The notes beneath the pieces were generated by a model. It was not told the origin of the DNA. It searched no databases and saw only the letters and a program-made list of their open reading frames with translations. Shown here piece by piece: positions 1 through 64,000 of a DNA stretch of 64,000 nucleotides. The stretch covers positions 1-64,000 of the forward strand of contig JARKNX010000190.1 in assembly GCA_029976025.1 (NCBI GenBank), given 5' to 3'. The translations under genes were made by a program, and so were the position numbers. Source of the DNA: Aggregatilineales bacterium (GTDB taxonomy: Bacteria > Chloroflexota > Anaerolineae > Aggregatilineales > Ch27). The number at the start of each line of letters is the position of its first letter. Position 1 is the first letter of the stretch.

Positions 1-357
1 CGTATCCTCTATAATGGACCAACCCGGGTTGGTGGGCTGAGCGATGGTCGCATCAACCGTTTTGACCTGGCCGCGCCGGTGGCCGTCTATCCGTTCACGT
101 TCGAGGGCGGAGTGGGGCTGCGCTTTTACCAGATTGACGCGAGCGGGCACGGTACGTTGATTCTGGAAGTGACGCCGGAGCAGATCGCGGCGGTGGCGAA
201 TCCGCCTGCTTCCAACACTCTGATTGCCTCCACGCCAGATGGCACAGTCGCCCTCTACCGGTTGACCACTGGCGAGTTCCAGGTGAATGCTGGGAGCTAT
301 GTAATTGTGTTCAGCGAACTGGACAGCGAAGCGGCATACTATACCCCGGCGGGCTAG
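1..357 (+). CDS. C-terminal part of an unidentified protein
   Basis: The reading frame is open from the first base of the window with no stop until TAG at 355, so the start lies outside; 118 residues are visible. A GTG at 79 could be mistaken for the start, but the frame continues upstream with similar composition (DGRINRFDLAAPVAVYPF). The visible part is rich in beta-prone residues and has no membrane segment or catalytic motif that I recognise. I infer the C-terminal domain of a larger, probably secreted or surface protein. No function is claimed. A transposon remnant begins 25 bases after the stop and does not interrupt the gene. Confidence 0.6.
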   Translation, partial: RILYNGPTRVGGLSDGRINRFDLAAPVAVYPFTFEGGVGLRFYQIDASGHGTLILEVTPEQIAAVANPPASNTLIASTPDGTVALYRLTTGEFQVNAGSYVIVFSELDSEAAYYTPAG

Positions 358-667
358 ACTGCGCCGGCAACTGCAGCAGGTGGGTGCGAGCAAGGGTTGA
401 CAGGCAAACCAGGCTGCACAGGCACAGAGGATAGATATCCCGCTGGCCGCTGAGGAAGGCGGCGCCCGCTCTGGCGACGAGGCGGGCGCCGCGTTCGTTC
501 CATTGTGCGCCGGCGATTTTCAGGCGGCCCTGGCCAAGTTGCTTACAGCCGCTCTCTATCGTGCCGGAGCCAACCTGGTAGTCTGCTGCGCGGTAGTGGT
601 CGTAGCGCAATCGGGTGTGTTGACGCGCGAAAAAGGTCAAAAGAAAGACCTTTTCACGACTTTGCAA
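311..667 (-). pseudogene. Transposase C-terminal fragment (ISKra4-like)
   Basis: Residues about 5-77 carry the C-terminal signature of ISKra4-type transposases: an RLRYDHYRA segment, then GSGTIESGCKQLGQGRLK and AQWNERGARLVARA. Intact proteins of this family run to several hundred residues with a DDE catalytic core; here only the last 70 or so residues survive. The frame then reads past the family end into unrelated sequence to a stop at 311, outside the left inverted repeat. A 21-codon open frame from an ATG at 719 may be the other end of the same gene, joined out of frame by deletion. Non-functional. Confidence 0.6.
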
Positions 668-820
668 CAGCCCTGATATAGACCGTCAGCTTCTCTCCCA
701 GAAATGTGATAAACCCCATCGTAGCCTCTCGTGATTGATATGGGTTCTGGCCTTCAACCTGTTCCCTATCTCACCTGGGGCTTTTGTCTACCTTTTCGCT
801 GCCGACCTTTGCTCGCACCC
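382..820 (-). mobile_element. Internally deleted ISKra4-like insertion sequence with terminal inverted repeats
   Basis: Position 382 rightward and position 820 leftward read the same: GGGTGCGAGCAA is identical at both ends (382-393 and the complement of 809-820). The match continues for about 22 bases with three mismatches. Between them lies the C-terminus of an ISKra4-type transposase on the minus strand. At only 439 bp the element is far shorter than a complete member, so the middle of the transposase is missing. The stretch GGGCTGTTGCAAA (complement of 663-675), where transposase similarity starts, may mark the deletion junction. No flanking target duplication is visible. Confidence 0.6.
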
Positions 821-857
821 CTCTGAAATCGACTATGGAAAGACGGCCCGGATTTGT

Positions 858-863
858 TATAAT
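858..863 (+). promoter_or_regulatory. -10 element of the tRNA-Ser promoter
   Basis: A perfect TATAAT lies 16 bases before the tRNA 5' end, at the right distance for a -10 box. The expected -35 position (about 835-840) shows only weak similarity to consensus. Confidence 0.5.
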
Positions 864-879
864 GAACTCTGTATGGCCC

Positions 880-966
880 GGAGAGGTAGCATAGTCCGGC
901 CTAATGCGCTCGCCTGGAACGCGAGTAGGGTGAAAGCCCTCGCGGGTTCGAATCCCGCCCTCTCCG
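880..966 (+). tRNA. tRNA-Ser (anticodon GGA)
   Basis: The acceptor arm GGAGAGG (880-886) pairs with CCTCTCC (959-965), with G966 as discriminator. The anticodon stem CTCGC/GCGAG encloses loop CTGGAAC, giving anticodon GGA for UCC/UCU serine codons. A long variable arm (AGGG, loop, CCCT) marks a class II tRNA, as expected for Ser. The T arm is GCGGG-TTCGAAT-CCCGC (942-958). The genome does not encode a full CCA (CCT follows). It is followed directly by a terminator hairpin, so it looks monocistronic. Confidence 0.95.
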
Positions 967-975
967 CCTCAAGAT

Positions 976-1012
976 TCCCCCCGGCGTTTGGCTTGCCGGG
1001 GGGATTGTGTTA
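976..1012 (+). terminator. Intrinsic terminator after tRNA-Ser
   Basis: CCCCCCGGC (977-985) pairs perfectly with GCCGGGGGG (995-1003) around a 9-base loop, followed by TTGTGTTATT. It ends tRNA transcription before the peptidase gene. Confidence 0.7.
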
Positions 1013-1083
1013 TTCTACGCGTCTGTCGCCTTGGGGGGCCACAGGAAAACGATCGTGAATTGTGATCGTCGAGGACGTATCTT

Positions 1084-2508
1084 ATGACCTGGGTAGTCCC
1101 TGAGCAGCCACTCCCGCCTGATCCGGAGCGCGGGCCGGACCCCAATACGAAGTTGCCCGCCGACTCATTACCAGATACCGACCCGGCATATTCTGCCGAC
1201 CCGACGCCGGAAATCACCGCCGCTGTCCTGCCGCTGGACGAGCCGCCTGTTGACGATCTGGCCGATACCAACCCGTCGCTGACCATCCAGCCTGTTTCGG
1301 TTCCTCCTGATGAGGGGCTGGAAGAGGTCGAGACGTATGATGAGGTGCCGATGTGGCGGCGGGTCGTGGGGATGGGCGTGCTGCTGTTGGCGGCGGCGCT
1401 GACCCTCCTGGCCGGGATGATGATCGCCCTGCCGCGCCTGCGTGACGCGGCGGAGCCTGGCGCGACCGCGCCCGCCGCTGCCTCTGTGGGCCTGGCGCTG
1501 CCGACGGCGGAAAGCGCCGCCGGGGTGAGCGCCCCCCGGCCTTCCGGGCCGTCCCTCCCGGCGGAGCCGACGCTATCCCCGGACCAGATCGCCGCTCTGC
1601 TGGCGAATCCCCCGGTGATGCAGCCGGCTGCCGGCGAGCCTGTCCAGCGCGAGGACAGCCCGTTCACCATCCAGCCGGAGCGCTCGCGCGGCGAAGTCAT
1701 AACGTACACGATCCAGAGCGGCGACACGATCACGGCCATCGCCGACCGCTTCGGCCTGCAGAAGGATACAATTGCCTGGTCAAACGACCGCGACACAGTC
1801 TTTTCCCTGCGGCCCGGCAACCTGCTCTATATTATGCCGGTGGATGGCGTGTACCACCTGGTGCTGGCTGACCAGACTATTCAGGAAATTGCCGATCGGT
1901 ATGATGTTGACCCTTACGCCATCATCAGCTCGGAGTACAACAATCTATTTGGCGCATCGCCCCAGATGGTGCTCTCCAGCGGGACGCGCGTGATCGTACC
2001 CGGCGGCACCAGCACTTATAATGACTGGACCTACAACCCGGTTGTGGAGCGTTCCGGCGATGGCGGCGGCGGCGCGGACGGCGCGTTCATCTCCTTCGCG
2101 CCGGGCCAGCCGGGGAGCTGCGGGCGCCAGCCGAACCCGGGCGGGACGGGCTACTTCAGTAACCCGCTGGGGTCTTATACCTGGGTGCGCGGATTCGACG
2201 GCTTCCACACCGGCGTGGACCTCTCCGCCAGCGTCGGCGCGCCGGTCTATGCCGCGTCGCCGGGCCGGGTGATCTACCGCGGCTGGAATGACTGGGGCTA
2301 CGGCTATCTGGTGGTGCTGGCGCACGGGCCGTTCACCAGCTTTTACGGCCACCTTAGCGCGATCAACGTTGCCTGCGGACAGATGGTCGGGGCGGGCACG
2401 CAGATCGGGGCGGTGGGCAACACTGGCAATTCCAGCGGCCCGCACCTGCACTTCGAGATTCGCTACAACGATAACCCGACCGATCCGACAGCTTATACAC
2501 CTTTCTAG
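1084..2508 (+). CDS. Membrane-anchored LysM/M23 peptidoglycan endopeptidase
   Basis: 474 residues. An acidic, proline-rich cytoplasmic tail (1-90) is followed by one membrane helix (about 94-116), a low-complexity linker, two LysM-type peptidoglycan-binding segments (about 206-252 and 256-306) and a C-terminal M23 (LytM) zinc metallopeptidase domain (about 355-470). The metal ligands are visible: HTGVD (H375, D379) and PHLHFE (H454, H456), plus YGHL at 421-424. The family cleaves peptide cross-links in peptidoglycan or activates amidases as a scaffold; intact ligands suggest the active form. It acts outside the membrane. It is probably a cell-wall remodelling enzyme of growth or division. No operon partner is evident; the next gene starts 24 bases on. 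Confidence 0.9.
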   Translation: MTWVVPEQPLPPDPERGPDPNTKLPADSLPDTDPAYSADPTPEITAAVLPLDEPPVDDLADTNPSLTIQPVSVPPDEGLEEVETYDEVPMWRRVVGMGVLLLAAALTLLAGMMIALPRLRDAAEPGATAPAAASVGLALPTAESAAGVSAPRPSGPSLPAEPTLSPDQIAALLANPPVMQPAAGEPVQREDSPFTIQPERSRGEVITYTIQSGDTITAIADRFGLQKDTIAWSNDRDTVFSLRPGNLLYIMPVDGVYHLVLADQTIQEIADRYDVDPYAIISSEYNNLFGASPQMVLSSGTRVIVPGGTSTYNDWTYNPVVERSGDGGGGADGAFISFAPGQPGSCGRQPNPGGTGYFSNPLGSYTWVRGFDGFHTGVDLSASVGAPVYAASPGRVIYRGWNDWGYGYLVVLAHGPFTSFYGHLSAINVACGQMVGAGTQIGAVGNTGNSSGPHLHFEIRYNDNPTDPTAYTPF

Positions 2509-2531
2509 GTGTATGGAAGCGTGAGTGTACG

Positions 2532-2921
2532 ATGGCTATTCATATCTCCTGGCATGATCAAGCGAAGACTATCATCCATCTGGATTTTGAGCCGGACTGG
2601 ACATTTGAGGACCTGAGAGGGATAGACCTTGATACCGATGTCCTGCTGGACGAGGCCGGGCAGAAGGTGTGCATGATCGCCGATCTCTCCCGGGCGCGCG
2701 TCATGCCCAGGAACCTGCCGATCACACAGATGCGCGAGGTGCTCGATTTTGCCCACCCCAACACCGATATCATCGTGGTGGTGGGCATGGGGCCGATGGT
2801 GCGCATGATGCTGGAGACGATCCTGCGCGTCGCCGGCGGGGCTAAAGACCGGCTGCGCTTCGTCATGACAATTGCCGACGCCGAGGCCGCGATTGCCGCC
2901 CACCGGAGCGAAAACAACTGA
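2532..2921 (+). CDS. Small STAS/SpoIIAA-like hypothetical protein
   Basis: 129 residues, soluble, no signal peptide. The predicted alternation of strands and helices is consistent with a STAS/SpoIIAA-like fold: an N-terminal strand pair (AIHISWHDQAKTIIHLDFEP), a helix, then VCMIADLSRA, a helix, TDIIVVVGMG, and a final helix-strand unit. This family binds partner proteins or small ligands and has no catalytic motif. The fold call is by pattern only and could be wrong. It follows the M23 gene closely in the same direction and may be co-transcribed; no functional link is visible. Confidence 0.6.
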   Translation: MAIHISWHDQAKTIIHLDFEPDWTFEDLRGIDLDTDVLLDEAGQKVCMIADLSRARVMPRNLPITQMREVLDFAHPNTDIIVVVGMGPMVRMMLETILRVAGGAKDRLRFVMTIADAEAAIAAHRSENN

Positions 2922-2955
2922 CCTGAACTGCCCCGCCTGATTGCTGCGGCAGCCT

Positions 2956-3513
2956 CTACGGCCCCGGCGTCAGGCCGGGCGTCCCGGCGCTGACCGGCAC
3001 AAATGCGAGCGCGACCGTGTACCCTTCTGGCGGGCGCGGCAGGCTCACCCAGAACGGCCGGACCAGCCGATAGTTGCAGTCACCGCTGACACCCCAGGCG
3101 ACGCGCACGATGATGCGCCTCTCCTTGTCATCCCGGACCAGCCCCAGCAGGTCAGTAATCGCCTGGCAGCCCGTCCCGACGTTGACCGCCCCGACCAGGA
3201 TATGCCCTGTCTCGAAGTCGAATGCGTGGCGCGCCACTGGCAGGCGGCAGCGCTCGGATTCATCCACTTCGTTATAGAACTGGATAAGCTGAAATGGCGT
3301 CTCAATCACAAAGAGACGGTTTGCCTGTTCCACCAGGTATTCGAAGCACACCCCCTCCAGCAGGTGGCGGGCATCCTGAATCGGCTGATCGATGGGCATG
3401 TCCGGCGTCGGCGAGGCGGGCGGGGGGATAGGTGTGTCCGGCGTCCTCACCGGCAGATTGCAGGCTGCCAGCAGCCCGACCAGGGGCAGCAGCTTCCATA
3501 TGCGGCGCATCAC
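2956..3513 (-). CDS. Hypothetical lipoprotein
   Basis: 185 residues. The N-terminus is a lipoprotein signal: MMRR, a hydrophobic core and lipobox LLAAC (Cys18), so the mature protein should be lipid-anchored outside the membrane. A Pro/Thr linker (about 20-40) precedes a globular domain with three further cysteines (CFEYLVEQ, ERCRLP, TGCQAITD) and a fourth near CNYRL, which could form disulfides. I recognise no family. It is transcribed away from the polysaccharide operon that starts at 3678. Confidence 0.75.
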   Translation of the reverse strand: MMRRIWKLLPLVGLLAACNLPVRTPDTPIPPPASPTPDMPIDQPIQDARHLLEGVCFEYLVEQANRLFVIETPFQLIQFYNEVDESERCRLPVARHAFDFETGHILVGAVNVGTGCQAITDLLGLVRDDKERRIIVRVAWGVSGDCNYRLVRPFWVSLPRPPEGYTVALAFVPVSAGTPGLTPGP

Positions 3514-3588
3514 AGGAATCCTTTTCTGTTCGGCGCGGCCATTCTACCACAGGGAGCAGCCGGCGGCGCGAGCGCGCCCCAGTCGCAC

Positions 3589-3617
3589 TGGACAATCCGG
3601 TGGGAAGCGGCTAACAT
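3589..3617 (+). promoter_or_regulatory. Promoter of the sugar-nucleotide/glycosyltransferase operon
   Basis: TGGACA (3589-3594) and TAACAT (3612-3617) are separated by exactly 17 bases. A start near 3624 would give a leader of about 54 bases before the ATG at 3678, which has GGGGGAGG as ribosome site. Confidence 0.45.
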
Positions 3618-3677
3618 CAGATTTCTGAGGGAAGCGCGGATCGGGTTATCCCTGCCCGGCGCGGGGGAGGAATCGCT

Positions 3678-4667
3678 ATGCAGTGGGCGTCGCGGCGTGT
3701 GCTGGTGACTGGAGCGGGCGGCTTCGTCGGCAGCCACCTGGTTGAGCGGCTGGTTAGCGATGGCTGCGCCGTGCGCTGCTTCATCCGCTACAACTCTGAG
3801 AACCGCTACGGCATGTTGCAGGACCTCCCGGCGGAAGTGCTGGACGCGCTGGAGATCGTGGCCGGTGACCTGCGCGACACGGAGGCCGTCCGCCAGGCGT
3901 GCCGGGGCGTGGAGGCCGTCTTTCATCTGGGCGCCCTGATCGCCATTCCCTACTCTTACCGCCACCCGCGCGAGGTGATTGAGACGAACATCATGGGCAC
4001 GCTCAACGTCCTGCTGGCCGTCCGCGATCTGGAGATCGGGCGCGTGGTACACACCTCTACCAGCGAGGTCTACGGCACGGCGCAGTATGTCCCCATCGAT
4101 GAGAAGCACCCTCTTCAGGGGCAGTCCCCGTATTCCGCCAGCAAGATCGGGGCGGACAAAGTGGCGGAGAGCTTCCACGCCGCATACGGGCTGCCGGTGG
4201 TGACCATCCGGCCCTTCAACATCTTCGGCCCGCGCCAGTCCGCCCGCGCCGTGATTCCGACCATCATCACCCAGGCCCTCGCCGCCGATACGGTGCATCT
4301 GGGCGCGGCCAGCCCGACTCGCGATTTCACGTACGTCGCCAATACTGTGGACGCCTACCTTCGCGCGGCGGAAGACGATGCGGCAATCGGCGGCGTGTTC
4401 AATATCGGCACCGGCTTCGAGATCAGCATCGGCGAGCTGGCGCGGACGATTATCCGCCTGGTGGGGCGCGATGTACGGCTGGTCACCGACGAAGAGGAGC
4501 GGATGCGGCCCGACCGCAGCGAGGTGCGCCGCCTGTGGGCCGATAACACCCTGGCCCGCCAGCAGCTCGGCTGGGAGCCGCGTATCCCCTTCGAAGAAGG
4601 CCTGCGCCGCACAATCGCCTGGATCGAGGCGCACCTCGACCGGTACAAACCGGGATATACGATTTGA
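3678..4667 (+). CDS. NAD-dependent sugar-nucleotide 4,6-dehydratase (LegB-like SDR)
   Basis: 329 residues, the usual length for an extended short-chain dehydrogenase. The NAD-binding TGAGGFVGSHL (11-21), the catalytic Thr/Ser segment HTSTSEVYG (125-133) and YSASK (Y152, K156) are present. The overall pattern (IRYNSENRYGML, FHLGALIAIPYSY, GQSPYSASKIGADK, GPRQSARAVIPTIITQ) is that of LegB, the UDP-GlcNAc-type 4,6-dehydratase that opens legionaminic-type sugar pathways. No legC/G/H/I partners are nearby, so the end product is uncertain; a GDP-mannose or UDP-sugar dehydratase role is the alternative. It is the first gene of an operon overlapping the next gene by one base. Confidence 0.85.
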   Translation: MQWASRRVLVTGAGGFVGSHLVERLVSDGCAVRCFIRYNSENRYGMLQDLPAEVLDALEIVAGDLRDTEAVRQACRGVEAVFHLGALIAIPYSYRHPREVIETNIMGTLNVLLAVRDLEIGRVVHTSTSEVYGTAQYVPIDEKHPLQGQSPYSASKIGADKVAESFHAAYGLPVVTIRPFNIFGPRQSARAVIPTIITQALAADTVHLGAASPTRDFTYVANTVDAYLRAAEDDAAIGGVFNIGTGFEISIGELARTIIRLVGRDVRLVTDEEERMRPDRSEVRRLWADNTLARQQLGWEPRIPFEEGLRRTIAWIEAHLDRYKPGYTI

Positions 4668-5410
4668 TGAAAGCCGTCATCCTGGCCGGAGGAAAAGGCC
4701 GCCGCCTGGCCCCTTATACGACCGTTTTTCCCAAGCCGCTCGTCCCCATTGGCGAGCAGCCGATTCTGGATATCATCATCCGCCAGCTTGCCTACTACGG
4801 CCTGCGCGATATTGTGCTGGCGGTCGGCTATCTGGCGGAGCTGATCCAGGCCTACTTTCAGACTGCCGGGGAGAGCCTGCCCGATGTCCGGCTCGCCTAT
4901 GTCAAAGAGCCGGAGCCGCTCGGCACCGCCGGGTCGCTGGCGCTGGTGGACGGCCTGGACGACACCTTTCTGGTCATGAACGGCGACGTGCTGACCACGC
5001 TCAACTACGCCCACATGGTGGCCTTTCACCGCGATCACTGCGCCGCCCTGACTATCGGGACCTACGAAAAGCATATGCCGATCGATCTGGGCGTGATCGA
5101 GATGGACGAAACCGGCGCGGTGACCGGTTATCTGGAGAAGCCGGAGAAGGTGTACCCGGTCAGCATCGGCATCTATGTCTATGAGCCACTGGTCCTGCGC
5201 TATATCCGGCCGGGGGAACATCTGGACTTTCCGGAGCTGGTGATGCGCCTGCTGGCGGACGGCCAGCGGGTGATGGCCTACCCGTGCCGGGATTACTGGC
5301 TGGATATCGGCAACCCGGGCGATTACCAGCGCGCGCAGGAAGAATTTGAACGCCTGAAGGATCAGTTCTTGCCGGGGCAGCCGACCCGGCGCGGAGCGCC
5401 TGCTGAATGA
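4667..5410 (+). CDS. Sugar-phosphate nucleotidyltransferase
   Basis: 247 residues from the ATG at 4667, which overlaps the previous stop codon (TGATG); a TTG at 4664 is also in frame, but the ATG is the better start. The N-terminal AGGKGRRLAPYT followed by FPKPL is the nucleotide-binding signature of GT-A-type nucleotidyltransferases, and MNGDVL carries the metal-binding Asp. It lacks the C-terminal left-handed helix of longer members, like HddC/LegF/mannose-1-phosphate guanylyltransferase types. It activates a sugar phosphate to an NDP-sugar, presumably for the dehydratase or the glycosyltransferases beside it. The exact nucleotide and sugar cannot be read from sequence. Confidence 0.85.
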   Translation: MKAVILAGGKGRRLAPYTTVFPKPLVPIGEQPILDIIIRQLAYYGLRDIVLAVGYLAELIQAYFQTAGESLPDVRLAYVKEPEPLGTAGSLALVDGLDDTFLVMNGDVLTTLNYAHMVAFHRDHCAALTIGTYEKHMPIDLGVIEMDETGAVTGYLEKPEKVYPVSIGIYVYEPLVLRYIRPGEHLDFPELVMRLLADGQRVMAYPCRDYWLDIGNPGDYQRAQEEFERLKDQFLPGQPTRRGAPAE

Positions 5411-6648
5411 TGACAGGCATCGGCTTGCAGCGTATGGATGTCCTCCTGATCTCGCGGTGCCCGCCCTATCCGCTGTACCTGGGCGACCGCCTGATCCCGT
5501 ACCATCTGGCCCGCCAGCTTTCGCAGCGGGGCTACCGGATCGATCTGCTGGCCTTCTACCAGCAGCCGGAGGACCTGGCCGATATCCCCTACTACGAACG
5601 ATACTTCCGCCATATCCAGTTGATTCCGGAGCCGGCCCGCAGCCCGGCCAGCCTGCTCAGCCGCGCCCTGCTGCGCGGGCGGCGTTTCCCGACCCGCCGG
5701 GCGCAAAGCTGGTCGCCGGAGATGTGGGCGGCGATTGAGGAGCGCCTGCATCAGCGGCGGATGGACGTGGTGCATTTTTTCGGCGGCATCCACGTCTATG
5801 AGTTTCGCGATCTGGCCGCCGCGTACCCATCCATCATCGCCCCCTACGAGAGTTACACCCTGTTCCTGGAGCGGGCGCTGGCCCGGTCGAAGACGCGCCG
5901 GGAGCGGCTGCTGACGCGCCTCCGTCTGGTGATGGCCCGTCACTACGAATCGTGGATGTTCGACGGCTTCCGGCGGACGGTCGTTGTGTCGGGGCGGGAC
6001 GCCGCCAGGCTGCGCCAGATCTCGCCGGAGTTGCCGGTGATCGTCATCCCCAACGGCGTAGACCTGGATAAGTTTGCTCCTACCGGGTACGAGCCGGAGA
6101 CGCCGACCCTGATCTTCACCGGCAACTTCGATTACATCCCTAACCAGGATGCCGCCCTGCGGCTGGCGCGGGAGATCTTCCCGATGGTGCGCCGGGCCGT
6201 GCCGGAGGCGGAGCTGCTCCTCGTCGGCAATAACCCGCCGGAGGCGCTGCGCGGATTGCGCCAGTCGGGGGTGCAGGTTGCCGGCAGCGTGCCGGACCTG
6301 CGGCCTTACCTGGAACAGGCCAGCCTGTATGTCTGTCCGCTGCGACTGGGGGCGGGCATCAAGAACAAGGTGCTGGAGGCCATGGCCATGCAGAAGGCCG
6401 TTGTGGCTACGCCGCTGAGCTGCGATGGCATTTCTGTGACCCACGGGCGCGATGTCATCCTGGCCGAACGGAATGAGGAGCTGGCGCGGGCGACCATTCG
6501 CCTGCTGCGCAACCCGGAGCTGCGCCAGCAGATTGCGGCGAACGGGCGCCGCCTGGTGGAGGCGGACTACACCTGGCGCGGGGTGGCCGATGCGTACGAA
6601 AAGCTGTATGCGCAGGTGATCGACGAACATGGAGGCGCGCGCGGTTAG
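5407..6648 (+). CDS. Glycosyltransferase family 4 enzyme
   Basis: 413 residues with the two-Rossmann GT-B layout. The N-terminal acceptor half begins at MDVLLISRCPPYPL. The C-terminal half has IFTGNFDYIPNQDA, ELLLVGNNPP and the donor-binding GAGIKNKVLEAMAMQKAVV. The first start (5407, overlapping the previous stop as ATGA) adds nine residues before the M at 5434, where most homologues would begin; both are possible. It is expected to transfer an NDP-sugar to a lipid-linked or protein acceptor at the inner face of the membrane. Third gene of the 3678-7458 operon. Confidence 0.85.
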   Translation: MMTGIGLQRMDVLLISRCPPYPLYLGDRLIPYHLARQLSQRGYRIDLLAFYQQPEDLADIPYYERYFRHIQLIPEPARSPASLLSRALLRGRRFPTRRAQSWSPEMWAAIEERLHQRRMDVVHFFGGIHVYEFRDLAAAYPSIIAPYESYTLFLERALARSKTRRERLLTRLRLVMARHYESWMFDGFRRTVVVSGRDAARLRQISPELPVIVIPNGVDLDKFAPTGYEPETPTLIFTGNFDYIPNQDAALRLAREIFPMVRRAVPEAELLLVGNNPPEALRGLRQSGVQVAGSVPDLRPYLEQASLYVCPLRLGAGIKNKVLEAMAMQKAVVATPLSCDGISVTHGRDVILAERNEELARATIRLLRNPELRQQIAANGRRLVEADYTWRGVADAYEKLYAQVIDEHGGARG

Positions 6649-6660
6649 CCCCTCACGCCC

Positions 6661-7458
6661 ATGGAAACGAGCCTCCGCCCCCTTTCTCCTGCCGCCCGGC
6701 GCGGCGAGTTGCTGGTGATCATCCCGGCTTACAACGAAGCGGCCAATATCGCTGCCGTGGTCGCCCGGGTGAAGGAACAGCTCCCCGCCGCCGATGTCTG
6801 CGTGATCAACGATGGCAGCCTCGACGACACCGGCCCGATCGCCGCCGCTGCCGGCGCGATTACGCTCAATATGCCGTTCAATGTCGGCATCGGCGCGGCG
6901 GTGCAGACCGGCTTCCTGTACGCCTACCGTTATGATTATCCGCTGGCTGTGCGTATCGACGGCGACGGGCAGCACCCGCCGGAGACAATCCCTTTCCTGC
7001 TGGCGGCGCTGGCTGCCGGCGAGGCCGACATGGTGATCGGCTCGCGCTTTCTGGCGGCGGAGGCGGAGACCTACCGGGGCACGCTGCCGCGCCGGATCGG
7101 CATCCGCGTGCTGGCCGGGGTGATCAGCACCCTCACCGGGCAGGCGGTCACTGACCCCACCAGCGGCTTTCTGGCCGCCGGGCGGGCGGCGATCTCCTTC
7201 TGCGCCCATGAATATCCTCACGACTACCCGGAGCCGGAGGCGCGCGTCCTGATGCACCGGGCCGGCCTGCGCGTGCGGGAAGTGCCGGTCGCCATGCGCG
7301 AGCGGGCCGGGGGAGTGTCCTCGATCACGGCGGCCCGTTCCGCTTACTACATGAGCAAGGTGCTGCTGGCCCTGCTGCTGGATACGATCCGGCTGCCCCG
7401 CACCCGGCGCACCGGATATGAGGAGGGCGCTGCCGCCAGCGCAGACAGAGACCGGTAG
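6661..7458 (+). CDS. Glycosyltransferase family 2 (DPM1/DPG-synthase-like)
   Basis: 265 residues. LLVIIPAYNEAANI is the GT2 N-terminal strand; VINDGSLDDT and RIDGDGQHPPE give the two metal/nucleotide-binding Asp motifs, and DPTSGF is typical of the dolichyl/undecaprenyl-phosphate sugar synthase branch. No transmembrane segment is obvious. It probably makes a polyprenyl-phosphate sugar donor or adds a sugar to a lipid carrier. It starts 12 bases after the previous gene without a clear ribosome site and is the last gene of the operon. The DUF2304 protein at 8447, a frequent neighbour of this GT2 branch, lies one gene downstream. Confidence 0.85.
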   Translation: METSLRPLSPAARRGELLVIIPAYNEAANIAAVVARVKEQLPAADVCVINDGSLDDTGPIAAAAGAITLNMPFNVGIGAAVQTGFLYAYRYDYPLAVRIDGDGQHPPETIPFLLAALAAGEADMVIGSRFLAAEAETYRGTLPRRIGIRVLAGVISTLTGQAVTDPTSGFLAAGRAAISFCAHEYPHDYPEPEARVLMHRAGLRVREVPVAMRERAGGVSSITAARSAYYMSKVLLALLLDTIRLPRTRRTGYEEGAAASADRDR

Positions 7459-7624
7459 CTGCCAGCCTGCGCCGCCCGTCCTGGTCCCGTGAAATGCGGC
7501 TTTCCGGCGTTGCGATGGCCCGGCTGCCTTTCGTTACCGGGAATTTTACACTACACTCGTGCAGAGACGCGGCCACCCCGGCGCGGTCGCGCCGCCAGCG
7601 CGGCCAGATGAGGACGGATCACCG

Positions 7625-8434
7625 GTGAGCAATCTCGATCAGGATATCGCCCGGCTTCAGATTGAAATTGAGCAGCAGGAGAATGTCCTGGCCGAGCTGG
7701 AAGCCGAGGTCCTGGACCTGCGCCGGGAGTTGAACGCTTTTCAATCCCGCTACAACCGCATCGTCGGCGCTATTGAGGCCCGGCTGGAGGCGGCGCGGAC
7801 GGCCATCGCCGATCTGGAGCGCCAGCAGCTGTGGAAGCACGGCCATCCGCTGGGCGACTACCGCCCGATGGAGGATTTCTGGGAGCCGCCGCCGGATTAT
7901 GTGCCGGTCGAGGAGCAGTTCCGGCGCACGTGGAAAGTCCCGCTGGAGCAGGAAGCCGCCGGGGAATCCGGGCCGCCCACCAAGCCGCGCGCTGACGCAA
8001 TCAACCCCGATGAGGCGGATATCAAAAAGCTGTACCGGTCGCTGGCCCGCCGTTACCACCCCGATATGACGACCGATCCCGCCGAGCGCGAGGCGCGCAA
8101 TGATCTGATGGCGCGCATCAACGATGCTTACGCCCGTCGCGACCTGACCGCCCTGCAAACCCTGGCCAGCCATCCTGACGCCGCGCCGGGGCAGCCGCTG
8201 GCCGCGCTGCGTCTGGGCGAGCTGCGCCAGATCAAGAGCCAGCTAGAGCGGCGCATCCAGACGCTGCGCCTGGAGCGCGCCGATATTCAGCTCAGCGACA
8301 TGATGCGGCTGGCCCTGGAAGACAAACTGACCCGCAACCGGGGCCGCGACCTGCTGCGCGAGATCGCCCGCCAGCTGGAGCGCGACTACGACGCGGCCAT
8401 GATCCGCCTGGAACAGCTCCGGCGAGAGGTGTGA
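7625..8434 (+). CDS. Coiled-coil J-domain protein
   Basis: 269 residues from a GTG at 7625, preceded by GAGGA; an in-frame GTG at 7559 would add 22 low-complexity residues and lacks a ribosome site. Residues 5-70 form a heptad-rich coiled coil. A J-like domain follows with DIKKLYRSLARRYHPD (HPD at 145-147) and a matching C-terminal helix. J-domains stimulate the ATPase of DnaK. There is no zinc-finger or DnaJ C-terminal domain, so this is a specialised co-chaperone whose client is set by the coiled coil. A further helical region follows to the end. Confidence 0.8.
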   Translation: MSNLDQDIARLQIEIEQQENVLAELEAEVLDLRRELNAFQSRYNRIVGAIEARLEAARTAIADLERQQLWKHGHPLGDYRPMEDFWEPPPDYVPVEEQFRRTWKVPLEQEAAGESGPPTKPRADAINPDEADIKKLYRSLARRYHPDMTTDPAEREARNDLMARINDAYARRDLTALQTLASHPDAAPGQPLAALRLGELRQIKSQLERRIQTLRLERADIQLSDMMRLALEDKLTRNRGRDLLREIARQLERDYDAAMIRLEQLRREV

Positions 8435-8446
8435 GGCCCTGACCCT

Positions 8447-8827
8447 ATGGACCGTCAAACGCTGTTCGGCCTGGTTGTCACGCTGGGCATCCTGGGGGTG
8501 GTGCTGGAGCTGGTGCGCCGGCGGCGGCTGCGCGAGGAATACTCCCTGATCTGGATCATCACCGCCCTGGCGCTCTTTGTGCTCAACCTGTGGAATGCGC
8601 CGTTGAACTGGATCGCAGAGGTTACCGGCATCTTCCGTCCGACAGTGCTGTTCGTCGTCTCGGTGGCCTTCTTCCTGATCATCCTGCTGTATTACAGCAC
8701 GGTGCTCACCCGGCTGGCCGACCAGAACAAGGATCTGGCTCAGGAGCTGGCCCTGCTGCGCCACGAGCTGGAGCAGCTCCGCCGGCCAGCGGCGGACGCC
8801 CCTCCGGAAGAGCCGCCCGCAGGATAA
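8447..8827 (+). CDS. DUF2304 membrane protein
   Basis: 126 residues: three hydrophobic segments (about 5-22, 33-50 and 63-88), then a cytoplasmic coiled-coil tail (LADQNKDLAQELALLRHELEQL). The RRRRLREEYSLIWI loop and the size match DUF2304, a family commonly found beside GT2 polyprenyl-phosphate glycosyltransferases. A role as membrane partner of such an enzyme is an inference from that association; the GT2 at 6661 is one gene away. Start ATG at 8447, 12 bases after the J-domain gene. Confidence 0.8.
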   Translation: MDRQTLFGLVVTLGILGVVLELVRRRRLREEYSLIWIITALALFVLNLWNAPLNWIAEVTGIFRPTVLFVVSVAFFLIILLYYSTVLTRLADQNKDLAQELALLRHELEQLRRPAADAPPEEPPAG

Positions 8828-8831
8828 GCCC

Positions 8832-9452
8832 TCATACCCCGATCTGCCCTCGCAGCAGCCCCAACGCGATCCCCCACATCAGCAGGCCGATGCCGGCATC
8901 CAGCATACGCCACGCCGCCGGCTTCCTGAACAGGGGCACGAGCAGCCCCGCGCCGTAGGCCAGCAGCAGGAACCACGTGAACGAGGCGGAGATCGTCCCC
9001 AGCAGAAAGAAGATGCGCTCCCCCCAGGGGTACTGCCCGGCGATGCCGCCAGCCAGGACGACCGTATCCAGCCAGGCGTGCGGGTTGAGCACGCTGACGC
9101 CCAGCGCGGCCAGGATGATGGCGCGCCGGTCGAGGGCGGGCGCGCCCGCCTCGACTTCCAGATGGGCGCCCCGGTAGGCCGCCCGGAACGCCGCCGCGCC
9201 GTAGGCGAGCAGGAAGATCGCGCCGCCCCATGCCGCCAGCGCCGTCAGAGCCGGGAAGCTGGCTACCAGCGACCCGAACCCCGCCGCGCCAATGGTGAAC
9301 ATCACCGCGTCGCACAGGATGCAGACGGCGGCGGTCAGCAAGACGTAGTGGCGGCGCAGCCCCTGGCGCAGCACGAAAGCGTTCTGAGCGCCGATGGCGA
9401 CAATCAGGCTGGCGCTCAGGCCCAGCCCGCGCAGGTAGATCGGTAGCGGCAC
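8832..9452 (-). CDS. LysE-family amino-acid exporter
   Basis: 206 residues from a GTG at 9452 preceded by GGGGAGA; an upstream ATG at 9488 would add 12 residues unlike the family N-terminus. Six hydrophobic segments, with GAQNAFVLRQGLRRH near the N-terminus and a central LNPHAWLDT, both typical of LysE/ArgO exporters of basic amino acids. It sits in the cytoplasmic membrane. It ends five bases from the convergent DUF2304 gene. No LysG-type regulator is adjacent, so control and substrate are unknown. Confidence 0.85.
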   Translation of the reverse strand: MPLPIYLRGLGLSASLIVAIGAQNAFVLRQGLRRHYVLLTAAVCILCDAVMFTIGAAGFGSLVASFPALTALAAWGGAIFLLAYGAAAFRAAYRGAHLEVEAGAPALDRRAIILAALGVSVLNPHAWLDTVVLAGGIAGQYPWGERIFFLLGTISASFTWFLLLAYGAGLLVPLFRKPAAWRMLDAGIGLLMWGIALGLLRGQIGV

Positions 9453-9578
9453 GATGGCGCATCTCCCCGGTGCTGATCGAAACAACAAAACTCCGCAGCC
9501 GTCCAGGCAAGGGGCTTAGGCCCCCTGTCCCTTTGTCCCCCCAGGATTGTCCTATCCAGGAGCGAGAGGCAACCCCGG

Positions 9579-10562
9579 TCAGAGCCTCAGGCCCATACGC
9601 TGAAGCGTGCAGCGGCGGCGCAGACCAAGCTGGTCCGCGGCCTCCACGACCGGCGTCAGCCATAGCGGGGCCTCAAATTCCACCCGCCGGCCCGGCGCGC
9701 TTCGCAGGACCCCCGCCAGCAGATAGGCCAGCAGCGGCGCCGCCGCTTCCGGACAGGCCGGATCGAGGTCCAGGCTGACTTCGTTGGTCCCCCCGGCGCG
9801 GATACGGGCGTAGCTCCGACCTGTGGCGATTACGCGCCCATCCGCCGCCCGGAGGATGACCGCCTCCGGGCGGACCCCCTGCGCGCGGGCGAACAGGGGG
9901 GATAAGAGGCGCAGGAAGCCGGACCGGCGGTAGCGCGCCTCCTCCACTGGCTCATAGACCTGGACAGCTCCCGGCGTGATGCGCCGCAGCAGATCATAGC
10001 GCGTCCGCCAGTCGCCTGACGACAGCGGCTCCAGGGTGTAGCCGGGGGGAAGGGGACGCGGCGCGGGAGGCTCGCCTTCATACAGGTATTGGACAGCGCC
10101 GGTATACCGGACGAATCCCAGCCGCTCGTACAGCGCGCAGGCCGGCACGTTGCCCTCCACGACATCGAGTGTGAGCCGGTCCGCGCCGCGTTCGCGGGCC
10201 AGGGCGATGCCGGCCTCGACAAGCTGGCGGGCAATGCCGCGCCGCCGGTATTCCGGCAGGACAGCCACATTGCCGATCAGCCAGGTGTTCGACGCGCCTT
10301 TCCGCAGCACATTGATTACGCCGGCCGGCCCTTCTTCCTCCCAGATGAAGCCGTGCATGGCATCGCGCAGGGAAGGCACAACGATCCGCGCCAGGCGGAG
10401 CAATGGCCACAACCGGCGCACGCCGTGCAGCAAGTCCGCCATGCTCTCCATCTCGTCGGCCTGGATGCTCCAGCCAGCATTTTCGGGGTACTGGAAGGCC
10501 GGAGGGAGGACCTCCGCCAGCACAGCGATATCCTCAGGCAGTTTGAACGGGCGGATAGGCAC
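9579..10562 (-). CDS. Tandem GNAT-type N-acetyltransferase
   Basis: 327 residues from GTG at 10562, which has AGGAG at good spacing; a frame extension to 10670 looks non-coding. The first half is a clear GNAT domain with the acetyl-CoA loop VLPEYRRRGIARQLV and the usual ACALYERLGF. The second half (from about residue 165) looks like a diverged second GNAT domain without a clean acetyl-CoA motif. Such two-domain GNATs acetylate small molecules or peptides; the substrate cannot be predicted. It lies between LysE and rhomboid genes on the same strand, spaced far enough to be separate units. Confidence 0.75.
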   Translation of the reverse strand: MPIRPFKLPEDIAVLAEVLPPAFQYPENAGWSIQADEMESMADLLHGVRRLWPLLRLARIVVPSLRDAMHGFIWEEEGPAGVINVLRKGASNTWLIGNVAVLPEYRRRGIARQLVEAGIALARERGADRLTLDVVEGNVPACALYERLGFVRYTGAVQYLYEGEPPAPRPLPPGYTLEPLSSGDWRTRYDLLRRITPGAVQVYEPVEEARYRRSGFLRLLSPLFARAQGVRPEAVILRAADGRVIATGRSYARIRAGGTNEVSLDLDPACPEAAAPLLAYLLAGVLRSAPGRRVEFEAPLWLTPVVEAADQLGLRRRCTLQRMGLRL

Positions 10563-10635
10563 GGCGGTCTGCTCCTGACGGGTGCGGGATCTCCCGCGAA
10601 GAACGGGCGGTGACGGCGCGGTAAAAGGCCGCCGC

Positions 10636-11538
10636 CTATCCCGGCGTTGTGGCGACCAGGGTAACCGCAAGCACCAGCCCGCCGGCGTACAGCAGCGGCA
10701 CGAACCACCAGCGCCGGACGGGATTGGTATCCTTCAGCTCCACGATGGGATGCTCTGGCGTCGGCGGCGCCGGGACGAACAGCGGGCCGATCAGCCAGCT
10801 CAGCGCCAGCCCGCCGAGCAGGCCGCCGAGATGCCCGGCGTTGTCGATGCGCGAGCCGGGAAGGAGGCCGATGACGGCGTTCAGCACGAATAAGTACAGC
10901 AGGCTGGTCAGCCGCTGGCGGGCGAAGGGGCCGAACAACCGGCGGTGGCGGTAGAAGAAGACCGCCTGCGCGCCGAACAGGCCGAAGATCGCGCCGCTGG
11001 CCCCGACGCTGGCGTAAGGGCTGATCAGCAGGCTGAGCACGGAGCCGGTCAGGCCGCTGAGGAAGTACAGCAGCAGGAAGCGCCCGTGACCGAACAGACG
11101 CTCCAGATCGCGGCCCACAATGTACAGGGCATAGGCGTTGAAGAACAGATGGGCCAGCCCGCCGTGCAGGAACATGGCCGTCAGCAGGCGGTAGTATTCT
11201 CCATCGCCGATGATGAACTCGTTGATCTTGGCACCCTGCACGAATAGCCATTCTTCGGCGCTGGTGACGCGGTAGCCCTTAACGATTTGCGGATCGAACG
11301 GGAGCGCCTGCCCGATCAGGTAGATCAGGACGATCACGCCGAGCAGAATGTAAGTGAAGGTCGGGCGGGTATCCGGCAGGTGGATCGGCACGGAAGCGGC
11401 GCGCGGCGGCCTCGCCGGGGCGGGCGACGCCCCCTGGTCGCTGTCGTCAGGGCCGCCGGCAGGGGGGTGCAGGCCGCGCGGGTAGTGCAGCGGCTCTTCC
11501 GGCCGGTGTGGCTTCTCTTTGGAGTATTCAGGCTGCAT
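10636..11538 (-). CDS. Rhomboid-family intramembrane serine protease
   Basis: 300 residues from ATG at 11538. A Pro-rich cytoplasmic tail (about 1-58) precedes six or more membrane segments. The catalytic Ser lies in GASGAIFG and the catalytic His in DNAGHLGG, with the HLFFNAYAL segment also typical, so the active-site dyad is complete. Rhomboids cleave substrates within their membrane helix. It ends 74 bases from the GNAT gene start. It is divergent from the zinc-ribbon gene at 11693, and both may be driven from the shared gap. Confidence 0.9.
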   Translation of the reverse strand: MQPEYSKEKPHRPEEPLHYPRGLHPPAGGPDDSDQGASPAPARPPRAASVPIHLPDTRPTFTYILLGVIVLIYLIGQALPFDPQIVKGYRVTSAEEWLFVQGAKINEFIIGDGEYYRLLTAMFLHGGLAHLFFNAYALYIVGRDLERLFGHGRFLLLYFLSGLTGSVLSLLISPYASVGASGAIFGLFGAQAVFFYRHRRLFGPFARQRLTSLLYLFVLNAVIGLLPGSRIDNAGHLGGLLGGLALSWLIGPLFVPAPPTPEHPIVELKDTNPVRRWWFVPLLYAGGLVLAVTLVATTPG

Positions 11539-11582
11539 CGGCTCCTCATTGTCTCCGGGTTCGCGAATAAGGCCTGCGTTGC

Positions 11583-11637
11583 TATAATCCGGCGGACTGT
11601 ACGAGTCCGGCAGACTGGCACAGCCCGCCTGATTATA
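11583..11637. promoter_or_regulatory. Divergent -10 elements between rhomboid and zinc-ribbon genes
   Basis: A TATAAT on the plus strand (11583-11588) and another on the minus strand (complement of 11632-11637) lie in the 154-base gap. Each would serve the gene it points to. Matching -35 boxes are weak, so the pair is suggestive only. Confidence 0.35.
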
Positions 11638-11692
11638 CCGTAGACCGGGCGCTGTACAGGTGAGGCTCACTGAACGTTCATGAGGAGTCGCC

Positions 11693-12109
11693 ATGCCTGC
11701 CTATGATTATGTCTGCCAGAGCTGCCGGCGGCGCGTCACCCTGCGCTACCGGAGCATCGCCGACTATGAGGCCGCCGTCCCCACCTGTCCTCACTGCGGC
11801 GGGACAGCCCTGACGCGCCGGATCAAGCGGGTGCGCGTGCTCAAGGGGGATGAGGCCCGGCTGATGGGGCTGGACGAAGACACCACGCTGGACGACCTGG
11901 ACGACGCCGATCCGGCCACGATGGGGCGCTTCATGCGGCGCATGGCCGACCAGATGGGCGAGGATATGGGGGACGAATTCAACGAGGTCGTGAGCCGGCT
12001 GGAGAAGGGGGAGGACCCCGACCAGATTGCCGGGAGCATGCCCGAGGACGCCTTTAGCGGCGAGTCCGGCGCGGGGGCTGCCTCCTCCGCGCTGGACGAC
12101 GAGTGGTAG
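11693..12109 (+). CDS. FmdB-type zinc-ribbon protein
   Basis: 138 residues. The first 45 residues are an FmdB/CxxC regulatory zinc ribbon: MPAYDYVCQSCRRR followed by PTCPHCGGTAL, giving four cysteines (C8, C11, C32, C35). The rest is an acidic, helix-forming tail (RFMRRMADQMGEDMGDEF and EEDPDQI-like segments). Family members are often annotated as putative regulators without proven function. GAGGAG precedes the ATG. A strong hairpin at 12144 ends the unit. Confidence 0.75.
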   Translation: MPAYDYVCQSCRRRVTLRYRSIADYEAAVPTCPHCGGTALTRRIKRVRVLKGDEARLMGLDEDTTLDDLDDADPATMGRFMRRMADQMGEDMGDEFNEVVSRLEKGEDPDQIAGSMPEDAFSGESGAGAASSALDDEW

Positions 12110-12143
12110 CCCCGGCCCCTCACGATGCGCTCGATACCACAAG

Positions 12144-12174
12144 GAACGCGCCGCCAATCCCCGGCGGCGCGTTC
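12144..12174. terminator. Bidirectional terminator hairpin
   Basis: GAACGCGCCGCC (12144-12155) and GGCGGCGCGTTC (12163-12174) form a perfect 12-bp stem with a 7-base loop. It lies between two convergent genes (ending at 12109 and 12208). No long T-run follows, but its position fits a shared terminator. Confidence 0.6.
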
Positions 12175-12207
12175 GATCTCCGTTCGGCTGGTACTTACAG
12201 TACGGGT

Positions 12208-12486
12208 TTATTCCTGTCCGGCCGGCGTGGCGGGAGTCTGGCCGTGCTGCACGTGCTTGTGACTGACGCCGAACATGCGGCGGTGCGTCACCAGCTCACC
12301 GCGGATCAGATTGTGGACATAGGCCCTCTGGCTGCGCACCCAGTAGCGCTGCGGCGCGATGCCGGGCTGCTGCATCCGCTGCCAGTAAATGCGGGAACGC
12401 CCGCGCATAAACAGCGTGCGCACAAAAGGCGAGACGCGGTACGGGCGATGCTGAGCGGAGTGATTACGCGCTGCTTTGCCTGTCAT
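12208..12486 (-). CDS. Small arginine- and histidine-rich basic protein
   Basis: 92 residues with very high Arg, His and Gln content and no membrane segment (for example RPYRVSPFVRTLFMRGRSR). I do not recognise a family. Support for a real gene is good: GAGGAGG lies seven bases before the ATG, a promoter with 17-base spacing sits further upstream (12547-12575), and a terminator hairpin lies beyond the stop. The charge suggests RNA, DNA or ribosome binding, which is inference only. Confidence 0.65.
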   Translation of the reverse strand: MTGKAARNHSAQHRPYRVSPFVRTLFMRGRSRIYWQRMQQPGIAPQRYWVRSQRAYVHNLIRGELVTHRRMFGVSHKHVQHGQTPATPAGQE

Positions 12487-12546
12487 CAGGAAGCCTCCTC
12501 ATCACCGGGACTGCTGTAAACGGTGGATGCTGCTCACCTTGATCTC

Positions 12547-12575
12547 AGTATGAGGCTGATTCAGCGATGAATCAA
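12547..12575 (-). promoter_or_regulatory. Promoter of the small basic protein gene
   Basis: On the minus strand TTGATT (complement of 12570-12575) and CATACT (complement of 12547-12552) are 17 bases apart. The leader to the ATG at 12486 would be about 55 bases. Confidence 0.45.
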
Positions 12576-12592
12576 GAAGGTCTTATCAGATT

Positions 12593-14296
12593 CTAACGCC
12601 GGGTCCAGCCCGCCCACCAGGCCGGGCCGTAGCTCCCGACGCTGGAGCCTTCCGCCGCCCCGGTCAGCCCCGCGGCGACGCCGCGCGCTTCGACAATCGC
12701 CGCCAGCGGGATAACGGGGAAGGTCCCGCCCGGGCCGAACAGCCGCGCTTCAATCCGGTTGTAGGCGTCAGCGCGGGCGTCATCGTCCAGCGTCGTTGTG
12801 GAGGCCCAGTCGATCAGCGCGTCAACCGGGCTGCAGGGGATGCCGCTGTAGAAGTATCCGACCCGGCAGTGGAAGGCATCCGCCGCGCCACCCTGGGCGT
12901 CCGGATAATCGGGCGTCCATTCAGCCAGCCACAGATGGACGCGGTCGTTATATTCCTCATCGATCAGGTCGCGGCCAATGGCCGTCAGCGGATCGGGGCG
13001 CACCGTCAGCACCTGGAACAGGGCCGGCGAACAGCCCAGGACGGATTCCCAGGCGCCGATTATGGCCGCTGCCAGCGGTTCGCGGCCCGGCGGCACGGCC
13101 AGGGCGATCACCTCCGGCACGTTGGCGCAGTTGGGGTATCCCGCCGCCGCCAGCACGGCGCGGGCGGCCTCCGGCGCGAAGCCCGCGCCCGCCGTCTCAT
13201 CCGGCCCGTCGTTCGCCAGCGGGTGCGTCACTGTCACCACCGGCACGACCGCCGGATCGCCGGCGAACAGCGCCGTCCGGTCCAGCGCCCAGGACAGGGC
13301 CTGCCGCACGCCGGTGCTGTTGACAAAGGCCCGCTCCGTCGAGAAGCCGAGCAGCAAGACGCGGTCGCCGCGCCCTGTCAGCACATCGGCGGGCGGCGGG
13401 GCGGCCGGCGGCTCCAGCCGGACAAAGTCCGCTTCCCCCGCCGCGAAGGCCGCCGCCGGATTGTGGCTGAAGGTCAGCGTGATTCGCTCCACATTCCCCG
13501 CCAGCGGGTCCGGCCAGAACGGGTTGCGGACCAGCGTCAGACTCTCGCCGGGGGTATGGCCGGCCAGCGCATAAGGGCCGCTGGTCGCCATCGACGGCCA
13601 GGCGGGCGTGAAATTGACAAATTCGCGAGGGATCGGGCGGAAGGCCGGGTCGGTCAGCAGCGCCGGCAGGTAAGACGCCGGGAAGGCCAGCCGCAGCACC
13701 AGCGTCCGCTCATCCGGCGCTTCCGCTTCGACCAGCCCGGCGACCTGATCCTCGGTGACGAACAGCGGGTTGAGCTGGGTAGCCAGGTAGCAGCCCTGCA
13801 CGCTGAAGCGAGCCGGGCCGGCGGACGCCCCGCGCACCGGGTGGCAGGCGCGGCGCAGCGCGGCCACAATATCCTGGGCGGCCACCGGGCGCAGGGCAGC
13901 AATCGCGCCGGACGCATCCGCCGGCCCGACCCATGAGATGTCGTCGCGCAGGGTGAAGGTCCAGGCCAGGCCGTCCGCGCTGACCGTCCACTCCTTGGCC
14001 AGCACCGGCACGACTGCGCCAGCGACGGCGTCATAGCGGAACAGACCGATGTACAGATTCTCTACCAGGTCGCGCAGGTCCGCCCCGGCCAGATCGGACG
14101 GGATCAGGGGCGCGGTCAGCGGGTCCGGCAGCGGCGATGTTTCCGTTGCGCCGGCGATCGGGCGGATGGCGATCCGGACCTCGCCGCCCTGCGCCCGCAC
14201 GGCGGGCGGCACTCCGCTCCACAACCCCGCGATGACGACCAGCAGCAGGATCGCGATCCGCCGCCATTGTCTCTGTAACCCGTTTATCCGGCTCAT
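12593..14296 (-). CDS. Peptide/nickel-type ABC transporter solute-binding protein (SBP_bac_5)
   Basis: 567 residues from ATG at 14296 (GAGGG ahead); the frame runs on upstream to 14485 without coding character. A basic start, hydrophobic core and VRAQ cleavage site form a secretion signal. The mature protein has the family layout: NLYIGLFRYDAVAGAVVPVLAKEW, LDAxxLTFTLRDDI-like segments, and TSGPYALAGH with later LVRNPFW. It binds peptides or similar solutes outside the membrane for an ABC importer. No permease or ATPase gene is nearby, so it is an orphan binding protein here. The AT-rich island begins just upstream of its promoter. Confidence 0.85.
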   Translation of the reverse strand: MSRINGLQRQWRRIAILLLVVIAGLWSGVPPAVRAQGGEVRIAIRPIAGATETSPLPDPLTAPLIPSDLAGADLRDLVENLYIGLFRYDAVAGAVVPVLAKEWTVSADGLAWTFTLRDDISWVGPADASGAIAALRPVAAQDIVAALRRACHPVRGASAGPARFSVQGCYLATQLNPLFVTEDQVAGLVEAEAPDERTLVLRLAFPASYLPALLTDPAFRPIPREFVNFTPAWPSMATSGPYALAGHTPGESLTLVRNPFWPDPLAGNVERITLTFSHNPAAAFAAGEADFVRLEPPAAPPPADVLTGRGDRVLLLGFSTERAFVNSTGVRQALSWALDRTALFAGDPAVVPVVTVTHPLANDGPDETAGAGFAPEAARAVLAAAGYPNCANVPEVIALAVPPGREPLAAAIIGAWESVLGCSPALFQVLTVRPDPLTAIGRDLIDEEYNDRVHLWLAEWTPDYPDAQGGAADAFHCRVGYFYSGIPCSPVDALIDWASTTTLDDDARADAYNRIEARLFGPGGTFPVIPLAAIVEARGVAAGLTGAAEGSSVGSYGPAWWAGWTRR

Positions 14297-14360
14297 GCTG
14301 CCCTCAACATACATCAAAAAAGGGACAGGGATAGACCCCGCCCCCCGGCTCAACGCCAGA

Positions 14361-14389
14361 AGTGTACCCGGAACGCGGCGCGCCGACAA
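14361..14389 (-). promoter_or_regulatory. Promoter of the solute-binding protein gene
   Basis: Minus-strand TTGTCG (complement of 14384-14389) and TACACT (complement of 14361-14366) are separated by 17 bases, giving a leader of about 60 bases. This places the native promoter just inside the GC-rich side of the island boundary. Confidence 0.5.
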
Positions 14390-14632
14390 TGGTGGATGAG
14401 GATGAGGAGTGGGGGGTAAAGGAAAGGCGGCGAGTCGGGTGTGGTAACCAGAGGCCAGGGAGTTTAAACCCCTTGTTGGTCGCACAGTAGAGGGTGTCTT
14501 TACGGATTGAGTATGATGCGGCCGTCAGTAGAACTGCTGACGATCTTGGACGCAGTAGAGCGGTGTGATTTTATCAACAAAGTTATATACAACTGAGCGA
14601 CTATGATAAACGCAATAATTTGAGGCTGCTGC

Positions 14633-14851
14633 ATGAATATTGAGTTCTCTAAAGTACTGCATAGCTATCGTGGGCTTCCGCGGTCCAATGTTGTGCATCT
14701 ATCCCTTTTTCTGGCTGGTTTCTCAACAGTTTGTACTCAGACGCAGTTGTACAGCGGGATTTGGATGCATTTGTATATCAAGCAAGTATGCTTTTTAGGA
14801 GATCGCCGCTCGATTTTCGGCAGAATATTCTTTACACCAGAAGCAGTGTGA
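14633..14851 (+). CDS. Possible small protein, unidentified
   Basis: A 72-codon frame inside the island. GAGG seven bases before the ATG and a TATGAT at about 14602 give it some support. The product (MNIEFSKVLHSYRGLP at the start, one moderately hydrophobic stretch) matches nothing I know. In AT-rich DNA a frame of this size can occur by chance, so it is listed only as a possibility. Confidence 0.15.
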   Translation: MNIEFSKVLHSYRGLPRSNVVHLSLFLAGFSTVCTQTQLYSGIWMHLYIKQVCFLGDRRSIFGRIFFTPEAV

Positions 14852-14959
14852 ACCAGCCGCTGCGATATCACCGACTGTCCCCGTAGTTGAAACTGAGGCG
14901 TACCTACAACAAACTGTGCCTATTGAACCTGGTCTCCAAAACTCACTGTTTACTCTTAT

Positions 14960-15481
14960 TTAGCGATCATGTAGGGGGTGTCCAGAATGGATGAGAGATG
15001 CGTGATCCAAGCCTTTTTGTTGCTCGTTCCACGTCGCAATGACTATCGATCGAGGTTTTTCACCTTTTGTCCACCTGTATTCTAAAACATCATATCGGCT
15101 ATAGGTCTTGAGAAGTGCGCCTACATCTCTACTGACGCCTTGCGGAGAAAGAATGCAAGAGTAAAGCGGTAGTGCTACCCGGCTGTAACCCAACAGTTGC
15201 GAAATATCGCGTAGTCTCAGTGGCGTATTCTTGCACTCGACAAAGGCGAATTCAACCATATTCTCGGAGAATATGAATCCCGTGATATCAACCAGAATAT
15301 CATAAGTCAACCATTCTGGTTTATTGCTTGGGACAAGTCCAATATCCTGTAGTGTCATTTTGAGGGGGCGGCGACTTGTATCACGCACGACAATCTTTTT
15401 GCGCTTAAACCGTTCCCGCAGAAACACCTCAAGCCACGCCACTACTTCTGGATATAGATCGCTTTCGGTGGCATACGGCAT
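14960..15481 (-). CDS. Small PD-(D/E)XK endonuclease, candidate restriction cleavage subunit
   Basis: 173 residues. The core of a PD-(D/E)XK nuclease is readable: an N-terminal helix with Glu (ESDLYPEVVAWL), YDILVDITGF with candidate metal-binding Asp61/Asp65, FVECK (Glu82, Lys84) as the E-X-K half, and a following helix RDISQLLGYSRV whose Gln/Leu/Tyr pattern often completes this active site. The protein is barely larger than the fold, so it has little room for its own DNA-recognition domain. Its ATG lies two bases after the stop of the preceding gene, implying coupled translation in the operon 17300 to 14960. I infer it is the cutting subunit of a restriction-modification-like system. No family name is claimed. 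Confidence 0.7.
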   Translation of the reverse strand: MPYATESDLYPEVVAWLEVFLRERFKRKKIVVRDTSRRPLKMTLQDIGLVPSNKPEWLTYDILVDITGFIFSENMVEFAFVECKNTPLRLRDISQLLGYSRVALPLYSCILSPQGVSRDVGALLKTYSRYDVLEYRWTKGEKPRSIVIATWNEQQKGLDHASLIHSGHPLHDR

Positions 15482-15483
15482 AG

Positions 15484-16416
15484 CTAGGTTTCTTCAATGT
15501 CTTCATTAACAGCAGAAAATAATGGACCTGGCTCAGGTTCGATAACGCAGCCCATTGCCTTACAAATCTGCCAATACGCATCAAAATGTGTGCGGACAGG
15601 TTCAGGTAGGCGTTCAGAGTTTTCGTCCGGGTCTATGGGTTTCTTTCTCCTTAACCGTCTACGCCCCGGGCAGGGCTTGTAGTCAGCATTATTGTCTGCT
15701 TCCTGCTCTATAAGATGGTTTAAAACCTGCTGTTTATGCTCAAAAGAAAAACCAACCCGCTCGAATTGAGAAACGAAAATATTAATTTGATGCTCTCGCA
15801 AGTCACGTCCAAGGTTCGGATGTCCCCATGTAATATTTTGCACTGGAATATTCAGATGAATCTGTAATAATCGACAAAGTTGCACAGGAAGTTGCCAGTT
15901 GTCGTTGAGAACATCAAGTCGTACCCGGTTACGTCCATCAATGTACCGATTAGCACGACGAATATTTCCGGCAACGTCAGCATAGCCACGTATAAATTCC
16001 ATACGGATGTCAGTAGTAATCTCTGGGTGAAAAAGTATCTCTGGAACATTCATTACCCGGAAATTGGTTTTGTTTTCGAGATGAAGAGAGATATTGCGCC
16101 AACTCATCGTTCGCCGTGTCATAATCAAAACCATGTGTATATTGTTGTCTAGCCGATTGATCTTAATGTCGCAGTCCAAAAGCTCAAGTACGCGCTCCCG
16201 GATACGCCCTAGACCAAGCTCAATGCTTTGTGGAATATCAATCTGACGATGCCCACCTACTTCATCAATTTCGATATTGAGATTTTGATATGGGAATTCA
16301 ATAACAATCTCGCGCACACCTTGGTGTTCTATCAGTATACCGCGTGCCACAATCATGCCTAAGAGATAGGCAACATCCGGGTCTAAATAGTCATTCGCAA
16401 GAATAACTCCCGTCAT
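15484..16416 (-). CDS. LAGLIDADG-like DNA-binding protein lacking catalytic acids
   Basis: 310 residues, reading as two LAGLIDADG repeats. Motif 1 is AYLLGMIVARGIL (16-28) and motif 2 is FIRGYADVAGNI (141-152). The second repeat continues as family members do: a strand with RNRVRLDVL, helix PVQLCRLLQIHLNIPV, then REHQINIFVSQFERVGF. The penultimate acidic residue of each motif, which binds the catalytic metal, is replaced (Arg25, Ala149), so cleavage by this protein is unlikely. A basic stretch (GRRRLRRKKP, 251-260) leads to a C-terminal helical tail. It overlaps the methyltransferase by four bases (ATGA) and precedes the nuclease by two. I infer a sequence-recognition subunit. The fold call rests on motifs only. 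Confidence 0.6.
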   Translation of the reverse strand: MTGVILANDYLDPDVAYLLGMIVARGILIEHQGVREIVIEFPYQNLNIEIDEVGGHRQIDIPQSIELGLGRIRERVLELLDCDIKINRLDNNIHMVLIMTRRTMSWRNISLHLENKTNFRVMNVPEILFHPEITTDIRMEFIRGYADVAGNIRRANRYIDGRNRVRLDVLNDNWQLPVQLCRLLQIHLNIPVQNITWGHPNLGRDLREHQINIFVSQFERVGFSFEHKQQVLNHLIEQEADNNADYKPCPGRRRLRRKKPIDPDENSERLPEPVRTHFDAYWQICKAMGCVIEPEPGPLFSAVNEDIEET

Positions 16417-17300
16417 TTCCCCTCATACTTTCGTAACTTCGATGGTTTCTGGAAAATCAAAATATACTCATGGCACTTGTTAATACGAAATACGGATGGA
16501 TAGCCAAGGGGGCGCAAATTGTTATATTCATGCCGCCTGTCCCAGATAATGAGGTCATCGTAGATGAACCCGACATGCTCCATCATTTGAGCAACATCTG
16601 AATGAAACGGATAGAAAGAGTTTTTCTTTCGTAAATCCATGACCACAACAAAGCAATATTTTCCAGGGCGCATTACCTCATAGATCGGGCGGAATACCTC
16701 CGAAAGTTGGTCTATAAATCCGTGATAATCGCTAATTTTACCTAAGTCCTCAGTCGTATTACCGTAGTCGCGAATTTCTTTTCCGTCTGCTGTGCGCTTC
16801 TGTGTGAGAATATCCCAGTATGGCGGTGAAGTGATAACTATATCCACACTCTCAGGCTCAAGATACTTTCGGATGTGTCGGGCGTCGTCTTGATAAATTT
16901 TGCTTTCAGTATCAACTCCAGTCTGCCACAAATCATGCTGTCCAAGTCGCTGATTGGCCAGCGCAATATATTCGGAATTAATCTCAAAACCAAGACCAAC
17001 ACGCCCCATCCTTGACGCTGCAATAACAGTTGAACCGCTTCCGCAAAACGGATCAAGAACAATACGCTCATCACTTCGTGTAAAGCTCTCTATAATGCGA
17101 GTGACGAGTTGTGCGGGGAAAATGGCCGGATGGCCTAAATCCGCTTCCTGTTTGGTCTTGCGAATATCCGACCAAATGCTAATAGAATTACGCGTCCACG
17201 ATGCTCCGTCCAAATCGTTCGCACGTTTCCGGCTTTTTGCAGTTTCTTCTAGTGTCTCGCTTGGTTCTACTTCATTCCCAAGTAACGGTAACTGTTGCAA
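16413..17300 (-). CDS. Site-specific DNA methyltransferase (amino-methylating, N4-C or N6-A)
   Basis: 295 residues from a TTG at 17300, immediately preceded by an in-frame TAA with GGAG upstream. Motif X is HPAIFP (57-62), motif I (SAM binding) is DPFCGSGST (83-91), and motif IV (catalytic) is TSPPYW (157-162). SPPY is more typical of N4-cytosine than N6-adenine enzymes, but both occur. The order X-I-IV is permuted relative to the common beta-class order. The region after motif IV (about 163-285) should hold the target-recognition part. It leads the three-gene minus-strand operon and would protect host DNA from the cleavage proteins encoded behind it. Confidence 0.88.
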   Translation of the reverse strand: MQQLPLLGNEVEPSETLEETAKSRKRANDLDGASWTRNSISIWSDIRKTKQEADLGHPAIFPAQLVTRIIESFTRSDERIVLDPFCGSGSTVIAASRMGRVGLGFEINSEYIALANQRLGQHDLWQTGVDTESKIYQDDARHIRKYLEPESVDIVITSPPYWDILTQKRTADGKEIRDYGNTTEDLGKISDYHGFIDQLSEVFRPIYEVMRPGKYCFVVVMDLRKKNSFYPFHSDVAQMMEHVGFIYDDLIIWDRRHEYNNLRPLGYPSVFRINKCHEYILIFQKPSKLRKYEGK

Positions 17301-17338
17301 TTATCCGCTCCACTTCCTCATAACATTGAGAATTGTTA

Positions 17339-17344
17339 ATTATA
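17339..17344 (-). promoter_or_regulatory. Candidate -10 box of the R-M-like operon
   Basis: The complement of 17339-17344 reads TATAAT, 39 bases ahead of the TTG start. The -35 region is poor. A second TATAAT (complement of 17422-17427) directly abuts TTGACA (complement of 17429-17434), a spacing unsuited to a standard promoter. Confidence 0.3.
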
Positions 17345-17416
17345 TGAGCACTCAAGCGTTACCAGACAGGCTCTATTGTTCCCGAAATCTAGAATTATGC
17401 CACTCGCTACCGCTAT

Positions 17417-17556
17417 TTGATATTATACTGTCAATTTCATGCCCTGGCTCAGCTACAACTCAGGCTGAAAAAAGCAATTAGTGAACTTCTTGATCTAAAG
17501 ATCGGACAACTCGATCAGAAGATTAGGCAACTAAGAGTTTACAAACGATCTATCTC
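17417..17556 (+). pseudogene. Truncated coiled-coil reading frame at the island edge
   Basis: From ATG at 17417 the frame gives about 46 residues of regular amphipathic helix (LKKAISELLDLKIGQLDQKI) before running antisense into the GH20 gene. The helical part resembles small antitoxin-like or coiled-coil proteins and stops exactly where composition changes, as if cut by the insertion or a later deletion. A chance frame is the main alternative. Confidence 0.15.
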
Positions 17557-19447
17557 ATCTCCGGTACAGCCGCAGCAGGGCCTCCAGCCGCCCGGCGCTG
17601 TCCGCCAGGCCGCCGGGCCGGTTGCGGACCAGCCAGATGCGGCGGTATTCGGCGAGCAGGGCTTCCAGCTCCTCAGCCAGGGCCGCGCGGACCGCCGCCG
17701 GGATGGCCGTCGTCGCTCCGCCGGGGGCCGCCAGCCGGGCGATGCCCAGGGCGCAGGCGTGGGAGAGCAACCCCGCCGCCAGCATAAACTCGTCCGGCAC
17801 GAGGGCGCTGTGGCGGTCCGCGCCCGGCTTCATCTGCGCCGTGTCCAGCGCGGCAATAATGGTGGCGATTGAGTCCTGAGTCTGGGCCAGCGCCTCAGCA
17901 TTCAGGCCGTCCAGCCAGGCGCTGGTGAAAGGCCGGTCGGGGTGGAGCAGCAGGGTGTGTAGCGGGGAACCATTGAAGCAGGGCACGCCCGGCTCCTGAT
18001 ATACGTTGCCCAGGTCGTAAGCCAGCCGGCCCATGACGCCCGCTGCGTCAGCGAAGGCGAAGCGGTCCAGCGCGGCTGGCACGTCCAGGCTGCGGTTGGC
18101 CTCTGCCGCCCAGCTCATCGCCGCGCCGCAGGCGAAGCCCAGATAGGAGACCGGCAGAGGCTGCCAGTGACCGTTGTCGCCCCAGTCAGTGTTCAGGTAG
18201 CCAATTGCGCCGTGCCTGAGGCCATTTTCGGCGGCGTTCCACAGATTGCCCAGCGCGTTCGCCGTCCGCCCGGCGATGGAGTTCCAGCCTGACGTGCCGG
18301 GGCAGACGTAGAAGGGGATGCCCGCCGCTGCGAAAGCCGCCCCGTCCTGGTCAAAGGGGTGGTTGGCTTCGTAGCCCCATTCCAGAGCGATGGCGTCCTT
18401 GGGCAGGGCGGGGATCAGGTCGGGGTGCTTCATGATGATATCACCCCAGAACTGCATGGTCCGGCCATGCTGGCGCACCAGAGCGTTGATCTGACGCAGA
18501 TAATCCAGGTAGACGCGCCCCTCGCCGCGCTCTTTGACGATAGCTTCGCTGCGCGTGCCGGGCTGGCCGACATCCCAGGTCTCGTCGCAGCCCACGTTGA
18601 ACTGCCGGCTGCTGAAGTTGGGCAGCAGCTCGTCGTACAGCCCGGCCACCAGCGCCAGCGAGGCCGGGTCAGTCGGGCACAGGCTGAACGGCTCCGTCGA
18701 GGTCTCGCCCCAGGGGTAGGTGTAGCCGTCAGGCGCCTCCGCCAGCGCCATGTAGGCGGGCTGGACCAGCCAGCGATTCATGTGGCCGAAAGAGTTCTGG
18801 TTGGGGATCAGCTCGATATACCGCTCGCGGCAGTGAGCATCCAGCGCCAGAATGTCCCCGGCGGTCAGCGGGGAGGCGTGCTCCCACACGGCGCGGTGAT
18901 GGCGGTAGGCGAAGGTGTGCTCCGTGTAAAGCTGGAACTGGTTGATCTTCCAGCCGGCCAGCAGATCGACCAGATCGAACAGCGTCTCCAGCGTGGGGAC
19001 TTTGTCCCGGCTGATATCGAGCATCACCCCCCGGTGCGGGAAGTCCGGCCAGTCGGCGATGTGCAGGCCGGGCAGCGCGCCACGCCCGCTGCAGCGGACG
19101 ATCTGGCCGAGCGTCTGCGCGCCGTAGAACGCGCCGGCGGCGTCATGCCCGGTGATCAGGATGGCCGCTTCGTCCGTTTCTGGCAGGAGGGTCAGGGTAT
19201 AGCCTTCCGGCTGCGGGACCTGCGCCGGGTCGATGCGCACGGCGGCGCCGATGCCTGCGCCGTCCAGGCGGGCGGCGGTGAGCGTCCAGCGGACTCCGGC
19301 CTCCGCCAGCGCTGTCTGAACCGCCCGACCCACTGTTAGCGGCACGCCTTCCGCCAGCCAGATCAGGGCTTCCGGGGCCAGCTCCAGCGCGCCGCCCAGG
19401 GAGGTTAACCGTTGCGGCGCGGGCAGCAGAATCAGGTCTTGGGACAT
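17555..19447 (-). CDS. Beta-N-acetylhexosaminidase (GH20)
   Basis: 630 residues from the ATG at 19447, nine bases after GGAG; an ATG at 19462 would add five residues. The N-terminal GH20b-like domain (about 1-135) is followed by the catalytic barrel beginning FPHRGVMLDISRDKVP. The catalytic Asp-Glu pair lies in VGCDETWD (about 288-289), and GWKINQFQLYTEHTF and LEWGYEANHPF are typical. A helical C-terminal domain follows. No signal peptide, so it is probably cytoplasmic and trims GlcNAc/GalNAc from glycoconjugates or peptidoglycan fragments. Its last codons coincide with the edge of the AT-rich island, so the extreme C-terminus may have been altered. Confidence 0.85.
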   Translation of the reverse strand: MSQDLILLPAPQRLTSLGGALELAPEALIWLAEGVPLTVGRAVQTALAEAGVRWTLTAARLDGAGIGAAVRIDPAQVPQPEGYTLTLLPETDEAAILITGHDAAGAFYGAQTLGQIVRCSGRGALPGLHIADWPDFPHRGVMLDISRDKVPTLETLFDLVDLLAGWKINQFQLYTEHTFAYRHHRAVWEHASPLTAGDILALDAHCRERYIELIPNQNSFGHMNRWLVQPAYMALAEAPDGYTYPWGETSTEPFSLCPTDPASLALVAGLYDELLPNFSSRQFNVGCDETWDVGQPGTRSEAIVKERGEGRVYLDYLRQINALVRQHGRTMQFWGDIIMKHPDLIPALPKDAIALEWGYEANHPFDQDGAAFAAAGIPFYVCPGTSGWNSIAGRTANALGNLWNAAENGLRHGAIGYLNTDWGDNGHWQPLPVSYLGFACGAAMSWAAEANRSLDVPAALDRFAFADAAGVMGRLAYDLGNVYQEPGVPCFNGSPLHTLLLHPDRPFTSAWLDGLNAEALAQTQDSIATIIAALDTAQMKPGADRHSALVPDEFMLAAGLLSHACALGIARLAAPGGATTAIPAAVRAALAEELEALLAEYRRIWLVRNRPGGLADSAGRLEALLRLYRR

Positions 19448-19462
19448 GGTCATTTTCTCCAT

Positions 19463-19924
19463 TCGGGTGGGGCGCAGAATTGCTGCCTTCAGTATAGCGC
19501 AGAGATTTGCCCGAAAGGCAGATCGAGGAGCGCGGCGTTGTGATGCCGGACATGGGGACAGGACGACAGGCAGGCCCGGGTTCGCCGCTTATCCCGGCTG
19601 GCTATACGTTCAGCGGCTTATGATTGCGGCGCGGAAGATCGCCGGAGTCCCCCGTCGGAGAGGTTTAGAAATTCCTGTGTCGCTTCATGTCAGGAAGGCG
19701 CGGAGCAGCAACAGAAACGTGAGGATCAGGGTGTAGTAGAGAAGTTACAGTCAGCTTTGTACGATACCTCAGCGCCGATTTACGAGGAATTGCGCCGCCG
19801 CCGCTTATGAGGTGGGGCTTCAGTGGTGAAGATCAGGGATGTGCCACCTTCGCTGCCGGTCGAATCGCACAGCTACATTCTTAATCTTCACCACTCTGTT
19901 CGTTTACCCGTCTACGCGCACACC
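19463..19924. other. Intergenic region without a convincing gene
   Basis: 462 bases between two minus-strand genes. Apart from an inverted repeat (19822-19895) I see no gene, RNA or terminator here; short frames lack ribosome sites. Confidence 0.5.
19822..19895. repeat. 12-bp perfect inverted repeat with 50-base spacer
   Basis: AGTGGTGAAGAT (19822-19833) and ATCTTCACCACT (19884-19895) are exact complements. It could be a small mobile-element remnant or an RNA hairpin. No target duplication is visible. Confidence 0.45.
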
Positions 19925-20416
19925 TTATCCGTGCGGCACGGCCTGCTCCTCCTTATGGGCCTGACGAGAGGAGCGGTAGTGGCCGGCGGGCGTGCGGAAG
20001 GCGACGTTCACCCGATTCCAGGAGTTGATGGCGATCACCGTCATTGTCAGGCTCACCAGCTCCTTCTCAGTGAACTGCTTCCGCGCCTGCTCATAGACTT
20101 CATCGGGGACGCGGCTGTCGGCGACGAGCGTCACCGCCTCGGTCCAGGCCAGGGCCGCGCGTTCGCGCTCTGTGTAAAACGGCATCTCCCACCAGGCGCT
20201 CAGGCCGTACAGCCGCTGTTCCGTTTCGCCGCTGGCCCGGGCGTCTTTGGCGTGCATATCGAGGCAGAAGGCGCAGCCGTTAATCTGCGAGGCGCGCATA
20301 CAGACGAGATCCCGCAGCGACTCCTCCAGGCCGGAGGCTTCGACATACTTTTCCACTTCCAGCAGGGCCTTCAGAGCATCGGGGCTGACTGTTGTATAGG
20401 ATAATCGCGCTTGCAT
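19925..20416 (-). CDS. AhpD/carboxymuconolactone decarboxylase-family protein
   Basis: 163 residues, all-helical. The active-site motif NGCAFCLDMHAKDAR gives the CxxC plus downstream His of AhpD-like alkylhydroperoxidases, and the surrounding pattern (SLRDLVCMRASQIN, RERAALAWTEAVTLV) is typical of the YciW/PA0269-type branch. It likely acts in peroxide defence or as a thiol-disulfide enzyme in the cytoplasm. An excellent AAGGAGG precedes the ATG at 20416, and a promoter is visible at 20534-20562. Confidence 0.88.
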   Translation of the reverse strand: MQARLSYTTVSPDALKALLEVEKYVEASGLEESLRDLVCMRASQINGCAFCLDMHAKDARASGETEQRLYGLSAWWEMPFYTERERAALAWTEAVTLVADSRVPDEVYEQARKQFTEKELVSLTMTVIAINSWNRVNVAFRTPAGHYRSSRQAHKEEQAVPHG

Positions 20417-20533
20417 TGTAACCTCCTTATAGCAGAAACATCGTGTCCTGGCTTACTTTACGCGAGAAAAATGGGCGGATTGCATCACACATGACCCGGC
20501 ACAGGCCGGCTCGAAAGTGGATAGACTAAGTCC

Positions 20534-20562
20534 ATAATAACACGAATAACGCGAGTTGTCAC
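20534..20562 (-). promoter_or_regulatory. Promoter of the AhpD-like gene
   Basis: Minus-strand GTGACA (complement of 20557-20562), 17 bases, then TATTAT (complement of 20534-20539). The leader to the ATG would be about 110 bases. Confidence 0.4.
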
Positions 20563-20681
20563 GATTTTGCCCGTATTGTGGGGGCCATACGCCGCACAGA
20601 TTCCCGGAGGCCGGGGGGAGCGAAACCGCTTTTTCCGGTTATGATCAGTAACGGAAGGCGAATACCGACGGAGGGGAGACG

Positions 20682-21548
20682 ATGATGCGCCTGCACTGTC
20701 CATCCTGCGGGGAATCTGTCCCGGCGGAGCGGATCAACATCCAGCAGTTGGTGGCTGTTTGCCCGGCCTGTGATACGGTTTTCAACTTTCAGGAGACAGT
20801 ACTCACCGCCGGGGCGAGGCCGCGCAAGTTCAAGCAGCCCGACCGACTGCATGTCGAGGAGTCGGAAGGCCGTCTGGAACTGCGCTACCGGTGGGTATTT
20901 GGCGCTGAGGAGCAGAAGGGCCTGCTTGTCTGCCTGACGCTTACTTTCGTTCCACTGGTGATGACGCTTGCCACCTTCAAAGGTGGGGCGCCCTGGCTGT
21001 TCAGTCTGTTGTTCCTGATCGCGGCGCTCTATTTCGCCCTTCTTGGCGTAGCCTCGCTGGTGAACGCGACACGCATCTCGGCTGACGAGGAGACGATTCG
21101 CCTCAGCCGGGGGCCGCTGCCGCTGCTCGCGCCAGGCGAGGACTGGTGGTACGGGGAGCGGATTCTAAGCCGGGCCGACGTGGTCCGCGTCACCTGTGAG
21201 CAGACGACGGAGTCGCGCCAGAAGCGCGGCATCGCCCGCTACTACCATGTGTGCCTGGAGCTGGCCGACGGCGATACCGTCGTCTGGCTTAAGGCGCTGC
21301 CGCGGGATTACGCCTTCTACATCGCCCAGCGGCTGGAGGAATTCCTGTACGGGGCCGCGCCGGATGCGGCTCTTATTGATGAGGGAGTGTTTTTCGAGCC
21401 GGGGCCGGCTGATGGAGAGATGAGTGTGGTGGCGGACATGGCCGACGATGAAGGAGACGGCGCCGCCAGTCTGTCCGATCTGCTGGGGCAGGGCCCGCCC
21501 GATGACCTCTCCGCTATCCGCTCAGGCCGGGGTAATCGAGGAACATGA
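20682..21548 (+). CDS. Zinc-ribbon membrane protein, unidentified
   Basis: 288 residues. An N-terminal zinc ribbon (CPSCGESVP, then VCPACDTVFNFQ) is followed by a linker, two adjacent membrane helices (about 83-102 and 105-125) and a cytoplasmic domain containing GERILSRADVVRVTCEQ and LELADGDTVVWLKALP, resembling membrane-associated PH-like folds. The acidic C-terminus (DEGDGAASLSDLL) ends in 35 bases of tail-to-tail overlap with holB. No known function. The zinc ribbon plus membrane pair suggests a small sensor or scaffold, which is inference. Confidence 0.7.
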   Translation: MMRLHCPSCGESVPAERINIQQLVAVCPACDTVFNFQETVLTAGARPRKFKQPDRLHVEESEGRLELRYRWVFGAEEQKGLLVCLTLTFVPLVMTLATFKGGAPWLFSLLFLIAALYFALLGVASLVNATRISADEETIRLSRGPLPLLAPGEDWWYGERILSRADVVRVTCEQTTESRQKRGIARYYHVCLELADGDTVVWLKALPRDYAFYIAQRLEEFLYGAAPDAALIDEGVFFEPGPADGEMSVVADMADDEGDGAASLSDLLGQGPPDDLSAIRSGRGNRGT

Positions 21549-22539
21549 CTTCCAGCGCCAGCCGCATGTTGACATTCTCCCGCAGGTCTTGAATGGCGCG
21601 GCGGGTGGCTAACAGCGCCGCCTGCGCCTGCTCCAGCGTGATCTCGCGGGTGAGCTGGGTCAGTAGCGAGCGGCGGTCGGCGTTGACTGGCGCGACCGGG
21701 CTGCTGGTCAGGATCAGCACCGCGTCCCGCCAGAACGACTGCCACAGGATCAGCGTCTCACGCAGGTCGTCCTTGCGGCTGGGGGCGGCCATCGTCTCCG
21801 CCCGCTGGAAGCGCCCGACGCGGCCCTCGCCCAGCAGGCGGGCCAGATCGTCCAGGACCAGATCGCGAAAGGTCAGCGTCTCCGGATCGGTCAGGGCGCG
21901 GACGGCCCAGCCCATCCGCCCGCCGGACAGCCGGGCCAGCAGCGCCGCCTGTTCTTTATCCGCTCCCCAGCGCTCGACAAGGGCCGCGCTGATGCGGGCG
22001 CCGGGAATCGGGCGCAGCGTGAGCGTCTGGCAGCGGCTGAGGATTGTCCGCGGCAGCCGGTTGACATTCTCCGTCGTCAGCAGGAGCACCACGTAGGGCG
22101 GCGGCTCCTCCAGCGTTTTGAGCAGGGCATCGGCGGCCTGGGGCCTGGCTTCGTGAAAGCGGCGCAGGATGCCCACCCGGTAGCGCCCTTCGTAGGGCCG
22201 CAGGGCCACGGTGTGGATCAGGTCGCGCACCTGCTCGATTTTGAGCACGCCGCCGACTTCTTCCGCTTCGATCTGGGTGATGTCCGGGTGGCTGGCGGCG
22301 GCCGCCTTCTGGCAGGCGCGGCAGCGTCCGCACGGGCGGTCCGCTTCCACCGGCGCTTCGCACAGCAGGCGGGCGGCGAAGGCGCGGGCCAGCGTCGTCT
22401 TACCGATGCCCGCCGGCCCGGCGAACAGATAGGCGTGGCGGCCCCGGCCATGCGACAGGCTGGCCTGGAGATGCTGCACGGCCCATTCGTGGCCGGCGAT
22501 GCCCCAGTTGGGCAGTTGAGCGGATGTGCGCGCGTGCAT
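21514..22539 (-). CDS. holB: DNA polymerase III subunit delta'
   Basis: 341 residues from ATG at 22539; an upstream extension to 22620 looks non-coding. The clamp-loader AAA+ module is clear: Walker A GPAGIGKTT, a zinc-binding CGRCRACQK segment, LLKTLEEPPPYVVLLL, and the sensor segment ILSRCQTLTLRP. The C-terminal helical domain is present. As delta' it helps load the beta clamp during replication. It converges on the zinc-ribbon gene and overlaps it by 35 bases. A gamma/tau subunit is the alternative, but the protein is too short and lacks the tau tail. Confidence 0.88.
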   Translation of the reverse strand: MHARTSAQLPNWGIAGHEWAVQHLQASLSHGRGRHAYLFAGPAGIGKTTLARAFAARLLCEAPVEADRPCGRCRACQKAAAASHPDITQIEAEEVGGVLKIEQVRDLIHTVALRPYEGRYRVGILRRFHEARPQAADALLKTLEEPPPYVVLLLTTENVNRLPRTILSRCQTLTLRPIPGARISAALVERWGADKEQAALLARLSGGRMGWAVRALTDPETLTFRDLVLDDLARLLGEGRVGRFQRAETMAAPSRKDDLRETLILWQSFWRDAVLILTSSPVAPVNADRRSLLTQLTREITLEQAQAALLATRRAIQDLRENVNMRLALEVMFLDYPGLSG

Positions 22540-22577
22540 GGTTATAGAGGCGGACGAGGGGGGAAAGACCCCGCCCT

Positions 22578-22682
22578 GTAGTCCCTCCTCGCCCGCGGGG
22601 AGGGACAGGCCGCGCTCCATTCGTTGCCGGGGGGCGGAGCGGAAGAGTTGACTCCCCTTTCCTTGCTAATGGGGAAAGGGGA
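22578..22682. repeat. Two intergenic inverted repeats
   Basis: GTCCCTCC (22581-22588) faces GGAGGGAC (about 22599-22606), and TCCCCTTTCC (22653-22662) faces GGAAAGGGGA (22673-22682). Both are hairpins of simple composition between ogt and holB. They may act as terminators or be common genome filler; no conserved element is recognised. Confidence 0.4.
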
Positions 22683-22717
22683 CGGGAGATAGAGGTTCTT
22701 CATAAAAGTCTCCAGCA

Positions 22718-23248
22718 CTAGATCAGCAGCGCGCCTTCGTGGCGCAGGAGGGCGGCCTTTGTCTCCACGCCGCCGTAGCCGCTGTAGCCGACCATAGCCC
22801 GGTCCGCCCCGATCACGCGGTGGCAGGGGATCAGGATGGGCAGCGGGTTGATCGCCAGCGCCTGCCCGACAGCAATGGCGCGCTCCGGATCGCCCAGGGC
22901 GGCCGCCACCTGGCCATAAGTCTTCGTCTGGCCCGCCGGGATGCGCTGCACAAACTGGAGGACCATGCGCTGGAACGGCGTTTCTGTCCGCAGGTCCAGC
23001 GGCAGGTCGAACTCCCAGCGCTGGCCGCGAAAGTATTCGTCAAGCTGGTGCACGGCGTCGGAGGTGGCCCGATCGTCGATCATGGTCGGGATATGGAACA
23101 TGCTCCAGATCAGGGTGGCCGCTTCAGAAGGGTCATACGGCCCCATCGTGACGGCCATCACGCCCTTCCAGCCCGCGCCCACGTAAACCCGCCCGACCGG
23201 CTCCCACTCGGTCCAGCCGACAGCGATCTGTTCGTCAAAAGCTGTCAT
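22718..23248 (-). CDS. ogt: Methylated-DNA-protein-cysteine methyltransferase
   Basis: 176 residues. The C-terminal half has the alkyltransferase signature ILIPCHRVIG with the acceptor Cys, preceded by the DNA-binding helix segment TKTYGQVAAALGDP and followed by GYSGYGGVETKAALLRHE. The N-terminal half is a diverged Ada/Ogt domain of normal size. It repairs O6-alkylguanine by suicidal transfer of the alkyl group to its own cysteine. It complements the Tag glycosylase at 57989. Transcribed toward holB. Confidence 0.92.
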   Translation of the reverse strand: MTAFDEQIAVGWTEWEPVGRVYVGAGWKGVMAVTMGPYDPSEAATLIWSMFHIPTMIDDRATSDAVHQLDEYFRGQRWEFDLPLDLRTETPFQRMVLQFVQRIPAGQTKTYGQVAAALGDPERAIAVGQALAINPLPILIPCHRVIGADRAMVGYSGYGGVETKAALLRHEGALLI

Positions 23249-23348
23249 CGCTTCGCGCCCCCCGATTCGGTTCCCGCCCCTTTATTATATGCGGAATCCG
23301 CCGGCAGACCCCGGCTCTGGCCTCCTGCGCCAGCGGAGAAGAAAGCGG

Positions 23349-25583
23349 TCACTCCTCAAAATTCGGCTCGGCCAGGATTTTAGCCAGCTCTTGCAGCCGG
23401 AGCCACCACTGATCGCGCGGGCGGCTGAAGTCCGGGTCAACCAGGCGCGTCAGGTCGCCCAGGCTGGTGAAGGTCACCTGCCCGGTCTGCATGCCGACGA
23501 ATGCCCCGCCCGGGGAAATCTTGTTCGCCTCGCGGATCAGGAAGTCGATACCTTTGGCCGCCAGGCGGGTGGCCTGAATGCGGTCAAAGGGGGATGGCGC
23601 GCCGCCCTGCTGGACATGCCCCAGGATGGCCTGACGCACATCGAACAGGCCGCCCGCCTCTTTTTCGAACAGGGAGACGATGAAGGCGGTGGTATAGAAC
23701 GGATCGGCGTATTCGCCGCGAATCATCAGACCCAGCCGCTTGCCCTGCTCAAAGCCGTGCACCAGATTATTGAGATCGATCTGGAGATCGTGCAGGGTCA
23801 CGCCTTCCTCGTGCATGTAGACGCGCTCCGCCCCGCTGGCCAGCCCGCTGAGCAAGGCCAGGTAGCCGCAGTAGCGCCCCATGACCTCCACCACAAAGCA
23901 GCGGCGAGAGGCGACGGCGGACTGCTTGATCTTGTCCACGTCCAGCACAATGCTGTTGAGCGCCGTGTCGGACCCCACGCTGTGCTCCGAGCCGGGCAGG
24001 TCGTTGTTGATGGAAGCCGGCAGGCAGACGATCGGGATGTTGAAGGCGGGGAAGTCGTCGCTGCGGGTGAACAGCTTGTAGGCGGTCTCATAACCGGAGC
24101 TGCCGCCGATGATCATGACCCCCTGCACCTCGTACTGCTTGAAAACCTCGGCCAGCCGCGCCAGCTCGGTCCCGTCGGGGTTCTTGCGGCTGGTGCCCAG
24201 CTCCGCCCCGCCGCGCGACACCCAGCCGCTGACGCTCATCCAGTCCATCTCGCGGATTTCGCCATCCAGCACGCCCTGAAAGCCGTTGTAGGCGGCCAGC
24301 ATGGTGTGGCCGCGATCGAGGCCCAGGCGGACGGCGGCGCGCGCGGCGGTGTTCATGCCCGGGGCCGGGCCGCCGGAATGGAGGATGAGCAGGCGCAGCC
24401 GCTTCTGGCCAGGCTCCGGCGAGCGCGGCTGGGCGCGGGTCAGGGTGCGCATGATGCTCAGCGAATCGCGGAAGTTCCCGCCGCGCAGGGTCAGCACGGT
24501 CTCGTACTCTTTGGCCTCGATCAGCTCGGCGATATGGCGGGTCTGCTCGACGCACTGCATCAGCGGGGAGCGGATCAGGTTGTTCTCGCGGATGCCGATC
24601 AGCTTGGGCTCGCTGTCCGGGTCGGCGGTCAGCACTTCTTCCACCGCGGCGTTGCCCATGAGCGTCCCCAGGATGCGGTCGAAGGCGCTGGGCGCGCCGC
24701 CGCGCTGCACATGCCCCAGGATGGTGACGCGCGTATCTTCGGCCAGCCGGTCCTCCAGCACCTCTTTGATGTACTGGCTGGTGATGGGGATGCCGTTGCG
24801 ATCCCGCGCGCCTTCGGCCACGATCACGATGCTGTGGCGGCGGCCTGTCTCGCGGCCCGCGTGGAGGGCCTGGCACATTTCCTCTTCCCAGTTCTCGCTC
24901 TCGGGCGGACTCTCCGGGATGAAGACCCAGTTGGCCCCGGCGGCCAGGCCGCTCATCAGGGCCAGATAGCCGCAGTGACGGCCCATGACCTCGATCACGA
25001 AGGCGCGCTGGTGGCTGGAGGCGGTGCTGGTGATGGCGTCCATGGCCTCGGTGATACGGTGCAGGGCAGTATCAGTGCCGATGGTCATGTTGGTGCCGAT
25101 CATGTCGTTGTCAATGGAGCCGGTCAGCCCGGCCAGAATCAGGTTGGGGTGCGCTTTGGCCTGGGCCACGGTGATTTCGCCCGCTTCGCGTAGCTCGGCC
25201 AGCAGCTCCTTCCACTCCTGGCGGAAGATGTTCGCCCCGGTCAGGCTGCCATCGCCGCCGATCACGATCAGCCGGTCAATGCCGTTCAGGACCAGGTTGC
25301 GGACAGCCTTGCGGCGCCCCTCGCGGGTGCGGAAGTCGGCGCTGCGGGCCGAGCCAATGATGGTGCCGCCCTGATGCAGGATGCCGCCGACCGATCCCCA
25401 GTTCATCTCGCGGATATAGTCGCCGCCGTCAACCATGCCCTGGTAGCCTTCGTAAATGGCAAAGACGCGCGCGCCGCGCTGCAATGCCGAGCGCACAACG
25501 GCGCGCAGTGCGGCGTTCATGCCCGGGGCATCTCCGCCGCTGGTCAGGACTCCAATTTTGCTGGTATGGCGTTTCGTCGTCAT
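23349..25583 (-). CDS. Duplicated 6-phosphofructokinase with a diverged second half
   Basis: 744 residues from ATG at 25583 (GGGGGTGG ahead), about twice the bacterial length. The protein is two fused PFK domains. In the first, GGDGS (109-113) and SIDND (156-160) keep the nucleotide and catalytic Asp residues, and MGRHCGYLA, HVQRGGAPSAFDR are intact. In the second (from about 395), GGDGS has become GGSSG (about 493) and the catalytic Asp is Asn (SINND, about 524-528), while MGRYCGYLALLSG and HVQQGGAPSPFDR remain. The fused arrangement resembles eukaryotic PFK-1, where the second half is regulatory. It phosphorylates fructose 6-phosphate in glycolysis; ATP or PPi use is not decided by sequence here. 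Confidence 0.9.
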   Translation of the reverse strand: MTTKRHTSKIGVLTSGGDAPGMNAALRAVVRSALQRGARVFAIYEGYQGMVDGGDYIREMNWGSVGGILHQGGTIIGSARSADFRTREGRRKAVRNLVLNGIDRLIVIGGDGSLTGANIFRQEWKELLAELREAGEITVAQAKAHPNLILAGLTGSIDNDMIGTNMTIGTDTALHRITEAMDAITSTASSHQRAFVIEVMGRHCGYLALMSGLAAGANWVFIPESPPESENWEEEMCQALHAGRETGRRHSIVIVAEGARDRNGIPITSQYIKEVLEDRLAEDTRVTILGHVQRGGAPSAFDRILGTLMGNAAVEEVLTADPDSEPKLIGIRENNLIRSPLMQCVEQTRHIAELIEAKEYETVLTLRGGNFRDSLSIMRTLTRAQPRSPEPGQKRLRLLILHSGGPAPGMNTAARAAVRLGLDRGHTMLAAYNGFQGVLDGEIREMDWMSVSGWVSRGGAELGTSRKNPDGTELARLAEVFKQYEVQGVMIIGGSSGYETAYKLFTRSDDFPAFNIPIVCLPASINNDLPGSEHSVGSDTALNSIVLDVDKIKQSAVASRRCFVVEVMGRYCGYLALLSGLASGAERVYMHEEGVTLHDLQIDLNNLVHGFEQGKRLGLMIRGEYADPFYTTAFIVSLFEKEAGGLFDVRQAILGHVQQGGAPSPFDRIQATRLAAKGIDFLIREANKISPGGAFVGMQTGQVTFTSLGDLTRLVDPDFSRPRDQWWLRLQELAKILAEPNFEE

Positions 25584-25934
25584 AGCTACCACCCCCGCTA
25601 AACCGGGCGCGGGGACCCTCTTCACCGGGGCCGGAGACGCATGGCGTCCGGTCAGGATGCGAATAACAGAGTCGGGGTGAGGCGCAGGGGACGGGAATAC
25701 CCCCTGTCCGCCGGCAGATTAACAGCAATTTTGGCGCGTCAGGCCCGTTCCGTCAACTGAGCCGCAGGGCGCGCCTGCCATCGCTATTCGGCATTTTCAG
25801 CATTCTGTTTGGGCAGAAATATACGATGTTTGTCTGGCATACTCATGATACGATGCGACCAGGTGTGTTTATCTCTCCCTCGCTGCTCAGCGCAGAGACA
25901 GTCACTTTATCGATTAAAGAGGAGACCGCCAGCT

Positions 25935-27212
25935 ATGAAGGCTTCATCTGCATCTGGTTCAGAAGATGCCCAGTTCAATCCCTTCCATATGGCGCAGGCC
26001 CAGCTCGACACCGCTGCGGCCATTCTGGGGCTTGATCCTCAGATACACGCCCTGCTTCGCGAACCGCTCCGCGAGATGCAGGTCAGCCTGCCGGTACGGA
26101 TGGATGATGGCACGGTCCGCATCTTCAAGGGATTCCGTGTCCAGTACAACGATGCGCGCGGGCCGACGAAGGGCGGGCTGCGCTTTCATCCCGACGAGAC
26201 GATCGATCTCGTGCGGGCGCTGGCGGCCTGGATGACGTGGAAATGCGCCGTCGTGGATATCCCCCTGGGCGGCGGCAAGGGCGGCATCATCTGCAACACA
26301 CGCGAGCTGTCGCAGGGCGAGCTGGAGCGCCTGAGCCGGGCTTATATCCGCCAGGTGGGGCGGATTCTGGGGCCGGAGATGGACGTGCCCGCCCCGGATA
26401 TGTACACCAACCCCCAGATTATGGCCTGGATGGCCGATGAATACTCCGTGCTTCAGGGCCACAACGACTGGGGCGTGATCACCGGCAAGCCGCTGATTAT
26501 GGGCGGCTCCAAAGTGCGCGAGGACGCCACCGCGCGCGGCGGCATGACCTGCATCCGCGAGGCGGCCCGGCTGCTGGGGATCGATACCCGGGGCATGACG
26601 GTGGCGATTCAGGGCTTCGGCAACGCGGGGCGCCATGCCGCACGGCTGGGGGAGGAACTGCTGGGCGTGAAGGTCGTGGCGGTTTCTGATTCGCAGGGCG
26701 GTGTGTATAACGCGGCCGGCCTGGTCCCCGCTGAAATCATCACCCATAAGCGCGCGACGGGCACGGTCCTGGGGTTCCCCGGCGCGGAGACTATCTCCAA
26801 CGAGGACCTGCTGCAAATGGAAGTGGACATTCTCATCCCCGCCGCGCTGGAAAACCAGATCAACGCGCATAATGCTTCTCACGTGCAGGCCAGAATCATC
26901 GCCGAGCTGGCTAACGGCCCGACAACGCCCGAAGCTGACGAAATCCTCTACAAGAAGGGCATTTACGTGATCCCGGATTTCCTGTGCAATGCCGGCGGCG
27001 TGACCGTCTCTTACTTCGAGATGGTGCAGAACGCCTATGGCTACTACTGGAATGCCGAGACGGTGAAGGAACGCCTGGATGAGAAGATGACGGAAGCCTT
27101 TCATGCCGTGCACGAAGCGGCCCAGAAGCTGGATGTCAACAACCGCCAGGCGGCCTACTGCGTGGCGGTGCAGCGCGTGGCTGACGCCGTCCGCCTGCGC
27201 GGCTGGGCCTGA
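25935..27212 (+). CDS. Glutamate dehydrogenase (Glu/Leu/Phe/Val family)
   Basis: 425 residues from ATG at 25935 with AGAGGAG upstream; the frame opens earlier at 25809 without coding character. The substrate-binding lysines lie in GPTKGGLRF and VDIPLGGGKGGI, and the catalytic segment PAPDMYTNPQIMAWM follows. The NAD(P)-binding VAIQGFGNAGRHAA and the hinge FLCNAGGVTVSYFEMVQN are intact. It interconverts glutamate and 2-oxoglutarate plus ammonia, linking carbon and nitrogen metabolism. It is a single-gene unit with a candidate terminator at 27258. Confidence 0.93.
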   Translation: MKASSASGSEDAQFNPFHMAQAQLDTAAAILGLDPQIHALLREPLREMQVSLPVRMDDGTVRIFKGFRVQYNDARGPTKGGLRFHPDETIDLVRALAAWMTWKCAVVDIPLGGGKGGIICNTRELSQGELERLSRAYIRQVGRILGPEMDVPAPDMYTNPQIMAWMADEYSVLQGHNDWGVITGKPLIMGGSKVREDATARGGMTCIREAARLLGIDTRGMTVAIQGFGNAGRHAARLGEELLGVKVVAVSDSQGGVYNAAGLVPAEIITHKRATGTVLGFPGAETISNEDLLQMEVDILIPAALENQINAHNASHVQARIIAELANGPTTPEADEILYKKGIYVIPDFLCNAGGVTVSYFEMVQNAYGYYWNAETVKERLDEKMTEAFHAVHEAAQKLDVNNRQAAYCVAVQRVADAVRLRGWA

Positions 27213-27257
27213 TTCGTCGGCCCAGCCGGCGGCTTGCAGGACAGCTCGCCGCCAGAT

Positions 27258-27312
27258 CGCCGGGAGGGTGGTATCCCGCCTCCTTCCCGGCGGCCTGGCG
27301 GTTTCTGTTTTT
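27258..27312 (+). terminator. Candidate terminator after glutamate dehydrogenase
   Basis: CGCCGGGA (27258-27265) pairs with TCCCGGCG (27285-27292), with a T-rich stretch at 27301-27312. The spacing between stem and T-run is longer than ideal. Confidence 0.4.
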
Positions 27313-27399
27313 CCTGCCTGCTGCTCTGTTCGCTCTCCCGGCCCGAATCTGCGATAAACTGGGATCATCTGTGCCGCGCATGACTGGAGAAAGCGCCTG

Positions 27400-28515
27400 A
27401 TGCGTATTGGACTGCTGGCCCCGGAACTGACCGAGGCGCATGGCTGGGGCCGTTATACGATCGATCTGGCGCGCGCGCTGGCCGGGCAGGAGGATGTGAC
27501 GCTGGTGATTGCGGCCTCAGCGGCCAGCCCGGGCGACGGCGGCCTCCCCCACGAGGGATACAGCCCGATTCTGCCGCCGGTGTCGCCGGCTCAGCGCGGT
27601 GTCGCGCCGCGGAGCCTGCTGACCGTGCCCCGCCTGCGGCGGCTGTTCGCTTCCTGCGATGTGCTGCACGCCACCGCCGAACACTACCTGCCGGCGGCGG
27701 CGCTGGCCGCCGGAAGCCGCCCGGTCATCGTCACGGCGCACGGCACGTACCTGCCGCTGCACCTGCGGGGCCGGCTGGGGGCGCTCTTTCGCCGGGCCGC
27801 CGCGCGGGCGACGATCCTGGCCGTCAGCCGCTATACGGCGGAACAGGTGCGGCTTTGTCTGCCAGGGGCGGCGCTGCAGGTGATCTCGAACGGCGTGCAT
27901 GTGGAGCGCTTCTCCAGGCCGCCCGCCGCGCTGCCGGAAAAAGCCGGGCCGACAGTTTTGAGCGTGGGAGTCAACAAGGCCCGCAAAGGCTTCCATATCC
28001 TTCTGGAGGCGCTGCCCCTCGTCCGCGCCGATGTGCCAGATGTGCAGTGCGTGATCATCGGCGATAACCGGGATCAGCCCTATCAGGCGTATCTGCGCGG
28101 GATCATCGCCGCGCGCGGGCTGGAGGGTGCCGCCCACCTGCTGGGCCGCGTGCCGGAGGAGACGCTGCTGGGCTGGTATCACCGGGCCGACGTGTTCGCC
28201 CTGCCGTCGCTCAATACCGGCGGCCAGTTTGAGGGCTTCGGCCTGGTCCATCTGGAAGCCGGGGCTGCCGGGCTGCCCACTATCGGCACGCTGGGCTGCG
28301 GCGCTGAAGACGCGATTGAAGACGGCCGGACGGGCTTCCTGATCCCGCAAGATGATCCGGCGGCGCTGGCGGCGGCCATCACCCGCCTGCTGCGCGATCC
28401 TGACCTGCGGGCGCGGCAGGGCCGGGCCGGGCGGGCGCGGGCGGAGGCGTTCTCCTGGGAGGCCATCGCCGCTCAGGTGCGCCGGGTGTATGACGGGGTG
28501 GCAGCCCGGCCGTAA
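27400..28515 (+). CDS. Glycosyltransferase family 4 enzyme
   Basis: 371 residues, GT-B fold. The N-terminal half starts MRIGLLAPELTEAHGWGRYTIDLARAL; the C-terminal half has VLSVGVNKARKGFHILLEAL and the donor-site FEGFGLVHLEAGAAGLPTIG with the conserved Glu pair. Expected to use an NDP-sugar donor in glycan or glycolipid synthesis. The ATG has GAGAAAG ahead. It stands 38 bases before the MBL-fold gene and may share its transcript. Confidence 0.85.
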   Translation: MRIGLLAPELTEAHGWGRYTIDLARALAGQEDVTLVIAASAASPGDGGLPHEGYSPILPPVSPAQRGVAPRSLLTVPRLRRLFASCDVLHATAEHYLPAAALAAGSRPVIVTAHGTYLPLHLRGRLGALFRRAAARATILAVSRYTAEQVRLCLPGAALQVISNGVHVERFSRPPAALPEKAGPTVLSVGVNKARKGFHILLEALPLVRADVPDVQCVIIGDNRDQPYQAYLRGIIAARGLEGAAHLLGRVPEETLLGWYHRADVFALPSLNTGGQFEGFGLVHLEAGAAGLPTIGTLGCGAEDAIEDGRTGFLIPQDDPAALAAAITRLLRDPDLRARQGRAGRARAEAFSWEAIAAQVRRVYDGVAARP

Positions 28516-28553
28516 CGCCGGAGGACAGGCGCGTATCGCATAGAGAGGCTGCC

Positions 28554-29273
28554 TTGATCCGATCGCTGCGCTACCACTGGGCGATTTTGCAGACTGGCGC
28601 GCTGCCGCTGCAGCCGGACCGGCAGGTGGATGAGTCCGTCGAGCATCGCTGCACGGTCACCCTGATCTGGCCAGAAGCGGGCCTGCTGGAGCGGGAAGCG
28701 GCTGTCCTCGTCGATCCGTGCTTCACCGAAGCCGGCTTCCGCCAGGCTTCGGCCCGGCTGGCGGCTCTGGACGCCGGCTGGCCGGATGTGGGCCGCAGCT
28801 TCGTCACCCACCCGCACGCCGATCATGTGCTGTGCCTGCCGGCGGGGGCCTTCCCGATCTGGCTGGAGCCTTTCTACCCCGACGATCCGGAGCCGCCGCT
28901 GGCCGGCCTGGTTGCCCGGCACCGCCCCGGCCATCACCCGCTCCTGACGACGCTGGCTTTCACCGATACGCGGGGGCGGGCGGTGTGTGTGGCCGGAGAC
29001 GCCGTGCTGGATGAGGCCTGGCTGCGGGCCTGGGAATACTACTGGCCCAACCTCTATACCCGGGAAGAGATCGTGCAGACCTGGGCCAGCATCGGCCGGC
29101 TGCTGGTTGACGCCGACGTGATCATCCCCGGCCACGGGCCGCCTGTCGCCGTCACTGAGGGCCTGCTGCGCGATCTGCTGGAGGCGTTCCCGCGCGCTCG
29201 CCACGCCGAGCGCGCCCTGTATGTCGCCGAATGGCTGGAAATGCGGCTGGCGTCGCTGAGGGATGGCGAATAA
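28554..29273 (+). CDS. MBL-fold metallo-hydrolase
   Basis: 239 residues from a TTG at 28554 preceded by GAGAGG. The metal-binding signature THPHADHV is clear, with a later VAGDAVLDEAW (bridging Asp) and IIPGHGPPV (last His). The first motif is embedded after an unusually long N-terminal strand region (LVDPCF). The family includes hydrolases of thioesters, lactones, nucleic acids and phosphodiesters, and the substrate cannot be told. The link with the preceding GT4 is by position only. Confidence 0.82.
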   Translation: MIRSLRYHWAILQTGALPLQPDRQVDESVEHRCTVTLIWPEAGLLEREAAVLVDPCFTEAGFRQASARLAALDAGWPDVGRSFVTHPHADHVLCLPAGAFPIWLEPFYPDDPEPPLAGLVARHRPGHHPLLTTLAFTDTRGRAVCVAGDAVLDEAWLRAWEYYWPNLYTREEIVQTWASIGRLLVDADVIIPGHGPPVAVTEGLLRDLLEAFPRARHAERALYVAEWLEMRLASLRDGE

Positions 29274-29413
29274 GCGGCGAAAAGAGCGCGGAACAGCGGG
29301 AAATGGGGGGCACAATAGGAAAAAATGGGGGTGTAAGCATACGGCGAGCAGTTGGAAAATGGGGTAGCTTTGAAGCCTCTTACCCTGTTGTTTTTCTATT
29401 TTGGAGGAATAGG

Positions 29414-30601
29414 ATGAAATATATATTACTTCGCGCGGCGCCCAAAATGATATTGGCTATCGTCCTTCTTGGAGTTATCACGCTCCTGCCGGTTGCCGCT
29501 CAGGAAGAGGAAAGGGAGAGTCCGCTGCTGCGGCTGCTCGACCGGATACCCCGCTCACAGAGCGCTTATGTCGCTTACGGCGATCTGGAGGCCTGGTATC
29601 GCACCTGGGGCATCCCCCGCGTCACCAGCCAGGCCGAGATTGAGGCGCTAAGTGGGGCGGACCGGGCGATCTGGATGGTTCAGGGGAATCAGACTTTATA
29701 TCCAACGGCTCTGGGTGCGCAGTATCTGCTCAGTCAAGGCGACGCCCAGCGGGAATTTTACGGCTTCAACCTCCTTGATGTCGATCGCTTCATCGAGGCC
29801 GGAAATCCGCCCGATCAGGTGACAGTGCTTGAAACGGATGCGGATATGGCGACAATCGCGGCGGCCCTCACCCGTGCGGGCTACACCGCGCACCCCCTCG
29901 CATCAGGCGGCGAGCGTTACGATCTGCGCGACGACTACGGCAACGATCTGCGCGCCACATTGGGCGTGGCGCGGCTGGCCTACCTCAACCGGATTGCGCT
30001 GGTGGATGGGCAGATCCTGATTGCGGCGGCGGGGGGGCTGATTGACGCGGCGCTGGCCGCGAGCGCTTCTGGCGAGTCTCTGGCTGAGATCCCGGCCTAT
30101 CAGGCGCTGGCCGCTGTGATCGAGGACAACCCGACGCTGATGGCGGAGGGCGAGCTGGTGGGCGCCCTGCTCATGGACAGCGCATCGATCCAGACGACGA
30201 TCGCCCCTATGGGAGTTGGGGAGTATCTGGCCCGGGAATCTACCGTGCTGCCGCCCTTTGAGGTCGCTGCACTGGCTACATATCACTCCCCGGATCAGCC
30301 GCCCGCGACGGCGACGTCCACGCTGGCGCTGGCCCTCGCCTTTGGCAAAGGCGATCCTGATGCGGTTGCGGCGGTGCTGGCCTCCCGGCTGGGGAGCTAC
30401 ATGAGCGCGGTAACCGGCGAACCGCTGGCAAGGCGGTGGGAAGTGATCAGCTCTTTCGGGGAGAGGGTAGAGGGTGTGCCGGTGGCGGTGGTGATCCTGC
30501 ACGTCCCTGATTATCCCTCAGGAACGGAAGAAAGGCCGAACCCGTTCACCTGGTGGCCCCTGATGATGAGACGCGATCTGATGTTCCTGTCAGTGAAGTA
30601 G
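29414..30601 (+). CDS. Secreted protein of unknown function
   Basis: 395 residues from ATG at 29414, with GGAGGAAT ahead; the frame upstream to 29231 is not coding. A signal peptide (hydrophobic core MILAIVLLGVITLLPVAAQ, then acidic EEE) targets it out of the cell. The mature part repeats a pattern of helices and strands around an SAYVAYGDLEAWYR start and LVGALLMDSASIQTT. It has no cysteine pairs or catalytic motif that I recognise. The AT-rich 80 bases ahead may hold the promoter. Unidentified. Confidence 0.7.
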   Translation: MKYILLRAAPKMILAIVLLGVITLLPVAAQEEERESPLLRLLDRIPRSQSAYVAYGDLEAWYRTWGIPRVTSQAEIEALSGADRAIWMVQGNQTLYPTALGAQYLLSQGDAQREFYGFNLLDVDRFIEAGNPPDQVTVLETDADMATIAAALTRAGYTAHPLASGGERYDLRDDYGNDLRATLGVARLAYLNRIALVDGQILIAAAGGLIDAALAASASGESLAEIPAYQALAAVIEDNPTLMAEGELVGALLMDSASIQTTIAPMGVGEYLARESTVLPPFEVAALATYHSPDQPPATATSTLALALAFGKGDPDAVAAVLASRLGSYMSAVTGEPLARRWEVISSFGERVEGVPVAVVILHVPDYPSGTEERPNPFTWWPLMMRRDLMFLSVK

Positions 30602-30861
30602 AGAAGAAGCGGGGAGCGCATCGCTGCCAGCAGACAGCCGAAAGCGGGGGCCAGGCAGCAAGAAAAGACGAGCGACGGAAAGATCGGGAATCGCGGGGAT
30701 GCAGGAGATCGCAGCCGGGTTTGCCTCTGCGTTCTCCGGACGCTTCGCGGTTCCCCGCTTTCCCCCTGCCCTCCGCTTTTTCAGCGATTGCGGGTGTACA
30801 GAGCGCGGCGGATTGGCTATCATGAGGGCACCAATGCGCCAGAAGCCCGGCATGAGGACTC

Positions 30862-31644
30862 ATGAATACTCTGAAGCCTGCCCTGCGACGGTTCCCCCCC
30901 TATCTCTGGCTGGCTAACCGTTACCGCACCTTCCGCCGCCTGTTCATCTACCCGGAGACGGCGGCGGTGGGCGTGACCAGTTACGACGATTACTGGGAGG
31001 CGAAAGCGCCCGGCTCAATGGGGCAGCTTTCACCTTTTCGCCGGGCGCGGGCGGCGGCGATCGCCAGCTTCCTGCCGGCGGGCAGCAAGGTCCTCGATCT
31101 GGGCGTCGGGGATGGGGCGATCCTGCGCTACCTGATCGACCGGCTGGGCGTGGATGCTTACGGGCTGGATATCTCGCCGCGGGCGGTGGAGTTCTGCCGC
31201 TCGCAGGGGATTCGCGCTGATCTTGCCGATATCAATAAGCCTGCCGGCGAGGGGATCGACGCGCGTTACGACGCGATTCTGCTGTGCGAGATTATTGAGC
31301 ACCTGCCCGATCCTGAGGCGCTGTTGAACCGGCTGCGCGACAAGGCCGATCTGCTGATCGTCACCATCCCCAACACCGGCTATCACCAGCACCGGCTGCG
31401 CCTGCTGCTGGGGCGGTTCCCGCTGCAGTGGGTCGTTACGCCGGGAGAGCATCTGCGTTTCTGGACGGTGACCGATTTCACCTGGTGGGCGGGGCAGATG
31501 GGCTTCCGGGTGGTGCGGGCCATCCCCTATCAGGGCACACCCGGCCTGCGGCGGCTGTGGCCGAACCTGTTCGCCCAGGCGATGGTTTACGCGCTGGAAG
31601 ATGCCCGGCCTGCTCCGCAGGAAGGCGCGACTCGCCCGGCCTGA
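30862..31644 (+). CDS. SAM-dependent methyltransferase (class I)
   Basis: 260 residues. SAM-binding motif I is VLDLGVGDGAILRYL, followed by AYGLDISPRAVEFCR (acidic residue after strand 2) and YDAILLCEIIEHLPDPEALL, typical of MetW/UbiG-like methyltransferases. It begins a run of same-strand polysaccharide genes and probably methylates a sugar or lipid intermediate. The flippase gene starts 11 bases after its stop. A TATCAT about 40 bases ahead of the ATG may be the -10. Confidence 0.85.
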   Translation: MNTLKPALRRFPPYLWLANRYRTFRRLFIYPETAAVGVTSYDDYWEAKAPGSMGQLSPFRRARAAAIASFLPAGSKVLDLGVGDGAILRYLIDRLGVDAYGLDISPRAVEFCRSQGIRADLADINKPAGEGIDARYDAILLCEIIEHLPDPEALLNRLRDKADLLIVTIPNTGYHQHRLRLLLGRFPLQWVVTPGEHLRFWTVTDFTWWAGQMGFRVVRAIPYQGTPGLRRLWPNLFAQAMVYALEDARPAPQEGATRPA

Positions 31645-31654
31645 AGGGGACGCC

Positions 31655-33019
31655 ATGCTCGATTCTATCAGACAGGCGCTGCATCGGGCCGTCCTGAACC
31701 TGTACGCCCTGCGCCGCAGCAAGTTTGTGCGCGACACAATCACGCTGCAGGCCGGCGCTATGACGCTCATGCTGATCAACGTGGCGTCATTCGTGGTGGT
31801 GGTGCGCGTCCTGGGGCCGGAGGAATACGGCGCGTACCAGCTTGTCCTGACGATGTACGGCCTGCTGATGACGCTCAACCTGACCGGGCTGGGGCCGAGC
31901 ACAGTGACCCGCCTGGCGGAGGCCATCGGCGCCCGCGATATCGCCCGCGCCCGTGACCTGATGGGCTTCTTCATCCAGGTCGCCGCGGCGACCGGCCTGA
32001 TTGCCTGGGGGATCGCCATATTATTCGGCCCGGCGCTGGCCGCGGACTGGTATGACAACCCGCAGATCGGCCAGCTTTTGCAGGTCTATGTCCTGGTGCT
32101 GTTCTTCAACCCCCTGTACCAGTTCGGCCTGATCACGCTGCAAAGCACGCGGGCCATGCGCAGTTACACCCTGCTGGAAAACGCGGCCTCGCTGGGGGAG
32201 GCCGTGCTCAGGCTGGCGGCGGCCCTCCTGTGGGGCGGGGCGGCGGCTATCGTGATCGCCCACGTGTTTGCCGAAGGCCTGAAGGGGGGCGGAGGCCTGC
32301 TGCTCTACCTGCGGGAACAGCGCCGCCGCCCGGAGGTCCTGCCGCGCCTGCGCGACGTGCTGGCCGTCGTCCCGCGCAATTCGCCGCGCCCGTACTGGCG
32401 GTTCGGCTTCAGCATGGCGCTGGATAAAAGCGTCGCGGCGTGGTTTGTGCTGCTGCCGGTGCAGGCCGTCGCCATGCGCTTCGGCGAGGCCGAGGCCGGC
32501 TTCCTGCGGCTGGGGCTGAGCGCCCTGAGCTACCCGGCCATCCTGTTCTCCGGCATCCTGACCAATCTGGAGACGCGCCTGCCCGCCGACGCCGGACAGC
32601 GCAATTACGTCCGGCTGGCCGATAACTTCCGGCGGGTGATGCGGATCGTGATCCCGGTTGCGCTGTTGATCTACGGCGCGTTCGCCCTGTTCGCGCCCCT
32701 GCTGGTCCCGGTGCTGGGGGAGGAATACCTGCCGGCGATGGCGGTGATCCGGGTGCTGTGTATATACGGCGTGATCACGGCGGTTGGCGGCGCCTTCGGC
32801 CCGCTGTACCGCACGCTGCGACTGGTGCCGGCCATGCTGGCCGCCAAGATTGCGGCGCTGCTGCTGACCGTCCCGGCGGGCGCGATCCTGATCGAGGCGG
32901 CCGGCGCGGTGGGCGGGGCGTGGGCGGTTAACATCGTCTTCGCGCTCTCGGTGGGGATGACGATGATCGTGGTGCTGCGCCGGCTGTGGCGGCTGGCAGC
33001 GGAGCAGAGGGCGTACTGA
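31655..33019 (+). CDS. Oligosaccharide flippase (Wzx/MOP-type)
   Basis: 454 residues from ATG at 31655 (GAAGGGGA ahead). About twelve or more hydrophobic segments run through it; the start RDTITLQAGAMTLMLINVASFVVVVRVLGPEEYGAYQL is typical of polysaccharide export (MATE/MOP) flippases. It would move a lipid-linked glycan unit from the inner to the outer leaflet. It is placed between a methyltransferase and a GT4 in the same direction, as in O-antigen or capsule clusters. Confidence 0.88.
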   Translation: MLDSIRQALHRAVLNLYALRRSKFVRDTITLQAGAMTLMLINVASFVVVVRVLGPEEYGAYQLVLTMYGLLMTLNLTGLGPSTVTRLAEAIGARDIARARDLMGFFIQVAAATGLIAWGIAILFGPALAADWYDNPQIGQLLQVYVLVLFFNPLYQFGLITLQSTRAMRSYTLLENAASLGEAVLRLAAALLWGGAAAIVIAHVFAEGLKGGGGLLLYLREQRRRPEVLPRLRDVLAVVPRNSPRPYWRFGFSMALDKSVAAWFVLLPVQAVAMRFGEAEAGFLRLGLSALSYPAILFSGILTNLETRLPADAGQRNYVRLADNFRRVMRIVIPVALLIYGAFALFAPLLVPVLGEEYLPAMAVIRVLCIYGVITAVGGAFGPLYRTLRLVPAMLAAKIAALLLTVPAGAILIEAAGAVGGAWAVNIVFALSVGMTMIVVLRRLWRLAAEQRAY

Positions 33020-33031
33020 GAGGCGGGCGAG

Positions 33032-34111
33032 ATGCCCTGTGTGAGCTATATCGGCGTGCTGGATGAGCAGTACCCGCGCAATCAGGTGATCCGGGCCGGG
33101 CTGGCGGCGGGCGGCTGGGAGGTGCGGACGGCGCCCCTCCCCAGACGGCTGAACACCCTGCGCAAGCTGCTCCCGTTGTGGCGGGCGATGCGCCGGGAAG
33201 CCGCGCACTGCGATCTGTTCGTGCTGGCGGAGTTCAACCAGCTTCTGGCCCCCTGGGCGGTGTTCTACGGACGGCTGCTGCGACGCCCGGTCGCTGTGGA
33301 CTATCTGGTCGGCCTGTACGACGCCAGTGTGCAGGATCGCGAGTCCACCGCCCCCAACTCGCTCCGCGCCCGCCTGTTCCGCGCCATTGATCGCTGGAAC
33401 TGCGCCCATGCCCCGTTGATCTTCACCGATACGCCGGCCCACCGTGAGGGCCTGCACCTCATTGTCGGCCCGGCTGCCGATCGGCTGCGCGTCGTCCCGG
33501 TCGGCGCCTATGATGCCTGGTGGTACCCGCGCCCGGCCAGACCGGGGGCCTCCCCGGACTCGCTGCTGGTCCAGTTCTTCGGGTCGTATATTCCCTTTCA
33601 CGGCATCGACGTGATCCTGCGCGCGGCGCACCTCCTGCGCAGCGATAGGCGCTTCCGGTTCGAGCTGATCGGGCGCGGGCAGACCTACCGCGCCATGGCG
33701 GCGCTCGCCGGGAGCCTGGCCCTGGATAATGTGGAATGGATCGATTCAGTCCCGGCCCCGGACCTGCCGGAGCGCGTAGCGGCGGCGGATATCTGTCTGG
33801 GGGTGTTCGGCGACCGGGCCAAGACGGATTATGTCGTGCCCAACAAGCTGTACCAGGTTCTGGCGATGGGCAAGCCCGCGATTACAGCGGAGTCGGCGGC
33901 GGTGCGGGCGTATTTCACGCCCGGCGAGCACCTGCTGACGATCCCGCCGGGGGATCCGGCGGCGCTGGCGGCGGCGCTGCGGACGCTGGCCGACGATGCC
34001 GACCTCCGGGCGCGGCTGGGCGCGGCAGGCGCGGCGCGCATCCGGGAGGCGTACCGGCCAGAGATGGTGACGGCTGCTTTGCTGCCCGACCTCAGCGCTT
34101 TGCTGAAGTAG
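33032..34111 (+). CDS. Glycosyltransferase family 4-like enzyme
   Basis: 359 residues, GT-B fold. The N-terminal half (SYIGVLDEQYPRNQVIRAGL) and the C-terminal half with VQFFGSYIPFHGIDVILRAA and FGDRAKTDYVVPNKLYQVLAMGKPAIT fit family 4. It lacks the simple E-x7-E signature, having the PNKLYQVLA version seen in several capsule glycosyltransferases. It starts 12 bases after the flippase and is part of the polysaccharide run. Confidence 0.82.
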   Translation: MPCVSYIGVLDEQYPRNQVIRAGLAAGGWEVRTAPLPRRLNTLRKLLPLWRAMRREAAHCDLFVLAEFNQLLAPWAVFYGRLLRRPVAVDYLVGLYDASVQDRESTAPNSLRARLFRAIDRWNCAHAPLIFTDTPAHREGLHLIVGPAADRLRVVPVGAYDAWWYPRPARPGASPDSLLVQFFGSYIPFHGIDVILRAAHLLRSDRRFRFELIGRGQTYRAMAALAGSLALDNVEWIDSVPAPDLPERVAAADICLGVFGDRAKTDYVVPNKLYQVLAMGKPAITAESAAVRAYFTPGEHLLTIPPGDPAALAAALRTLADDADLRARLGAAGAARIREAYRPEMVTAALLPDLSALLK

Positions 34112-34175
34112 CGGCCAGCAGTGGCGCCGACCTGTTAAAATCAGGGCGGGATGGAGTCTGCCAGAGGATGATCTG

Positions 34176-35039
34176 ATGTACTATCTTTTCAAGCCCGTTC
34201 TACGATTCTTCACGCCGCGCCATCGCCTGTGGTATCTGGCCTACCGCCAGCTTGATGCGGCTTTTCGCCCCTTTGACAACCAGCGCCTGCAGATTGTGGA
34301 GCATCTGCGGCTGATCCCGCCGGCGCGTCAGCGGACGGGCGGGCAGAGCGCCCTGTCCGAATACGGCTACAGCGCCGGCCTGATCGCCGCCCAGATCGGC
34401 GAGCACCTCCATACGTCCGGGCCGCAGGTGCTGGACCTCGGCTGTGGGACCGGCAAGCTGGTCAGCGCGGTCTGGCCGTTCCTGGGCGAGCGGGGGCATT
34501 ACACCGGCATCGATATCCGCGAAGAGAATATTGCCTTCGACCGCGCCTGGTATCCGGCGGATCGCTGCACGTTCATCTATGCGTCGCTCTACAATGAACA
34601 TTATAACCCTGCCGGGACGCCGATGGCCGATTACCGCCTTCCATTTGAGGATGCTGCTATCGATCTGGCGCTGGCTTTTTCGCTGTTCACGCACCTGAAC
34701 CAGCCGGACTCGGAGCGCTACTTCCGCGAGCTGGCGCGAGTCATCAGGCCGGGCGGGGTCGCGCTGTTCACGTTCTTCCTGCTGGATGCGCGTTACAGGC
34801 GCGCCGATCACGCCGGCACACGCTGGGATTTTGACCGCACTATTGACGGGCAGCCCGAATGGCACTGGGCATCGTGGTTCAAGATACCGGAGCGCCAGAT
34901 CGCGGTCACGCCCGCCGGTGTGCGCCTGCTCATGGGGGATGATTTCACGCTGGAGAAGGTATACGCTGGCTGGTGGACCGGGGCGCCGGGCGCGTTCCTG
35001 CAGGACACGCTGGTATTCCGCCGGACAGGACAATCGTAA
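34176..35039 (+). CDS. SAM-dependent methyltransferase (class I)
   Basis: 287 residues. Motif I is VLDLGCGTGKLVSAVWPFLGE, followed by YTGIDIREENIAFDR and a motif IV-like DLALAFSLFTHLNQPDSERYF; RPGGVALFTFFLLDAR is the usual later strand. A 50-residue helical lead (FFTPRHRLWYLAYRQ) may help membrane or substrate contact. Likely a modifier of a sugar, glycolipid or polyketide-like intermediate. The following gene starts nine bases after its stop. Confidence 0.85.
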   Translation: MYYLFKPVLRFFTPRHRLWYLAYRQLDAAFRPFDNQRLQIVEHLRLIPPARQRTGGQSALSEYGYSAGLIAAQIGEHLHTSGPQVLDLGCGTGKLVSAVWPFLGERGHYTGIDIREENIAFDRAWYPADRCTFIYASLYNEHYNPAGTPMADYRLPFEDAAIDLALAFSLFTHLNQPDSERYFRELARVIRPGGVALFTFFLLDARYRRADHAGTRWDFDRTIDGQPEWHWASWFKIPERQIAVTPAGVRLLMGDDFTLEKVYAGWWTGAPGAFLQDTLVFRRTGQS

Positions 35040-35047
35040 GGAGCGCT

Positions 35048-35722
35048 ATGTGCAACAAATCTGGTCTTGAATTTGTCGGGCGTGCACTGCCTGAGGCGGA
35101 TGTCCGGGGCAAGAGTGTGCTGGAAGTTGGCGCGTATGATGTCAACGGGTCGGCGCGCGCCCTGATCCTGGCCCGCCAGCCCGCCAGCTACCTCGGGGTG
35201 GATATTGTGCCCGGTCCCTCAGTCGATGAGCTGTGTGAAGCCGGACAGCTCGTCCAGCGATACGGCGAAAACGCCTTCGATATCGTCTTCACAACCGAGA
35301 TGATGGAACACGTCAGGGACTGGCGCGGCGTTATCAGCGCGCTGAAGGGCGTAGTCAGGCCGGGCGGGCTGCTGGTCATCACCACGCGGTCGATTGGCTA
35401 CGGATACCACCAGTGGCCCGGCGATTTCTGGCGCTACGAGCTGGACGATATGCGCGCGATTTTCGCCGATTTCGAGATTCTCCTGGTGGAGCCGGATCCC
35501 CTCTCCGCGGGCGTGTTTGTCAAGGTCCGCAAGCCGGCGCAGTTCAACGAGATTGCGCTCGACAACTATCCGCTGTACTCCATCCTTTACCGGCGGCCGG
35601 TAGTTACGCTTGACGACAGGCTGGTCCCTCTTCTCTCGGCCAAAGAACGCCTGCGGACGCTGGCGGGGCGGACACGTTACCGCCTGCAGATGGCGCTTTT
35701 GAGCAGGGCGAAAAAGGGATGA
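35048..35722 (+). CDS. SAM-dependent methyltransferase (class I)
   Basis: 224 residues from ATG at 35048, with AAGGAGCG overlapping the previous gene's stop; an earlier in-frame ATG (34973) lies inside that gene and is rejected. Motif I is VLEVGAYDVNGSARAL, unlike the common DxGxGxG but still Rossmann-like, followed by YLGVDIVPGPSVDE. FDIVFTTEMMEHV and VRPGGLLVITTRS complete the fold. Probably methylates a glycan-related substrate. Last gene of the 30862-35722 run. Confidence 0.82.
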   Translation: MCNKSGLEFVGRALPEADVRGKSVLEVGAYDVNGSARALILARQPASYLGVDIVPGPSVDELCEAGQLVQRYGENAFDIVFTTEMMEHVRDWRGVISALKGVVRPGGLLVITTRSIGYGYHQWPGDFWRYELDDMRAIFADFEILLVEPDPLSAGVFVKVRKPAQFNEIALDNYPLYSILYRRPVVTLDDRLVPLLSAKERLRTLAGRTRYRLQMALLSRAKKG

Positions 35723-35740
35723 TGCCGGAGGGCTGGCGGT

Positions 35741-35756
35741 GCAGGACATGTCCTGC
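35741..35756. repeat. 16-bp perfect palindrome
   Basis: GCAGGACATGTCCTGC is a perfect dyad 18 bases after the methyltransferase stop. It has no T-run. It may be part of a terminator or a protein-binding site. Confidence 0.4.
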
Positions 35757-35820
35757 CCCACCGCTGACTGCCCATTCCCCGCGACCTGCTTTTTGAAATG
35801 CCCGCGCCGGCAAAGGGTTA

Positions 35821-35826
35821 TATAAT
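35821..35826 (+). promoter_or_regulatory. -10 element ahead of the Clp R-domain gene
   Basis: TATAAT at 35821-35826, 33 bases before the ATG. TTGAAA at 35793-35798 is 22 bases upstream of it, longer than usual, so the -35 is uncertain. Confidence 0.35.
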
Positions 35827-35858
35827 GGGCATGACCCAGCGCAGCGGAGTGATACCCC

Positions 35859-36734
35859 ATGCCGACCAGCGGTCGTTACAGTCAGAATGCCCGCCGGGCC
35901 ATGATGCAGGCCCGCCTGATCGCCTGGCAGGAAGAGCACAACGTCGTCGATATCGGCCACCTGCTGGCGGGTATCCTGCGGGCTGAGGGCAGCCTGGGCC
36001 AGCGTGTGCTGCTGGAGCTGGGCCTGGACCGGGCCAGCACCGAACAGGCGCTTCCCGCTCTCTATGAGCGCGGCTCCCACCCGACGGCGCGGGCCATCCC
36101 CATGACGCAGACGCTGCGCACTGCGCTGACCTTCGCCGTGGCGGAATCCCGGACCCTCGGCCACCACTATATCGGGACGGAGCACCTGCTCCTGGGCCTG
36201 GCCCGGGGCGGGGCAGGCCCGGCGGAACAGCTCCTGCATCAGAGCGCAATCAGCGTGGACCAGATTCGGCGGCAGGTGCGGCGGGTCCTGGGGGAAGGGG
36301 AGACCGAGATCGGGCTGGAGCGCGCCCTGCGCATGGCCCGCCTGAGCGAGCTTTCCCGCCGGGTGCTGGCCCGCGCCTCCCTGATCGCCGCCGATCTGCA
36401 GCAGCCGACGACCGACCTGATGCACCTGGCGCTGGCGCTGGCGCAGGAGCGGCGCAGCCCGGCCGGGCGCATCCTCCGCCAGTGCGGGCTGGATGAAGCG
36501 CGGCTGACGGCGGAGATTCCCTGGCCCCGGCCGGCCGATCCGATGCTGCTTGAAGAAGTGCTGGATGAAGCGGTGCTGGTGGCGGAGCGGCTGGGCAGTC
36601 ACTATACCGGCACGGATCACATTGTCTACGTGCTGGCCCACAACCGGCACGGGGCGCGCATCCTGGCGCGGTACGGCGTCGCCCTGCGCTGGCTGGCGCA
36701 GGAGATTGATACCCTGCTGCGAGAGAATAACTGA
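35859..36734 (+). CDS. Stand-alone Clp R (Clp-N repeat) protein without an ATPase
   Basis: 291 residues made only of Clp-N repeats. Four copies can be read: about 7-64, 85-145, 160-215 and 227-287, each with the pattern of two helices and a HLLLGL-like turn (VDIGHLLAGIL, IGTEHLLLGLA, DLMHLALALA, TGTDHIVYVLA). In ClpA/B/C these repeats pair into R domains that bind adaptors and substrates; here two R domains stand alone with no Walker motif. It could be an adaptor, a competitor of ClpC, or a ClpX/P partner. No clp gene is in the window. Confidence 0.85.
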   Translation: MPTSGRYSQNARRAMMQARLIAWQEEHNVVDIGHLLAGILRAEGSLGQRVLLELGLDRASTEQALPALYERGSHPTARAIPMTQTLRTALTFAVAESRTLGHHYIGTEHLLLGLARGGAGPAEQLLHQSAISVDQIRRQVRRVLGEGETEIGLERALRMARLSELSRRVLARASLIAADLQQPTTDLMHLALALAQERRSPAGRILRQCGLDEARLTAEIPWPRPADPMLLEEVLDEAVLVAERLGSHYTGTDHIVYVLAHNRHGARILARYGVALRWLAQEIDTLLRENN

Positions 36735-36750
36735 GGCAGGGGCGTGTCGC

Positions 36751-37281
36751 TCACCCGCGCCGGTAACGCACCGCGTAAATGACCACGCCCAGCAGCACGA
36801 ACATCACCATGACGAAGCCCGCTCCGGCGCCGGCGAACAGCGCGCGCAGGGGGGTGTTGCTCACCTCCGGCGATGCGGCGGGGCGGCTGGACACCGCCTC
36901 GCCGGGGACCGCACCGAAATGCACCTGGGCCGGCAGGGCTTGCCCGGCGATCAGGGTGACGCTGAAGCTGGTTTCCCCGGTCGGCTCCGCCCCCAGCGGG
37001 TCGAAGTTGACAACGAATGTGCCGGCGGGCAGGTCGGTGAAACAGTGCGGCTCGGAACGCCCATCGGTGACATAGCTGGCGATAGTCACGGCCAGCGGGT
37101 CCAGCAGGTACACGGCTACGTTGGGCAGCAGCGGCTCAATCGGCTCTTGCAGGCCGTTGCGGTTAGCATCTTCAAAGGCGGTCACGCAAATCCGTCCGCC
37201 GGGGGCATCCTGGGCCAGTACGGGGAGCGCGCCGCACAGCAGCGCCAGTATCCCCACAAGGATCGCAATCCGTTTGCGCAT
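36751..37281 (-). CDS. Secreted, membrane-anchored SdrD-B-like protein
   Basis: 176 residues: signal peptide (MRKRIAILVGILALLCGALPVLAQ cleaved near LAQ), then an SdrD B-like domain (CVTAFEDANRNGLQEPIEPLLPNVAVYLLD, with the EDxNxNG calcium-loop pattern and a C-terminal FTDLPAGTFVVNF), then a Ser/Pro linker and a C-terminal membrane helix (FVMVMFVLLGVVIYAV) followed by RYRRG. The domain is a small beta-sandwich often used in surface adhesins or linkers. I infer a cell-surface display protein. Confidence 0.78.
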   Translation of the reverse strand: MRKRIAILVGILALLCGALPVLAQDAPGGRICVTAFEDANRNGLQEPIEPLLPNVAVYLLDPLAVTIASYVTDGRSEPHCFTDLPAGTFVVNFDPLGAEPTGETSFSVTLIAGQALPAQVHFGAVPGEAVSSRPAASPEVSNTPLRALFAGAGAGFVMVMFVLLGVVIYAVRYRRG

Positions 37282-37400
37282 CAGTTGTCATCCATTCTGC
37301 ACGTCAGAAGCGCGGGCATTATACACCGCGCCCGGCGGGCAGACAACGGCGGCCCGGAACGCCGGACGGCAAAGAGTCCCGCTGTGGAATCGCGCCCGGT

Positions 37401-38600
37401 TCAGCCAGCGCCCGCCGCGCCCACGATCTCGGCCATCACGGCGTCGAAGCGATCGGCATAGAAGCGCACATCCAGCCGCTCCTCGACATGCGCCCGCGCC
37501 GCGCGGCCCATCTCCGCCCGCCGCGCCGGGTCGTCCAGCAGGCGGCGGACGGCGGCGGCCAGCGCCTCCGGGTCCCGCGGGGGGACCAGGTAGCCGGTCT
37601 GGCCGTCCAGCACGGTATCCGCCGGGCCGCCGACGTTGGTGCTGACGACAGGTATGCCGCAGGCCATCGCCTCCACATTCGCCATGCCGAAGGACTCAAA
37701 ATCAGAGGCGGTGACCAGCACATCGGTCGCGCGGAGGAAGCCCTGCAGGTTGTCGGTGAAGCCGGTGAAGAGCACGGCCTGCTGCAGGTGCGGATTGTCC
37801 CTGACCAGCCTGCGCACGGCTTCCTTGTGGCGGTTGCCAGAGGCGCCGTCCAGCACATTGTCCCCCACGATCAGGAAGCGGGCGGCGGGATAATCGGGGG
37901 CCAGCAGGGCGGCCATCTTCAGAAAGTTGAGATGTCCCTTGATCGGCTGGAAGCGCCCCAGGATGGTGATGACCTGCGCCTCCAGGGGGATGCCGTGCAG
38001 CCGGCGGACGCGATCGCGCTCCCGGTTATCGGTGTCGGGCGTCAGCCGGTTCACGTCCACACCGAGCGAGCGCACTTCCACCCGCTCCGGCGGCATGAAC
38101 GGCGGCTCCCCCAGAAAGCCCGCTTTAGTCCACCGGGAATCGGCGAACAGATGGGCCGCCTCCCGGAACAGGGCGCGCTGCCACGAACGCGGACGCGCCC
38201 ACTGGCCGTGCACCATCCACAGCCAGGGGACGCCGGTCTGCCGGCAGGCCGGCGCGACATAGGGCACGCTGTGATACTCCGGGCGGACCAGGGCGATTCG
38301 CTCGCGGCGGATCAGATCGGCGATCGGGGCGACAGCCTGAAAGTGCGCCCATACCGCCGGCACAAACACCGGCGTGGCCGGACGCCAGGGGATGATGTGC
38401 ACCGGCCAGCCCGCCGACTGCCACAACGCCGTGAATTGCCCTTCCTGCGGGCACAGCAGATGGGGCGTCCAGCGCGCCGGGTCCAGAAAGCGGACCATCT
38501 CGTGCAGGCTGGTCTCGCCGCCGCCCAGGCCGGTATGGGAGGAGACGAACAGCACCGGGTAAGGAAAGCCGGCCGGGGAGGGGCGTTCGGAAGCGGTCAT
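37401..38600 (-). CDS. Glycosyltransferase family 4 enzyme
   Basis: 399 residues. GT-B: the first half has FVSSHTGLGGGETSLHEMVRFL; the second half has ITILGRFQPIKGHLNFLKMAALL, RFLIVGDNV and the donor-site FESFGMANVEAMACGIPVVSTNVGG with the Glu pair. It is transcribed on the minus strand just after the 30862-35722 run, so it is a separate unit. It follows the histidine-kinase gene in direction with 96 bases between. The sugar and acceptor are unknown. Confidence 0.88.
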   Translation of the reverse strand: MTASERPSPAGFPYPVLFVSSHTGLGGGETSLHEMVRFLDPARWTPHLLCPQEGQFTALWQSAGWPVHIIPWRPATPVFVPAVWAHFQAVAPIADLIRRERIALVRPEYHSVPYVAPACRQTGVPWLWMVHGQWARPRSWQRALFREAAHLFADSRWTKAGFLGEPPFMPPERVEVRSLGVDVNRLTPDTDNRERDRVRRLHGIPLEAQVITILGRFQPIKGHLNFLKMAALLAPDYPAARFLIVGDNVLDGASGNRHKEAVRRLVRDNPHLQQAVLFTGFTDNLQGFLRATDVLVTASDFESFGMANVEAMACGIPVVSTNVGGPADTVLDGQTGYLVPPRDPEALAAAVRRLLDDPARRAEMGRAARAHVEERLDVRFYADRFDAVMAEIVGAAGAG

Positions 38601-38695
38601 GAATTCTCCGGATCAAGCCAGAATATTGCCCGTACAGCGCCTGTTGTAGCTGACGCGGCGGACTATCAGGCGGGTGAACTGGCGCAGAAAATTCG

Positions 38696-41600
38696 TTACA
38701 ACAGGGGGCCCTCAGCTTCGTCGTCGATGGGAGCCTCCTGATTCTGGCGGGCGGACAGCGCGTCGCTGGTCGGCAGGGTGAAGGCGAATACGGCGCCGCC
38801 GCCGGGATTATCGCGCACCCGGATCTCGCCACCGTGCGCCTCAACCGCCATCCGGCAGAAGGCCAGGCCCAGCCCGGTCCCGTGCCGCCGTCCGCGCACG
38901 CCTTTAATCTGGACAAAGCGGTTGAACAGGCGCTCTTTGTAATCATCCGGGACGCCGGGGCCGGTATCGCTCACCTCAACCCAGACATGGTCCGACGTTG
39001 TATCGGCGATATAAGCGGTGATAGTCACCGTGCCGTCGGCAGGGGTGAACTTGAGCGCATTGTCCACCAGATTGAGCAACACACGCTCGATCTGCGCCCT
39101 GTCCACGTACAGGAGGGGCAGATCGCGGGGTATGTCCACCGCCAGGGTGATATCCAGCTCGCGGGTCAGCGAATCCGTCTCCAGCGCCACGTTGCTGGCG
39201 ATGGCGTCCAGGGCGACGGCTTCGCGGTCCAGCGTCATCTGGCCGCTCTCCATCTTGGAGATATCCAGCAGGGAATCGACCAGGTTGAGCAGCTTGCGGA
39301 CGGCGCGCATACTGGCGTCGGTCGTGCGCTGGACAATGGGCGTCAGCTCGCTGTTGGCCGGGGTCAGGTCGTTGAGCAGCTTGAAGCTGGCGCTGATGGC
39401 CGTCAGCGGGCCGCGCAGATCGTGCACGATCATCTGGCTGAGGTCCTCGCGCGCGCGGGCCAGCTCCTGCTCTTCAGTCTGATCGACGAAGATCAGCAGC
39501 AGCCCCATCAGGCTCCCCGATTCATCGCGCACTGGCACAACGTTGCGGTCCAGGGTGATCGGCTCCGGCTCGTCCAGCGTGTAGCCGAAGTGAGCGCTGA
39601 CTGCCGGTTCGCGCCACTCCCCGGCCCGCAGGTCGGCCATCAGGAGGCGCAGCTCGCCCTCCCGATAGCCCAGCCGCTCGGCGAACGCGGTCCCGGTATC
39701 GATCAGCAGATCGTCCACCAGACGCCCGACCAGCATAGACGGCTTGAGGGCCAGCATACGCTCGATGCGGGGGTTGGCCAGGGCGACGACCCCGGTGCTG
39801 TCAATCAGGAGCACGCCTTCGGTCAGGCTATCCAGGATAGCCTGCAGCCGGTCGCGTCCCTCCGCCACCCGCTTGAACAGGCGCGCATTGTCAATGGCGA
39901 TGGCGGCCTGGTTGGCGAGCTGGGTGACATAGGTGATGTCATCCTCGGTGAATGCGTTGAGCGCCTGGCTTTCCACCGTGATCACGCCCAGCGTCTCTTC
40001 TTCCCGCCGGATGGGCACGCTGAGCTGGCTGTGCGTCCCGGGGTTGAGCGCCCGATAAGCGAGATGCTGGCTGACATCCCGGGCGATGAACGGCTGGCCG
40101 GTGTCGTAGGCGCTCACGGTCAGGCCGGTGTTGAAGGTGGTATTCTCAAATGTGCCGGCGGGGTAGCCCCGGTGAGCGACAACCTGGGTGCTCGTGCGAT
40201 CTTCCGCGCCCACCATCACCAGCGCCGCATCGCTCCGGGTCCCGCCCAGGGCGCGCTCCACCACCAGATCGAACACCTTTTGCAGGTTGAGGATGGCGGT
40301 CAGCTCCTGCCCGATATCGTACAGCGCCTGAAGCTGGCTGATACGGCGCCCCAGGGCGAGATCGGTATTGGTGTACAACTGGGCGTTGTTGATCGCCAGC
40401 GCGGCCTGCACAGTGAAGGCGCGGAGCAGCTCGATCTCGTCGCCGGTGAAGGTCCGGGGCTGGTCGTAGTAAGCGACAATGATGCCCTGCGGCACGTCCC
40501 CGCTGATCAGCAGGAATTCCATCCAGGATCGCTTGTTCTCCCGATCCATGATCGCCCGGCGCTGGCTATCAACCCGGTCATCGCCGTGGGCATCGGTGAC
40601 CACAACCGGCTGGCGGCCCACCCGGAGCGAATGATTTTCTTCCGGCAGGTCCACAATCAGGGGCGGGGGGTTGTCCCGATCGAAGATATCGCTCAGGCCG
40701 ACGTTGCGGACCAGGCGGAACTGCCGGTCGCGGTGCAGGTAGACAGCCACGGCATCGCAGTTGGCCACGGCCACGACACACCCCGCCACGAGGTTGATCA
40801 CCTTCTCCGGCGAGAGCGTGCCGGTCAGCAGGGCCGAGATGCTGTTCAGCGTGGCGAGCTGCAGGGCGCGGGCCTGAGCCTGCTCGAAGAACTGGGCGTT
40901 TTCGATGGCGATTCCGGCCTGGGCGGCGATATTCATCAGCAGGCGCTGATCAGATTCGCCCAGCAGACGCCCCGGGTTATAGGAGGCCACGGCGATGGCC
41001 CCCAGAGCGCGATCGGCCACCTGCAACGGCACACCCAGCCAGGAATAAACGACGCCTTCCGGGAGCTTGAGGCCCATCAGGGCGGCCCGCTCGGCCACGT
41101 TCTGCTCAATCAGGAGCGGCTGGCGGCGGGTGATGACGTAGTCAAGCAGCGTTGTATCCGGCTCGCGCGGCTCCAGCTCCACCCGGACATCGCGCTGAAT
41201 AGCCAGCGGGAAGTGGATGCGCGGGTATATTGGGTCCAGCAGGGCCACGATGAAGGAGTCCACTTCCAGCAGGGAAGCCACCTGCAGATGGATCGTGCTG
41301 AGCAGGGAATCCAGCTCCAGGCTGGTGCGCAGGGCCTGGCTGACCGCCGAGATGGAGCGCAGTTCGCCCACTTGCTGGCGGTAGTGAAACTGGGTGCGGC
41401 CGAGGCCGTACAGGCCGATCAGAGCCAGGACCAGCCCGCTGAGGAAGAGCATCCAGGGCAGGGTATCCAGCTCGCTGTGGATGAGCGCGCCCAGGATGGC
41501 GAAGGGAATCGGCAGGATGATCACGCCGAACACCATCACCCGGTCGGCAGCCAGCACGGTAGAGGCCGCCCGGCCTTCCAGCCGGACGCGCAGCACGAAG

Positions 41601-42112
41601 AACAGGGCGTAAATCAGGACAAAGCCCAGCGAAAAGATGAAAAGCGGCAGGGTATTGGAATGCTGCAGGGCGATCAGCGGCAGTTGCCCGCCCACCTGCA
41701 GGTAAAGCACCTCGGCGACCAGCAGGCTGAGCGTCAGTTGGGCCATGATCTCGGCGACAGAGGCCAGGCTGCGGGCTGTAACGCGGCGGCGCGGCAGCCA
41801 CTCTTCGGCGCGGGCGACCCGGATCAGGCCGCCAAGCAGGGCGCCAGCAGCGACCGCCCACAAAGCCTCAGCAGCCTGCTGATCGTGCCCCAGGATGAAG
41901 TACGCCATGATCGCGAACAGGTGCGCCGGGTTGATCTCCCCGGAGGATATCAGCACGTTGATGTTCAGGCCGAAAGCGATCAGGATCACGAACAGAACCC
42001 ATAGCCCCAGCATGTCCGGCGGCAGGGCTTCGGGACGGTTGAGAATCAGGACAACCAGGGTGAGCAACCCCAGCAGCCAGGAGATAAACAGCGTTTTACT
42101 TCCGGTGCGCAT
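38696..42112 (-). CDS. Membrane sensor histidine kinase with three GAF domains and a PAS domain
   Basis: 1138 residues. Several membrane helices fill the first 240 residues. Three GAF domains follow, each ending in the recurring helix (QAGIAIENAQFFEQ, QAALAINNAQLYTN, QAAIAIDNARLFKR), then a PAS-like domain (about 770-890). The HisKA dimer helix contains VHDLRGPLTAIS with the phospho-acceptor His897, and the ATPase domain has NLVDNALKF, DTGPG and GTGLGL. No response regulator lies next to it. It is a close paralogue of the kinase at 42203 and probably arose by duplication. The signal is unknown; GAF domains bind small ligands or haem. Confidence 0.93.
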   Translation of the reverse strand: MRTGSKTLFISWLLGLLTLVVLILNRPEALPPDMLGLWVLFVILIAFGLNINVLISSGEINPAHLFAIMAYFILGHDQQAAEALWAVAAGALLGGLIRVARAEEWLPRRRVTARSLASVAEIMAQLTLSLLVAEVLYLQVGGQLPLIALQHSNTLPLFIFSLGFVLIYALFFVLRVRLEGRAASTVLAADRVMVFGVIILPIPFAILGALIHSELDTLPWMLFLSGLVLALIGLYGLGRTQFHYRQQVGELRSISAVSQALRTSLELDSLLSTIHLQVASLLEVDSFIVALLDPIYPRIHFPLAIQRDVRVELEPREPDTTLLDYVITRRQPLLIEQNVAERAALMGLKLPEGVVYSWLGVPLQVADRALGAIAVASYNPGRLLGESDQRLLMNIAAQAGIAIENAQFFEQAQARALQLATLNSISALLTGTLSPEKVINLVAGCVVAVANCDAVAVYLHRDRQFRLVRNVGLSDIFDRDNPPPLIVDLPEENHSLRVGRQPVVVTDAHGDDRVDSQRRAIMDRENKRSWMEFLLISGDVPQGIIVAYYDQPRTFTGDEIELLRAFTVQAALAINNAQLYTNTDLALGRRISQLQALYDIGQELTAILNLQKVFDLVVERALGGTRSDAALVMVGAEDRTSTQVVAHRGYPAGTFENTTFNTGLTVSAYDTGQPFIARDVSQHLAYRALNPGTHSQLSVPIRREEETLGVITVESQALNAFTEDDITYVTQLANQAAIAIDNARLFKRVAEGRDRLQAILDSLTEGVLLIDSTGVVALANPRIERMLALKPSMLVGRLVDDLLIDTGTAFAERLGYREGELRLLMADLRAGEWREPAVSAHFGYTLDEPEPITLDRNVVPVRDESGSLMGLLLIFVDQTEEQELARAREDLSQMIVHDLRGPLTAISASFKLLNDLTPANSELTPIVQRTTDASMRAVRKLLNLVDSLLDISKMESGQMTLDREAVALDAIASNVALETDSLTRELDITLAVDIPRDLPLLYVDRAQIERVLLNLVDNALKFTPADGTVTITAYIADTTSDHVWVEVSDTGPGVPDDYKERLFNRFVQIKGVRGRRHGTGLGLAFCRMAVEAHGGEIRVRDNPGGGAVFAFTLPTSDALSARQNQEAPIDDEAEGPLL

Positions 42113-42202
42113 ACGTCACAGCCCGAATTTCTTGTTTCTGGCATTTAGCCCCGGCATGCGGCCCTGAATACCAGCCCTGAACATAAAGTCCATCCTACTC
42201 AG

Positions 42203-45200
42203 TTATTGGGTAATGGGCAAGGTGAAACGGAATGATGTACCGCCTTCCAGACCATCTTCTACCCAGATTCTGCCTTTGTGCGCTTCTACCGCCAGCTTGC
42301 AGAAGGTCAGGCCCAGGCCCACGCCGCGGTGAGCTGTCCGGCCCGATGTGATGCCGGTGGCGAAGCGGTCAAAGATGCGCTCGCGCTTGTCCGGCGGGAT
42401 GCCGGAGCCATTATCATCCACCGAGATGACGACGAAACTTTCATCCGGCAGCGGTTCCGCCGTGATCAGAATACGTCCGCCGTGCGGCGTATAGCGCATC
42501 CCGTTATCGATCAGGTTGATCAGGATACGCCGCACTTTGTCAGGATCGATATTCAGCGGCGGCAGGTCCGCCGGGATGGCCGTCCGCAGCGCGATATTTT
42601 CCTGCTGGGCGCGGAGTTGCAGCGTCTGAGTAGCTTCCTGGAGCGGATAGTTGAGATCGGTGGGGACGATATTCAGCAGCATGGTCCCCTGTTCCAGCCG
42701 GGAGACATCCAGCAGGCTTTCCACCAGGCCCAGCAGGCTGTCGGCGCTGTTGTCGGCGATCTGGACGATCTGGAGGGAGATATCGCGCTCCTCCGGGTTG
42801 CCGATCATGCCTTTGAGCATATCCAGGCTGGTCTTGATCCCGCCCAGCGGGGCGCGCAGATCGTGGATGATCGTGTTAGCCAGCTCCTGGCGGGCCTCGG
42901 CCAGCAGGTGCGACTCGGTGATGTTGTACCAGATAAACAGCCGTCCCACCGGCTCGCCATTCTCGGCCAGCACGGGGGCGCTCTCTTCCTGCAGGTAGAG
43001 CGCTCCGGAATCCCGCTGGAGCCGGCCCTCGCGCCGGGTGATGCGATACGGGTCCTCTATGATCTGCCGCCAGATCTCCCGGACATGCTCGGGCCGGCGG
43101 AAGTCGTCCGGCGGGCTGGCCGACCAGTCCATCCGCGCCAGCGCGCGCAACACGTTCTGACCGCGATAGGTGTTGATAGGGAGACCCAGAAGCTGTTCGG
43201 CGGCGGAGTTAGCCCGCAGCAGAATGCCCCGCCGATCAAACAGAGCCAGGCCGTCGCGGACAGTATTCAGGATGACCTGCATCTGGTCGCGGCCTTCGCG
43301 GATTTCTTCAATCAACTGCACGTTCACCAGCGCCGCCGCCGACTGGCTGGCCAGCAGCTCCAGCGTGCGGATTTCATCTTCGCCCAGCCGGGCCGCGTTG
43401 CGGACGGCCAGATTGAGGACGCCCACTACCTGGCTGGCGTACTTCAGCGGCACGCCGATCATGGCCTCGGCGTTGGTGTGTTCGCGATGGTCGGGATGCA
43501 GTTGCGAACGATCGAATTGCACCAGGCGGCCGGTGCGGGCGGTCTGGTACGTCAGGCCGTCGGGGCGGGGGGTGGCCTTCTGTATATTGCGCGAGCCGTC
43601 CCGCCACAGGTTAGCGGCGAAGGACAATTGATCGCGCTCCTGATCGTAAAAGTACAGGCTGGCATCTTCCGCGCCGATCATGTACAGGGCGCTGGAGCAG
43701 ATGATCTGCCCGACTTCATCCAGCGCGGTGGAGTTCAGCAGCGAGACTGAGTTGGCGCGCAGGTCTTCCAGCAGCTCGATCTGGCGCTGGCGACTTTCGA
43801 GCAGGCGCATGCGCTCGATGGCGCTGGCGGCCTGGTTAGCCAGCAGTTCCAGAGCGCGGATTTCGTCCTCGCCCAGCTTGTCCGGGTCTGTGACGGCGGC
43901 GTTGAGCGTGCCGATAATTTGTCCCCGGTGCTTGAGCGGGAAGATAGCCAGCCGGCGCGTCCCGACCCCCGGAATATGTTGAAAGTCGTCGCTCAGGATC
44001 GAGTGGCCGGCGTGTACCGCGCGAAAAGTCAGGCCGTTGGGGCGCGGTTTGGCGATTTCAATATTGCGGCGCCCGTCGTTCCACAGGCTGGCGGCGAAAG
44101 TCAGAATATCCTGATCGGAATCGTACATGTAAATGTGCACGTTGATGCCGTCCGTCAGGATGAGCGACGTGCTGCACACCTGGGCCAGCACCGTATCCAG
44201 ATCGGGCGCTTCCAGCAGGCGGAGGGAAAAGACGCGGATGATCTCCAGTATCTCAATCTGGCGCCTGTTGCTGGTGAAAAGGCGCGCCCGGACCAGCGCA
44301 ATCGCCATATGGCCGGATAGATTTTGCAGGAAGCGCAGGTGGGGCTGCTGGAAGAAAGCCGGCTGGCTGCTCTCCAGATTGAGCACGCCCAGCACCTTCT
44401 CCTGGTACATGATCGGCACGGTTAGCTCGGATCGGTAGCCCTCCGTGCCGTCCGGGACCCAGTACTGCGGGGAGAGCTTCGTATCCGGGACAAGGGACGG
44501 CTGGGCGCTGCGAATGACGCTGCCAATGACGCCCCGGTTGGAGTCAGGGAACTCGCGATGCTGGACCCGGGTTGGCGATTCCCGGTGGGACCAGAACATG
44601 TCCAGCCGGCCGTCGGCGTGGGTCAGCGCGCAGCTAATCATATCGGCGCGGCTGGCGGTGGCCGCAGCTTCGATCACGGCGTGGATAATCGCCTGTTCTT
44701 CCTCGCTGACCGAAATGCGGCGGAGCACGCCTTCGAGGACCGCCAGCTCGGCCACGCGGTCGCTCAGCGCGTCCTGAGTCAGGTTGTGGAGCTGGGCGTT
44801 CTGAATGGCGGTGGCGGCCTGGCTGGCGATAGCCTCCGCCATATTGATGTCGTTGGTCGTCATCTGTTCCGCCTGGGCTTTGCCCAGCGCCAGCAGTCCG
44901 ATCACCTCGTCGCGGACGACCAGCGGAGTCAGCGCCATCGTTTGCAAGCGAGTCCGGCTGAGGATCAGCCGCATGGTCGGGCTGAGGTCCAGGTCGCCAG
45001 CCGTGATCACGTATGACCACCGGCTTTGCAGCGCCTGTTCGATTTCCGGCAGGCTGTCCAGCGGCTGCCCAAGTTCGGGGACGGGGGTATCCTGCCTCGA
45101 ACGGTAACCCCGCGCGTGGGCCTGAACAAACAACGGAGTCCTGTCCCGATTCCACAGGCCCAGCGTGGCGGTATCCAGCTCCAGCGCATCCACGATCCAG

Positions 45201-47140
45201 CTCACGACGGCTTCGGCCACCTTGTTCAGCTCCAGGCTTTCGGTGAAGATGCGCGTGGCTTCGGCCAGATAGGTCAGCCGGCGGACGGAATTCTGCGCCT
45301 CGTCGAACAGAGTCGTATTCTCAAGGGCGACGGCGGCCTGGTTGGCTACCATCTGCAAGAGGTGGCGGGTATTTTCATCCGGGGTGGCCGGCGCGTTGAA
45401 GAAAATAAGCTGAAAGCCGATCAGGTCGCGGGCGGGGGAGAGCGTGCGTTCGTTGATCAGGCTGCGAATGGATATGAACGGGATGATGGTCATGGCCTGG
45501 ATGCCGGTCCCGGCCATCATCGGTTCCAGCCAGGAAGCGCGCTCATCCTCGGCGATCTGGTGGATGGAGACGACCTCCGGCCGCGACAGCAGGGCGCTCC
45601 ACCTCGCCTCATCCCGACTTACCGACTCGGCCAGGGCATTCAGGAGCGAAACGGGCACGTCCAGGCTGTAGGCCGGGTTGAATTGCCCCGTTTCTTCCGA
45701 TTTGAGGAATACTACCCCGCTGACGGCCCGGCCGAGGCGGCGGGCCGCTGTACAGACCTCCTTGAGCGTAACCTGGAGATCGAGGCTGGCGTTCACCACG
45801 CTGGAAACCTGGTTAACCGATACCAGCCCGTCGGAGAAGCGCTGCCCCTGATCGTGCAGGCGCGTGTTGCGCATGGCGATGGCCGCCTGGGCCGCCACTG
45901 TCTCCAGCAGGCGCTGGTCGGCGCCGTCGAACTGCTCCGGGCGTGTTGGATGCTGGACGGCCAGCATCCCGTAGACCTCGTCCTGGTACTGGATGGGCAC
46001 TCCCAGATACGACCGGCAGGGCGCAGCCCGATAGCTATCGGAGGCGTCCATCGAAGATGTCACCGGCTGGAAGATCGGCTCCTGCCCCGTGCGGGAGCAG
46101 AGAGGCTCGCGCTCGCGGATGATCAGCTCCGCCGGGCCGTCGCCCCAGGGGGCATCCGGCCAGTCGATGCGCTGGGCATAGTGCACCACCAGGGGGAAGT
46201 TCAGGTCCTTCTGCTGCGGATCGGTGCAGGCAATATAGAGCAGCGGGGCTTTGATCAGCCGCACCACCTGCATGTAAATCAGGCCGTAGAGGTCGGCGGT
46301 GCCGGTGGCAGTCGCCAGCGCCTGGTTGACTTCGTTGAGGACGGCCAGCTCTTCAAGCTGGCGGTCGAGCGCGGCCCGGCTCAGTTCCATCGTGCGCAGG
46401 ACCAGCGACCCGGCGATCAGCAGGGCCATGGTGATTACGAGGGTGGCGACATTGTCCTGAAAATAAGCCAGCGTCACGATAAACGCCGGGATGGTCAGCA
46501 GCGAGTCCAGCGTCAGTCGGTAGGCCGAGGCGTAGGCCCGTTCCACCCCGCGATGCGCGGTCGGCGGGCCAGATATTGTCACCCAGAGCAGGATATCTCG
46601 CGTGACCAGCGTGACGATGAGCAGGGCGATCAGGGCTGGCAGGTGCTCGGGGTCCAGATCATCTGCCGGCCACGGCCCATGAAGCGCTGTGTAAGCGGCG
46701 ATGCCGGCGATCAGGGCTGCCCCCAGCACAACAATCTCATGCAGCGTCTTCTTCCGCACCAGCCGCCACCGCTGGGTAGGGGAGTAGAACTGCCAGTCCA
46801 TGACCCCCGATTGCATTTGCAGCAGCCCGGTCAGAATCGCACCGACCAGCAGGAGCAGCAGGGCGAGCGGCATCCCCAGCGTCAGGTACGTCGTCAGGAG
46901 GGCCAGCGGGAGGCCGATAGAAGCGCCGCGCGTCAGCCGTCCGCCGGCCCGGTTGAGCGCGTACAGGAGGTAGAGTGTGAGCAGGATCAGCCAGACCAGG
47001 ATTATTTCCTCAGACAGGCGGCGCCTGGTCTGGACGAGGATGAGCAGCAGGGCATACCCGATCGTCATCAACGTCAGATACCAGGGACGGAGTATCTGGC
47101 GAAAGACGTTAGGGGAGGCCGGTACGATTGAAGCGCTCAT
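42203..47140 (-). CDS. Very large membrane sensor histidine kinase with six GAF domains
   Basis: 1645 residues from ATG at 47140; a frame to 47236 is possible but the longer lead looks non-coding. An N-terminal membrane region (about residues 20-260) precedes six GAF domains, each ending in the same kind of helix (QAAIAMRNTRLHDQ, QAAVALENTTLFDE, QAATAIQNAQLHNL, GHMAIALVRARLF, QAASAIERMRLLES, QSAAALVNVQLIEE). A PAS-like domain, HisKA with IIHDLRAPLGGIK and an ATPase domain (NLIDNGMRY, DDNGSG, GVGLGL) follow. Six serial GAFs in one kinase is unusual. It lies 90 bases upstream of the related three-GAF kinase on the same strand. Confidence 0.92.
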   Translation of the reverse strand: MSASIVPASPNVFRQILRPWYLTLMTIGYALLLILVQTRRRLSEEIILVWLILLTLYLLYALNRAGGRLTRGASIGLPLALLTTYLTLGMPLALLLLLVGAILTGLLQMQSGVMDWQFYSPTQRWRLVRKKTLHEIVVLGAALIAGIAAYTALHGPWPADDLDPEHLPALIALLIVTLVTRDILLWVTISGPPTAHRGVERAYASAYRLTLDSLLTIPAFIVTLAYFQDNVATLVITMALLIAGSLVLRTMELSRAALDRQLEELAVLNEVNQALATATGTADLYGLIYMQVVRLIKAPLLYIACTDPQQKDLNFPLVVHYAQRIDWPDAPWGDGPAELIIREREPLCSRTGQEPIFQPVTSSMDASDSYRAAPCRSYLGVPIQYQDEVYGMLAVQHPTRPEQFDGADQRLLETVAAQAAIAMRNTRLHDQGQRFSDGLVSVNQVSSVVNASLDLQVTLKEVCTAARRLGRAVSGVVFLKSEETGQFNPAYSLDVPVSLLNALAESVSRDEARWSALLSRPEVVSIHQIAEDERASWLEPMMAGTGIQAMTIIPFISIRSLINERTLSPARDLIGFQLIFFNAPATPDENTRHLLQMVANQAAVALENTTLFDEAQNSVRRLTYLAEATRIFTESLELNKVAEAVVSWIVDALELDTATLGLWNRDRTPLFVQAHARGYRSRQDTPVPELGQPLDSLPEIEQALQSRWSYVITAGDLDLSPTMRLILSRTRLQTMALTPLVVRDEVIGLLALGKAQAEQMTTNDINMAEAIASQAATAIQNAQLHNLTQDALSDRVAELAVLEGVLRRISVSEEEQAIIHAVIEAAATASRADMISCALTHADGRLDMFWSHRESPTRVQHREFPDSNRGVIGSVIRSAQPSLVPDTKLSPQYWVPDGTEGYRSELTVPIMYQEKVLGVLNLESSQPAFFQQPHLRFLQNLSGHMAIALVRARLFTSNRRQIEILEIIRVFSLRLLEAPDLDTVLAQVCSTSLILTDGINVHIYMYDSDQDILTFAASLWNDGRRNIEIAKPRPNGLTFRAVHAGHSILSDDFQHIPGVGTRRLAIFPLKHRGQIIGTLNAAVTDPDKLGEDEIRALELLANQAASAIERMRLLESRQRQIELLEDLRANSVSLLNSTALDEVGQIICSSALYMIGAEDASLYFYDQERDQLSFAANLWRDGSRNIQKATPRPDGLTYQTARTGRLVQFDRSQLHPDHREHTNAEAMIGVPLKYASQVVGVLNLAVRNAARLGEDEIRTLELLASQSAAALVNVQLIEEIREGRDQMQVILNTVRDGLALFDRRGILLRANSAAEQLLGLPINTYRGQNVLRALARMDWSASPPDDFRRPEHVREIWRQIIEDPYRITRREGRLQRDSGALYLQEESAPVLAENGEPVGRLFIWYNITESHLLAEARQELANTIIHDLRAPLGGIKTSLDMLKGMIGNPEERDISLQIVQIADNSADSLLGLVESLLDVSRLEQGTMLLNIVPTDLNYPLQEATQTLQLRAQQENIALRTAIPADLPPLNIDPDKVRRILINLIDNGMRYTPHGGRILITAEPLPDESFVVISVDDNGSGIPPDKRERIFDRFATGITSGRTAHRGVGLGLTFCKLAVEAHKGRIWVEDGLEGGTSFRFTLPITQ

Positions 47141-47336
47141 TCCCGGAGCTTCCTGGTCCGTGATAATTCGGGAAGCGCGGATAAGGAGAACATTGTTTCT
47201 GGGCAAAAGAGTAACATGTAACCCGGAGCAAAGCAATCATGTCCGGGCTATTTCAAGGTCTGACTCTATGCTTCGTCAATGTATCTTGTCCCTGCGGGCA
47301 CAGGCGACAGGCCTGCAGGGATTTCCCCGGCTGGTA

Positions 47337-47702
47337 TCAGGGAGTCTGTTCCGGATCGGACGGGGCTGATCCGGCGAGGAAGCCGTTCTGCCTCAGCCAT
47401 GCCGTGAGCTGGGCGGCGTCCGGTTCGGTGATCAGGCTGCCGCGGTTGATGCCGCGCGGGCTCTGGCCCTGGGGGAGCGGCGCGGGTGTGTGAAACGGCG
47501 TGTCCTGCCCCCGTTCGGCGGCGACCAGCGTCGGGACCGACAGGAAGCCCACAGTCTCCAGCAGCCAGGTTTTGGCCGATTCGCTCTGGTCGATATTGAT
47601 TTCCCGGCAGGCAACCCGCTCCTGGCTCAGCACGCTGCGCGCGATGCTGACAAACGGGCAGCCAAAGTTCCGGACATACATCACCAGTTCTCGCTCTGTC
47701 AT
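47337..47702 (-). CDS. Glutaredoxin-like protein with a monothiol-type active site
   Basis: 121 residues. The thioredoxin-fold opening ELVMYVRNFGCPFVSIAR has a single cysteine in the CPFV position of the usual CPYC, so it is monothiol-type; SVPTLVA is the cis-Pro loop. The C-terminal 50 residues (PFHTPAPLPQ to the end) extend past a minimal glutaredoxin. It may act in thiol transfer or Fe-S handling. It lies upstream of the giant kinase and downstream of the amidase on the same strand; a redox link to the kinase is only a guess. Confidence 0.65.
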   Translation of the reverse strand: MTERELVMYVRNFGCPFVSIARSVLSQERVACREINIDQSESAKTWLLETVGFLSVPTLVAAERGQDTPFHTPAPLPQGQSPRGINRGSLITEPDAAQLTAWLRQNGFLAGSAPSDPEQTP

Positions 47703-47754
47703 ATCAGCTCACCAGTTCCTTTCCGTCTCAATTCCGACAAAATGCCCGCCCGCG

Positions 47755-49305
47755 TTACGACAGCCCCGGCGTCGCCAGCGGGGTGGGCGTAGCTTCGATG
47801 GTCGGCCACGGCGTGACCTCCGGCAACGGGGTGGGCGGCGCGTTTTCCAGAAAGCACAGGATGCCAGAGACAATCCCTGCGGCCATGACATCCGGATGAT
47901 TCTCCAGCATCTCCCGGTCCTCGAATAGAAAGCCCAGCTCGATAATGGCCGCCGGCGTGACCCCCGAAATCTCGCGGAAGTTATGATATTCGGTCATATC
48001 GCGGGTCAGGCTGGGATGCTGGGACATGCCCGTGATCTCGCCGTAGCGGGTGATCAGACATTGCTGCAGGCGGAGATCGTCAGTACGGGCGGAAGTGCGC
48101 GAAGTCGGCGGGGCGACTTTGAAGCCGGTCGCGCCGGGCAATTCAAATTCGTGGCACGAGTCAGCGTGAATGGAGATCAGGACTGACGCCTGATAATCTT
48201 CCAGGCGTGGGTCCCATTCATCCAGCAGATCGACATCATAGCCGCGCCCGCTCAGCTCCTGCGCGACAAGCTGGGCCACGGACCGGTTGACTTCGGCCTC
48301 GGTCAGCCCATCGGGGCACACCGCGCCGGGGTCGCTGCGGCCGGTGCTGGGATGAGGCCCCCAGTGCCCGCTGACGATGCCGATCCGGCGCATCCAGATC
48401 GGCGTGGGGATCGGCGTGGGCGGCGACTGGGCGTTGAGGGTGGCGTAAGCCGGGCGCAGACCTTCGCGAGCCTCTTCGCTGAGGAAGCTGGCCGGGGTCC
48501 AGAAGGTGAAGATGGTGGCGATCAGGGCGGCGGCGGCGACCACGACGGCCAGCGACTGGAACGCATTGGCGGCGGCGCTGGCCTTGCGGGCCTTGTTGCG
48601 GCGCTCGCGACGGCGCTGGATGCGGCGCTGTTCGGCGGTTTCTGGAGCTGCCGCGGGCGGGGCGCTGCTGGCCTCAGCCGCGGGCGCCGATGCTGGCGGC
48701 GCTGCCGGAAATAGCGCGGGGGCGGCCTTCTGTCTGGCCTCCTCGGCCATGACTTCAGCCAGCCACGCCGGCATCTCTTCCACCGGCTCAGCCTCGGTTT
48801 CGTTCATCGCCTCCAGCGCCTGAACCCACCCTGGCGGCTCATCGCCGGGAGGGGCGGACGGCGAAGGCGGCGCCGGCCCGGCGGAGCCGGACGGCGGTGC
48901 TGGCTGCCGCCCCGGCGCGGGAATATCGGCTCCCGGGGGGAAGCTCGCCGCCGGCCTGTGGGCGGCATCCGCTCCGTTGCCCGGAGCGCCGCTCACCGGC
49001 TCGCCGCCCGACAGCTCTTCGTCGTCCGACAGTTTGTCGTCGTCCGACAGCTCTTCGTCGTCCAGATCATCAATATTGGAGGCGTGAGCGGTCGCCCGCA
49101 GGATTTCCATGTCCAGCTCACGCTGCCGCCGGTTGTGCTGCTCCAGCGCCCGCTTCATCCGGATGCGCTGAAGCCACTCCGGGACCTCCTCCTCCGGGCT
49201 GGCGCCGGGCGGGGGCAGGCCCGACTCCTCAGCGGGGGGCACGTCGGGCGGCGGAGTGCGATCAGGAGGTACAGGGCGCAGTTCATCGTTCATGCCGCCG
49301 ATCAT
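47755..49305 (-). CDS. N-acetylmuramoyl-L-alanine amidase (Amidase_3)
   Basis: 516 residues; a Met four residues later (49293) could also be the start. A long acidic, Pro/Ala-rich cytoplasmic region (about 1-235) contains three copies of an LSDD(E/D) unit. One membrane helix (about 248-265) follows. The C-terminal Amidase_3 zinc domain holds SGHWG (metal His), EAEVN (metal Glu), SIHADS (metal His) and IIELGFL (catalytic Glu). It cuts the amide between MurNAc and the peptide in the cell wall, facing outward. The large acidic cytoplasmic region is unusual for the family and may anchor it to the division machinery. Confidence 0.88.
   Translation of the reverse strand: MIGGMNDELRPVPPDRTPPPDVPPAEESGLPPPGASPEEEVPEWLQRIRMKRALEQHNRRQRELDMEILRATAHASNIDDLDDEELSDDDKLSDDEELSGGEPVSGAPGNGADAAHRPAASFPPGADIPAPGRQPAPPSGSAGPAPPSPSAPPGDEPPGWVQALEAMNETEAEPVEEMPAWLAEVMAEEARQKAAPALFPAAPPASAPAAEASSAPPAAAPETAEQRRIQRRRERRNKARKASAAANAFQSLAVVVAAAALIATIFTFWTPASFLSEEAREGLRPAYATLNAQSPPTPIPTPIWMRRIGIVSGHWGPHPSTGRSDPGAVCPDGLTEAEVNRSVAQLVAQELSGRGYDVDLLDEWDPRLEDYQASVLISIHADSCHEFELPGATGFKVAPPTSRTSARTDDLRLQQCLITRYGEITGMSQHPSLTRDMTEYHNFREISGVTPAAIIELGFLFEDREMLENHPDVMAAGIVSGILCFLENAPPTPLPEVTPWPTIEATPTPLATPGLS
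49008..49061. repeat. Three 18-bp tandem repeats inside the amidase gene
   Basis: Units at 49008-49025, 49026-49043 and 49044-49061 begin CCGACAG and end CGTCGT. They encode the repeated acidic LSDDE-type peptide in the cytoplasmic part of the amidase. Confidence 0.7.
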
Positions 49306-49410
49306 ACCAGCGCCGGCCTCTCCCGGCTACTGAGTCGCGCCGCTAAAGGGCCGAAGCGCGCGATTCGGGGTATAGTGAAAGAGAGCGGAGCGGGTTCTTC
49401 CGGAGGGGGA

Positions 49411-50373
49411 ATGGCGGCTGATTCTGGCTCTCCGACTTTTATTCCGGGTTACAGGGCGCTGCTGGAAAATGGAGAACTGGCGCGGCGGGTGGAGAAAGCG
49501 CGCGCGCATCTGGCTTCCTGCGATCTGTGCGCGTGGAACTGCCGCGCCAACCGGCTCAAGGGGCGGGCCGGCGTCTGCAAGACCGGGGTCCTGCCGCGGG
49601 TGAGCAGCGCCTTCCCCCACATGGGCGAAGAGGACTGCCTGCGCGGCTGGCGCGGCTCCGGCACGATCTTCTTCTCCCGCTGTAACATGCGCTGCCTGTT
49701 CTGCCAGAATTACGAGCTGAGCGCGCTCGGCGAAGGCGAAGATGTCTCGCCAGAGGTTATCGCGGCCATGATGCTGCATCTGCAGGCGCAGGGCTGCCAC
49801 AATATCAACCTGGTCTCGCCCAGCCACGTTGTCGCGTCGCTGCTTGAGGCGGTGCTGATTGCCGCCCGGGATGGCCTGATTCTGCCGCTGGTCTATAATA
49901 CGGGCGGCTACGATTCGCCGGCGGCGCTGGCGCTGCTGGACGGCGTGATCGACATTTATATGCCGGACATGAAGTATGGCGACGCTGAGGTTGGCCGGCG
50001 GTACAGCGCCACACCGGACTACCCCCGCCATAACAGGCGCGCCGTGCGCGAGATGCACCGGCAGGTAGGCGATCTGGCGCTGGACGAGCAGGGCCTGGCC
50101 CGGCGCGGGCTGCTGGTGCGCCATCTGGTGCTGCCGGGCGGCCTGGCCGGGACGCGGCAGGTGATGCGCTTCCTGGCCGGCGAGATCTCGCGGGAGACAT
50201 ATGTCAACCTGATGGGGCAGTACCGCCCGGCCTACCGCGCCGCCCGCGAGGACCTGGGGCCGCTCAGCCGCCCGGTCACCCGCGAAGAAATAGCGGAGGC
50301 GCGCCGGATGGCCGAGGAGGCTGGCCTCCACCGCTTTGACGAACGGCGGTCTTTCATGTTCTGCGGCGATTAG
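49411..50373 (+). CDS. Radical SAM protein, PflA-like
   Basis: 320 residues from ATG at 49411, with GGAGGGGGA directly ahead. The radical-SAM cluster motif is FSRCNMRCLFCQNYE, giving Cys-x3-Cys-x2-Cys for the 4Fe-4S cluster. Additional N-terminal cysteines (CDLCAWNCRANR, AGVCKTG) resemble the cluster-binding lead of the pyruvate-formate-lyase-activating-enzyme-like branch. VSPSHVVASLL and YNTGGYDS are typical of this group. It generates a 5'-deoxyadenosyl radical; the target is unknown as no glycyl-radical enzyme is nearby. It is divergent from the amidase. Confidence 0.85.
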   Translation: MAADSGSPTFIPGYRALLENGELARRVEKARAHLASCDLCAWNCRANRLKGRAGVCKTGVLPRVSSAFPHMGEEDCLRGWRGSGTIFFSRCNMRCLFCQNYELSALGEGEDVSPEVIAAMMLHLQAQGCHNINLVSPSHVVASLLEAVLIAARDGLILPLVYNTGGYDSPAALALLDGVIDIYMPDMKYGDAEVGRRYSATPDYPRHNRRAVREMHRQVGDLALDEQGLARRGLLVRHLVLPGGLAGTRQVMRFLAGEISRETYVNLMGQYRPAYRAAREDLGPLSRPVTREEIAEARRMAEEAGLHRFDERRSFMFCGD

Positions 50374-50461
50374 GATCGGCCGCGGCGCAGCAAATTGCAA
50401 CCGGAAGCACAACGTAACGTGGCTCTTCTCTTGCGACTCCTTGACCAGACAGGCTGATAAT

Positions 50462-51706
50462 ATGAGTGACGACCCTCGCGAGTCCGCCTACCGGTGGGTA
50501 ATTCTGGCCCTGGGGGCGCTGACCGATACCATCGCGATCGCCATCCCTTCCATGGCCCTGCCCGTGCTGTTCGAGGAAATCAGGACGGACCTCAGCCTGA
50601 GCGTGGCGCAGATCGGGCTGTTGTGGGGGATCGGGTCGCTCCCCGGCATTATCACCATGCTGATAGGTGGGGCCATAGCCGACCGGTTCGGCCCCCGGCG
50701 CGCGCTGGTCGCGGGCTGCCTGCTGGCCGGTTTCGCCTGTGGATTGCGGGGCCTCTCCAGCAGCTACGCCATGTTGATCGCGACCGTCCTGCTGAACGCA
50801 TTCATGACCCCGATCGTGTCGATCAGCGTCATCAAGATGGTCAGCACGTGGTTCCCCCGCCGCCAGCTGGGGCTGGCCAACGGCGTCATCTCCATGGGTA
50901 TGGCGCTGGGGTTCATGCTGGGCACGCTGATCAGCGCCTCGGTGCTCTCCCCGGCGCTGGGCGGCTGGCGGTATGTCCTGCTGTTTTATGGCAGCCTCAC
51001 CCTCCTCCTCAGCATCCCCTGGGCGCTGGTGCGACGGACCCCGCGCGTGTTCGATCCGGCCACCGGCGCGCCGGAGCAGGCCTCGATGCGCCAGGCTCTG
51101 GGTCAGATGGCGCGGATCAGGCAGTTGTGGCTGCTGGGCTGGGCGCTCTTCGGCATTGGCGGCGCTATTCAGGGGCTGCTGGGGTATCTGCCGCTGTACC
51201 TGCGCAGCGCGGACTGGCCGCCGGCGACGGCTGATGCGGCGGCATCGACGTTTCATCTGGTGAGCATGATCTGCGTTGTGCCGATTGCCCTGCTGTCTGA
51301 CCGGCGCGGCACCCGGCGGAACATCCTGATCGGTGCCGGGGTGATGATCGCCACTGGCGTCGGCCTGCTGTCAGTTGCGCAGGGCCTGCTGGTGTGGGTG
51401 GCGATCGGCATGGCTGGCATGGTGCGCGACGGCTTCATGGCCGTTTTCATCACCATGATCATGGAGACCCGGGGCGTGGGGCCTGTTTTTGTCGGGACGG
51501 CTACCGGCCTGGTTTCGATTCTGTCGGGCCTGGGCAGCCTGATTGCGCCATCGATTGGCAACAGCCTGGCCGTTATCGCGCCGAATCTGCCGTTCGTTTT
51601 CTGGTCGCTCCTGGCCGTGGGGGGCATCCTGGGGCTGCTGGCCACGCGGGAGGCGAGCCGGGCGCCCGCCGCCGCCGTCCCGACGCCGGTCAGCCAGGCG
51701 GGGTAG
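50462..51706 (+). CDS. MFS transporter (CynX/NNP-like)
   Basis: 414 residues from ATG at 50462; the longer frame to 50336 overlaps the radical-SAM gene end. Twelve membrane segments. Loop 2-3 carries the family motif GGAIADRFGPRRALVAG, and loop 8-9 SDRRGTRRNILIG. It resembles the CynX/nitrate-nitrite-porter-like branch and probably exports or imports a small anion or metabolite. The ribosome site is weak. The ribokinase gene starts 49 bases after its stop, in the same direction. Confidence 0.85.
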   Translation: MSDDPRESAYRWVILALGALTDTIAIAIPSMALPVLFEEIRTDLSLSVAQIGLLWGIGSLPGIITMLIGGAIADRFGPRRALVAGCLLAGFACGLRGLSSSYAMLIATVLLNAFMTPIVSISVIKMVSTWFPRRQLGLANGVISMGMALGFMLGTLISASVLSPALGGWRYVLLFYGSLTLLLSIPWALVRRTPRVFDPATGAPEQASMRQALGQMARIRQLWLLGWALFGIGGAIQGLLGYLPLYLRSADWPPATADAAASTFHLVSMICVVPIALLSDRRGTRRNILIGAGVMIATGVGLLSVAQGLLVWVAIGMAGMVRDGFMAVFITMIMETRGVGPVFVGTATGLVSILSGLGSLIAPSIGNSLAVIAPNLPFVFWSLLAVGGILGLLATREASRAPAAAVPTPVSQAG

Positions 51707-51755
51707 CGCCGGCCAGCCTTCCAGCATAAGTCAGGTCCGAAGGACGTGTGTGACG

Positions 51756-52688
51756 ATGAACAACCGCATTGTCGTCATCGGCAGCTCCAACGTTGACTTC
51801 ATTATGAAAATGGATCATCTGCCGGCGGTGGGAGAAACGGTCACCGACGCCGTTTTTGTCCAGACCTACGGCGGCAAGGGGGCCAACCAGGCTGTGAGCG
51901 CAGCCCGCGCTGGCGGGGATGTGTGGCTCGTCAACTGCGTGGGTGACGATCCCTTCGCCGCGCTGGTCAGGGAGAATCTGCGGCAGGCCGGCGTCCACGT
52001 GGAGTATGTATTTGAGGAAGCCGGCATCGCCAGCGGGGCCGCCCTGGTCATGATCGGCGGCGCGGGCCGCAATTACCTGTCCGTCGCGCCGGGCGCCAAT
52101 TACCGCCTGACGCCGGCGATGCTTCAGCCGCTGAAGCCGCTCATCCAGTCGGCGGCGCTGGTCATGGTGCAGTACGAAGTCCTGCCTGAGACGCTGCTGA
52201 GCGCGATTGATCTGGCTGTCGAAGCCGGCAAGCCGGTGCTGTTCAACCTGGCGCCGGCCCGACCCCTTGCCGGGGACGCGCTGGCGAAGGTGGATACGCT
52301 GGTGGTCAATGAGGTTGAGGCGCAATCGCTGTGCGGATTCGCCATCGAGGGGCCGGAGGAAGCCGCGCGGGCCGCCGCCGCGCTGCTGGCCCGGGGATGC
52401 CGGAACGCGATTGTCACCCTCGGCGTGGAGGGGGCGTATGTGGCCGCGCCCGGCCTGCGCGCGCATGTCCCGGCCTTCCCGGTTGAGGCGGTAGACACAA
52501 CCGCCGCCGGGGATGTATTCTGCGGCAGTCTGGCGGTGGCGCTGGTGGAGGGCCGGCCGCTTCTGGAGGCGGTGCACTTCGCCAGCGCCGCTTCGGCGAT
52601 ATGCGTCACCCGGCTCGGCGCGCAGCCTTCCGCGCCCGACCGCGCCGAGATCGACGCTTTTCTGGCCGCGCACCGGGCCGGGCGGTGA
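51756..52688 (+). CDS. Ribokinase (PfkB family)
   Basis: 310 residues from ATG at 51756; a GTG at 51750 with better spacing to AAGGA is an alternative. The first PfkB signature YGGKGANQAVSAARAGG and the second, DTTAAGDVFCG, with the catalytic Asp, are intact, as is the substrate-binding N-terminal SSNVDFIMKMD. It phosphorylates ribose (or a related sugar or nucleoside) to feed pentose metabolism. No rbs transport genes are nearby; the MFS gene upstream could supply a substrate, but this is not shown. Confidence 0.88.
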   Translation: MNNRIVVIGSSNVDFIMKMDHLPAVGETVTDAVFVQTYGGKGANQAVSAARAGGDVWLVNCVGDDPFAALVRENLRQAGVHVEYVFEEAGIASGAALVMIGGAGRNYLSVAPGANYRLTPAMLQPLKPLIQSAALVMVQYEVLPETLLSAIDLAVEAGKPVLFNLAPARPLAGDALAKVDTLVVNEVEAQSLCGFAIEGPEEAARAAAALLARGCRNAIVTLGVEGAYVAAPGLRAHVPAFPVEAVDTTAAGDVFCGSLAVALVEGRPLLEAVHFASAASAICVTRLGAQPSAPDRAEIDAFLAAHRAGR

Positions 52689-52703
52689 CCGGAAGGGCGG
52701 CGC

Positions 52704-53216
52704 ATGACTACCGTTGATACCCTGCTGGCTATCCTGTGCGATCCGGGTCGGAACCACGCCCAGCACGATGAGGCGGTGCGCCTGCTGGGTCGGCGCGGTG
52801 AGGCGGCGCTGGCGCCCCTGATCGCGCTGCTGGCCGACGAGCGCCTGGCCGTGCGCGGGCGGGCCGCCGCCGCGCTGGGCCGTTGCGGGGCGAAGGCCAT
52901 CAAGCCGCTGCGGGCCGCCCTGGCGGACGAAAGCCCCGTGGTGCGCGGCGGGGCGGCCTCGGCGCTGGGGCTGACTCATAAGGCGCGCGCCGTCCGCCCG
53001 CTGCTGAACGCTTTGCGTGACGATCCGGAGGCCGAGGTGCGGCGGCGGGCGGCGGTGGCGCTGGGCTGGCTCGGCAATGATGCCGCTACAGAGGGCCTGA
53101 CCGCCGCGCTGGAGGATTCCGCGCCGGACGTGCGGGCGGCGGCCCGGGCGGCGCTGAGCGCCATCCAGCGCAAAGCGGCCTCCGGGGACGCCCCGCCGCG
53201 GCAAAACCGCCCTTGA
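52704..53216 (+). CDS. HEAT-repeat protein
   Basis: 170 residues made of PBS-lyase-type HEAT repeats. At least four are visible, for example AALAPLIALLADERLAVRGRAAAALGR, IKPLRAALADESPVVRGGAASALGL, VRPLLNALRDDPEAEVRRRAAVALGW and TEGLTAALEDSAPDVRAAARAAL. It has no catalytic motif and is likely a protein-binding scaffold. It begins 15 bases after ribokinase; the rpsB promoter overlaps its last codons. Confidence 0.82.
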   Translation: MTTVDTLLAILCDPGRNHAQHDEAVRLLGRRGEAALAPLIALLADERLAVRGRAAAALGRCGAKAIKPLRAALADESPVVRGGAASALGLTHKARAVRPLLNALRDDPEAEVRRRAAVALGWLGNDAATEGLTAALEDSAPDVRAAARAALSAIQRKAASGDAPPRQNRP

Positions 53217-53241
53217 ATCCCACCCCCCGTTCCGCTACAAT
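53213..53241 (+). promoter_or_regulatory. Promoter of the rpsB-tsf operon
   Basis: TTGAAT (53213-53218) and TACAAT (53236-53241) lie exactly 17 bases apart, overlapping the HEAT gene stop. Transcription from about 53248 gives an untranslated leader of about 130 bases before rpsB. Confidence 0.55.
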
Positions 53242-53296
53242 ACCCCCTCGGGCCGCTCGCCGGCCTAATACCACATACCCCGACTGGCCTGTGTTG

Positions 53297-53321
53297 TTTG
53301 CGCTCCTCCGGGCGGCGCAAA
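53297..53321 (+). promoter_or_regulatory. Hairpin in the rpsB leader
   Basis: TTTGCGC (53297-53303) and GCGCAAA (53315-53321) form a 7-bp stem with an 11-base loop in the rpsB untranslated leader. Ribosomal leaders of this kind can bind their own protein; that S2 does so here is inference. Confidence 0.35.
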
Positions 53322-53379
53322 TTCCGGCCCGGGTTGACGGGTATGATCGACAAACACACCATTTCAGGAGGAATCCACT

Positions 53380-54234
53380 ATGACGCCTGTCTCCATGAAA
53401 GCGCTGCTGGAGACCGGGGTTCACTTCGGGCACCGCGCCCGCCGCTGGAACCCCAAGATGAAGCCGTACATCTTCACCGAACGCAATGGCATCCATATTA
53501 TCGATTTGCAGCAGACCGTCCCGCAGTTGAACAGGGTCTACGATCTGGTGCGGGATACGGTTGGCCGCGGCGGGACGATCCTCTTCGTCGGGACCAAGCG
53601 CCAGGCGCAGGAAACGATCCAGCAGGAAGCCGAACGCTGCGAAATGCCCTATATCAACACCCGCTGGCTGGGCGGCACGCTGACCAACTGGCGGACCATC
53701 CGCGAGCGTATTGACGCCCTCAAGCGGCTTGAGGCCGACCGCGACTCCGGCCAGTGGGAGCTTCTGACCAAGAAGGAAGCCCTGTTGCTGAGCCGTGAGG
53801 TCGCCAGCCTCCAGATGCGCCTGGGCGGTATCCGCAATATGCGCAGCCTGCCGGACCTCATGTTCGTCGTCGATATCAACCGCGAAGAGACCGCCGTCAA
53901 AGAGGCGAATGCGCTTGGCATCCCCGTGATCGCCATCGTGGATACCAACTGCAACCCCGACGTGGTGGATTACCTCATCGTCGGCAATGACGACGCCATC
54001 CGCGCCATCCGCCTGATCACCAAGACGCTGGCCGAGGCCGTGCTGGAAGGGCGCGATATTTTGCAGAAGACCCAGGCGGATGAGCCTGAAGCCGATTATG
54101 GGGACGCTGACGCCTTCGCTGAGGAGGAAGAAGACGCCTATCTGGGCGAGGCCACGCTGGCCAAGCTCAAGGGCGCCGGCAGGAATCTCTTCCTCACCGA
54201 GGAAGACTTCGAGACATATGAGGGCGAGGAATAG
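53380..54234 (+). CDS. rpsB: Small ribosomal subunit protein S2
   Basis: 284 residues. S2 signatures are clear: [38 protein letters not shown] at the N-terminus and [36 protein letters not shown] near residues 165-205. The acidic C-terminal tail is longer than in Escherichia coli. AGGAGGAAT precedes the ATG. It assembles on the 30S head and pairs with tsf downstream (38 bases), the usual bacterial order. Confidence 0.97.
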
Positions 54235-54272
54235 CAGCCGTTCTGGCCGGTGACTAAAAGGACTGAATTTCG

Positions 54273-54881
54273 ATGGGAATCACAGCTCAGATGGTTAAGG
54301 ACCTGCGCGAGATAACCGGCGCGGGGCCTCTGGATTGCAAGAAGGCGCTGGAGCAGTTCAGCGGCGATATGGATAAAGCCGCGACTCACCTCCGTGAGAA
54401 GGGGCTGGCCAAAGCCGCCAAGAAGGTTGGCCGCGCCACCAATGAAGGCCTGATCGACGTGTATCTCCACCACAACCGCCGGGTCGGCGTCCTGCTGGAG
54501 ATCAACTGCGAGACCGACTTTGTAGCCAAGACGGATAAATTCCAGACCCTGGCCCACAATGTCGCCCTGCAGATCGCCAACCTGGCGCCCAACTACGTCC
54601 GCCGCGAGGATATCCCGCAGTCGGTCGTGGAGCCGGAGCTGGATATCCAGCGCGCGCGGGCGCGTGACGAAGGCAAGCCGGAGAACATGATCGACAAGAT
54701 CGTGGAAGGGCGTATGGCCCGGTTCTACCAGGAACAGGCGCTGCTGGAGCAGGAATATATCCTGGACGACAGCAAGACCATCGCTGATCTGCTTCAGGAG
54801 GCGATCGTCGATCTGGGGGAGAATATCCAGATCGCCCGCTTTGCCCGCTTCGCCCTGGGCGAAGGTGGCGGAGAAGAATAA
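54273..54881 (+). CDS. tsf: Elongation factor Ts (short type)
   Basis: 202 residues, shorter than the Escherichia coli protein of about 280 and more like the Thermus type that lacks part of the core. The N-terminal UBA-like domain (VKDLREITGAGPLDCKKAL) and the EF-Tu-contacting CETDFVAKTDKFQTLAHN are intact, as is the C-terminal VDLGENIQIARFARF. It exchanges nucleotide on EF-Tu. A strong terminator follows, separating it from pyrH. Confidence 0.96.
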   Translation: MGITAQMVKDLREITGAGPLDCKKALEQFSGDMDKAATHLREKGLAKAAKKVGRATNEGLIDVYLHHNRRVGVLLEINCETDFVAKTDKFQTLAHNVALQIANLAPNYVRREDIPQSVVEPELDIQRARARDEGKPENMIDKIVEGRMARFYQEQALLEQEYILDDSKTIADLLQEAIVDLGENIQIARFARFALGEGGGEE

Positions 54882-54906
54882 GCGAGCAGGTTCTGTGAAC
54901 ACCCGT

Positions 54907-55730
<824 letters not shown>

Positions 55731-55932
55731 CTGCCGACACCGGCACGGGGAACCGCCAGAGGCGCCGGAAGTGCCGGAAAAGGCGGCCAGCCTTTTCCCG
55801 GGCGGTCCCCGGTTTTCTCGCTGCCCGCCCCTGGCTTCTCGCCTGTTTTGATAGCTCCCGCACGACCTGCCCGCACTTTCCCCGCTGAATTGTGCTACAC
55901 TGAGCACAGATCAGCCGGTGGAAAGGTGTGCC

Positions 55933-56595
55933 ATGGTCAGCAATCCTACCCAGATGTTGCAAGCGGAGCTTAACCGCGTCCGCGAAGAAAACGCGACTCT
56001 GCGCGCGGATACTTCCTCACTGCGCAGCTTCATGCAGGCGCTGCAAACTCTGGTCGATGTCGAAGAGAAAACGCTGGCTGGCGAGAGTCCTTTGCTGGCC
56101 CTGACTGAGATGGTTCAGCAGGCGCTGGACCTGCTCGCTGCATCGGATGGCTCGCTGCTGCTGCTGGATCACGAGACGGGCGAGCTGGAATTCGTCGTGG
56201 TGCAGGGATCGGCGCGGCAGCTTGTCGGGCAGCGGCTCAAGCCGCGGGAAGGCATCGCCGGCTGGGTGGCGGCGAATGGCAAGCTGTGTGTGGTGCGGGA
56301 TGTGCGCACCGACCCGCGCTTCTCCGCGCGGATGGATCAGATGATCGGTTACCGCACCCAGTCTATCGCCGCTGTTCCCCTGATCGGCAACCGGCGCACC
56401 TTCGGCGTGCTGGAGGTGGTCAATAAGCCGGGGGACGAGCCGTTCGACGAGCTGGATCAGACTCTGCTGCTGTTGTACGGTCGCTTTGTCGGCGAAGTGC
56501 TGGCTAACATTGACGAAGCCTCCCGCGAGCAGGACATCATCAGGCCGCCGGATTACGAGGTGGGGCCGGCTGCGCCGGGCGACGACGCCGGCTGA
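55933..56595 (+). CDS. Single-GAF domain protein with coiled-coil lead
   Basis: 220 residues from ATG at 55933. A short coiled coil (MLQAELNRVREENATLRADTS) precedes a GAF domain with ASDGSLLLLDHETGELEFVV and the phytochrome-like GIAGWVAANGKLCVVRDVRTDPRF, ending IAAVPLIGNRRTFGVLEVVNKPG. No output domain is attached, so it may act through dimerisation or a partner. A TACACT at 55896-55901 could be its -10. It resembles the GAF units of the kinases at 38696 and 42203 but is unlinked to them. Confidence 0.8.
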   Translation: MVSNPTQMLQAELNRVREENATLRADTSSLRSFMQALQTLVDVEEKTLAGESPLLALTEMVQQALDLLAASDGSLLLLDHETGELEFVVVQGSARQLVGQRLKPREGIAGWVAANGKLCVVRDVRTDPRFSARMDQMIGYRTQSIAAVPLIGNRRTFGVLEVVNKPGDEPFDELDQTLLLLYGRFVGEVLANIDEASREQDIIRPPDYEVGPAAPGDDAG

Positions 56596-56619
56596 GCCGG
56601 AAGAGGACGCTACATATAC

Positions 56620-57846
56620 TCAGGCGCGCTGCCAGGCCGGCGCGCGCAGGATTTCGTCCAGGACCAGGGCGATTGCCCCCCGGACACAGGCTTTAGCGCC
56701 GAGCGACGAGACCCGGATGGTGACGGTGTCGCTGGAGGCTTGCAGGGTGTGCTGGCGGACGGTCGCCTCCAGATCGGGCATCAGATAGTCGGCGGCCTGG
56801 CTCATCTCCCCCCCCAGGACGACAAGCTGCGGGTTAAAAATGTTGATCAGGCTGGCGATGCCCAGGCCAAGCTGCTGGCCGGCTTCGGCCAGCGCGCTGC
56901 AAGCCAGGCGATCCCCTTCGGCGGCGGCGGTGAGGATTACATCCAGCGTAATCCGGGCCGGGTTGCCATTCGTTAGCGCGCTGATCGACGAGGCTTCGCC
57001 CTGTTCAACCCGCCGCCTGACCTGCTCCAGGAGCGGCCGCATTCCGGCCAGCATCTCCCAGCAGCCCTGCTTGCCGCAGGCACAGCGCGGGCCATCGGGG
57101 TTTATAGCCATGTGGCCGACTTCGCCGGCGTACCCTCCGGAGCCGCGCAGCAGGCGCCCGTTGAGCACAATACCCCCGCCGATGCCGATGCTGATCGTCA
57201 GGTAGATAAAATCGCTGGCGCCCGCCGCTGCGCCGAAATACCACTCGCCCATGGCGGCGGCGTTCGCCTCATTATCCACAAACACCGGCACCTTGAAGCG
57301 ATCTTCCCACATCTGGCGCAGGGGGACCTCCTGCCACTGGAGGTTGGGGGCGAATTTGAGCATGCCGGTGTGCATATCGACCAGGCCGGGCACGCCGAGG
57401 CCGATGCCCAGTGTGTGCAGGCCGCACGCGCTCCCGAAGGCTATCGCCTGTTCGGCCAGGTTGATCGCCAGCGCCAGTATGGCGTCCCGATCAGTATCCG
57501 TGATCGGCGTCCAGCGATCCCAGAGCGGCCGGGCGGCGAAATCGGTCACCAGCACAGCGATGTAGTCCACGTTTATCTCGACGCCAACAGCGCAGCCGGC
57601 CTCCGGGTTAAGCTCCAGCAGCGTGCCCGGCCGGCCGCCCCGGGAGGGCTGTATCTCGCCCTCGCGGACCAGATGTTCAGCGATGAGGTAGTCGATCAGG
57701 CTGGAGACAGTGCTGCGGTTGAGGCCAGTCCGGGCGGCCAGGCTGGCCCGCGTCTGCGGGGCGATACGCAGGGCATTCAGAATGAGCGAGCTATTCAAAC
57801 GCCGGACCAGCGCCTGGTCGGCGGTGCGGTAGCGTTTTCTGGTCAT
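56620..57846 (-). CDS. ROK-family transcriptional regulator (NagC/XylR type)
   Basis: 408 residues. An N-terminal winged helix-turn-helix (residues about 12-75: TRASLAARTGLNRSTVSSLIDYL) is joined to a ROK sugar-kinase-like domain. ROK signatures: VFVDNEANAAAMGEWYFG, IGIGGGIVLNGRL, GEVGHMAINPDGPRCACGKQGCWE with the zinc ligands (His, Cys-x-Cys-x4-Cys). It probably represses sugar-use genes and senses a sugar. A 10-bp inverted repeat just upstream (57861-57889) is a likely operator, so it may control itself; target genes are not visible. Confidence 0.9.
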   Translation of the reverse strand: MTRKRYRTADQALVRRLNSSLILNALRIAPQTRASLAARTGLNRSTVSSLIDYLIAEHLVREGEIQPSRGGRPGTLLELNPEAGCAVGVEINVDYIAVLVTDFAARPLWDRWTPITDTDRDAILALAINLAEQAIAFGSACGLHTLGIGLGVPGLVDMHTGMLKFAPNLQWQEVPLRQMWEDRFKVPVFVDNEANAAAMGEWYFGAAAGASDFIYLTISIGIGGGIVLNGRLLRGSGGYAGEVGHMAINPDGPRCACGKQGCWEMLAGMRPLLEQVRRRVEQGEASSISALTNGNPARITLDVILTAAAEGDRLACSALAEAGQQLGLGIASLINIFNPQLVVLGGEMSQAADYLMPDLEATVRQHTLQASSDTVTIRVSSLGAKACVRGAIALVLDEILRAPAWQRA

Positions 57847-57860
57847 AGTCTCTCATTTCA

Positions 57861-57889
57861 GCTTTGTTTGTTGGGTCGCCAAACAAAGC
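57861..57889. promoter_or_regulatory. Likely ROK regulator operator
   Basis: GCTTTGTTTG (57861-57870) and CAAACAAAGC (57880-57889) are exact inverted repeats around a 9-base centre, 15 bases ahead of the regulator start. AT-rich dyads of this kind are typical for ROK repressors. Confidence 0.6.
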
Positions 57890-57988
57890 GTAGCACCGGG
57901 CGGGCGGCCTGTCAATCCAGGGCGGATAAACTGCCAATCCGGGCGGGTAAAACGGAAGGAGCGGGGGGCCGGCAGCGCCGGGTTGCGC

Positions 57989-58573
57989 TCAGCAGCTCAG
58001 CTCGGCGTAGCGGAAGCAGTCAACGGTGTGATCGTTGACCAGCCCGACGGCCTGCATGAAGGCGTAGCAGATGGTTGGACCGACGAAGGCGAACCCCCGC
58101 GCCCGCAGGTCCCTGCTCATCGCCCGCGATTCTGTCGTCTCCGCCGGTATCTCGCGCGGGTTCTTCCAGCCGTTGTGCCGGGGATGCCCGCCGATGAAGC
58201 GCCAGATATAAGCGTCGAACGAGCCGAACTCCTCCTGGACGCGCAGGAACGCCCGGGCATTCTGCACGGCGGTGGCGACCTTGAGCCGGTTGCGGATGAT
58301 GCCGGGGTCGGCCAGCAGCGCCGCATTCTTCTGTTCATCATAGGCCGCCACGAGGGCGGGGTCAAAGCCGTCGTAGGCGCGCCGGTAGTGATCGCGCCGG
58401 TTCAGGACCGTGGACCAGCTCAGCCCGGCCTGCACGCCCTCCAGAATCAGGAATTCGAACAGCAGCCGGTCATCATGCACCGGCACGCCCCATTCCTGAT
58501 CGTGGTAGGCCAGGTACAGCGGGTTGCCGGGCGGCGCCCAGGCGCAGCGCACGATCGGGCTGTGCGCGGTCAT
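57989..58573 (-). CDS. tag: DNA-3-methyladenine glycosylase I
   Basis: 194 residues. VRCAWAPPGNPLYLAYHDQEWGVPVHDD is the N-terminal signature with the zinc Cys, FEFLILEGVQAGLSWSTVLNRRDHYRRAYDGFDP covers the base-recognition helices, and AFVGPTICYAFMQAVGLVNDHTVDCFRY holds the C-terminal His/Cys zinc ligands. It removes 3-methyladenine from alkylated DNA. With Ogt at 22718 it gives direct and base-excision repair of alkylation. It runs in the same direction as the ROK gene. Confidence 0.93.
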   Translation of the reverse strand: MTAHSPIVRCAWAPPGNPLYLAYHDQEWGVPVHDDRLLFEFLILEGVQAGLSWSTVLNRRDHYRRAYDGFDPALVAAYDEQKNAALLADPGIIRNRLKVATAVQNARAFLRVQEEFGSFDAYIWRFIGGHPRHNGWKNPREIPAETTESRAMSRDLRARGFAFVGPTICYAFMQAVGLVNDHTVDCFRYAELSC

Positions 58574-58812
58574 CGCTCGCCTCCTCCAGCGCTCAACTCC
58601 CGGAAGGCAGCCAGCGGCGCGGCCTGGATGAACTGCGCAAGCTCGGTCACGATATTCCTCTCCCCGTCATTTCATTGCGCTCCTGGAGATAGGAGCGCTC
58701 GTCCGGGCGAATTGTATCGCGTGTGAGGCGGCCGCGCCCGTTCGTTGCGGCGGCCCTGCTGCCACCCTATACTCAGCGGATAACCCGGCCCGCCAGAGAG
58801 GGACGCCGCCCT

Positions 58813-59577
58813 ATGCAGGCGATCTTCCGTTTTTACGCCGACCTGAACGCCTTCCTGCCGTACGACCGGCGGGGGGCGGCCTTCGTCCATACCTTTGAGG
58901 AGCGCGCCTCGATTAAGGATATGATAGAGTCGCTCGGCGTGCCGCATACAGAGGTAGACCTGCTGCTGATCAACGGGGAGTCGGCTGGCTTCGACGTTAT
59001 CGTGCAGGACGGCGACCGGGTGAGCGTGTACCCTCGCTTCACGGCGCTGGCGATCGGCGATATCAGCCGTGTCCGGCCTGGCCCGGCGGAGCTGCGCTTC
59101 GTGCTGGATGTGCATCTGGGCAAGCTGGCAGCGTATCTGCGCCTGCTCGGTTTTGACGCCACCCTGCCGGACGACCACGACGATGCCAATCTGGCCCGCA
59201 TTTCTGAGGCGGAGCATCGCATCTTGCTGACGCGCGACCGCGGCCTGCTCAAGCGGCGGCAGGTGACTCACGGCTACTGCCCGCGTTCAACTGTCCCGCG
59301 CGAACAGCTTATCGAGGTGGTCCGGCGCTTCGATCTGGCCGGGCGGGTGCGGCCGTTCACGCGCTGCCTGCACTGCAACGGGGCGCTGGAAACGGTGGAG
59401 AAAGGGGCGGTGGCTGACCGGCTCCAGCCGGGCACTGCGCGGTACTATCAGGAGTTCCGCCGCTGCCGGGCCTGCGGGCGTATCTACTGGCAAGGCTCCC
59501 ACTACGACCGGCTGGCCGCCGTGGTGGAGGAGGCGCTCAACCGGGGGCGCGCCGCCCCGGAAGAATCGGAGTCCTGA
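58813..59577 (+). CDS. Ubiquitin-like/Mut7-C RNase fusion protein
   Basis: 254 residues from ATG at 58813; the longer frame to 58723 is not coding. Residues 1-80 form a ThiS/MoaD-like ubiquitin fold (MQAIFRFYADLNAFLP, then LLLINGESAGFDVIVQDGDRVSVYPRF). The rest is a Mut7-C PIN-type RNase: LDVHLGKLAAYLRLLGFDA, LLTRDRGLLKRR, then a zinc ribbon (CLHCNGAL, CRACGRIYWQGSHYDRL). This fusion is a known bacterial architecture of uncertain role. It converges on the PIN-TRAM gene with 22 bases between. Confidence 0.85.
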   Translation: MQAIFRFYADLNAFLPYDRRGAAFVHTFEERASIKDMIESLGVPHTEVDLLLINGESAGFDVIVQDGDRVSVYPRFTALAIGDISRVRPGPAELRFVLDVHLGKLAAYLRLLGFDATLPDDHDDANLARISEAEHRILLTRDRGLLKRRQVTHGYCPRSTVPREQLIEVVRRFDLAGRVRPFTRCLHCNGALETVEKGAVADRLQPGTARYYQEFRRCRACGRIYWQGSHYDRLAAVVEEALNRGRAAPEESES

Positions 59578-59599
59578 CGGCCCTCCGTCCGCCCGGCCG

Positions 59600-60643
59600 C
59601 TATTCGTCCACCGGGCGGGCGAAGTACATCTTGCCGGCTTCCCGGCTGATCAGCCGGGTGATCTCCACGTGGATGGTGCGGTCCATGTAACGCTTGCCGT
59701 TTTCCACCACGACCATAGTCCCATCCTGCAGGTAGCCGACCCCCTGATCCTGTTCCTTGCCTTCCTGGATGACCTTGATGACGATGATCTCGCCGGGGAT
59801 ATATTCGGCCCGTACGGCGTTAGCCAGCATGTTGATATTGAGCACCACCACGCCCTGCAGCTTGGCAATCTGGTTGAGATTGAAATCGTTGGTCATGATC
59901 GGCGCGTCCATCTCGCGGGCCAGCATGACCAGCTTGTGATCGACTTCGACCACGTCGGGGATGTCGTTATCGATAATCTCAATTGAGGGGTCGTCCAGCC
60001 GCTTCAGCTCGCGCAGAATCTCCAGGCCGCGCTTGCCCCGGTTGCGGCGCAGGATATCCGCCGAATCGGCGATATGCTGGAGTTCTTCCAGCACGAAGCG
60101 GGGGACGAGCAGATTCCAGGTGATGAAGCCGGCCTCGGCGATATCCTTGATCCGGCCGTCGATGATCACGCTGGTATCCAGCAGGATGGTGGAGCGGCTG
60201 CCGGCCATGCCACCCCGACCCCCGCGCAGCACCTCGCGGATCAGGTCGATCACATCCTCGGCGCGGATCGCGAAGACCGTCATACCCAGATACCCGCCGA
60301 CGATGGCGGCGAGGAGCGGGCCAAACGTGCCGAATGGCTTCGGCAGCAGCGAGATGGGGTAGGCCAGCAGCACCGCCGGGAGCAGCCCCAGCACCAGCCC
60401 GATGAAGGCCAGCACGATGGTCTCTGTCGGGGTGGAGAGCAGGATGCGGCGGGCGGTGCGGGCGGGAATTGTGGTCAGCCAGGGGGTGACGACCAGGCCG
60501 AACAGGGTGCCGACCAGGGCGAAGATCAGGCCGGTCGCTTCCGGCGGCAGCCTGAATCCTTCGGCGGTGGAGACGCCCAGGTAGGCGCCGGCGGCCCCGA
60601 ACACAACCATGCCAACCAGGCGAAGTACGAACTCGATGCTCAT
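59600..60643 (-). CDS. Membrane PIN/TRAM domain protein
   Basis: 347 residues. Four membrane helices in the first 130 residues are followed by a PIN domain with LLDTSVIIDGRIKDIAEAGF, FVLEELQHIADS and TNDFNLNQIAKLQGV giving the acidic active-site residues. A C-terminal TRAM-like RNA-binding strand set (VIKVIQEGKEQDQGVGYLQDGTMVVVENG) follows. The family (YacL-type) is common in Gram-positives and Chloroflexota and is predicted to be a membrane-bound RNase. A candidate terminator lies between it and the gene at 60896. Confidence 0.9.
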   Translation of the reverse strand: MSIEFVLRLVGMVVFGAAGAYLGVSTAEGFRLPPEATGLIFALVGTLFGLVVTPWLTTIPARTARRILLSTPTETIVLAFIGLVLGLLPAVLLAYPISLLPKPFGTFGPLLAAIVGGYLGMTVFAIRAEDVIDLIREVLRGGRGGMAGSRSTILLDTSVIIDGRIKDIAEAGFITWNLLVPRFVLEELQHIADSADILRRNRGKRGLEILRELKRLDDPSIEIIDNDIPDVVEVDHKLVMLAREMDAPIMTNDFNLNQIAKLQGVVVLNINMLANAVRAEYIPGEIIVIKVIQEGKEQDQGVGYLQDGTMVVVENGKRYMDRTIHVEITRLISREAGKMYFARPVDE

Positions 60644-60822
60644 AATAAAAATAATCTCCTTACCCGCACGCCGCTCCGGAGCAGATTATTCCGGAGGAAG
60701 GGTGGGCGCGCCGCTGCTGGATAAAGGGGAGCGGCAGGCCGGCGTATCTGGCAGAACGGGCACACAGGGCCTGATAAGAACGGGCAATAACATCATAGGA
60801 TGAACGAACCGGCGCGCTGATC

Positions 60823-60904
60823 TGACGCCCGCGAGTGTCGTTAACTGTATCATGCCTGAGGGCGGGCGTCAATGAAACCCGCCGCGTTGCGGCGCTCAGG
60901 CATG
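60823..60904. terminator. Overlapping hairpins between the PIN-TRAM and glycosyltransferase genes
   Basis: TGACGCCCGC (60823-60832) pairs with GCGGGCGTCA (60862-60871), and CATGCCTGAG (60851-60860) pairs with CTCAGGCATG (60895-60904). The two 10-bp stems interlock, so only one could form at a time. The second covers the stop codon of the gene ending at 60896. A terminator is the simplest reading. Confidence 0.45.
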
Positions 60905-61816
60905 GAGGCCCGCGCGGTGGCTCAGGCCCATTTTCAGCGCCGGGCGCAGCAGGTAAAGCAGCAGCGCCAGCGGCAGAATCCAGGCCAGGTGCAGGGCGGC
61001 GCGCCCTTCCAGCGGGTAGGCCAGCAGCCACAGATAGGACGCCGGCACGGCCCAGATCGGCGAGATGAACGGCAGGAAGGTCACATAGGCGTAGGAGCCG
61101 TAGAAGGGAATCCCCAGCGCGGAAGCCAGCAGCGCCCCTGTCATCTTCTCCCGCCGCCCGCGCAGCCAGAACAGGGCGGCGAAGGCGGCCAGGCCGAGCG
61201 GATACAGCGTCGCCGTGCGCCAGAGATGCTCCGGCGGACGCTGGCTCTCCAGCAACCAGCGCAGCGGCCAGTCCGGGCCGTAGACGATCAGGCTGAGGGC
61301 GAACACGAGTGCCGGGAGGAGCAGCACGCGCCAGCGATCGCGATCGACCCACAGCAGGATGAGGATGGCTGCGCCGGCTGTCTGGGGCTTGATTGAGGCC
61401 AGCACCAGGCCGGCGCCGCGCCAGTAAGGGCTGCGGGCGGTCAGGGCGATGGCCAGCCCGGCCGCTACGATGACGTCGATCTGGCCCAGCCAGACCTGGG
61501 CGAAGGTCGGGAAGGCCAGCAGCACCACCAGCGGGTTGCCGCCCACCCGCCGCGCGATGGCGACCAGCCCGACCAGCGTGATGAAAGTCAGCAGGGGCGC
61601 GGCCAGCGGTTCCGGGACCAGCGTCAGCGGGAAGAGGATCCAGGCGGCGTGATACGGCGCGAAGCCGCAGGACAGGCAGCCCCGCGCGAAGGGCAGGTAG
61701 TACAGGTAGAGGTCCTGCCCGCCCGGGAGCAGGTAACTGCCGAGCGTCGCCAGGATGACGATCTCGGCGATGACCGCGCTGGTGAGTGATAGCCTGCCCG
61801 GACGATTCATCCTCAT
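60896..61816 (-). CDS. Polytopic membrane glycosyltransferase-like protein (GT87/DUF2029-like)
   Basis: 306 residues with about eight to nine membrane helices. LYLYYLPFARGCLSCGFAPYHAAW is the first outer loop and FPTFAQVWLGQIDVIVAAGLAIAL, VLASIKPQTAGAAILI are typical of the GT-C polyprenol-phosphate-mannose-dependent mannosyltransferase group (GT87/DUF2029). The acidic residues in the first outer loop that this family uses are not clearly present, so activity is uncertain. Its start overlaps the end of the next upstream gene by four bases (ATGA), so the two form an operon. Confidence 0.7.
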   Translation of the reverse strand: MRMNRPGRLSLTSAVIAEIVILATLGSYLLPGGQDLYLYYLPFARGCLSCGFAPYHAAWILFPLTLVPEPLAAPLLTFITLVGLVAIARRVGGNPLVVLLAFPTFAQVWLGQIDVIVAAGLAIALTARSPYWRGAGLVLASIKPQTAGAAILILLWVDRDRWRVLLLPALVFALSLIVYGPDWPLRWLLESQRPPEHLWRTATLYPLGLAAFAALFWLRGRREKMTGALLASALGIPFYGSYAYVTFLPFISPIWAVPASYLWLLAYPLEGRAALHLAWILPLALLLYLLRPALKMGLSHRAGLHA

Positions 61817-63628
61817 TCCGACGCGCCGAGGACCCGGTATACCTGCGCCCCGTCGAAGTCAGCGACCAGCTCCAGATAAGCAGCCGCGCTGAACGGCGCG
61901 CGCTGTTCGACCTGCCAGGCGAACGGCTCCCGCCAGCGCCACTGCGCGGCGAAGGACTCCGGCCTGCCCACGACCTGGGGCACGAGCACATAGGCGATCC
62001 CGGCGGCGCGCAGGCGCTCCCCCCAGATCGGGTCGGCGGGGTCCTCCCAGAAGCCGTACAGCGCCTCTTGCTCGCCGGTGAAACGGTCGGTGTAGCGGAA
62101 GAACGGCTGCGGGCGGAAGTAAACGGTATCGCGCTCCGACACGACTGGCGCCCAGTCGCCTTCCTGCGGGGCGGGGTGGTTGAGGATGCGCGTCTCCGGC
62201 GGCGTGTTGTCCTTCAGCCAGGTCATGGCCTGCACATCTGCCGCCGAAGAAAACGCCCCGTAGAAGCTGAGCCGCCCCTTGCTCCATTCCAGCAGAGTGC
62301 CGGAGAAGAGCACGCTCAGCGCGATCGCGATCCCGGCGCCAGCCAGCGCCGGCCAGCCCAGCCGCCCCGACCAGCCGCGCACCCGCCCCCAGCCAGTCCG
62401 GCCCGCCAGCCACAGGGCCGCCGTCCCGCCCAGATAGGCGTAAGGGATGATCGGGCCGTGCCAGGCGATGCTGAAGGGGTAATCGTATTTGAGCAGGGGC
62501 GCCAGCAGGCCGGGCAGCAGCCGCGCCAGGATGCCGGTCGTGCTGAAATCCACCAGCAGCGCCAGCCAGCCGATCATCAATATATCCAGCGGGGTGCGCC
62601 GCCGGAGCGCGATCGCGGCCCCGGCCAGGGCCAGCGGCACGATCAGGCCGCCGTGCATGAAGACCAGGGTCTTCCAGTGCTCCGGGCTGATCTCAAACGG
62701 CGACTCGATGCTGCTGCCGAGCAGGGCGCGAATCTGCAGCACCCAGGGCAGGATGAAGACAAAGGCCAGCGCCGGGATGATGACGGCAATCGCCAGCCAC
62801 TGGCGGCGGGTCGGGCGGGAGCGGGCCAGCCAGATCGTGAGCAGCCAGGGCACGTAACCGAGGATCAGGATGATCGTGGTATCGGGGTGGGTGAGCGGGA
62901 CCGCCGCCAGGCAGATGGCGGCGCTCAGGGCGTCCGGCCATCCGCCGCCGCGCAGAAAGCGGACGACAAAGATCAGGAAGGCCAGGCTGAAGGCCAGGGC
63001 CATCACCGTGGTGAAGTGCGAGTCGAGGTAGGCCGTCAGCAGACCCAGCCCGATCACGCCCATGGCGGCCAGGGCCGCGCCGGTGTGGCGGGCCGGGCGG
63101 GCTTCCGCGCTCCCCCCGGCAGCGAGGGCGCCGCCGTCCAGCCAGTCCTCGACTTCGTTGCCCAGGTCCCATAGCAGCCAGATGAACAGCAGGGCCAGCG
63201 CCGCCGAAGCGGCGAACTGCACAGTGTGCAGGCCGATGCCGAGCTGGCTGTTCAGGAGGGCGGCCAGGGCGGGGAAGCCGGGCGAATACAGGTATTCCGT
63301 TTCTGGATGAAAGGGCGCCAGCGTGGTCAGCGAGCCGCCGCCGCGCAGCATCAGGGCCAGATAGCCGAAGCCCTGCGCGTCGGTATCCAGCGGCACGGGC
63401 AGCACCAGGGCGGGGGCCGCGAAGAGGGCCAGCACGACGGCGAAAGCGGCCAGCTCCCGCCGTCAGGGCGACGGCCAGGGCCAGCGCCCCGGCCAGCCCG
63501 ATGCGGAGGGTCGTCCTGGGGCGGATGGGGGCCGGCGACACCGGAAGGGCGGCGGCCAGCATCGCGCCCGCGCCGAATACCGCCCCGCCGAAGACGATAA
63601 TTACGATCAGGACAGGCAGAAAGGACAT
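61813..63628 (-). CDS. Polytopic membrane protein with a frameshift, GT-C-like
   Basis: A membrane protein of about 600 residues. The first part (ATG 63628: MSFLPVLIVIIVFGGAVFGAG to ALAVALTAG) and the rest (VLALFAAPALVLPVPLDTDAQGF to the stop at 61813) are in different frames. They would join with one base changed in the run near 63455-63460 (CTCCCG). The second part has many hydrophobic helices and a C-terminal soluble part, and looks like GT-C glycosyltransferases or related O-antigen ligase-type proteins. Either a sequencing error, a real loss of function, or (less likely) a start at the GTG 63435 explains the split. Operon with 60896. Confidence 0.65.
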
Positions 63629-63752
63629 GGTCGCGATTGTAGCGGAGAAGCAACCCCTCGCCAAGACAGGCGGATGGCGCGGGGAGGGGGATAGGGTAAT
63701 CGATTCGGGGAGATTCATCGCGCAGTTGCCTGCGCATTTTTATAGAACAGGC

Positions 63753-63758
63753 TATACT
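63753..63758 (+). promoter_or_regulatory. -10 element ahead of the last lipoprotein gene
   Basis: TATACT at 63753-63758, 49 bases before the ATG. A TTGCCT at 63726-63731 is 21 bases upstream, longer than usual. Confidence 0.35.
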
Positions 63759-63807
63759 GTGGGATAACACCTGGAGCTTGTTGGATAATAAGGGATATAA
63801 GGCCGTC

Positions 63808-64000
63808 ATGGGGCGCTGGGGCTTGCGTGAGATTGCCACACTCTGCATGCTGGTGTGGGTGATGGCTGCCTGTGGGCCGGCGCTGCCTGCGACCTCGCTG
63901 GAGCCGCCCGCTGGCTCCGACGCCACGCTCATCCTCAGGACAGGATTGCCGCCCCTGACCACGCCCCGCGCGCCGGGCGGGGCGACGCTGCCTGCTGCCA
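63808..64000 (+). CDS. N-terminal part of a lipoprotein, cut by the window end
   Basis: From ATG at 63808 the frame stays open to the last base. A lipoprotein signal is clear: MGRWGLREIATLCMLVWVMAAC with lipobox MAAC (Cys22), then a Pro/Ala/Thr-rich stretch (LPATSLEPPAGSDATL). The family cannot be told from 64 residues. A possible AAGG site lies 5-8 bases before the ATG. Confidence 0.7.
   Translation, partial: MGRWGLREIATLCMLVWVMAACGPALPATSLEPPAGSDATLILRTGLPPLTTPRAPGGATLPAA

Follow-up and report, generated by a model that had tools for sequence, protein, structure and literature searches.

The three-gene cassette M-A-B described here is real and widespread, and it represents an apparently undescribed variant of Type II-like restriction-modification. 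Its genes encode an amino-DNA methyltransferase (M), a two-repeat LAGLIDADG-fold protein without catalytic acids (A), and a PD-(D/E)XK nuclease (B). We consider it likely that they form an operon in which the endonuclease is split into a noncatalytic LAGLIDADG recognition subunit, A, and a cutting subunit, B. The observations that bear on this reading are the gene order, the folds, the catalytic residues lost in A and kept in B, the tight linkage of A and B, and the constant presence of methyltransferase neighbors.

The cassette and its methyltransferases

The cassette was found in a window of 64,000 nucleotides (the whole stretch of DNA that was analyzed) from an Aggregatilineales MAG whose assembly comprises 3.99 Mb in 225 contigs. 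The open reading frames place its three genes at positions 14960-17300 on the minus strand, on which all features given below also lie. M (16413-17300, 295 aa) begins with a TTG start codon that has GGAG approximately 9 nt upstream, A (15484-16416) encodes 310 aa, and B (14960-15481) encodes 173 aa. The stop codon of M and the start codon of A overlap by 4 nt in the sequence ATGA (16413-16416), and a 2-nt spacer (15482-15483) separates A from B. The core cassette of the window consists of these three genes only. An earlier note, made from the sequence alone, had described three minus-strand genes with a 4-base ATGA overlap and a 2-base gap in an AT-rich island; the coordinates were identical on re-reading, and the base composition bears out the island. 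The GC content of the three genes is 0.436-0.467 versus about 0.69-0.70 in flanking genes, GC3 is 0.40-0.46 versus 0.83-0.87, and the MAG has approximately 65% GC compared with 43-47% for the cassette. With values this far below those of its flanks, the cassette is foreign in composition. In an empty-site comparison with three genomes of the same family, the GH20-like neighbor gene was kept, and neither the other flank nor M-A-B was found near it, so that this comparison gave no borders for the element.

The first reading of M as an amino-DNA methyltransferase agrees with the profile searches, which gave matches to Pfam N6_N4_Mtase (E 2.2e-35, in two permuted pieces) and PADLOC MTase_II (8e-47). 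In the translation, the AdoMet-binding motif I (DPFCGSGS, residues 83-90, 17031-17054) precedes motif IV (TSPPY, residues 157-161, 16818-16832). Motif IV of the SPPY type is characteristic of enzymes that make m4C, which is thus a possible product of M.

In 91/91 loci scored (METHYLTRANSFERASES), a methyltransferase gene is found 5' of A at a distance of no more than 4 kb, the counts being approximate because a few loci were retrieved twice. The partner methyltransferases belong to four unrelated families that occur in swapped combinations, and most relatives carry two enzymes of different families. The combination of an EcoRI_methylase (PF13651) with a C5 enzyme, separate or fused into a protein of ~700 aa, accounts for 66 of the 91 loci, followed by Eco57I/TaqI-like plus N4/N6 (15 loci), C5 plus TaqI-like (six loci), and C5 only (two loci, both on short contigs). 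An N4/N6 enzyme alone is found in the window and in its nearest relative, L002, which makes the single-methyltransferase form an exception among the loci. None of the tested partner families occurs elsewhere in the window, and a TaqI-like second partner was not found in the MAG. Mapped onto a tree of A, the methyltransferase kits require at least seven changes versus a minimum of four, which indicates that the A-B core has re-associated with different methyltransferase chemistries; the two Chloroflexota members sit on long branches in this tree, and their placement was not used.

The presence of two different methyltransferases in one system usually points to asymmetric recognition (PMC4081073). 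Given the two families in most relatives, the site of the present system is probably asymmetric, and such a site could be read by a monomeric two-repeat LAGLIDADG protein. Against the proposed reading, the single methyltransferase of the window and of L002 would account for the protection of both strands only if their site were symmetric.

Predicted folds and conserved residues of A and B

The structure of A was predicted as a single chain with AlphaFold, using 56 homologues (pLDDT 84, pTM 0.86). The model shows a helix-strand-strand-helix-strand-strand-helix pattern twice, that is, the two alpha-beta-beta-alpha-beta-beta-alpha repeats with LAGLIDADG helices by which the superfamily is recognized. 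Foldseek matched it to I-DmoI, bI3 maturase, I-AniI, E-DreI, and WhiA, each with probability 1.00, and VIA-align superimposed it on PI-PfuI with Z 15.3 (187 residues, rmsd 2.8) and on WhiA with Z 13.5 (185 residues, rmsd 3.4). Profile searches detected no NTPase family in A or B and, for A, neither a WhiA nor a convincing HTH Pfam match, the model being partly of low confidence at residues 250-310. Neither protein had a significant family-level match in Pfam, NCBIfam, PADLOC, or PHROGs or among PDB sequences; weak matches to YhcG_C, to Hom_end, and, in the C-terminal part of B, to PADLOC PDC-S03 (E 0.04) were taken as hints only.

Homing endonucleases of this fold have an acid at position 8 of each LAGLIDADG motif. 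In the A protein of the window, this position is occupied by R25 in motif 1 (LLGMIVARG, residues 18-26, 16339-16365) and by A149 in motif 2 (IRGYADVAG, residues 142-150, 15967-15993). Across the homologues, position 8 is Asn in 54/56 and Arg in 2/56 for motif 1, and Thr in 54/56 and Ala in 2/56 for motif 2, with Asp or Glu in 0/56 at both, so that the acids are absent from all 56 proteins.

B was modeled in the same way with 58 homologues (pLDDT 90, pTM 0.86). The model was most similar to restriction enzymes of the PD-(D/E)XK type: Foldseek returned EcoT38I, PaqCI, and MspJI with prob 0.93-0.99, and VIA gave Z values of 8.2 for BsaWI, 8.1 for PaqCI, 7.7 for EcoT38I, and, for the small subunit of R.BspD6I, 7.1. 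Because Z values of this size are modest, the assignment of B rests equally on its motif. Six residues, E6, D65, E82, K84, Q95, and Y99, are invariant in 58/58 homologues; they include the catalytic D65 (15287-15289) and E82-x-K84 (15230-15238) as well as the Gln and Tyr of a Q95xxxY99 motif (15185-15199). The D...(D/E)xK signature of the PD-(D/E)XK superfamily is thus present in B on the core fold, for which the best Z value, 8.2, is modest. The earlier note had described the second protein as having two LAGLIDADG-like repeats without catalytic acids and the third as a 173-residue nuclease with D...ExK; both fold models and the conservation among the homologues agree with it. Throughout the family, the LAGLIDADG protein would thus appear to be noncatalytic and the nuclease intact.

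In LAGLIDADG proteins, the beta-strands of the repeats face the DNA. DNA binding by A is a prediction, of which fold similarity alone is no proof. Conservation in the model is concentrated on one side of the presumed DNA-facing surface. The four beta-strands of repeat 2 (sheet region at residues 150-215, 15772-15969) contain 11 invariant residues, eight of them polar (R153, N156, R164, H199, N201, E208, H209, and Q210), and the strands of repeat 1 contain two, both nonpolar (G26 and P42). The mean majority frequency is 0.83 for repeat 2 versus 0.62 for repeat 1 (Mann-Whitney p = 0.00013, which is indicative only, as neighboring columns are not independent). The frozen repeat-2 sheet and the variable repeat-1 sheet suggest that one half of the recognition site is shared throughout the family and that the other half is variable.

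Alternatively, the frozen face of repeat 2 may also contact B or form a new catalytic site. In the latter case, A would not be dead; it would nick one strand through D147, H199, N201, E208, and H209, and B would cut the other, as in the Type IIT enzyme BspD6I. The invariance of these five residues in 56 homologues and the resemblance (Z 7.1) of B to the small subunit with which R.BspD6I cuts the second strand fit such a scheme. On the other hand, both canonical acids are replaced in all members (by Asn/Thr or Arg/Ala), base contacts explain polar invariants on a DNA-facing sheet equally well, and no LAGLIDADG enzyme is known to us to cleave DNA when the canonical acids are missing. We therefore regard a new active site in A as unlikely and favor A as a noncatalytic recognition subunit.

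Linkage and distribution of A and B

The first relatives of A were found in L. plantarum plasmids and gut phages, and further ones were then found in IMG/VR. In the system of L. plantarum plasmid p9 (NZ_CP060181), the two methyltransferases are fused. A scan of 84,980 species with the A3 profile revealed at least 167 relatives of A, and 80 of these loci were retrieved. B lies immediately 3' of A in 79/80 of them, mostly with an overlap of 1-47 nt, and a methyltransferase gene lies 5' of A in all 80. The exception, L029, lacks B. In L026, all genes have broken frames, and in a few other loci, B is cut by the contig end or frame-broken. Such an arrangement in ~80 loci from many taxa is not due to chance. 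Searches that started from B, covering ~1,090 genomes, yielded two independent, complete new matches (L099 and L100), both with A directly before B, and no intact B without A. One possible solitary B gene (G1014) turned out to be a frame-broken, decayed remnant, and another B match (G284) was a contig-edge fragment. Hence, the expectations that A and B occur together and that they stand beside methyltransferases both hold, except that the methyltransferases are of four families, usually two per locus, and not of one type.

Evolutionary distances correlate best for A and B (0.79 versus 0.60-0.75 for other gene pairs), which may hint at contact between the two proteins. All of the association evidence comes from one linked cassette, and A could assist B in another way. 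Alternatively, B alone could be a complete small restriction enzyme, with A controlling the transcription of the operon in the manner of WhiA or of a C protein built on a LAGLIDADG fold. WhiA, a catalytically dead LAGLIDADG DNA-binding regulator, does match A at Z 13.5, and B equals some stand-alone restriction enzymes in size; PvuII is an example of a PD-(D/E)XK enzyme of similarly small size that recognizes DNA by itself. Yet no intact B occurs without A next to it, A directly precedes B with overlapping frames, and the two co-vary most closely among the gene pairs. Moreover, C proteins are small HTH proteins, and an HTH family was not convincingly detected in A. The invariant polar residues on the presumed DNA-facing sheet of A look as if they read a fixed site, which a promoter regulator could also do. 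Taken together, a controller role for A seems improbable compared with a role in recognition.

The cassette is rare and patchily distributed across phyla, with a prevalence of roughly 1% of the genomes in each group or lower. Two gut phages of Ca. Heliusvirales (L006, PV036447; L007, PV036410) carry complete methyltransferase-A-B cassettes, and the A protein on an IMG/VR contig (L012) is identical to that of Peptoniphilus asaccharolyticus (L030); these cases indicate that the system is spread by (pro)phages. In the phylum of the window, the cassette has a single close relative, L107 (G214:C72:1-8553), which is located on an 8.5-kb contig with genes read as ParM-like and replication-like and may be plasmid-borne. 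Identical A proteins also occur in a Desulfobulbaceae MAG (L048) and a Clostridiales MAG (L050), reflecting recent transfer or a mis-binned contig, and MAG-based phylum counts should therefore be read with care.

Directly 3' of B, L010 (5768-8525) has OLD-nuclease-like and UvrD-like genes, which we read as a Gabija-like pair, and L012 (6403-8991) has a gene for an 862-aa PHP/SMC-like ATPase; both are neighbors of the defense-island type. In many variants with a TaqI-like methyltransferase, one or two small proteins of 112-165 aa without a Pfam family are encoded beside A-B (L087:2854-3309, L087:3321-3668, L069, L072, L088, L091, and L010:5199-5648). Apparently the same domain is fused to NOV_C (PF13020) in proteins of ~357 aa at other loci (L074:4923-5999). 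The small proteins, which are absent from the window, are possibly a third subunit or an accessory.

The mobility of the cassette (phages, plasmids, many phyla), together with the fact that LAGLIDADG proteins are mostly homing enzymes, could also be taken to mean that A-B is a selfish or repair module, active in homing-like mobility or mismatch repair, with the methyltransferase marking self. We consider this highly unlikely, as A lacks the catalytic acids, the genes are free-standing outside introns and inteins, and the constant co-encoding of methyltransferases, drawn from four families, is a hallmark of restriction-modification. All three alternatives account less well than a split restriction enzyme for the obligate pairing of A and B and for the ever-present, interchangeable methyltransferases. 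Carriage by phages and plasmids, defense-type neighbors, and the patchy spread across phyla lend further support to the split enzyme.

Proposed mechanism and comparison with known systems

In the mechanism that we propose, A, without both catalytic acids, would bind the recognition sequence through its beta-strand saddle and hold B, a minimal nuclease that itself offers little surface for reading DNA and that would hydrolyze the DNA. The methyltransferase or methyltransferases encoded 5' would methylate this recognition sequence in host DNA and thereby keep A-B from cutting it. In most relatives, two methyltransferases (e.g., m6A and m5C) would each guard one strand of an asymmetric site, which would suit the pseudo-symmetric, two-repeat architecture of A. 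We thus infer an A-B complex in which A recognizes the target and that cleaves unmethylated DNA, thereby restricting phages and plasmids.

A more far-reaching view, which we offer tentatively and with more doubt than conviction, is that the cassettes represent an undescribed class of restriction endonucleases across many phyla, with a retired homing-endonuclease scaffold as the specificity subunit. Repeat 2 would read the half-site common to the family and repeat 1 the variable one, new specificities would arise by changes in one repeat, and methyltransferases of any chemistry would be exchanged around the A-B core.

The nuclease folds of known restriction enzymes are PD-(D/E)XK, HNH, GIY-YIG, and a small number of others. 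The claim that no restriction-modification system built in this way has been described stands for the open-access literature, in which we found neither a LAGLIDADG-based restriction system nor a LAGLIDADG protein serving as the recognition module of a restriction enzyme; the A and B genes may be listed in REBASE without analysis. The word LAGLIDADG is absent from a 2014 review of Type II enzymes (PMC4081073) and from a 2025 review. If the proposed reading is true, M-A-B links two major realms of site-specific DNA cleavage, homing and restriction, and the A-B pair is a compact system (~290 + 165 aa) with separable targeting and cutting. It would also make testable how a scaffold for long, degenerate sites reads short, exact sites that methyltransferases protect.

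Two features of Type II systems in the broad sense are seen in the cassette: a methyltransferase gene is linked to an endonuclease gene (91/91 loci, with B identified by motif and fold), and there is no sign of an NTP-dependent translocase (neither A nor B matches an NTPase family, and the core of the window is only M-A-B). A third, a recognition site shared by endonuclease and methyltransferase at which methylation blocks cleavage, is predicted. LlaJI-type operons likewise combine two methyltransferase genes with two restriction genes (PMC11779793). The difference lies in A and B, which have no NTPase family. The restriction genes of LlaJI-type systems encode a McrB/McrC-like NTPase and nuclease.

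Among LAGLIDADG proteins, the homing endonucleases I-DmoI, PI-PfuI, and I-AniI share the two-repeat fold of A over ~185 residues, but the homologues of A all lack the catalytic acids, and A is free-standing in an operon with methyltransferases. WhiA (DUF199) resembles A (Z 13.5) in having a noncatalytic LAGLIDADG domain for DNA or protein binding; it is, however, an HTH-domain transcription factor and has neither a nuclease nor a methyltransferase linked to it.

A natural precedent is found in Type IIT enzymes (BspD6I/BstNBI, BsrDI, and BtsI), in which a large subunit reads the site and a small PD-(D/E)XK subunit only cuts; their sites are asymmetric, and two methyltransferases, sometimes fused, are usual (PMC4081073). 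This division into a large recognizer and a small, purely catalytic subunit, with two methyltransferases, supports the view that A-B is a split restriction enzyme, and B is structurally like the small subunit of R.BspD6I. The large Type IIT subunit (604 aa in BstNBI), however, has its own nuclease site, whereas A has a LAGLIDADG fold without known catalytic residues. Instead of the two catalytic sites of Type IIT enzymes, one per strand, a recognized nuclease site is present only in B, the acids of A being absent in 56/56 homologues. The second methyltransferase of Type IIT systems has its counterpart in most relatives but not in the window or L002.

The design itself has been built by engineers: in I-SceI*-PvuII chimeras, as summarized in PMC3857828 (Fonfara et al. 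2012), an inactivated LAGLIDADG protein targets a PD-(D/E)XK nuclease. If our reading is correct, nature has evolved this same design, an inactive meganuclease joined to a restriction nuclease. The chimera, going by that summary, is a man-made single chain, whereas M-A-B is natural and encodes A and B as separate genes alongside methyltransferases.

Follow-up and report, generated by a model that had tools for sequence, protein, structure and literature searches.

Type II restriction enzymes have been described as relying mostly on PD-D/EXK, HNH and GIY-YIG catalytic sites, and the word LAGLIDADG is absent from the review of these enzymes that gives this account (PMC4081073). One of them, R.BspD6I, is a heterodimer of Type IIS/IIT with an asymmetric site: its small catalytic subunit has 186 amino acids, and its large subunit recognises the DNA and cuts one strand (PMC4081073). 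Concerning modification, two different methyltransferases are reported to indicate, as a rule, an asymmetric site (PMC12898733).

The operon studied here lies in a window of 64,000 nucleotides (the whole stretch of DNA that was analysed) and consists of three genes in the order DNA methyltransferase, LAGLIDADG protein and nuclease (Table 1). By analogy, R.BspD6I appears to be the closest known counterpart, since in this enzyme and in BstNBI a small separate PD-(D/E)XK catalytic subunit is also accompanied by a larger recognition protein. On the other hand, the recognition candidate of the operon has a LAGLIDADG fold devoid of catalytic acids, and no family link was found between it and its counterpart in BspD6I. 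A separation of the recognition module from the PD-(D/E)XK cleavage module is likewise seen in Type IIS enzymes such as FokI (Z 6.6 for 2fok and 8.0 for PaqCI against the nuclease model), and two methyltransferases for an asymmetric site are a further feature of Type IIS systems with a possible parallel in this family; however, in the 88 loci surveyed the modules are always two proteins, and the recognition module would be of the LAGLIDADG fold. With PI-PfuI, TliVMA, I-DmoI and PI-SceI the protein shares the fold and the single-chain layout of two repeats, but it differs from LAGLIDADG homing endonucleases in that both catalytic acids are missing in all readable relatives and in that its gene belongs to an operon, beside a methyltransferase and a nuclease, in 87 of the 88 loci. 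As in WhiA, the LAGLIDADG fold would here serve without cutting; unlike WhiA, the family has no recognised regulator domain in the matches listed and is linked to a nuclease and to methyltransferases.

In our opinion the operon is, with a probability of about 0.74, a Type II-like restriction-modification system in which a dead LAGLIDADG reader and a PD-(D/E)XK cutter make up the endonuclease as separate subunits. We also regard it as likely, in somewhat more cautious terms, that an undescribed family of restriction endonucleases is involved, in which a dead homing-endonuclease fold acts as specificity subunit, a separate PD-(D/E)XK protein cuts and the methyltransferase cassettes are exchangeable.

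Table 1. Features of the operon and of its surroundings in the window.
Feature	Position	Strand	Basis
Low-GC island holding the operon	14486..17554	.	Three genes 44-47% GC, flanking genes 69-70%
PD-(D/E)XK nuclease, 173 aa, proposed cleavage subunit; D65, E82-x-K84, Q95-x3-Y99	14960..15481	-	ORF, conservation, model
LAGLIDADG protein, 310 aa, single chain, probably catalytically dead, proposed DNA-recognition subunit	15484..16416	-	ORF, fold, family-wide acid loss
Motif 2 IRGYADVAG, residues 142-150; position 8 = Ala149, position 6 = Asp147	15967..15993	-	88 loci
Motif 1 LLGMIVARG, residues 18-26; position 8 = Arg25	16339..16365	-	N/R/K in 86/86 readable loci
N6/N4-type DNA methyltransferase, PF01555, 295 aa, TTG start, motif IV SPPY	16413..17300	-	Pfam E 2.2e-35

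The LAGLIDADG protein

The open reading frame of the LAGLIDADG protein is intact and begins with ATG. Its AlphaFold model (pLDDT 87.5, pTM 0.88) contains two alpha-beta-beta-alpha-beta-beta-alpha repeats, and the 50 PDB matches listed by Foldseek are LAGLIDADG homing endonucleases, inteins, one maturase and WhiA. In VIA-align the model was superimposed on PI-PfuI with a Z of 15.0 (rmsd 2.9 over 188 residues) and on WhiA with a Z of 13.3; the TliVMA intein, I-Tsp061I, PI-SceI and I-DmoI are among the other structural matches obtained with the two programs. On the basis of this model the protein is a two-repeat LAGLIDADG fold, which bears out the initial annotation in its reading of the two motifs as LAGLIDADG motifs.

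From the amino acid sequence alone, the link of the family to LAGLIDADG is weak. The Pfam search with the window protein gave no match, and among 60 relatives 11 matched Hom_end (best E 0.0039) and three matched LAGLIDADG_3 (best E 0.048). In an hhalign comparison Ala149 was placed opposite the catalytic Asp of 14 intein LAGLIDADG_3 segments, with a weak score (E 0.005, probability 7%). Sequence searches of the PDB with the LAGLIDADG protein and with the nuclease returned nothing or chance matches. The structure alignments, in which the window is row 1, leave out L001-L006, L021, L026, L029, L030, L077 and near-copies above 90% identity.

Loss of the catalytic acids

Position 8 of the LAGLIDADG motif is the catalytic acid. 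In the family this position is never acidic, neither in motif 1 (0 of 86 readable loci) nor in motif 2 (0 of 88): the residues found in motif 1 are Asn in 54 loci, Arg in 28 and Lys in four, two loci being unreadable, and those in motif 2 are Thr in 62, Ala in 23, and Asn, Gly and Ile in one each. Judging from these sequences, the absence of both catalytic acids is a family trait. A bias of the search at motif 2 was rejected as explanation: the motif-2 search pattern has no match in 63 of the 80 loci obtained from the species-genome collection, and these 63, found independently of it, are equally non-acidic.

Two other acids of the protein are conserved, Asp147 in 88 of 88 loci and Glu208 throughout the 60-row alignment of the LAGLIDADG protein; its C-terminal tail (residues about 250-290) is conserved as well. 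Of the 14 intein LAGLIDADG_3 segments, 13 have Asp at position 8, and position 6, that of Asp147, is variable, which makes Asp147 an unlikely candidate for the classical metal ligand; repeat 1, moreover, has no acid equivalent to it. The median dN/dS of 29 close pairs is 0.05 for the LAGLIDADG protein and 0.07 for the neighbouring nuclease, values that point to strong purifying selection on both (L021, L029, L030 and L077 were left out of this and of the distance test).

The initial annotation had proposed that both catalytic positions are replaced, by Arg25 and Ala149, and that the scaffold was preserved and the cut lost. The two replacements are confirmed in the window protein, the alignment of homologues that it called for yielded no member with an acid at either position, and the confident predicted fold, the family-wide loss of the acids and the purifying selection together support a kept scaffold with lost cutting residues. 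Binding of DNA by the protein would be the function retained.

A different LAGLIDADG frame of the genome to which the window belongs, an intein-like one on contig C97 (L110), retains both acids (LLGYFVADG and LAGYWAGDG).

The PD-(D/E)XK nuclease

The small nuclease gave no match in Pfam. Its model (pLDDT 93) shows little more than a nuclease core, which would leave hardly any space for a DNA-reading part, and the D...(D/E)-x-K triad of PD-(D/E)XK nucleases is found in it on the conserved fold. The PD-(D/E)XK pattern and a QxxxY element, with D65, E82, K84, Q95 and Y99, are invariant in the alignment of 66 nucleases; over the whole survey, D65 is present in 87 of 88 loci (one gap) and the other four residues in all 88. 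Restriction endonucleases and other PD-(D/E)XK nucleases dominate the list of structural matches, with BsaWI (Z 8.3), PaqCI (8.0), EcoT38I (7.7), NucC (7.5), the small subunit of R.BspD6I (2p14, 7.3) and the cleavage domain of FokI (2fok, 6.6), each of them a modest match when taken singly (best Z 8.3, best Foldseek E 5.5e-3).

The fixed pair of genes

In the window, the ATG of the LAGLIDADG gene overlaps the stop of the upstream methyltransferase gene, and the nuclease gene starts two bases past the LAGLIDADG stop. The survey behind the comparison comprises 88 loci, the window included, of which 79 are distinct at 98% identity and 65 at 90%. A single-sequence search of the species-genome contigs gave no confirmed relative; with an alignment of five members 112 were gathered there, of which 80 entered the survey and the other 32 stayed outside it. 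The remaining loci come from viral contigs, plasmids, phages and a single genome from the window's phylum. L001 is the window itself, L002 and L010 lie on one contig, and L003 and L006 share one protein.

Both the LAGLIDADG and the nuclease profile match, in neighbouring genes, in 88 of 88 loci. The two genes are on the same strand in 87, and with starts picked by script an overlap of stop and start is seen in 72 of 88. Searching in the opposite direction, viral loci seeded with the nuclease had an adjoining LAGLIDADG gene in four of four cases, two of which are contigs new to the survey. A scan of 247 genomes around a Bacteroidota seed with the nuclease profile gave no match beyond that seed; in 348 genomes around a Streptococcus seed, the matches were the seed and one weak fragment. 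Besides, the protein distances of the two partners are correlated over 73 loci with a Pearson coefficient of 0.94, which partly reflects shared descent.

Broken copies were observed at three loci: in the nuclease at L021, in the LAGLIDADG gene at L030, and in the methyltransferases, the LAGLIDADG gene and the nuclease at L077, from Streptobacillus notomytis. Since all frames of L077 are broken together, the module seems there to decay as a whole.

Some single loci depart from the common layout. At L026 (6924-7454), alone among the 88, the nuclease gene and the LAGLIDADG gene occupy opposite strands and converge. L011 (4342-4933) has a second nuclease copy, split in two pieces, upstream of the methyltransferase. 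The weak fragment mentioned above (L121) is a nuclease-like match of 58 residues with stops and with no LAGLIDADG gene nearby, either a remnant or a chance match.

Methyltransferase cassettes

In 87 of 88 loci, methyltransferase genes lie upstream in the same orientation, the exception, L029, beginning at a contig end; as in Type II restriction-modification systems, the methyltransferase gene thus stands beside the endonuclease gene in 87 of 88. L077 holds methyltransferase fragments only. In 62 loci the methyltransferases number two and belong to different classes, either fused or arranged in tandem, the cassettes being EcoRI-type m6A with C5 (32), N6 with SPPY type (18 + 4), C5 with N6 (5) and D12 with SPPY type (3). 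A single methyltransferase of the SPPY type occurs in 24 loci, which form the group of the window and belong to Chloroflexota, Poribacteria, several archaea and others; the locus L033 is truncated where its contig ends. No second DNA methyltransferase was found in this group among eight neighbour proteins from seven loci.

The SPPY motif is present in all 50 methyltransferases of the window's type. It is typical, not proof, of N4-cytosine methylation, and the solved relatives of this type include both N4-cytosine and N6-adenine enzymes.

On the LAGLIDADG tree (75 rows, excluding L029, L077 and copies within 5%, with group labels assigned by hand) the type of cassette changes at least six times, as estimated by a quick method that leaves many open forks. 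The LAGLIDADG-nuclease pair is therefore the constant part, and the protection genes are replaceable. The two-methyltransferase loci suggest an asymmetric target, to which a single-chain LAGLIDADG reader with two repeats would be well suited. The one methyltransferase of the window's group is by itself no argument for such a target: its members may have a symmetric site, or one mark may be enough.

Proposed mechanism and alternatives

According to the reading that we favour, the LAGLIDADG protein, with both of its own cutting sites dead, would bind a specific target sequence through its pseudo-symmetric beta-saddle; the PD-(D/E)XK protein would dock on it, forming a physical complex, and then cut the DNA, and the methyltransferase or methyltransferases would modify this site in the DNA of the host, so that methylation would block cleavage. 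Most likely, cutting has passed to the neighbouring PD-(D/E)XK protein within a restriction-modification operon, a context that the initial annotation does not consider. The members with two methyltransferases would probably have an asymmetric target.

A different division of labour would be a nuclease that is a complete restriction enzyme and finds its site alone, with the LAGLIDADG protein as regulator of the operon. LAGLIDADG regulators exist (WhiA is a transcription factor of this fold, and is among the structural matches with its Z of 13.3), C proteins control restriction operons, and small PD-(D/E)XK enzymes can act alone and recognise DNA, so specificity need not come from the LAGLIDADG protein. 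We nevertheless consider this reading rather improbable: the pair is always adjoining and mostly overlapping, with the nuclease after the LAGLIDADG gene, while the methyltransferases vary, and such a close tracking of the nuclease is unexpected for a controller. Besides, no helix-turn-helix family is among the matches listed (25 of 27 Pfam families, 60 LAGLIDADG members), and such a domain would be present in stray members at most. The single operon, and the overlap of the LAGLIDADG gene with the methyltransferase gene in the window, would also agree with a specificity subunit that serves the methyltransferase too, in the shared manner of Type I systems. This is quite unlikely, as methyltransferases of several classes, as large as enzymes that work alone, stand beside one LAGLIDADG family, and in a number of loci an intervening gene separates the methyltransferase from the LAGLIDADG gene.

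It could also be argued, from the invariance of Asp147 (88/88) and of Glu208 in the 60-row alignment, that the LAGLIDADG protein still nicks by means of Asp147 or another acid, which would give two different cutting subunits, as in Type IIT enzymes. However, position 6 is variable in the intein relatives that have Asp at position 8, and position 8 of repeat 1 is Arg, Lys or Asn, so that we give this proposal a very small chance. Finally, homing endonucleases decay by loss of catalytic residues; this being their usual route of decay, a decaying homing endonuclease could have come to lie in a restriction operon by chance. The median dN/dS of 0.05, the occurrence in many phyla and the co-localisation, seen in 88 of 88 loci, led us to reject this explanation, the probability of which is negligible.

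Novelty and implications

Of the window proteins, the methyltransferase alone is named by Pfam, NCBIfam and PADLOC. Neither the LAGLIDADG protein nor the nuclease is named by Pfam or PADLOC, in the window or among the relatives; no name was obtained either from NCBIfam for the window proteins or from PHROGs for the LAGLIDADG set. Scattered weak matches, among them PDC-S02/S03 and, once, PtuA (0.0007), were obtained from PADLOC with 66 nucleases and with 60 LAGLIDADG proteins, and from PHROGs with the latter; they were taken as chance. No LAGLIDADG restriction enzyme was found in the literature as judged by titles and abstract openings, and REBASE may hold an entry; there is none among the PDB structure matches listed, which proves nothing. 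The analysis suggests a restriction-modification system in which the type of recognition subunit is what is new.

If this is true, the fold of the LAGLIDADG homing endonucleases would be linked to restriction, and one route for the domestication of a selfish nuclease would be revealed. The enzyme would be naturally split into two proteins, whose reading and cutting parts could be studied separately, and it would be a natural counterpart of the engineered fusions between DNA-binding folds and nuclease domains. Where a locus has two methyltransferase genes, the target could be read directly by methylome sequencing of cultured carriers; Lactiplantibacillus plantarum, with plasmid p9, is one carrier in culture.

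Distribution and additional genes

The family is carried by Chloroflexota, Poribacteria, Bacillota, Bacteroidota, archaea, plasmids and phages, and it is rare: it was found in two of 400 genomes of the window's phylum, counting the one to which the window belongs, and in two of 341 genomes in one draw of Clostridia, one of them being the seed. The spread over phyla, plasmids and phages, together with the foreign base composition in the window, is typical of mobile restriction systems.

In 11 loci (L043, L049, L053, L054, L055, L057, L058, L060, L061, L080 and L084) one or two extra small open reading frames, of about 115-175 amino acids, are located between the methyltransferase and the LAGLIDADG gene. 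The two of L054 have no Pfam match; a motif scan revealed a W/Q..(E/Q)xR(I/L)Y element common to the small frames of the 11 loci. In the same place, L036 has an open reading frame of 353 amino acids with a NOV_C domain.
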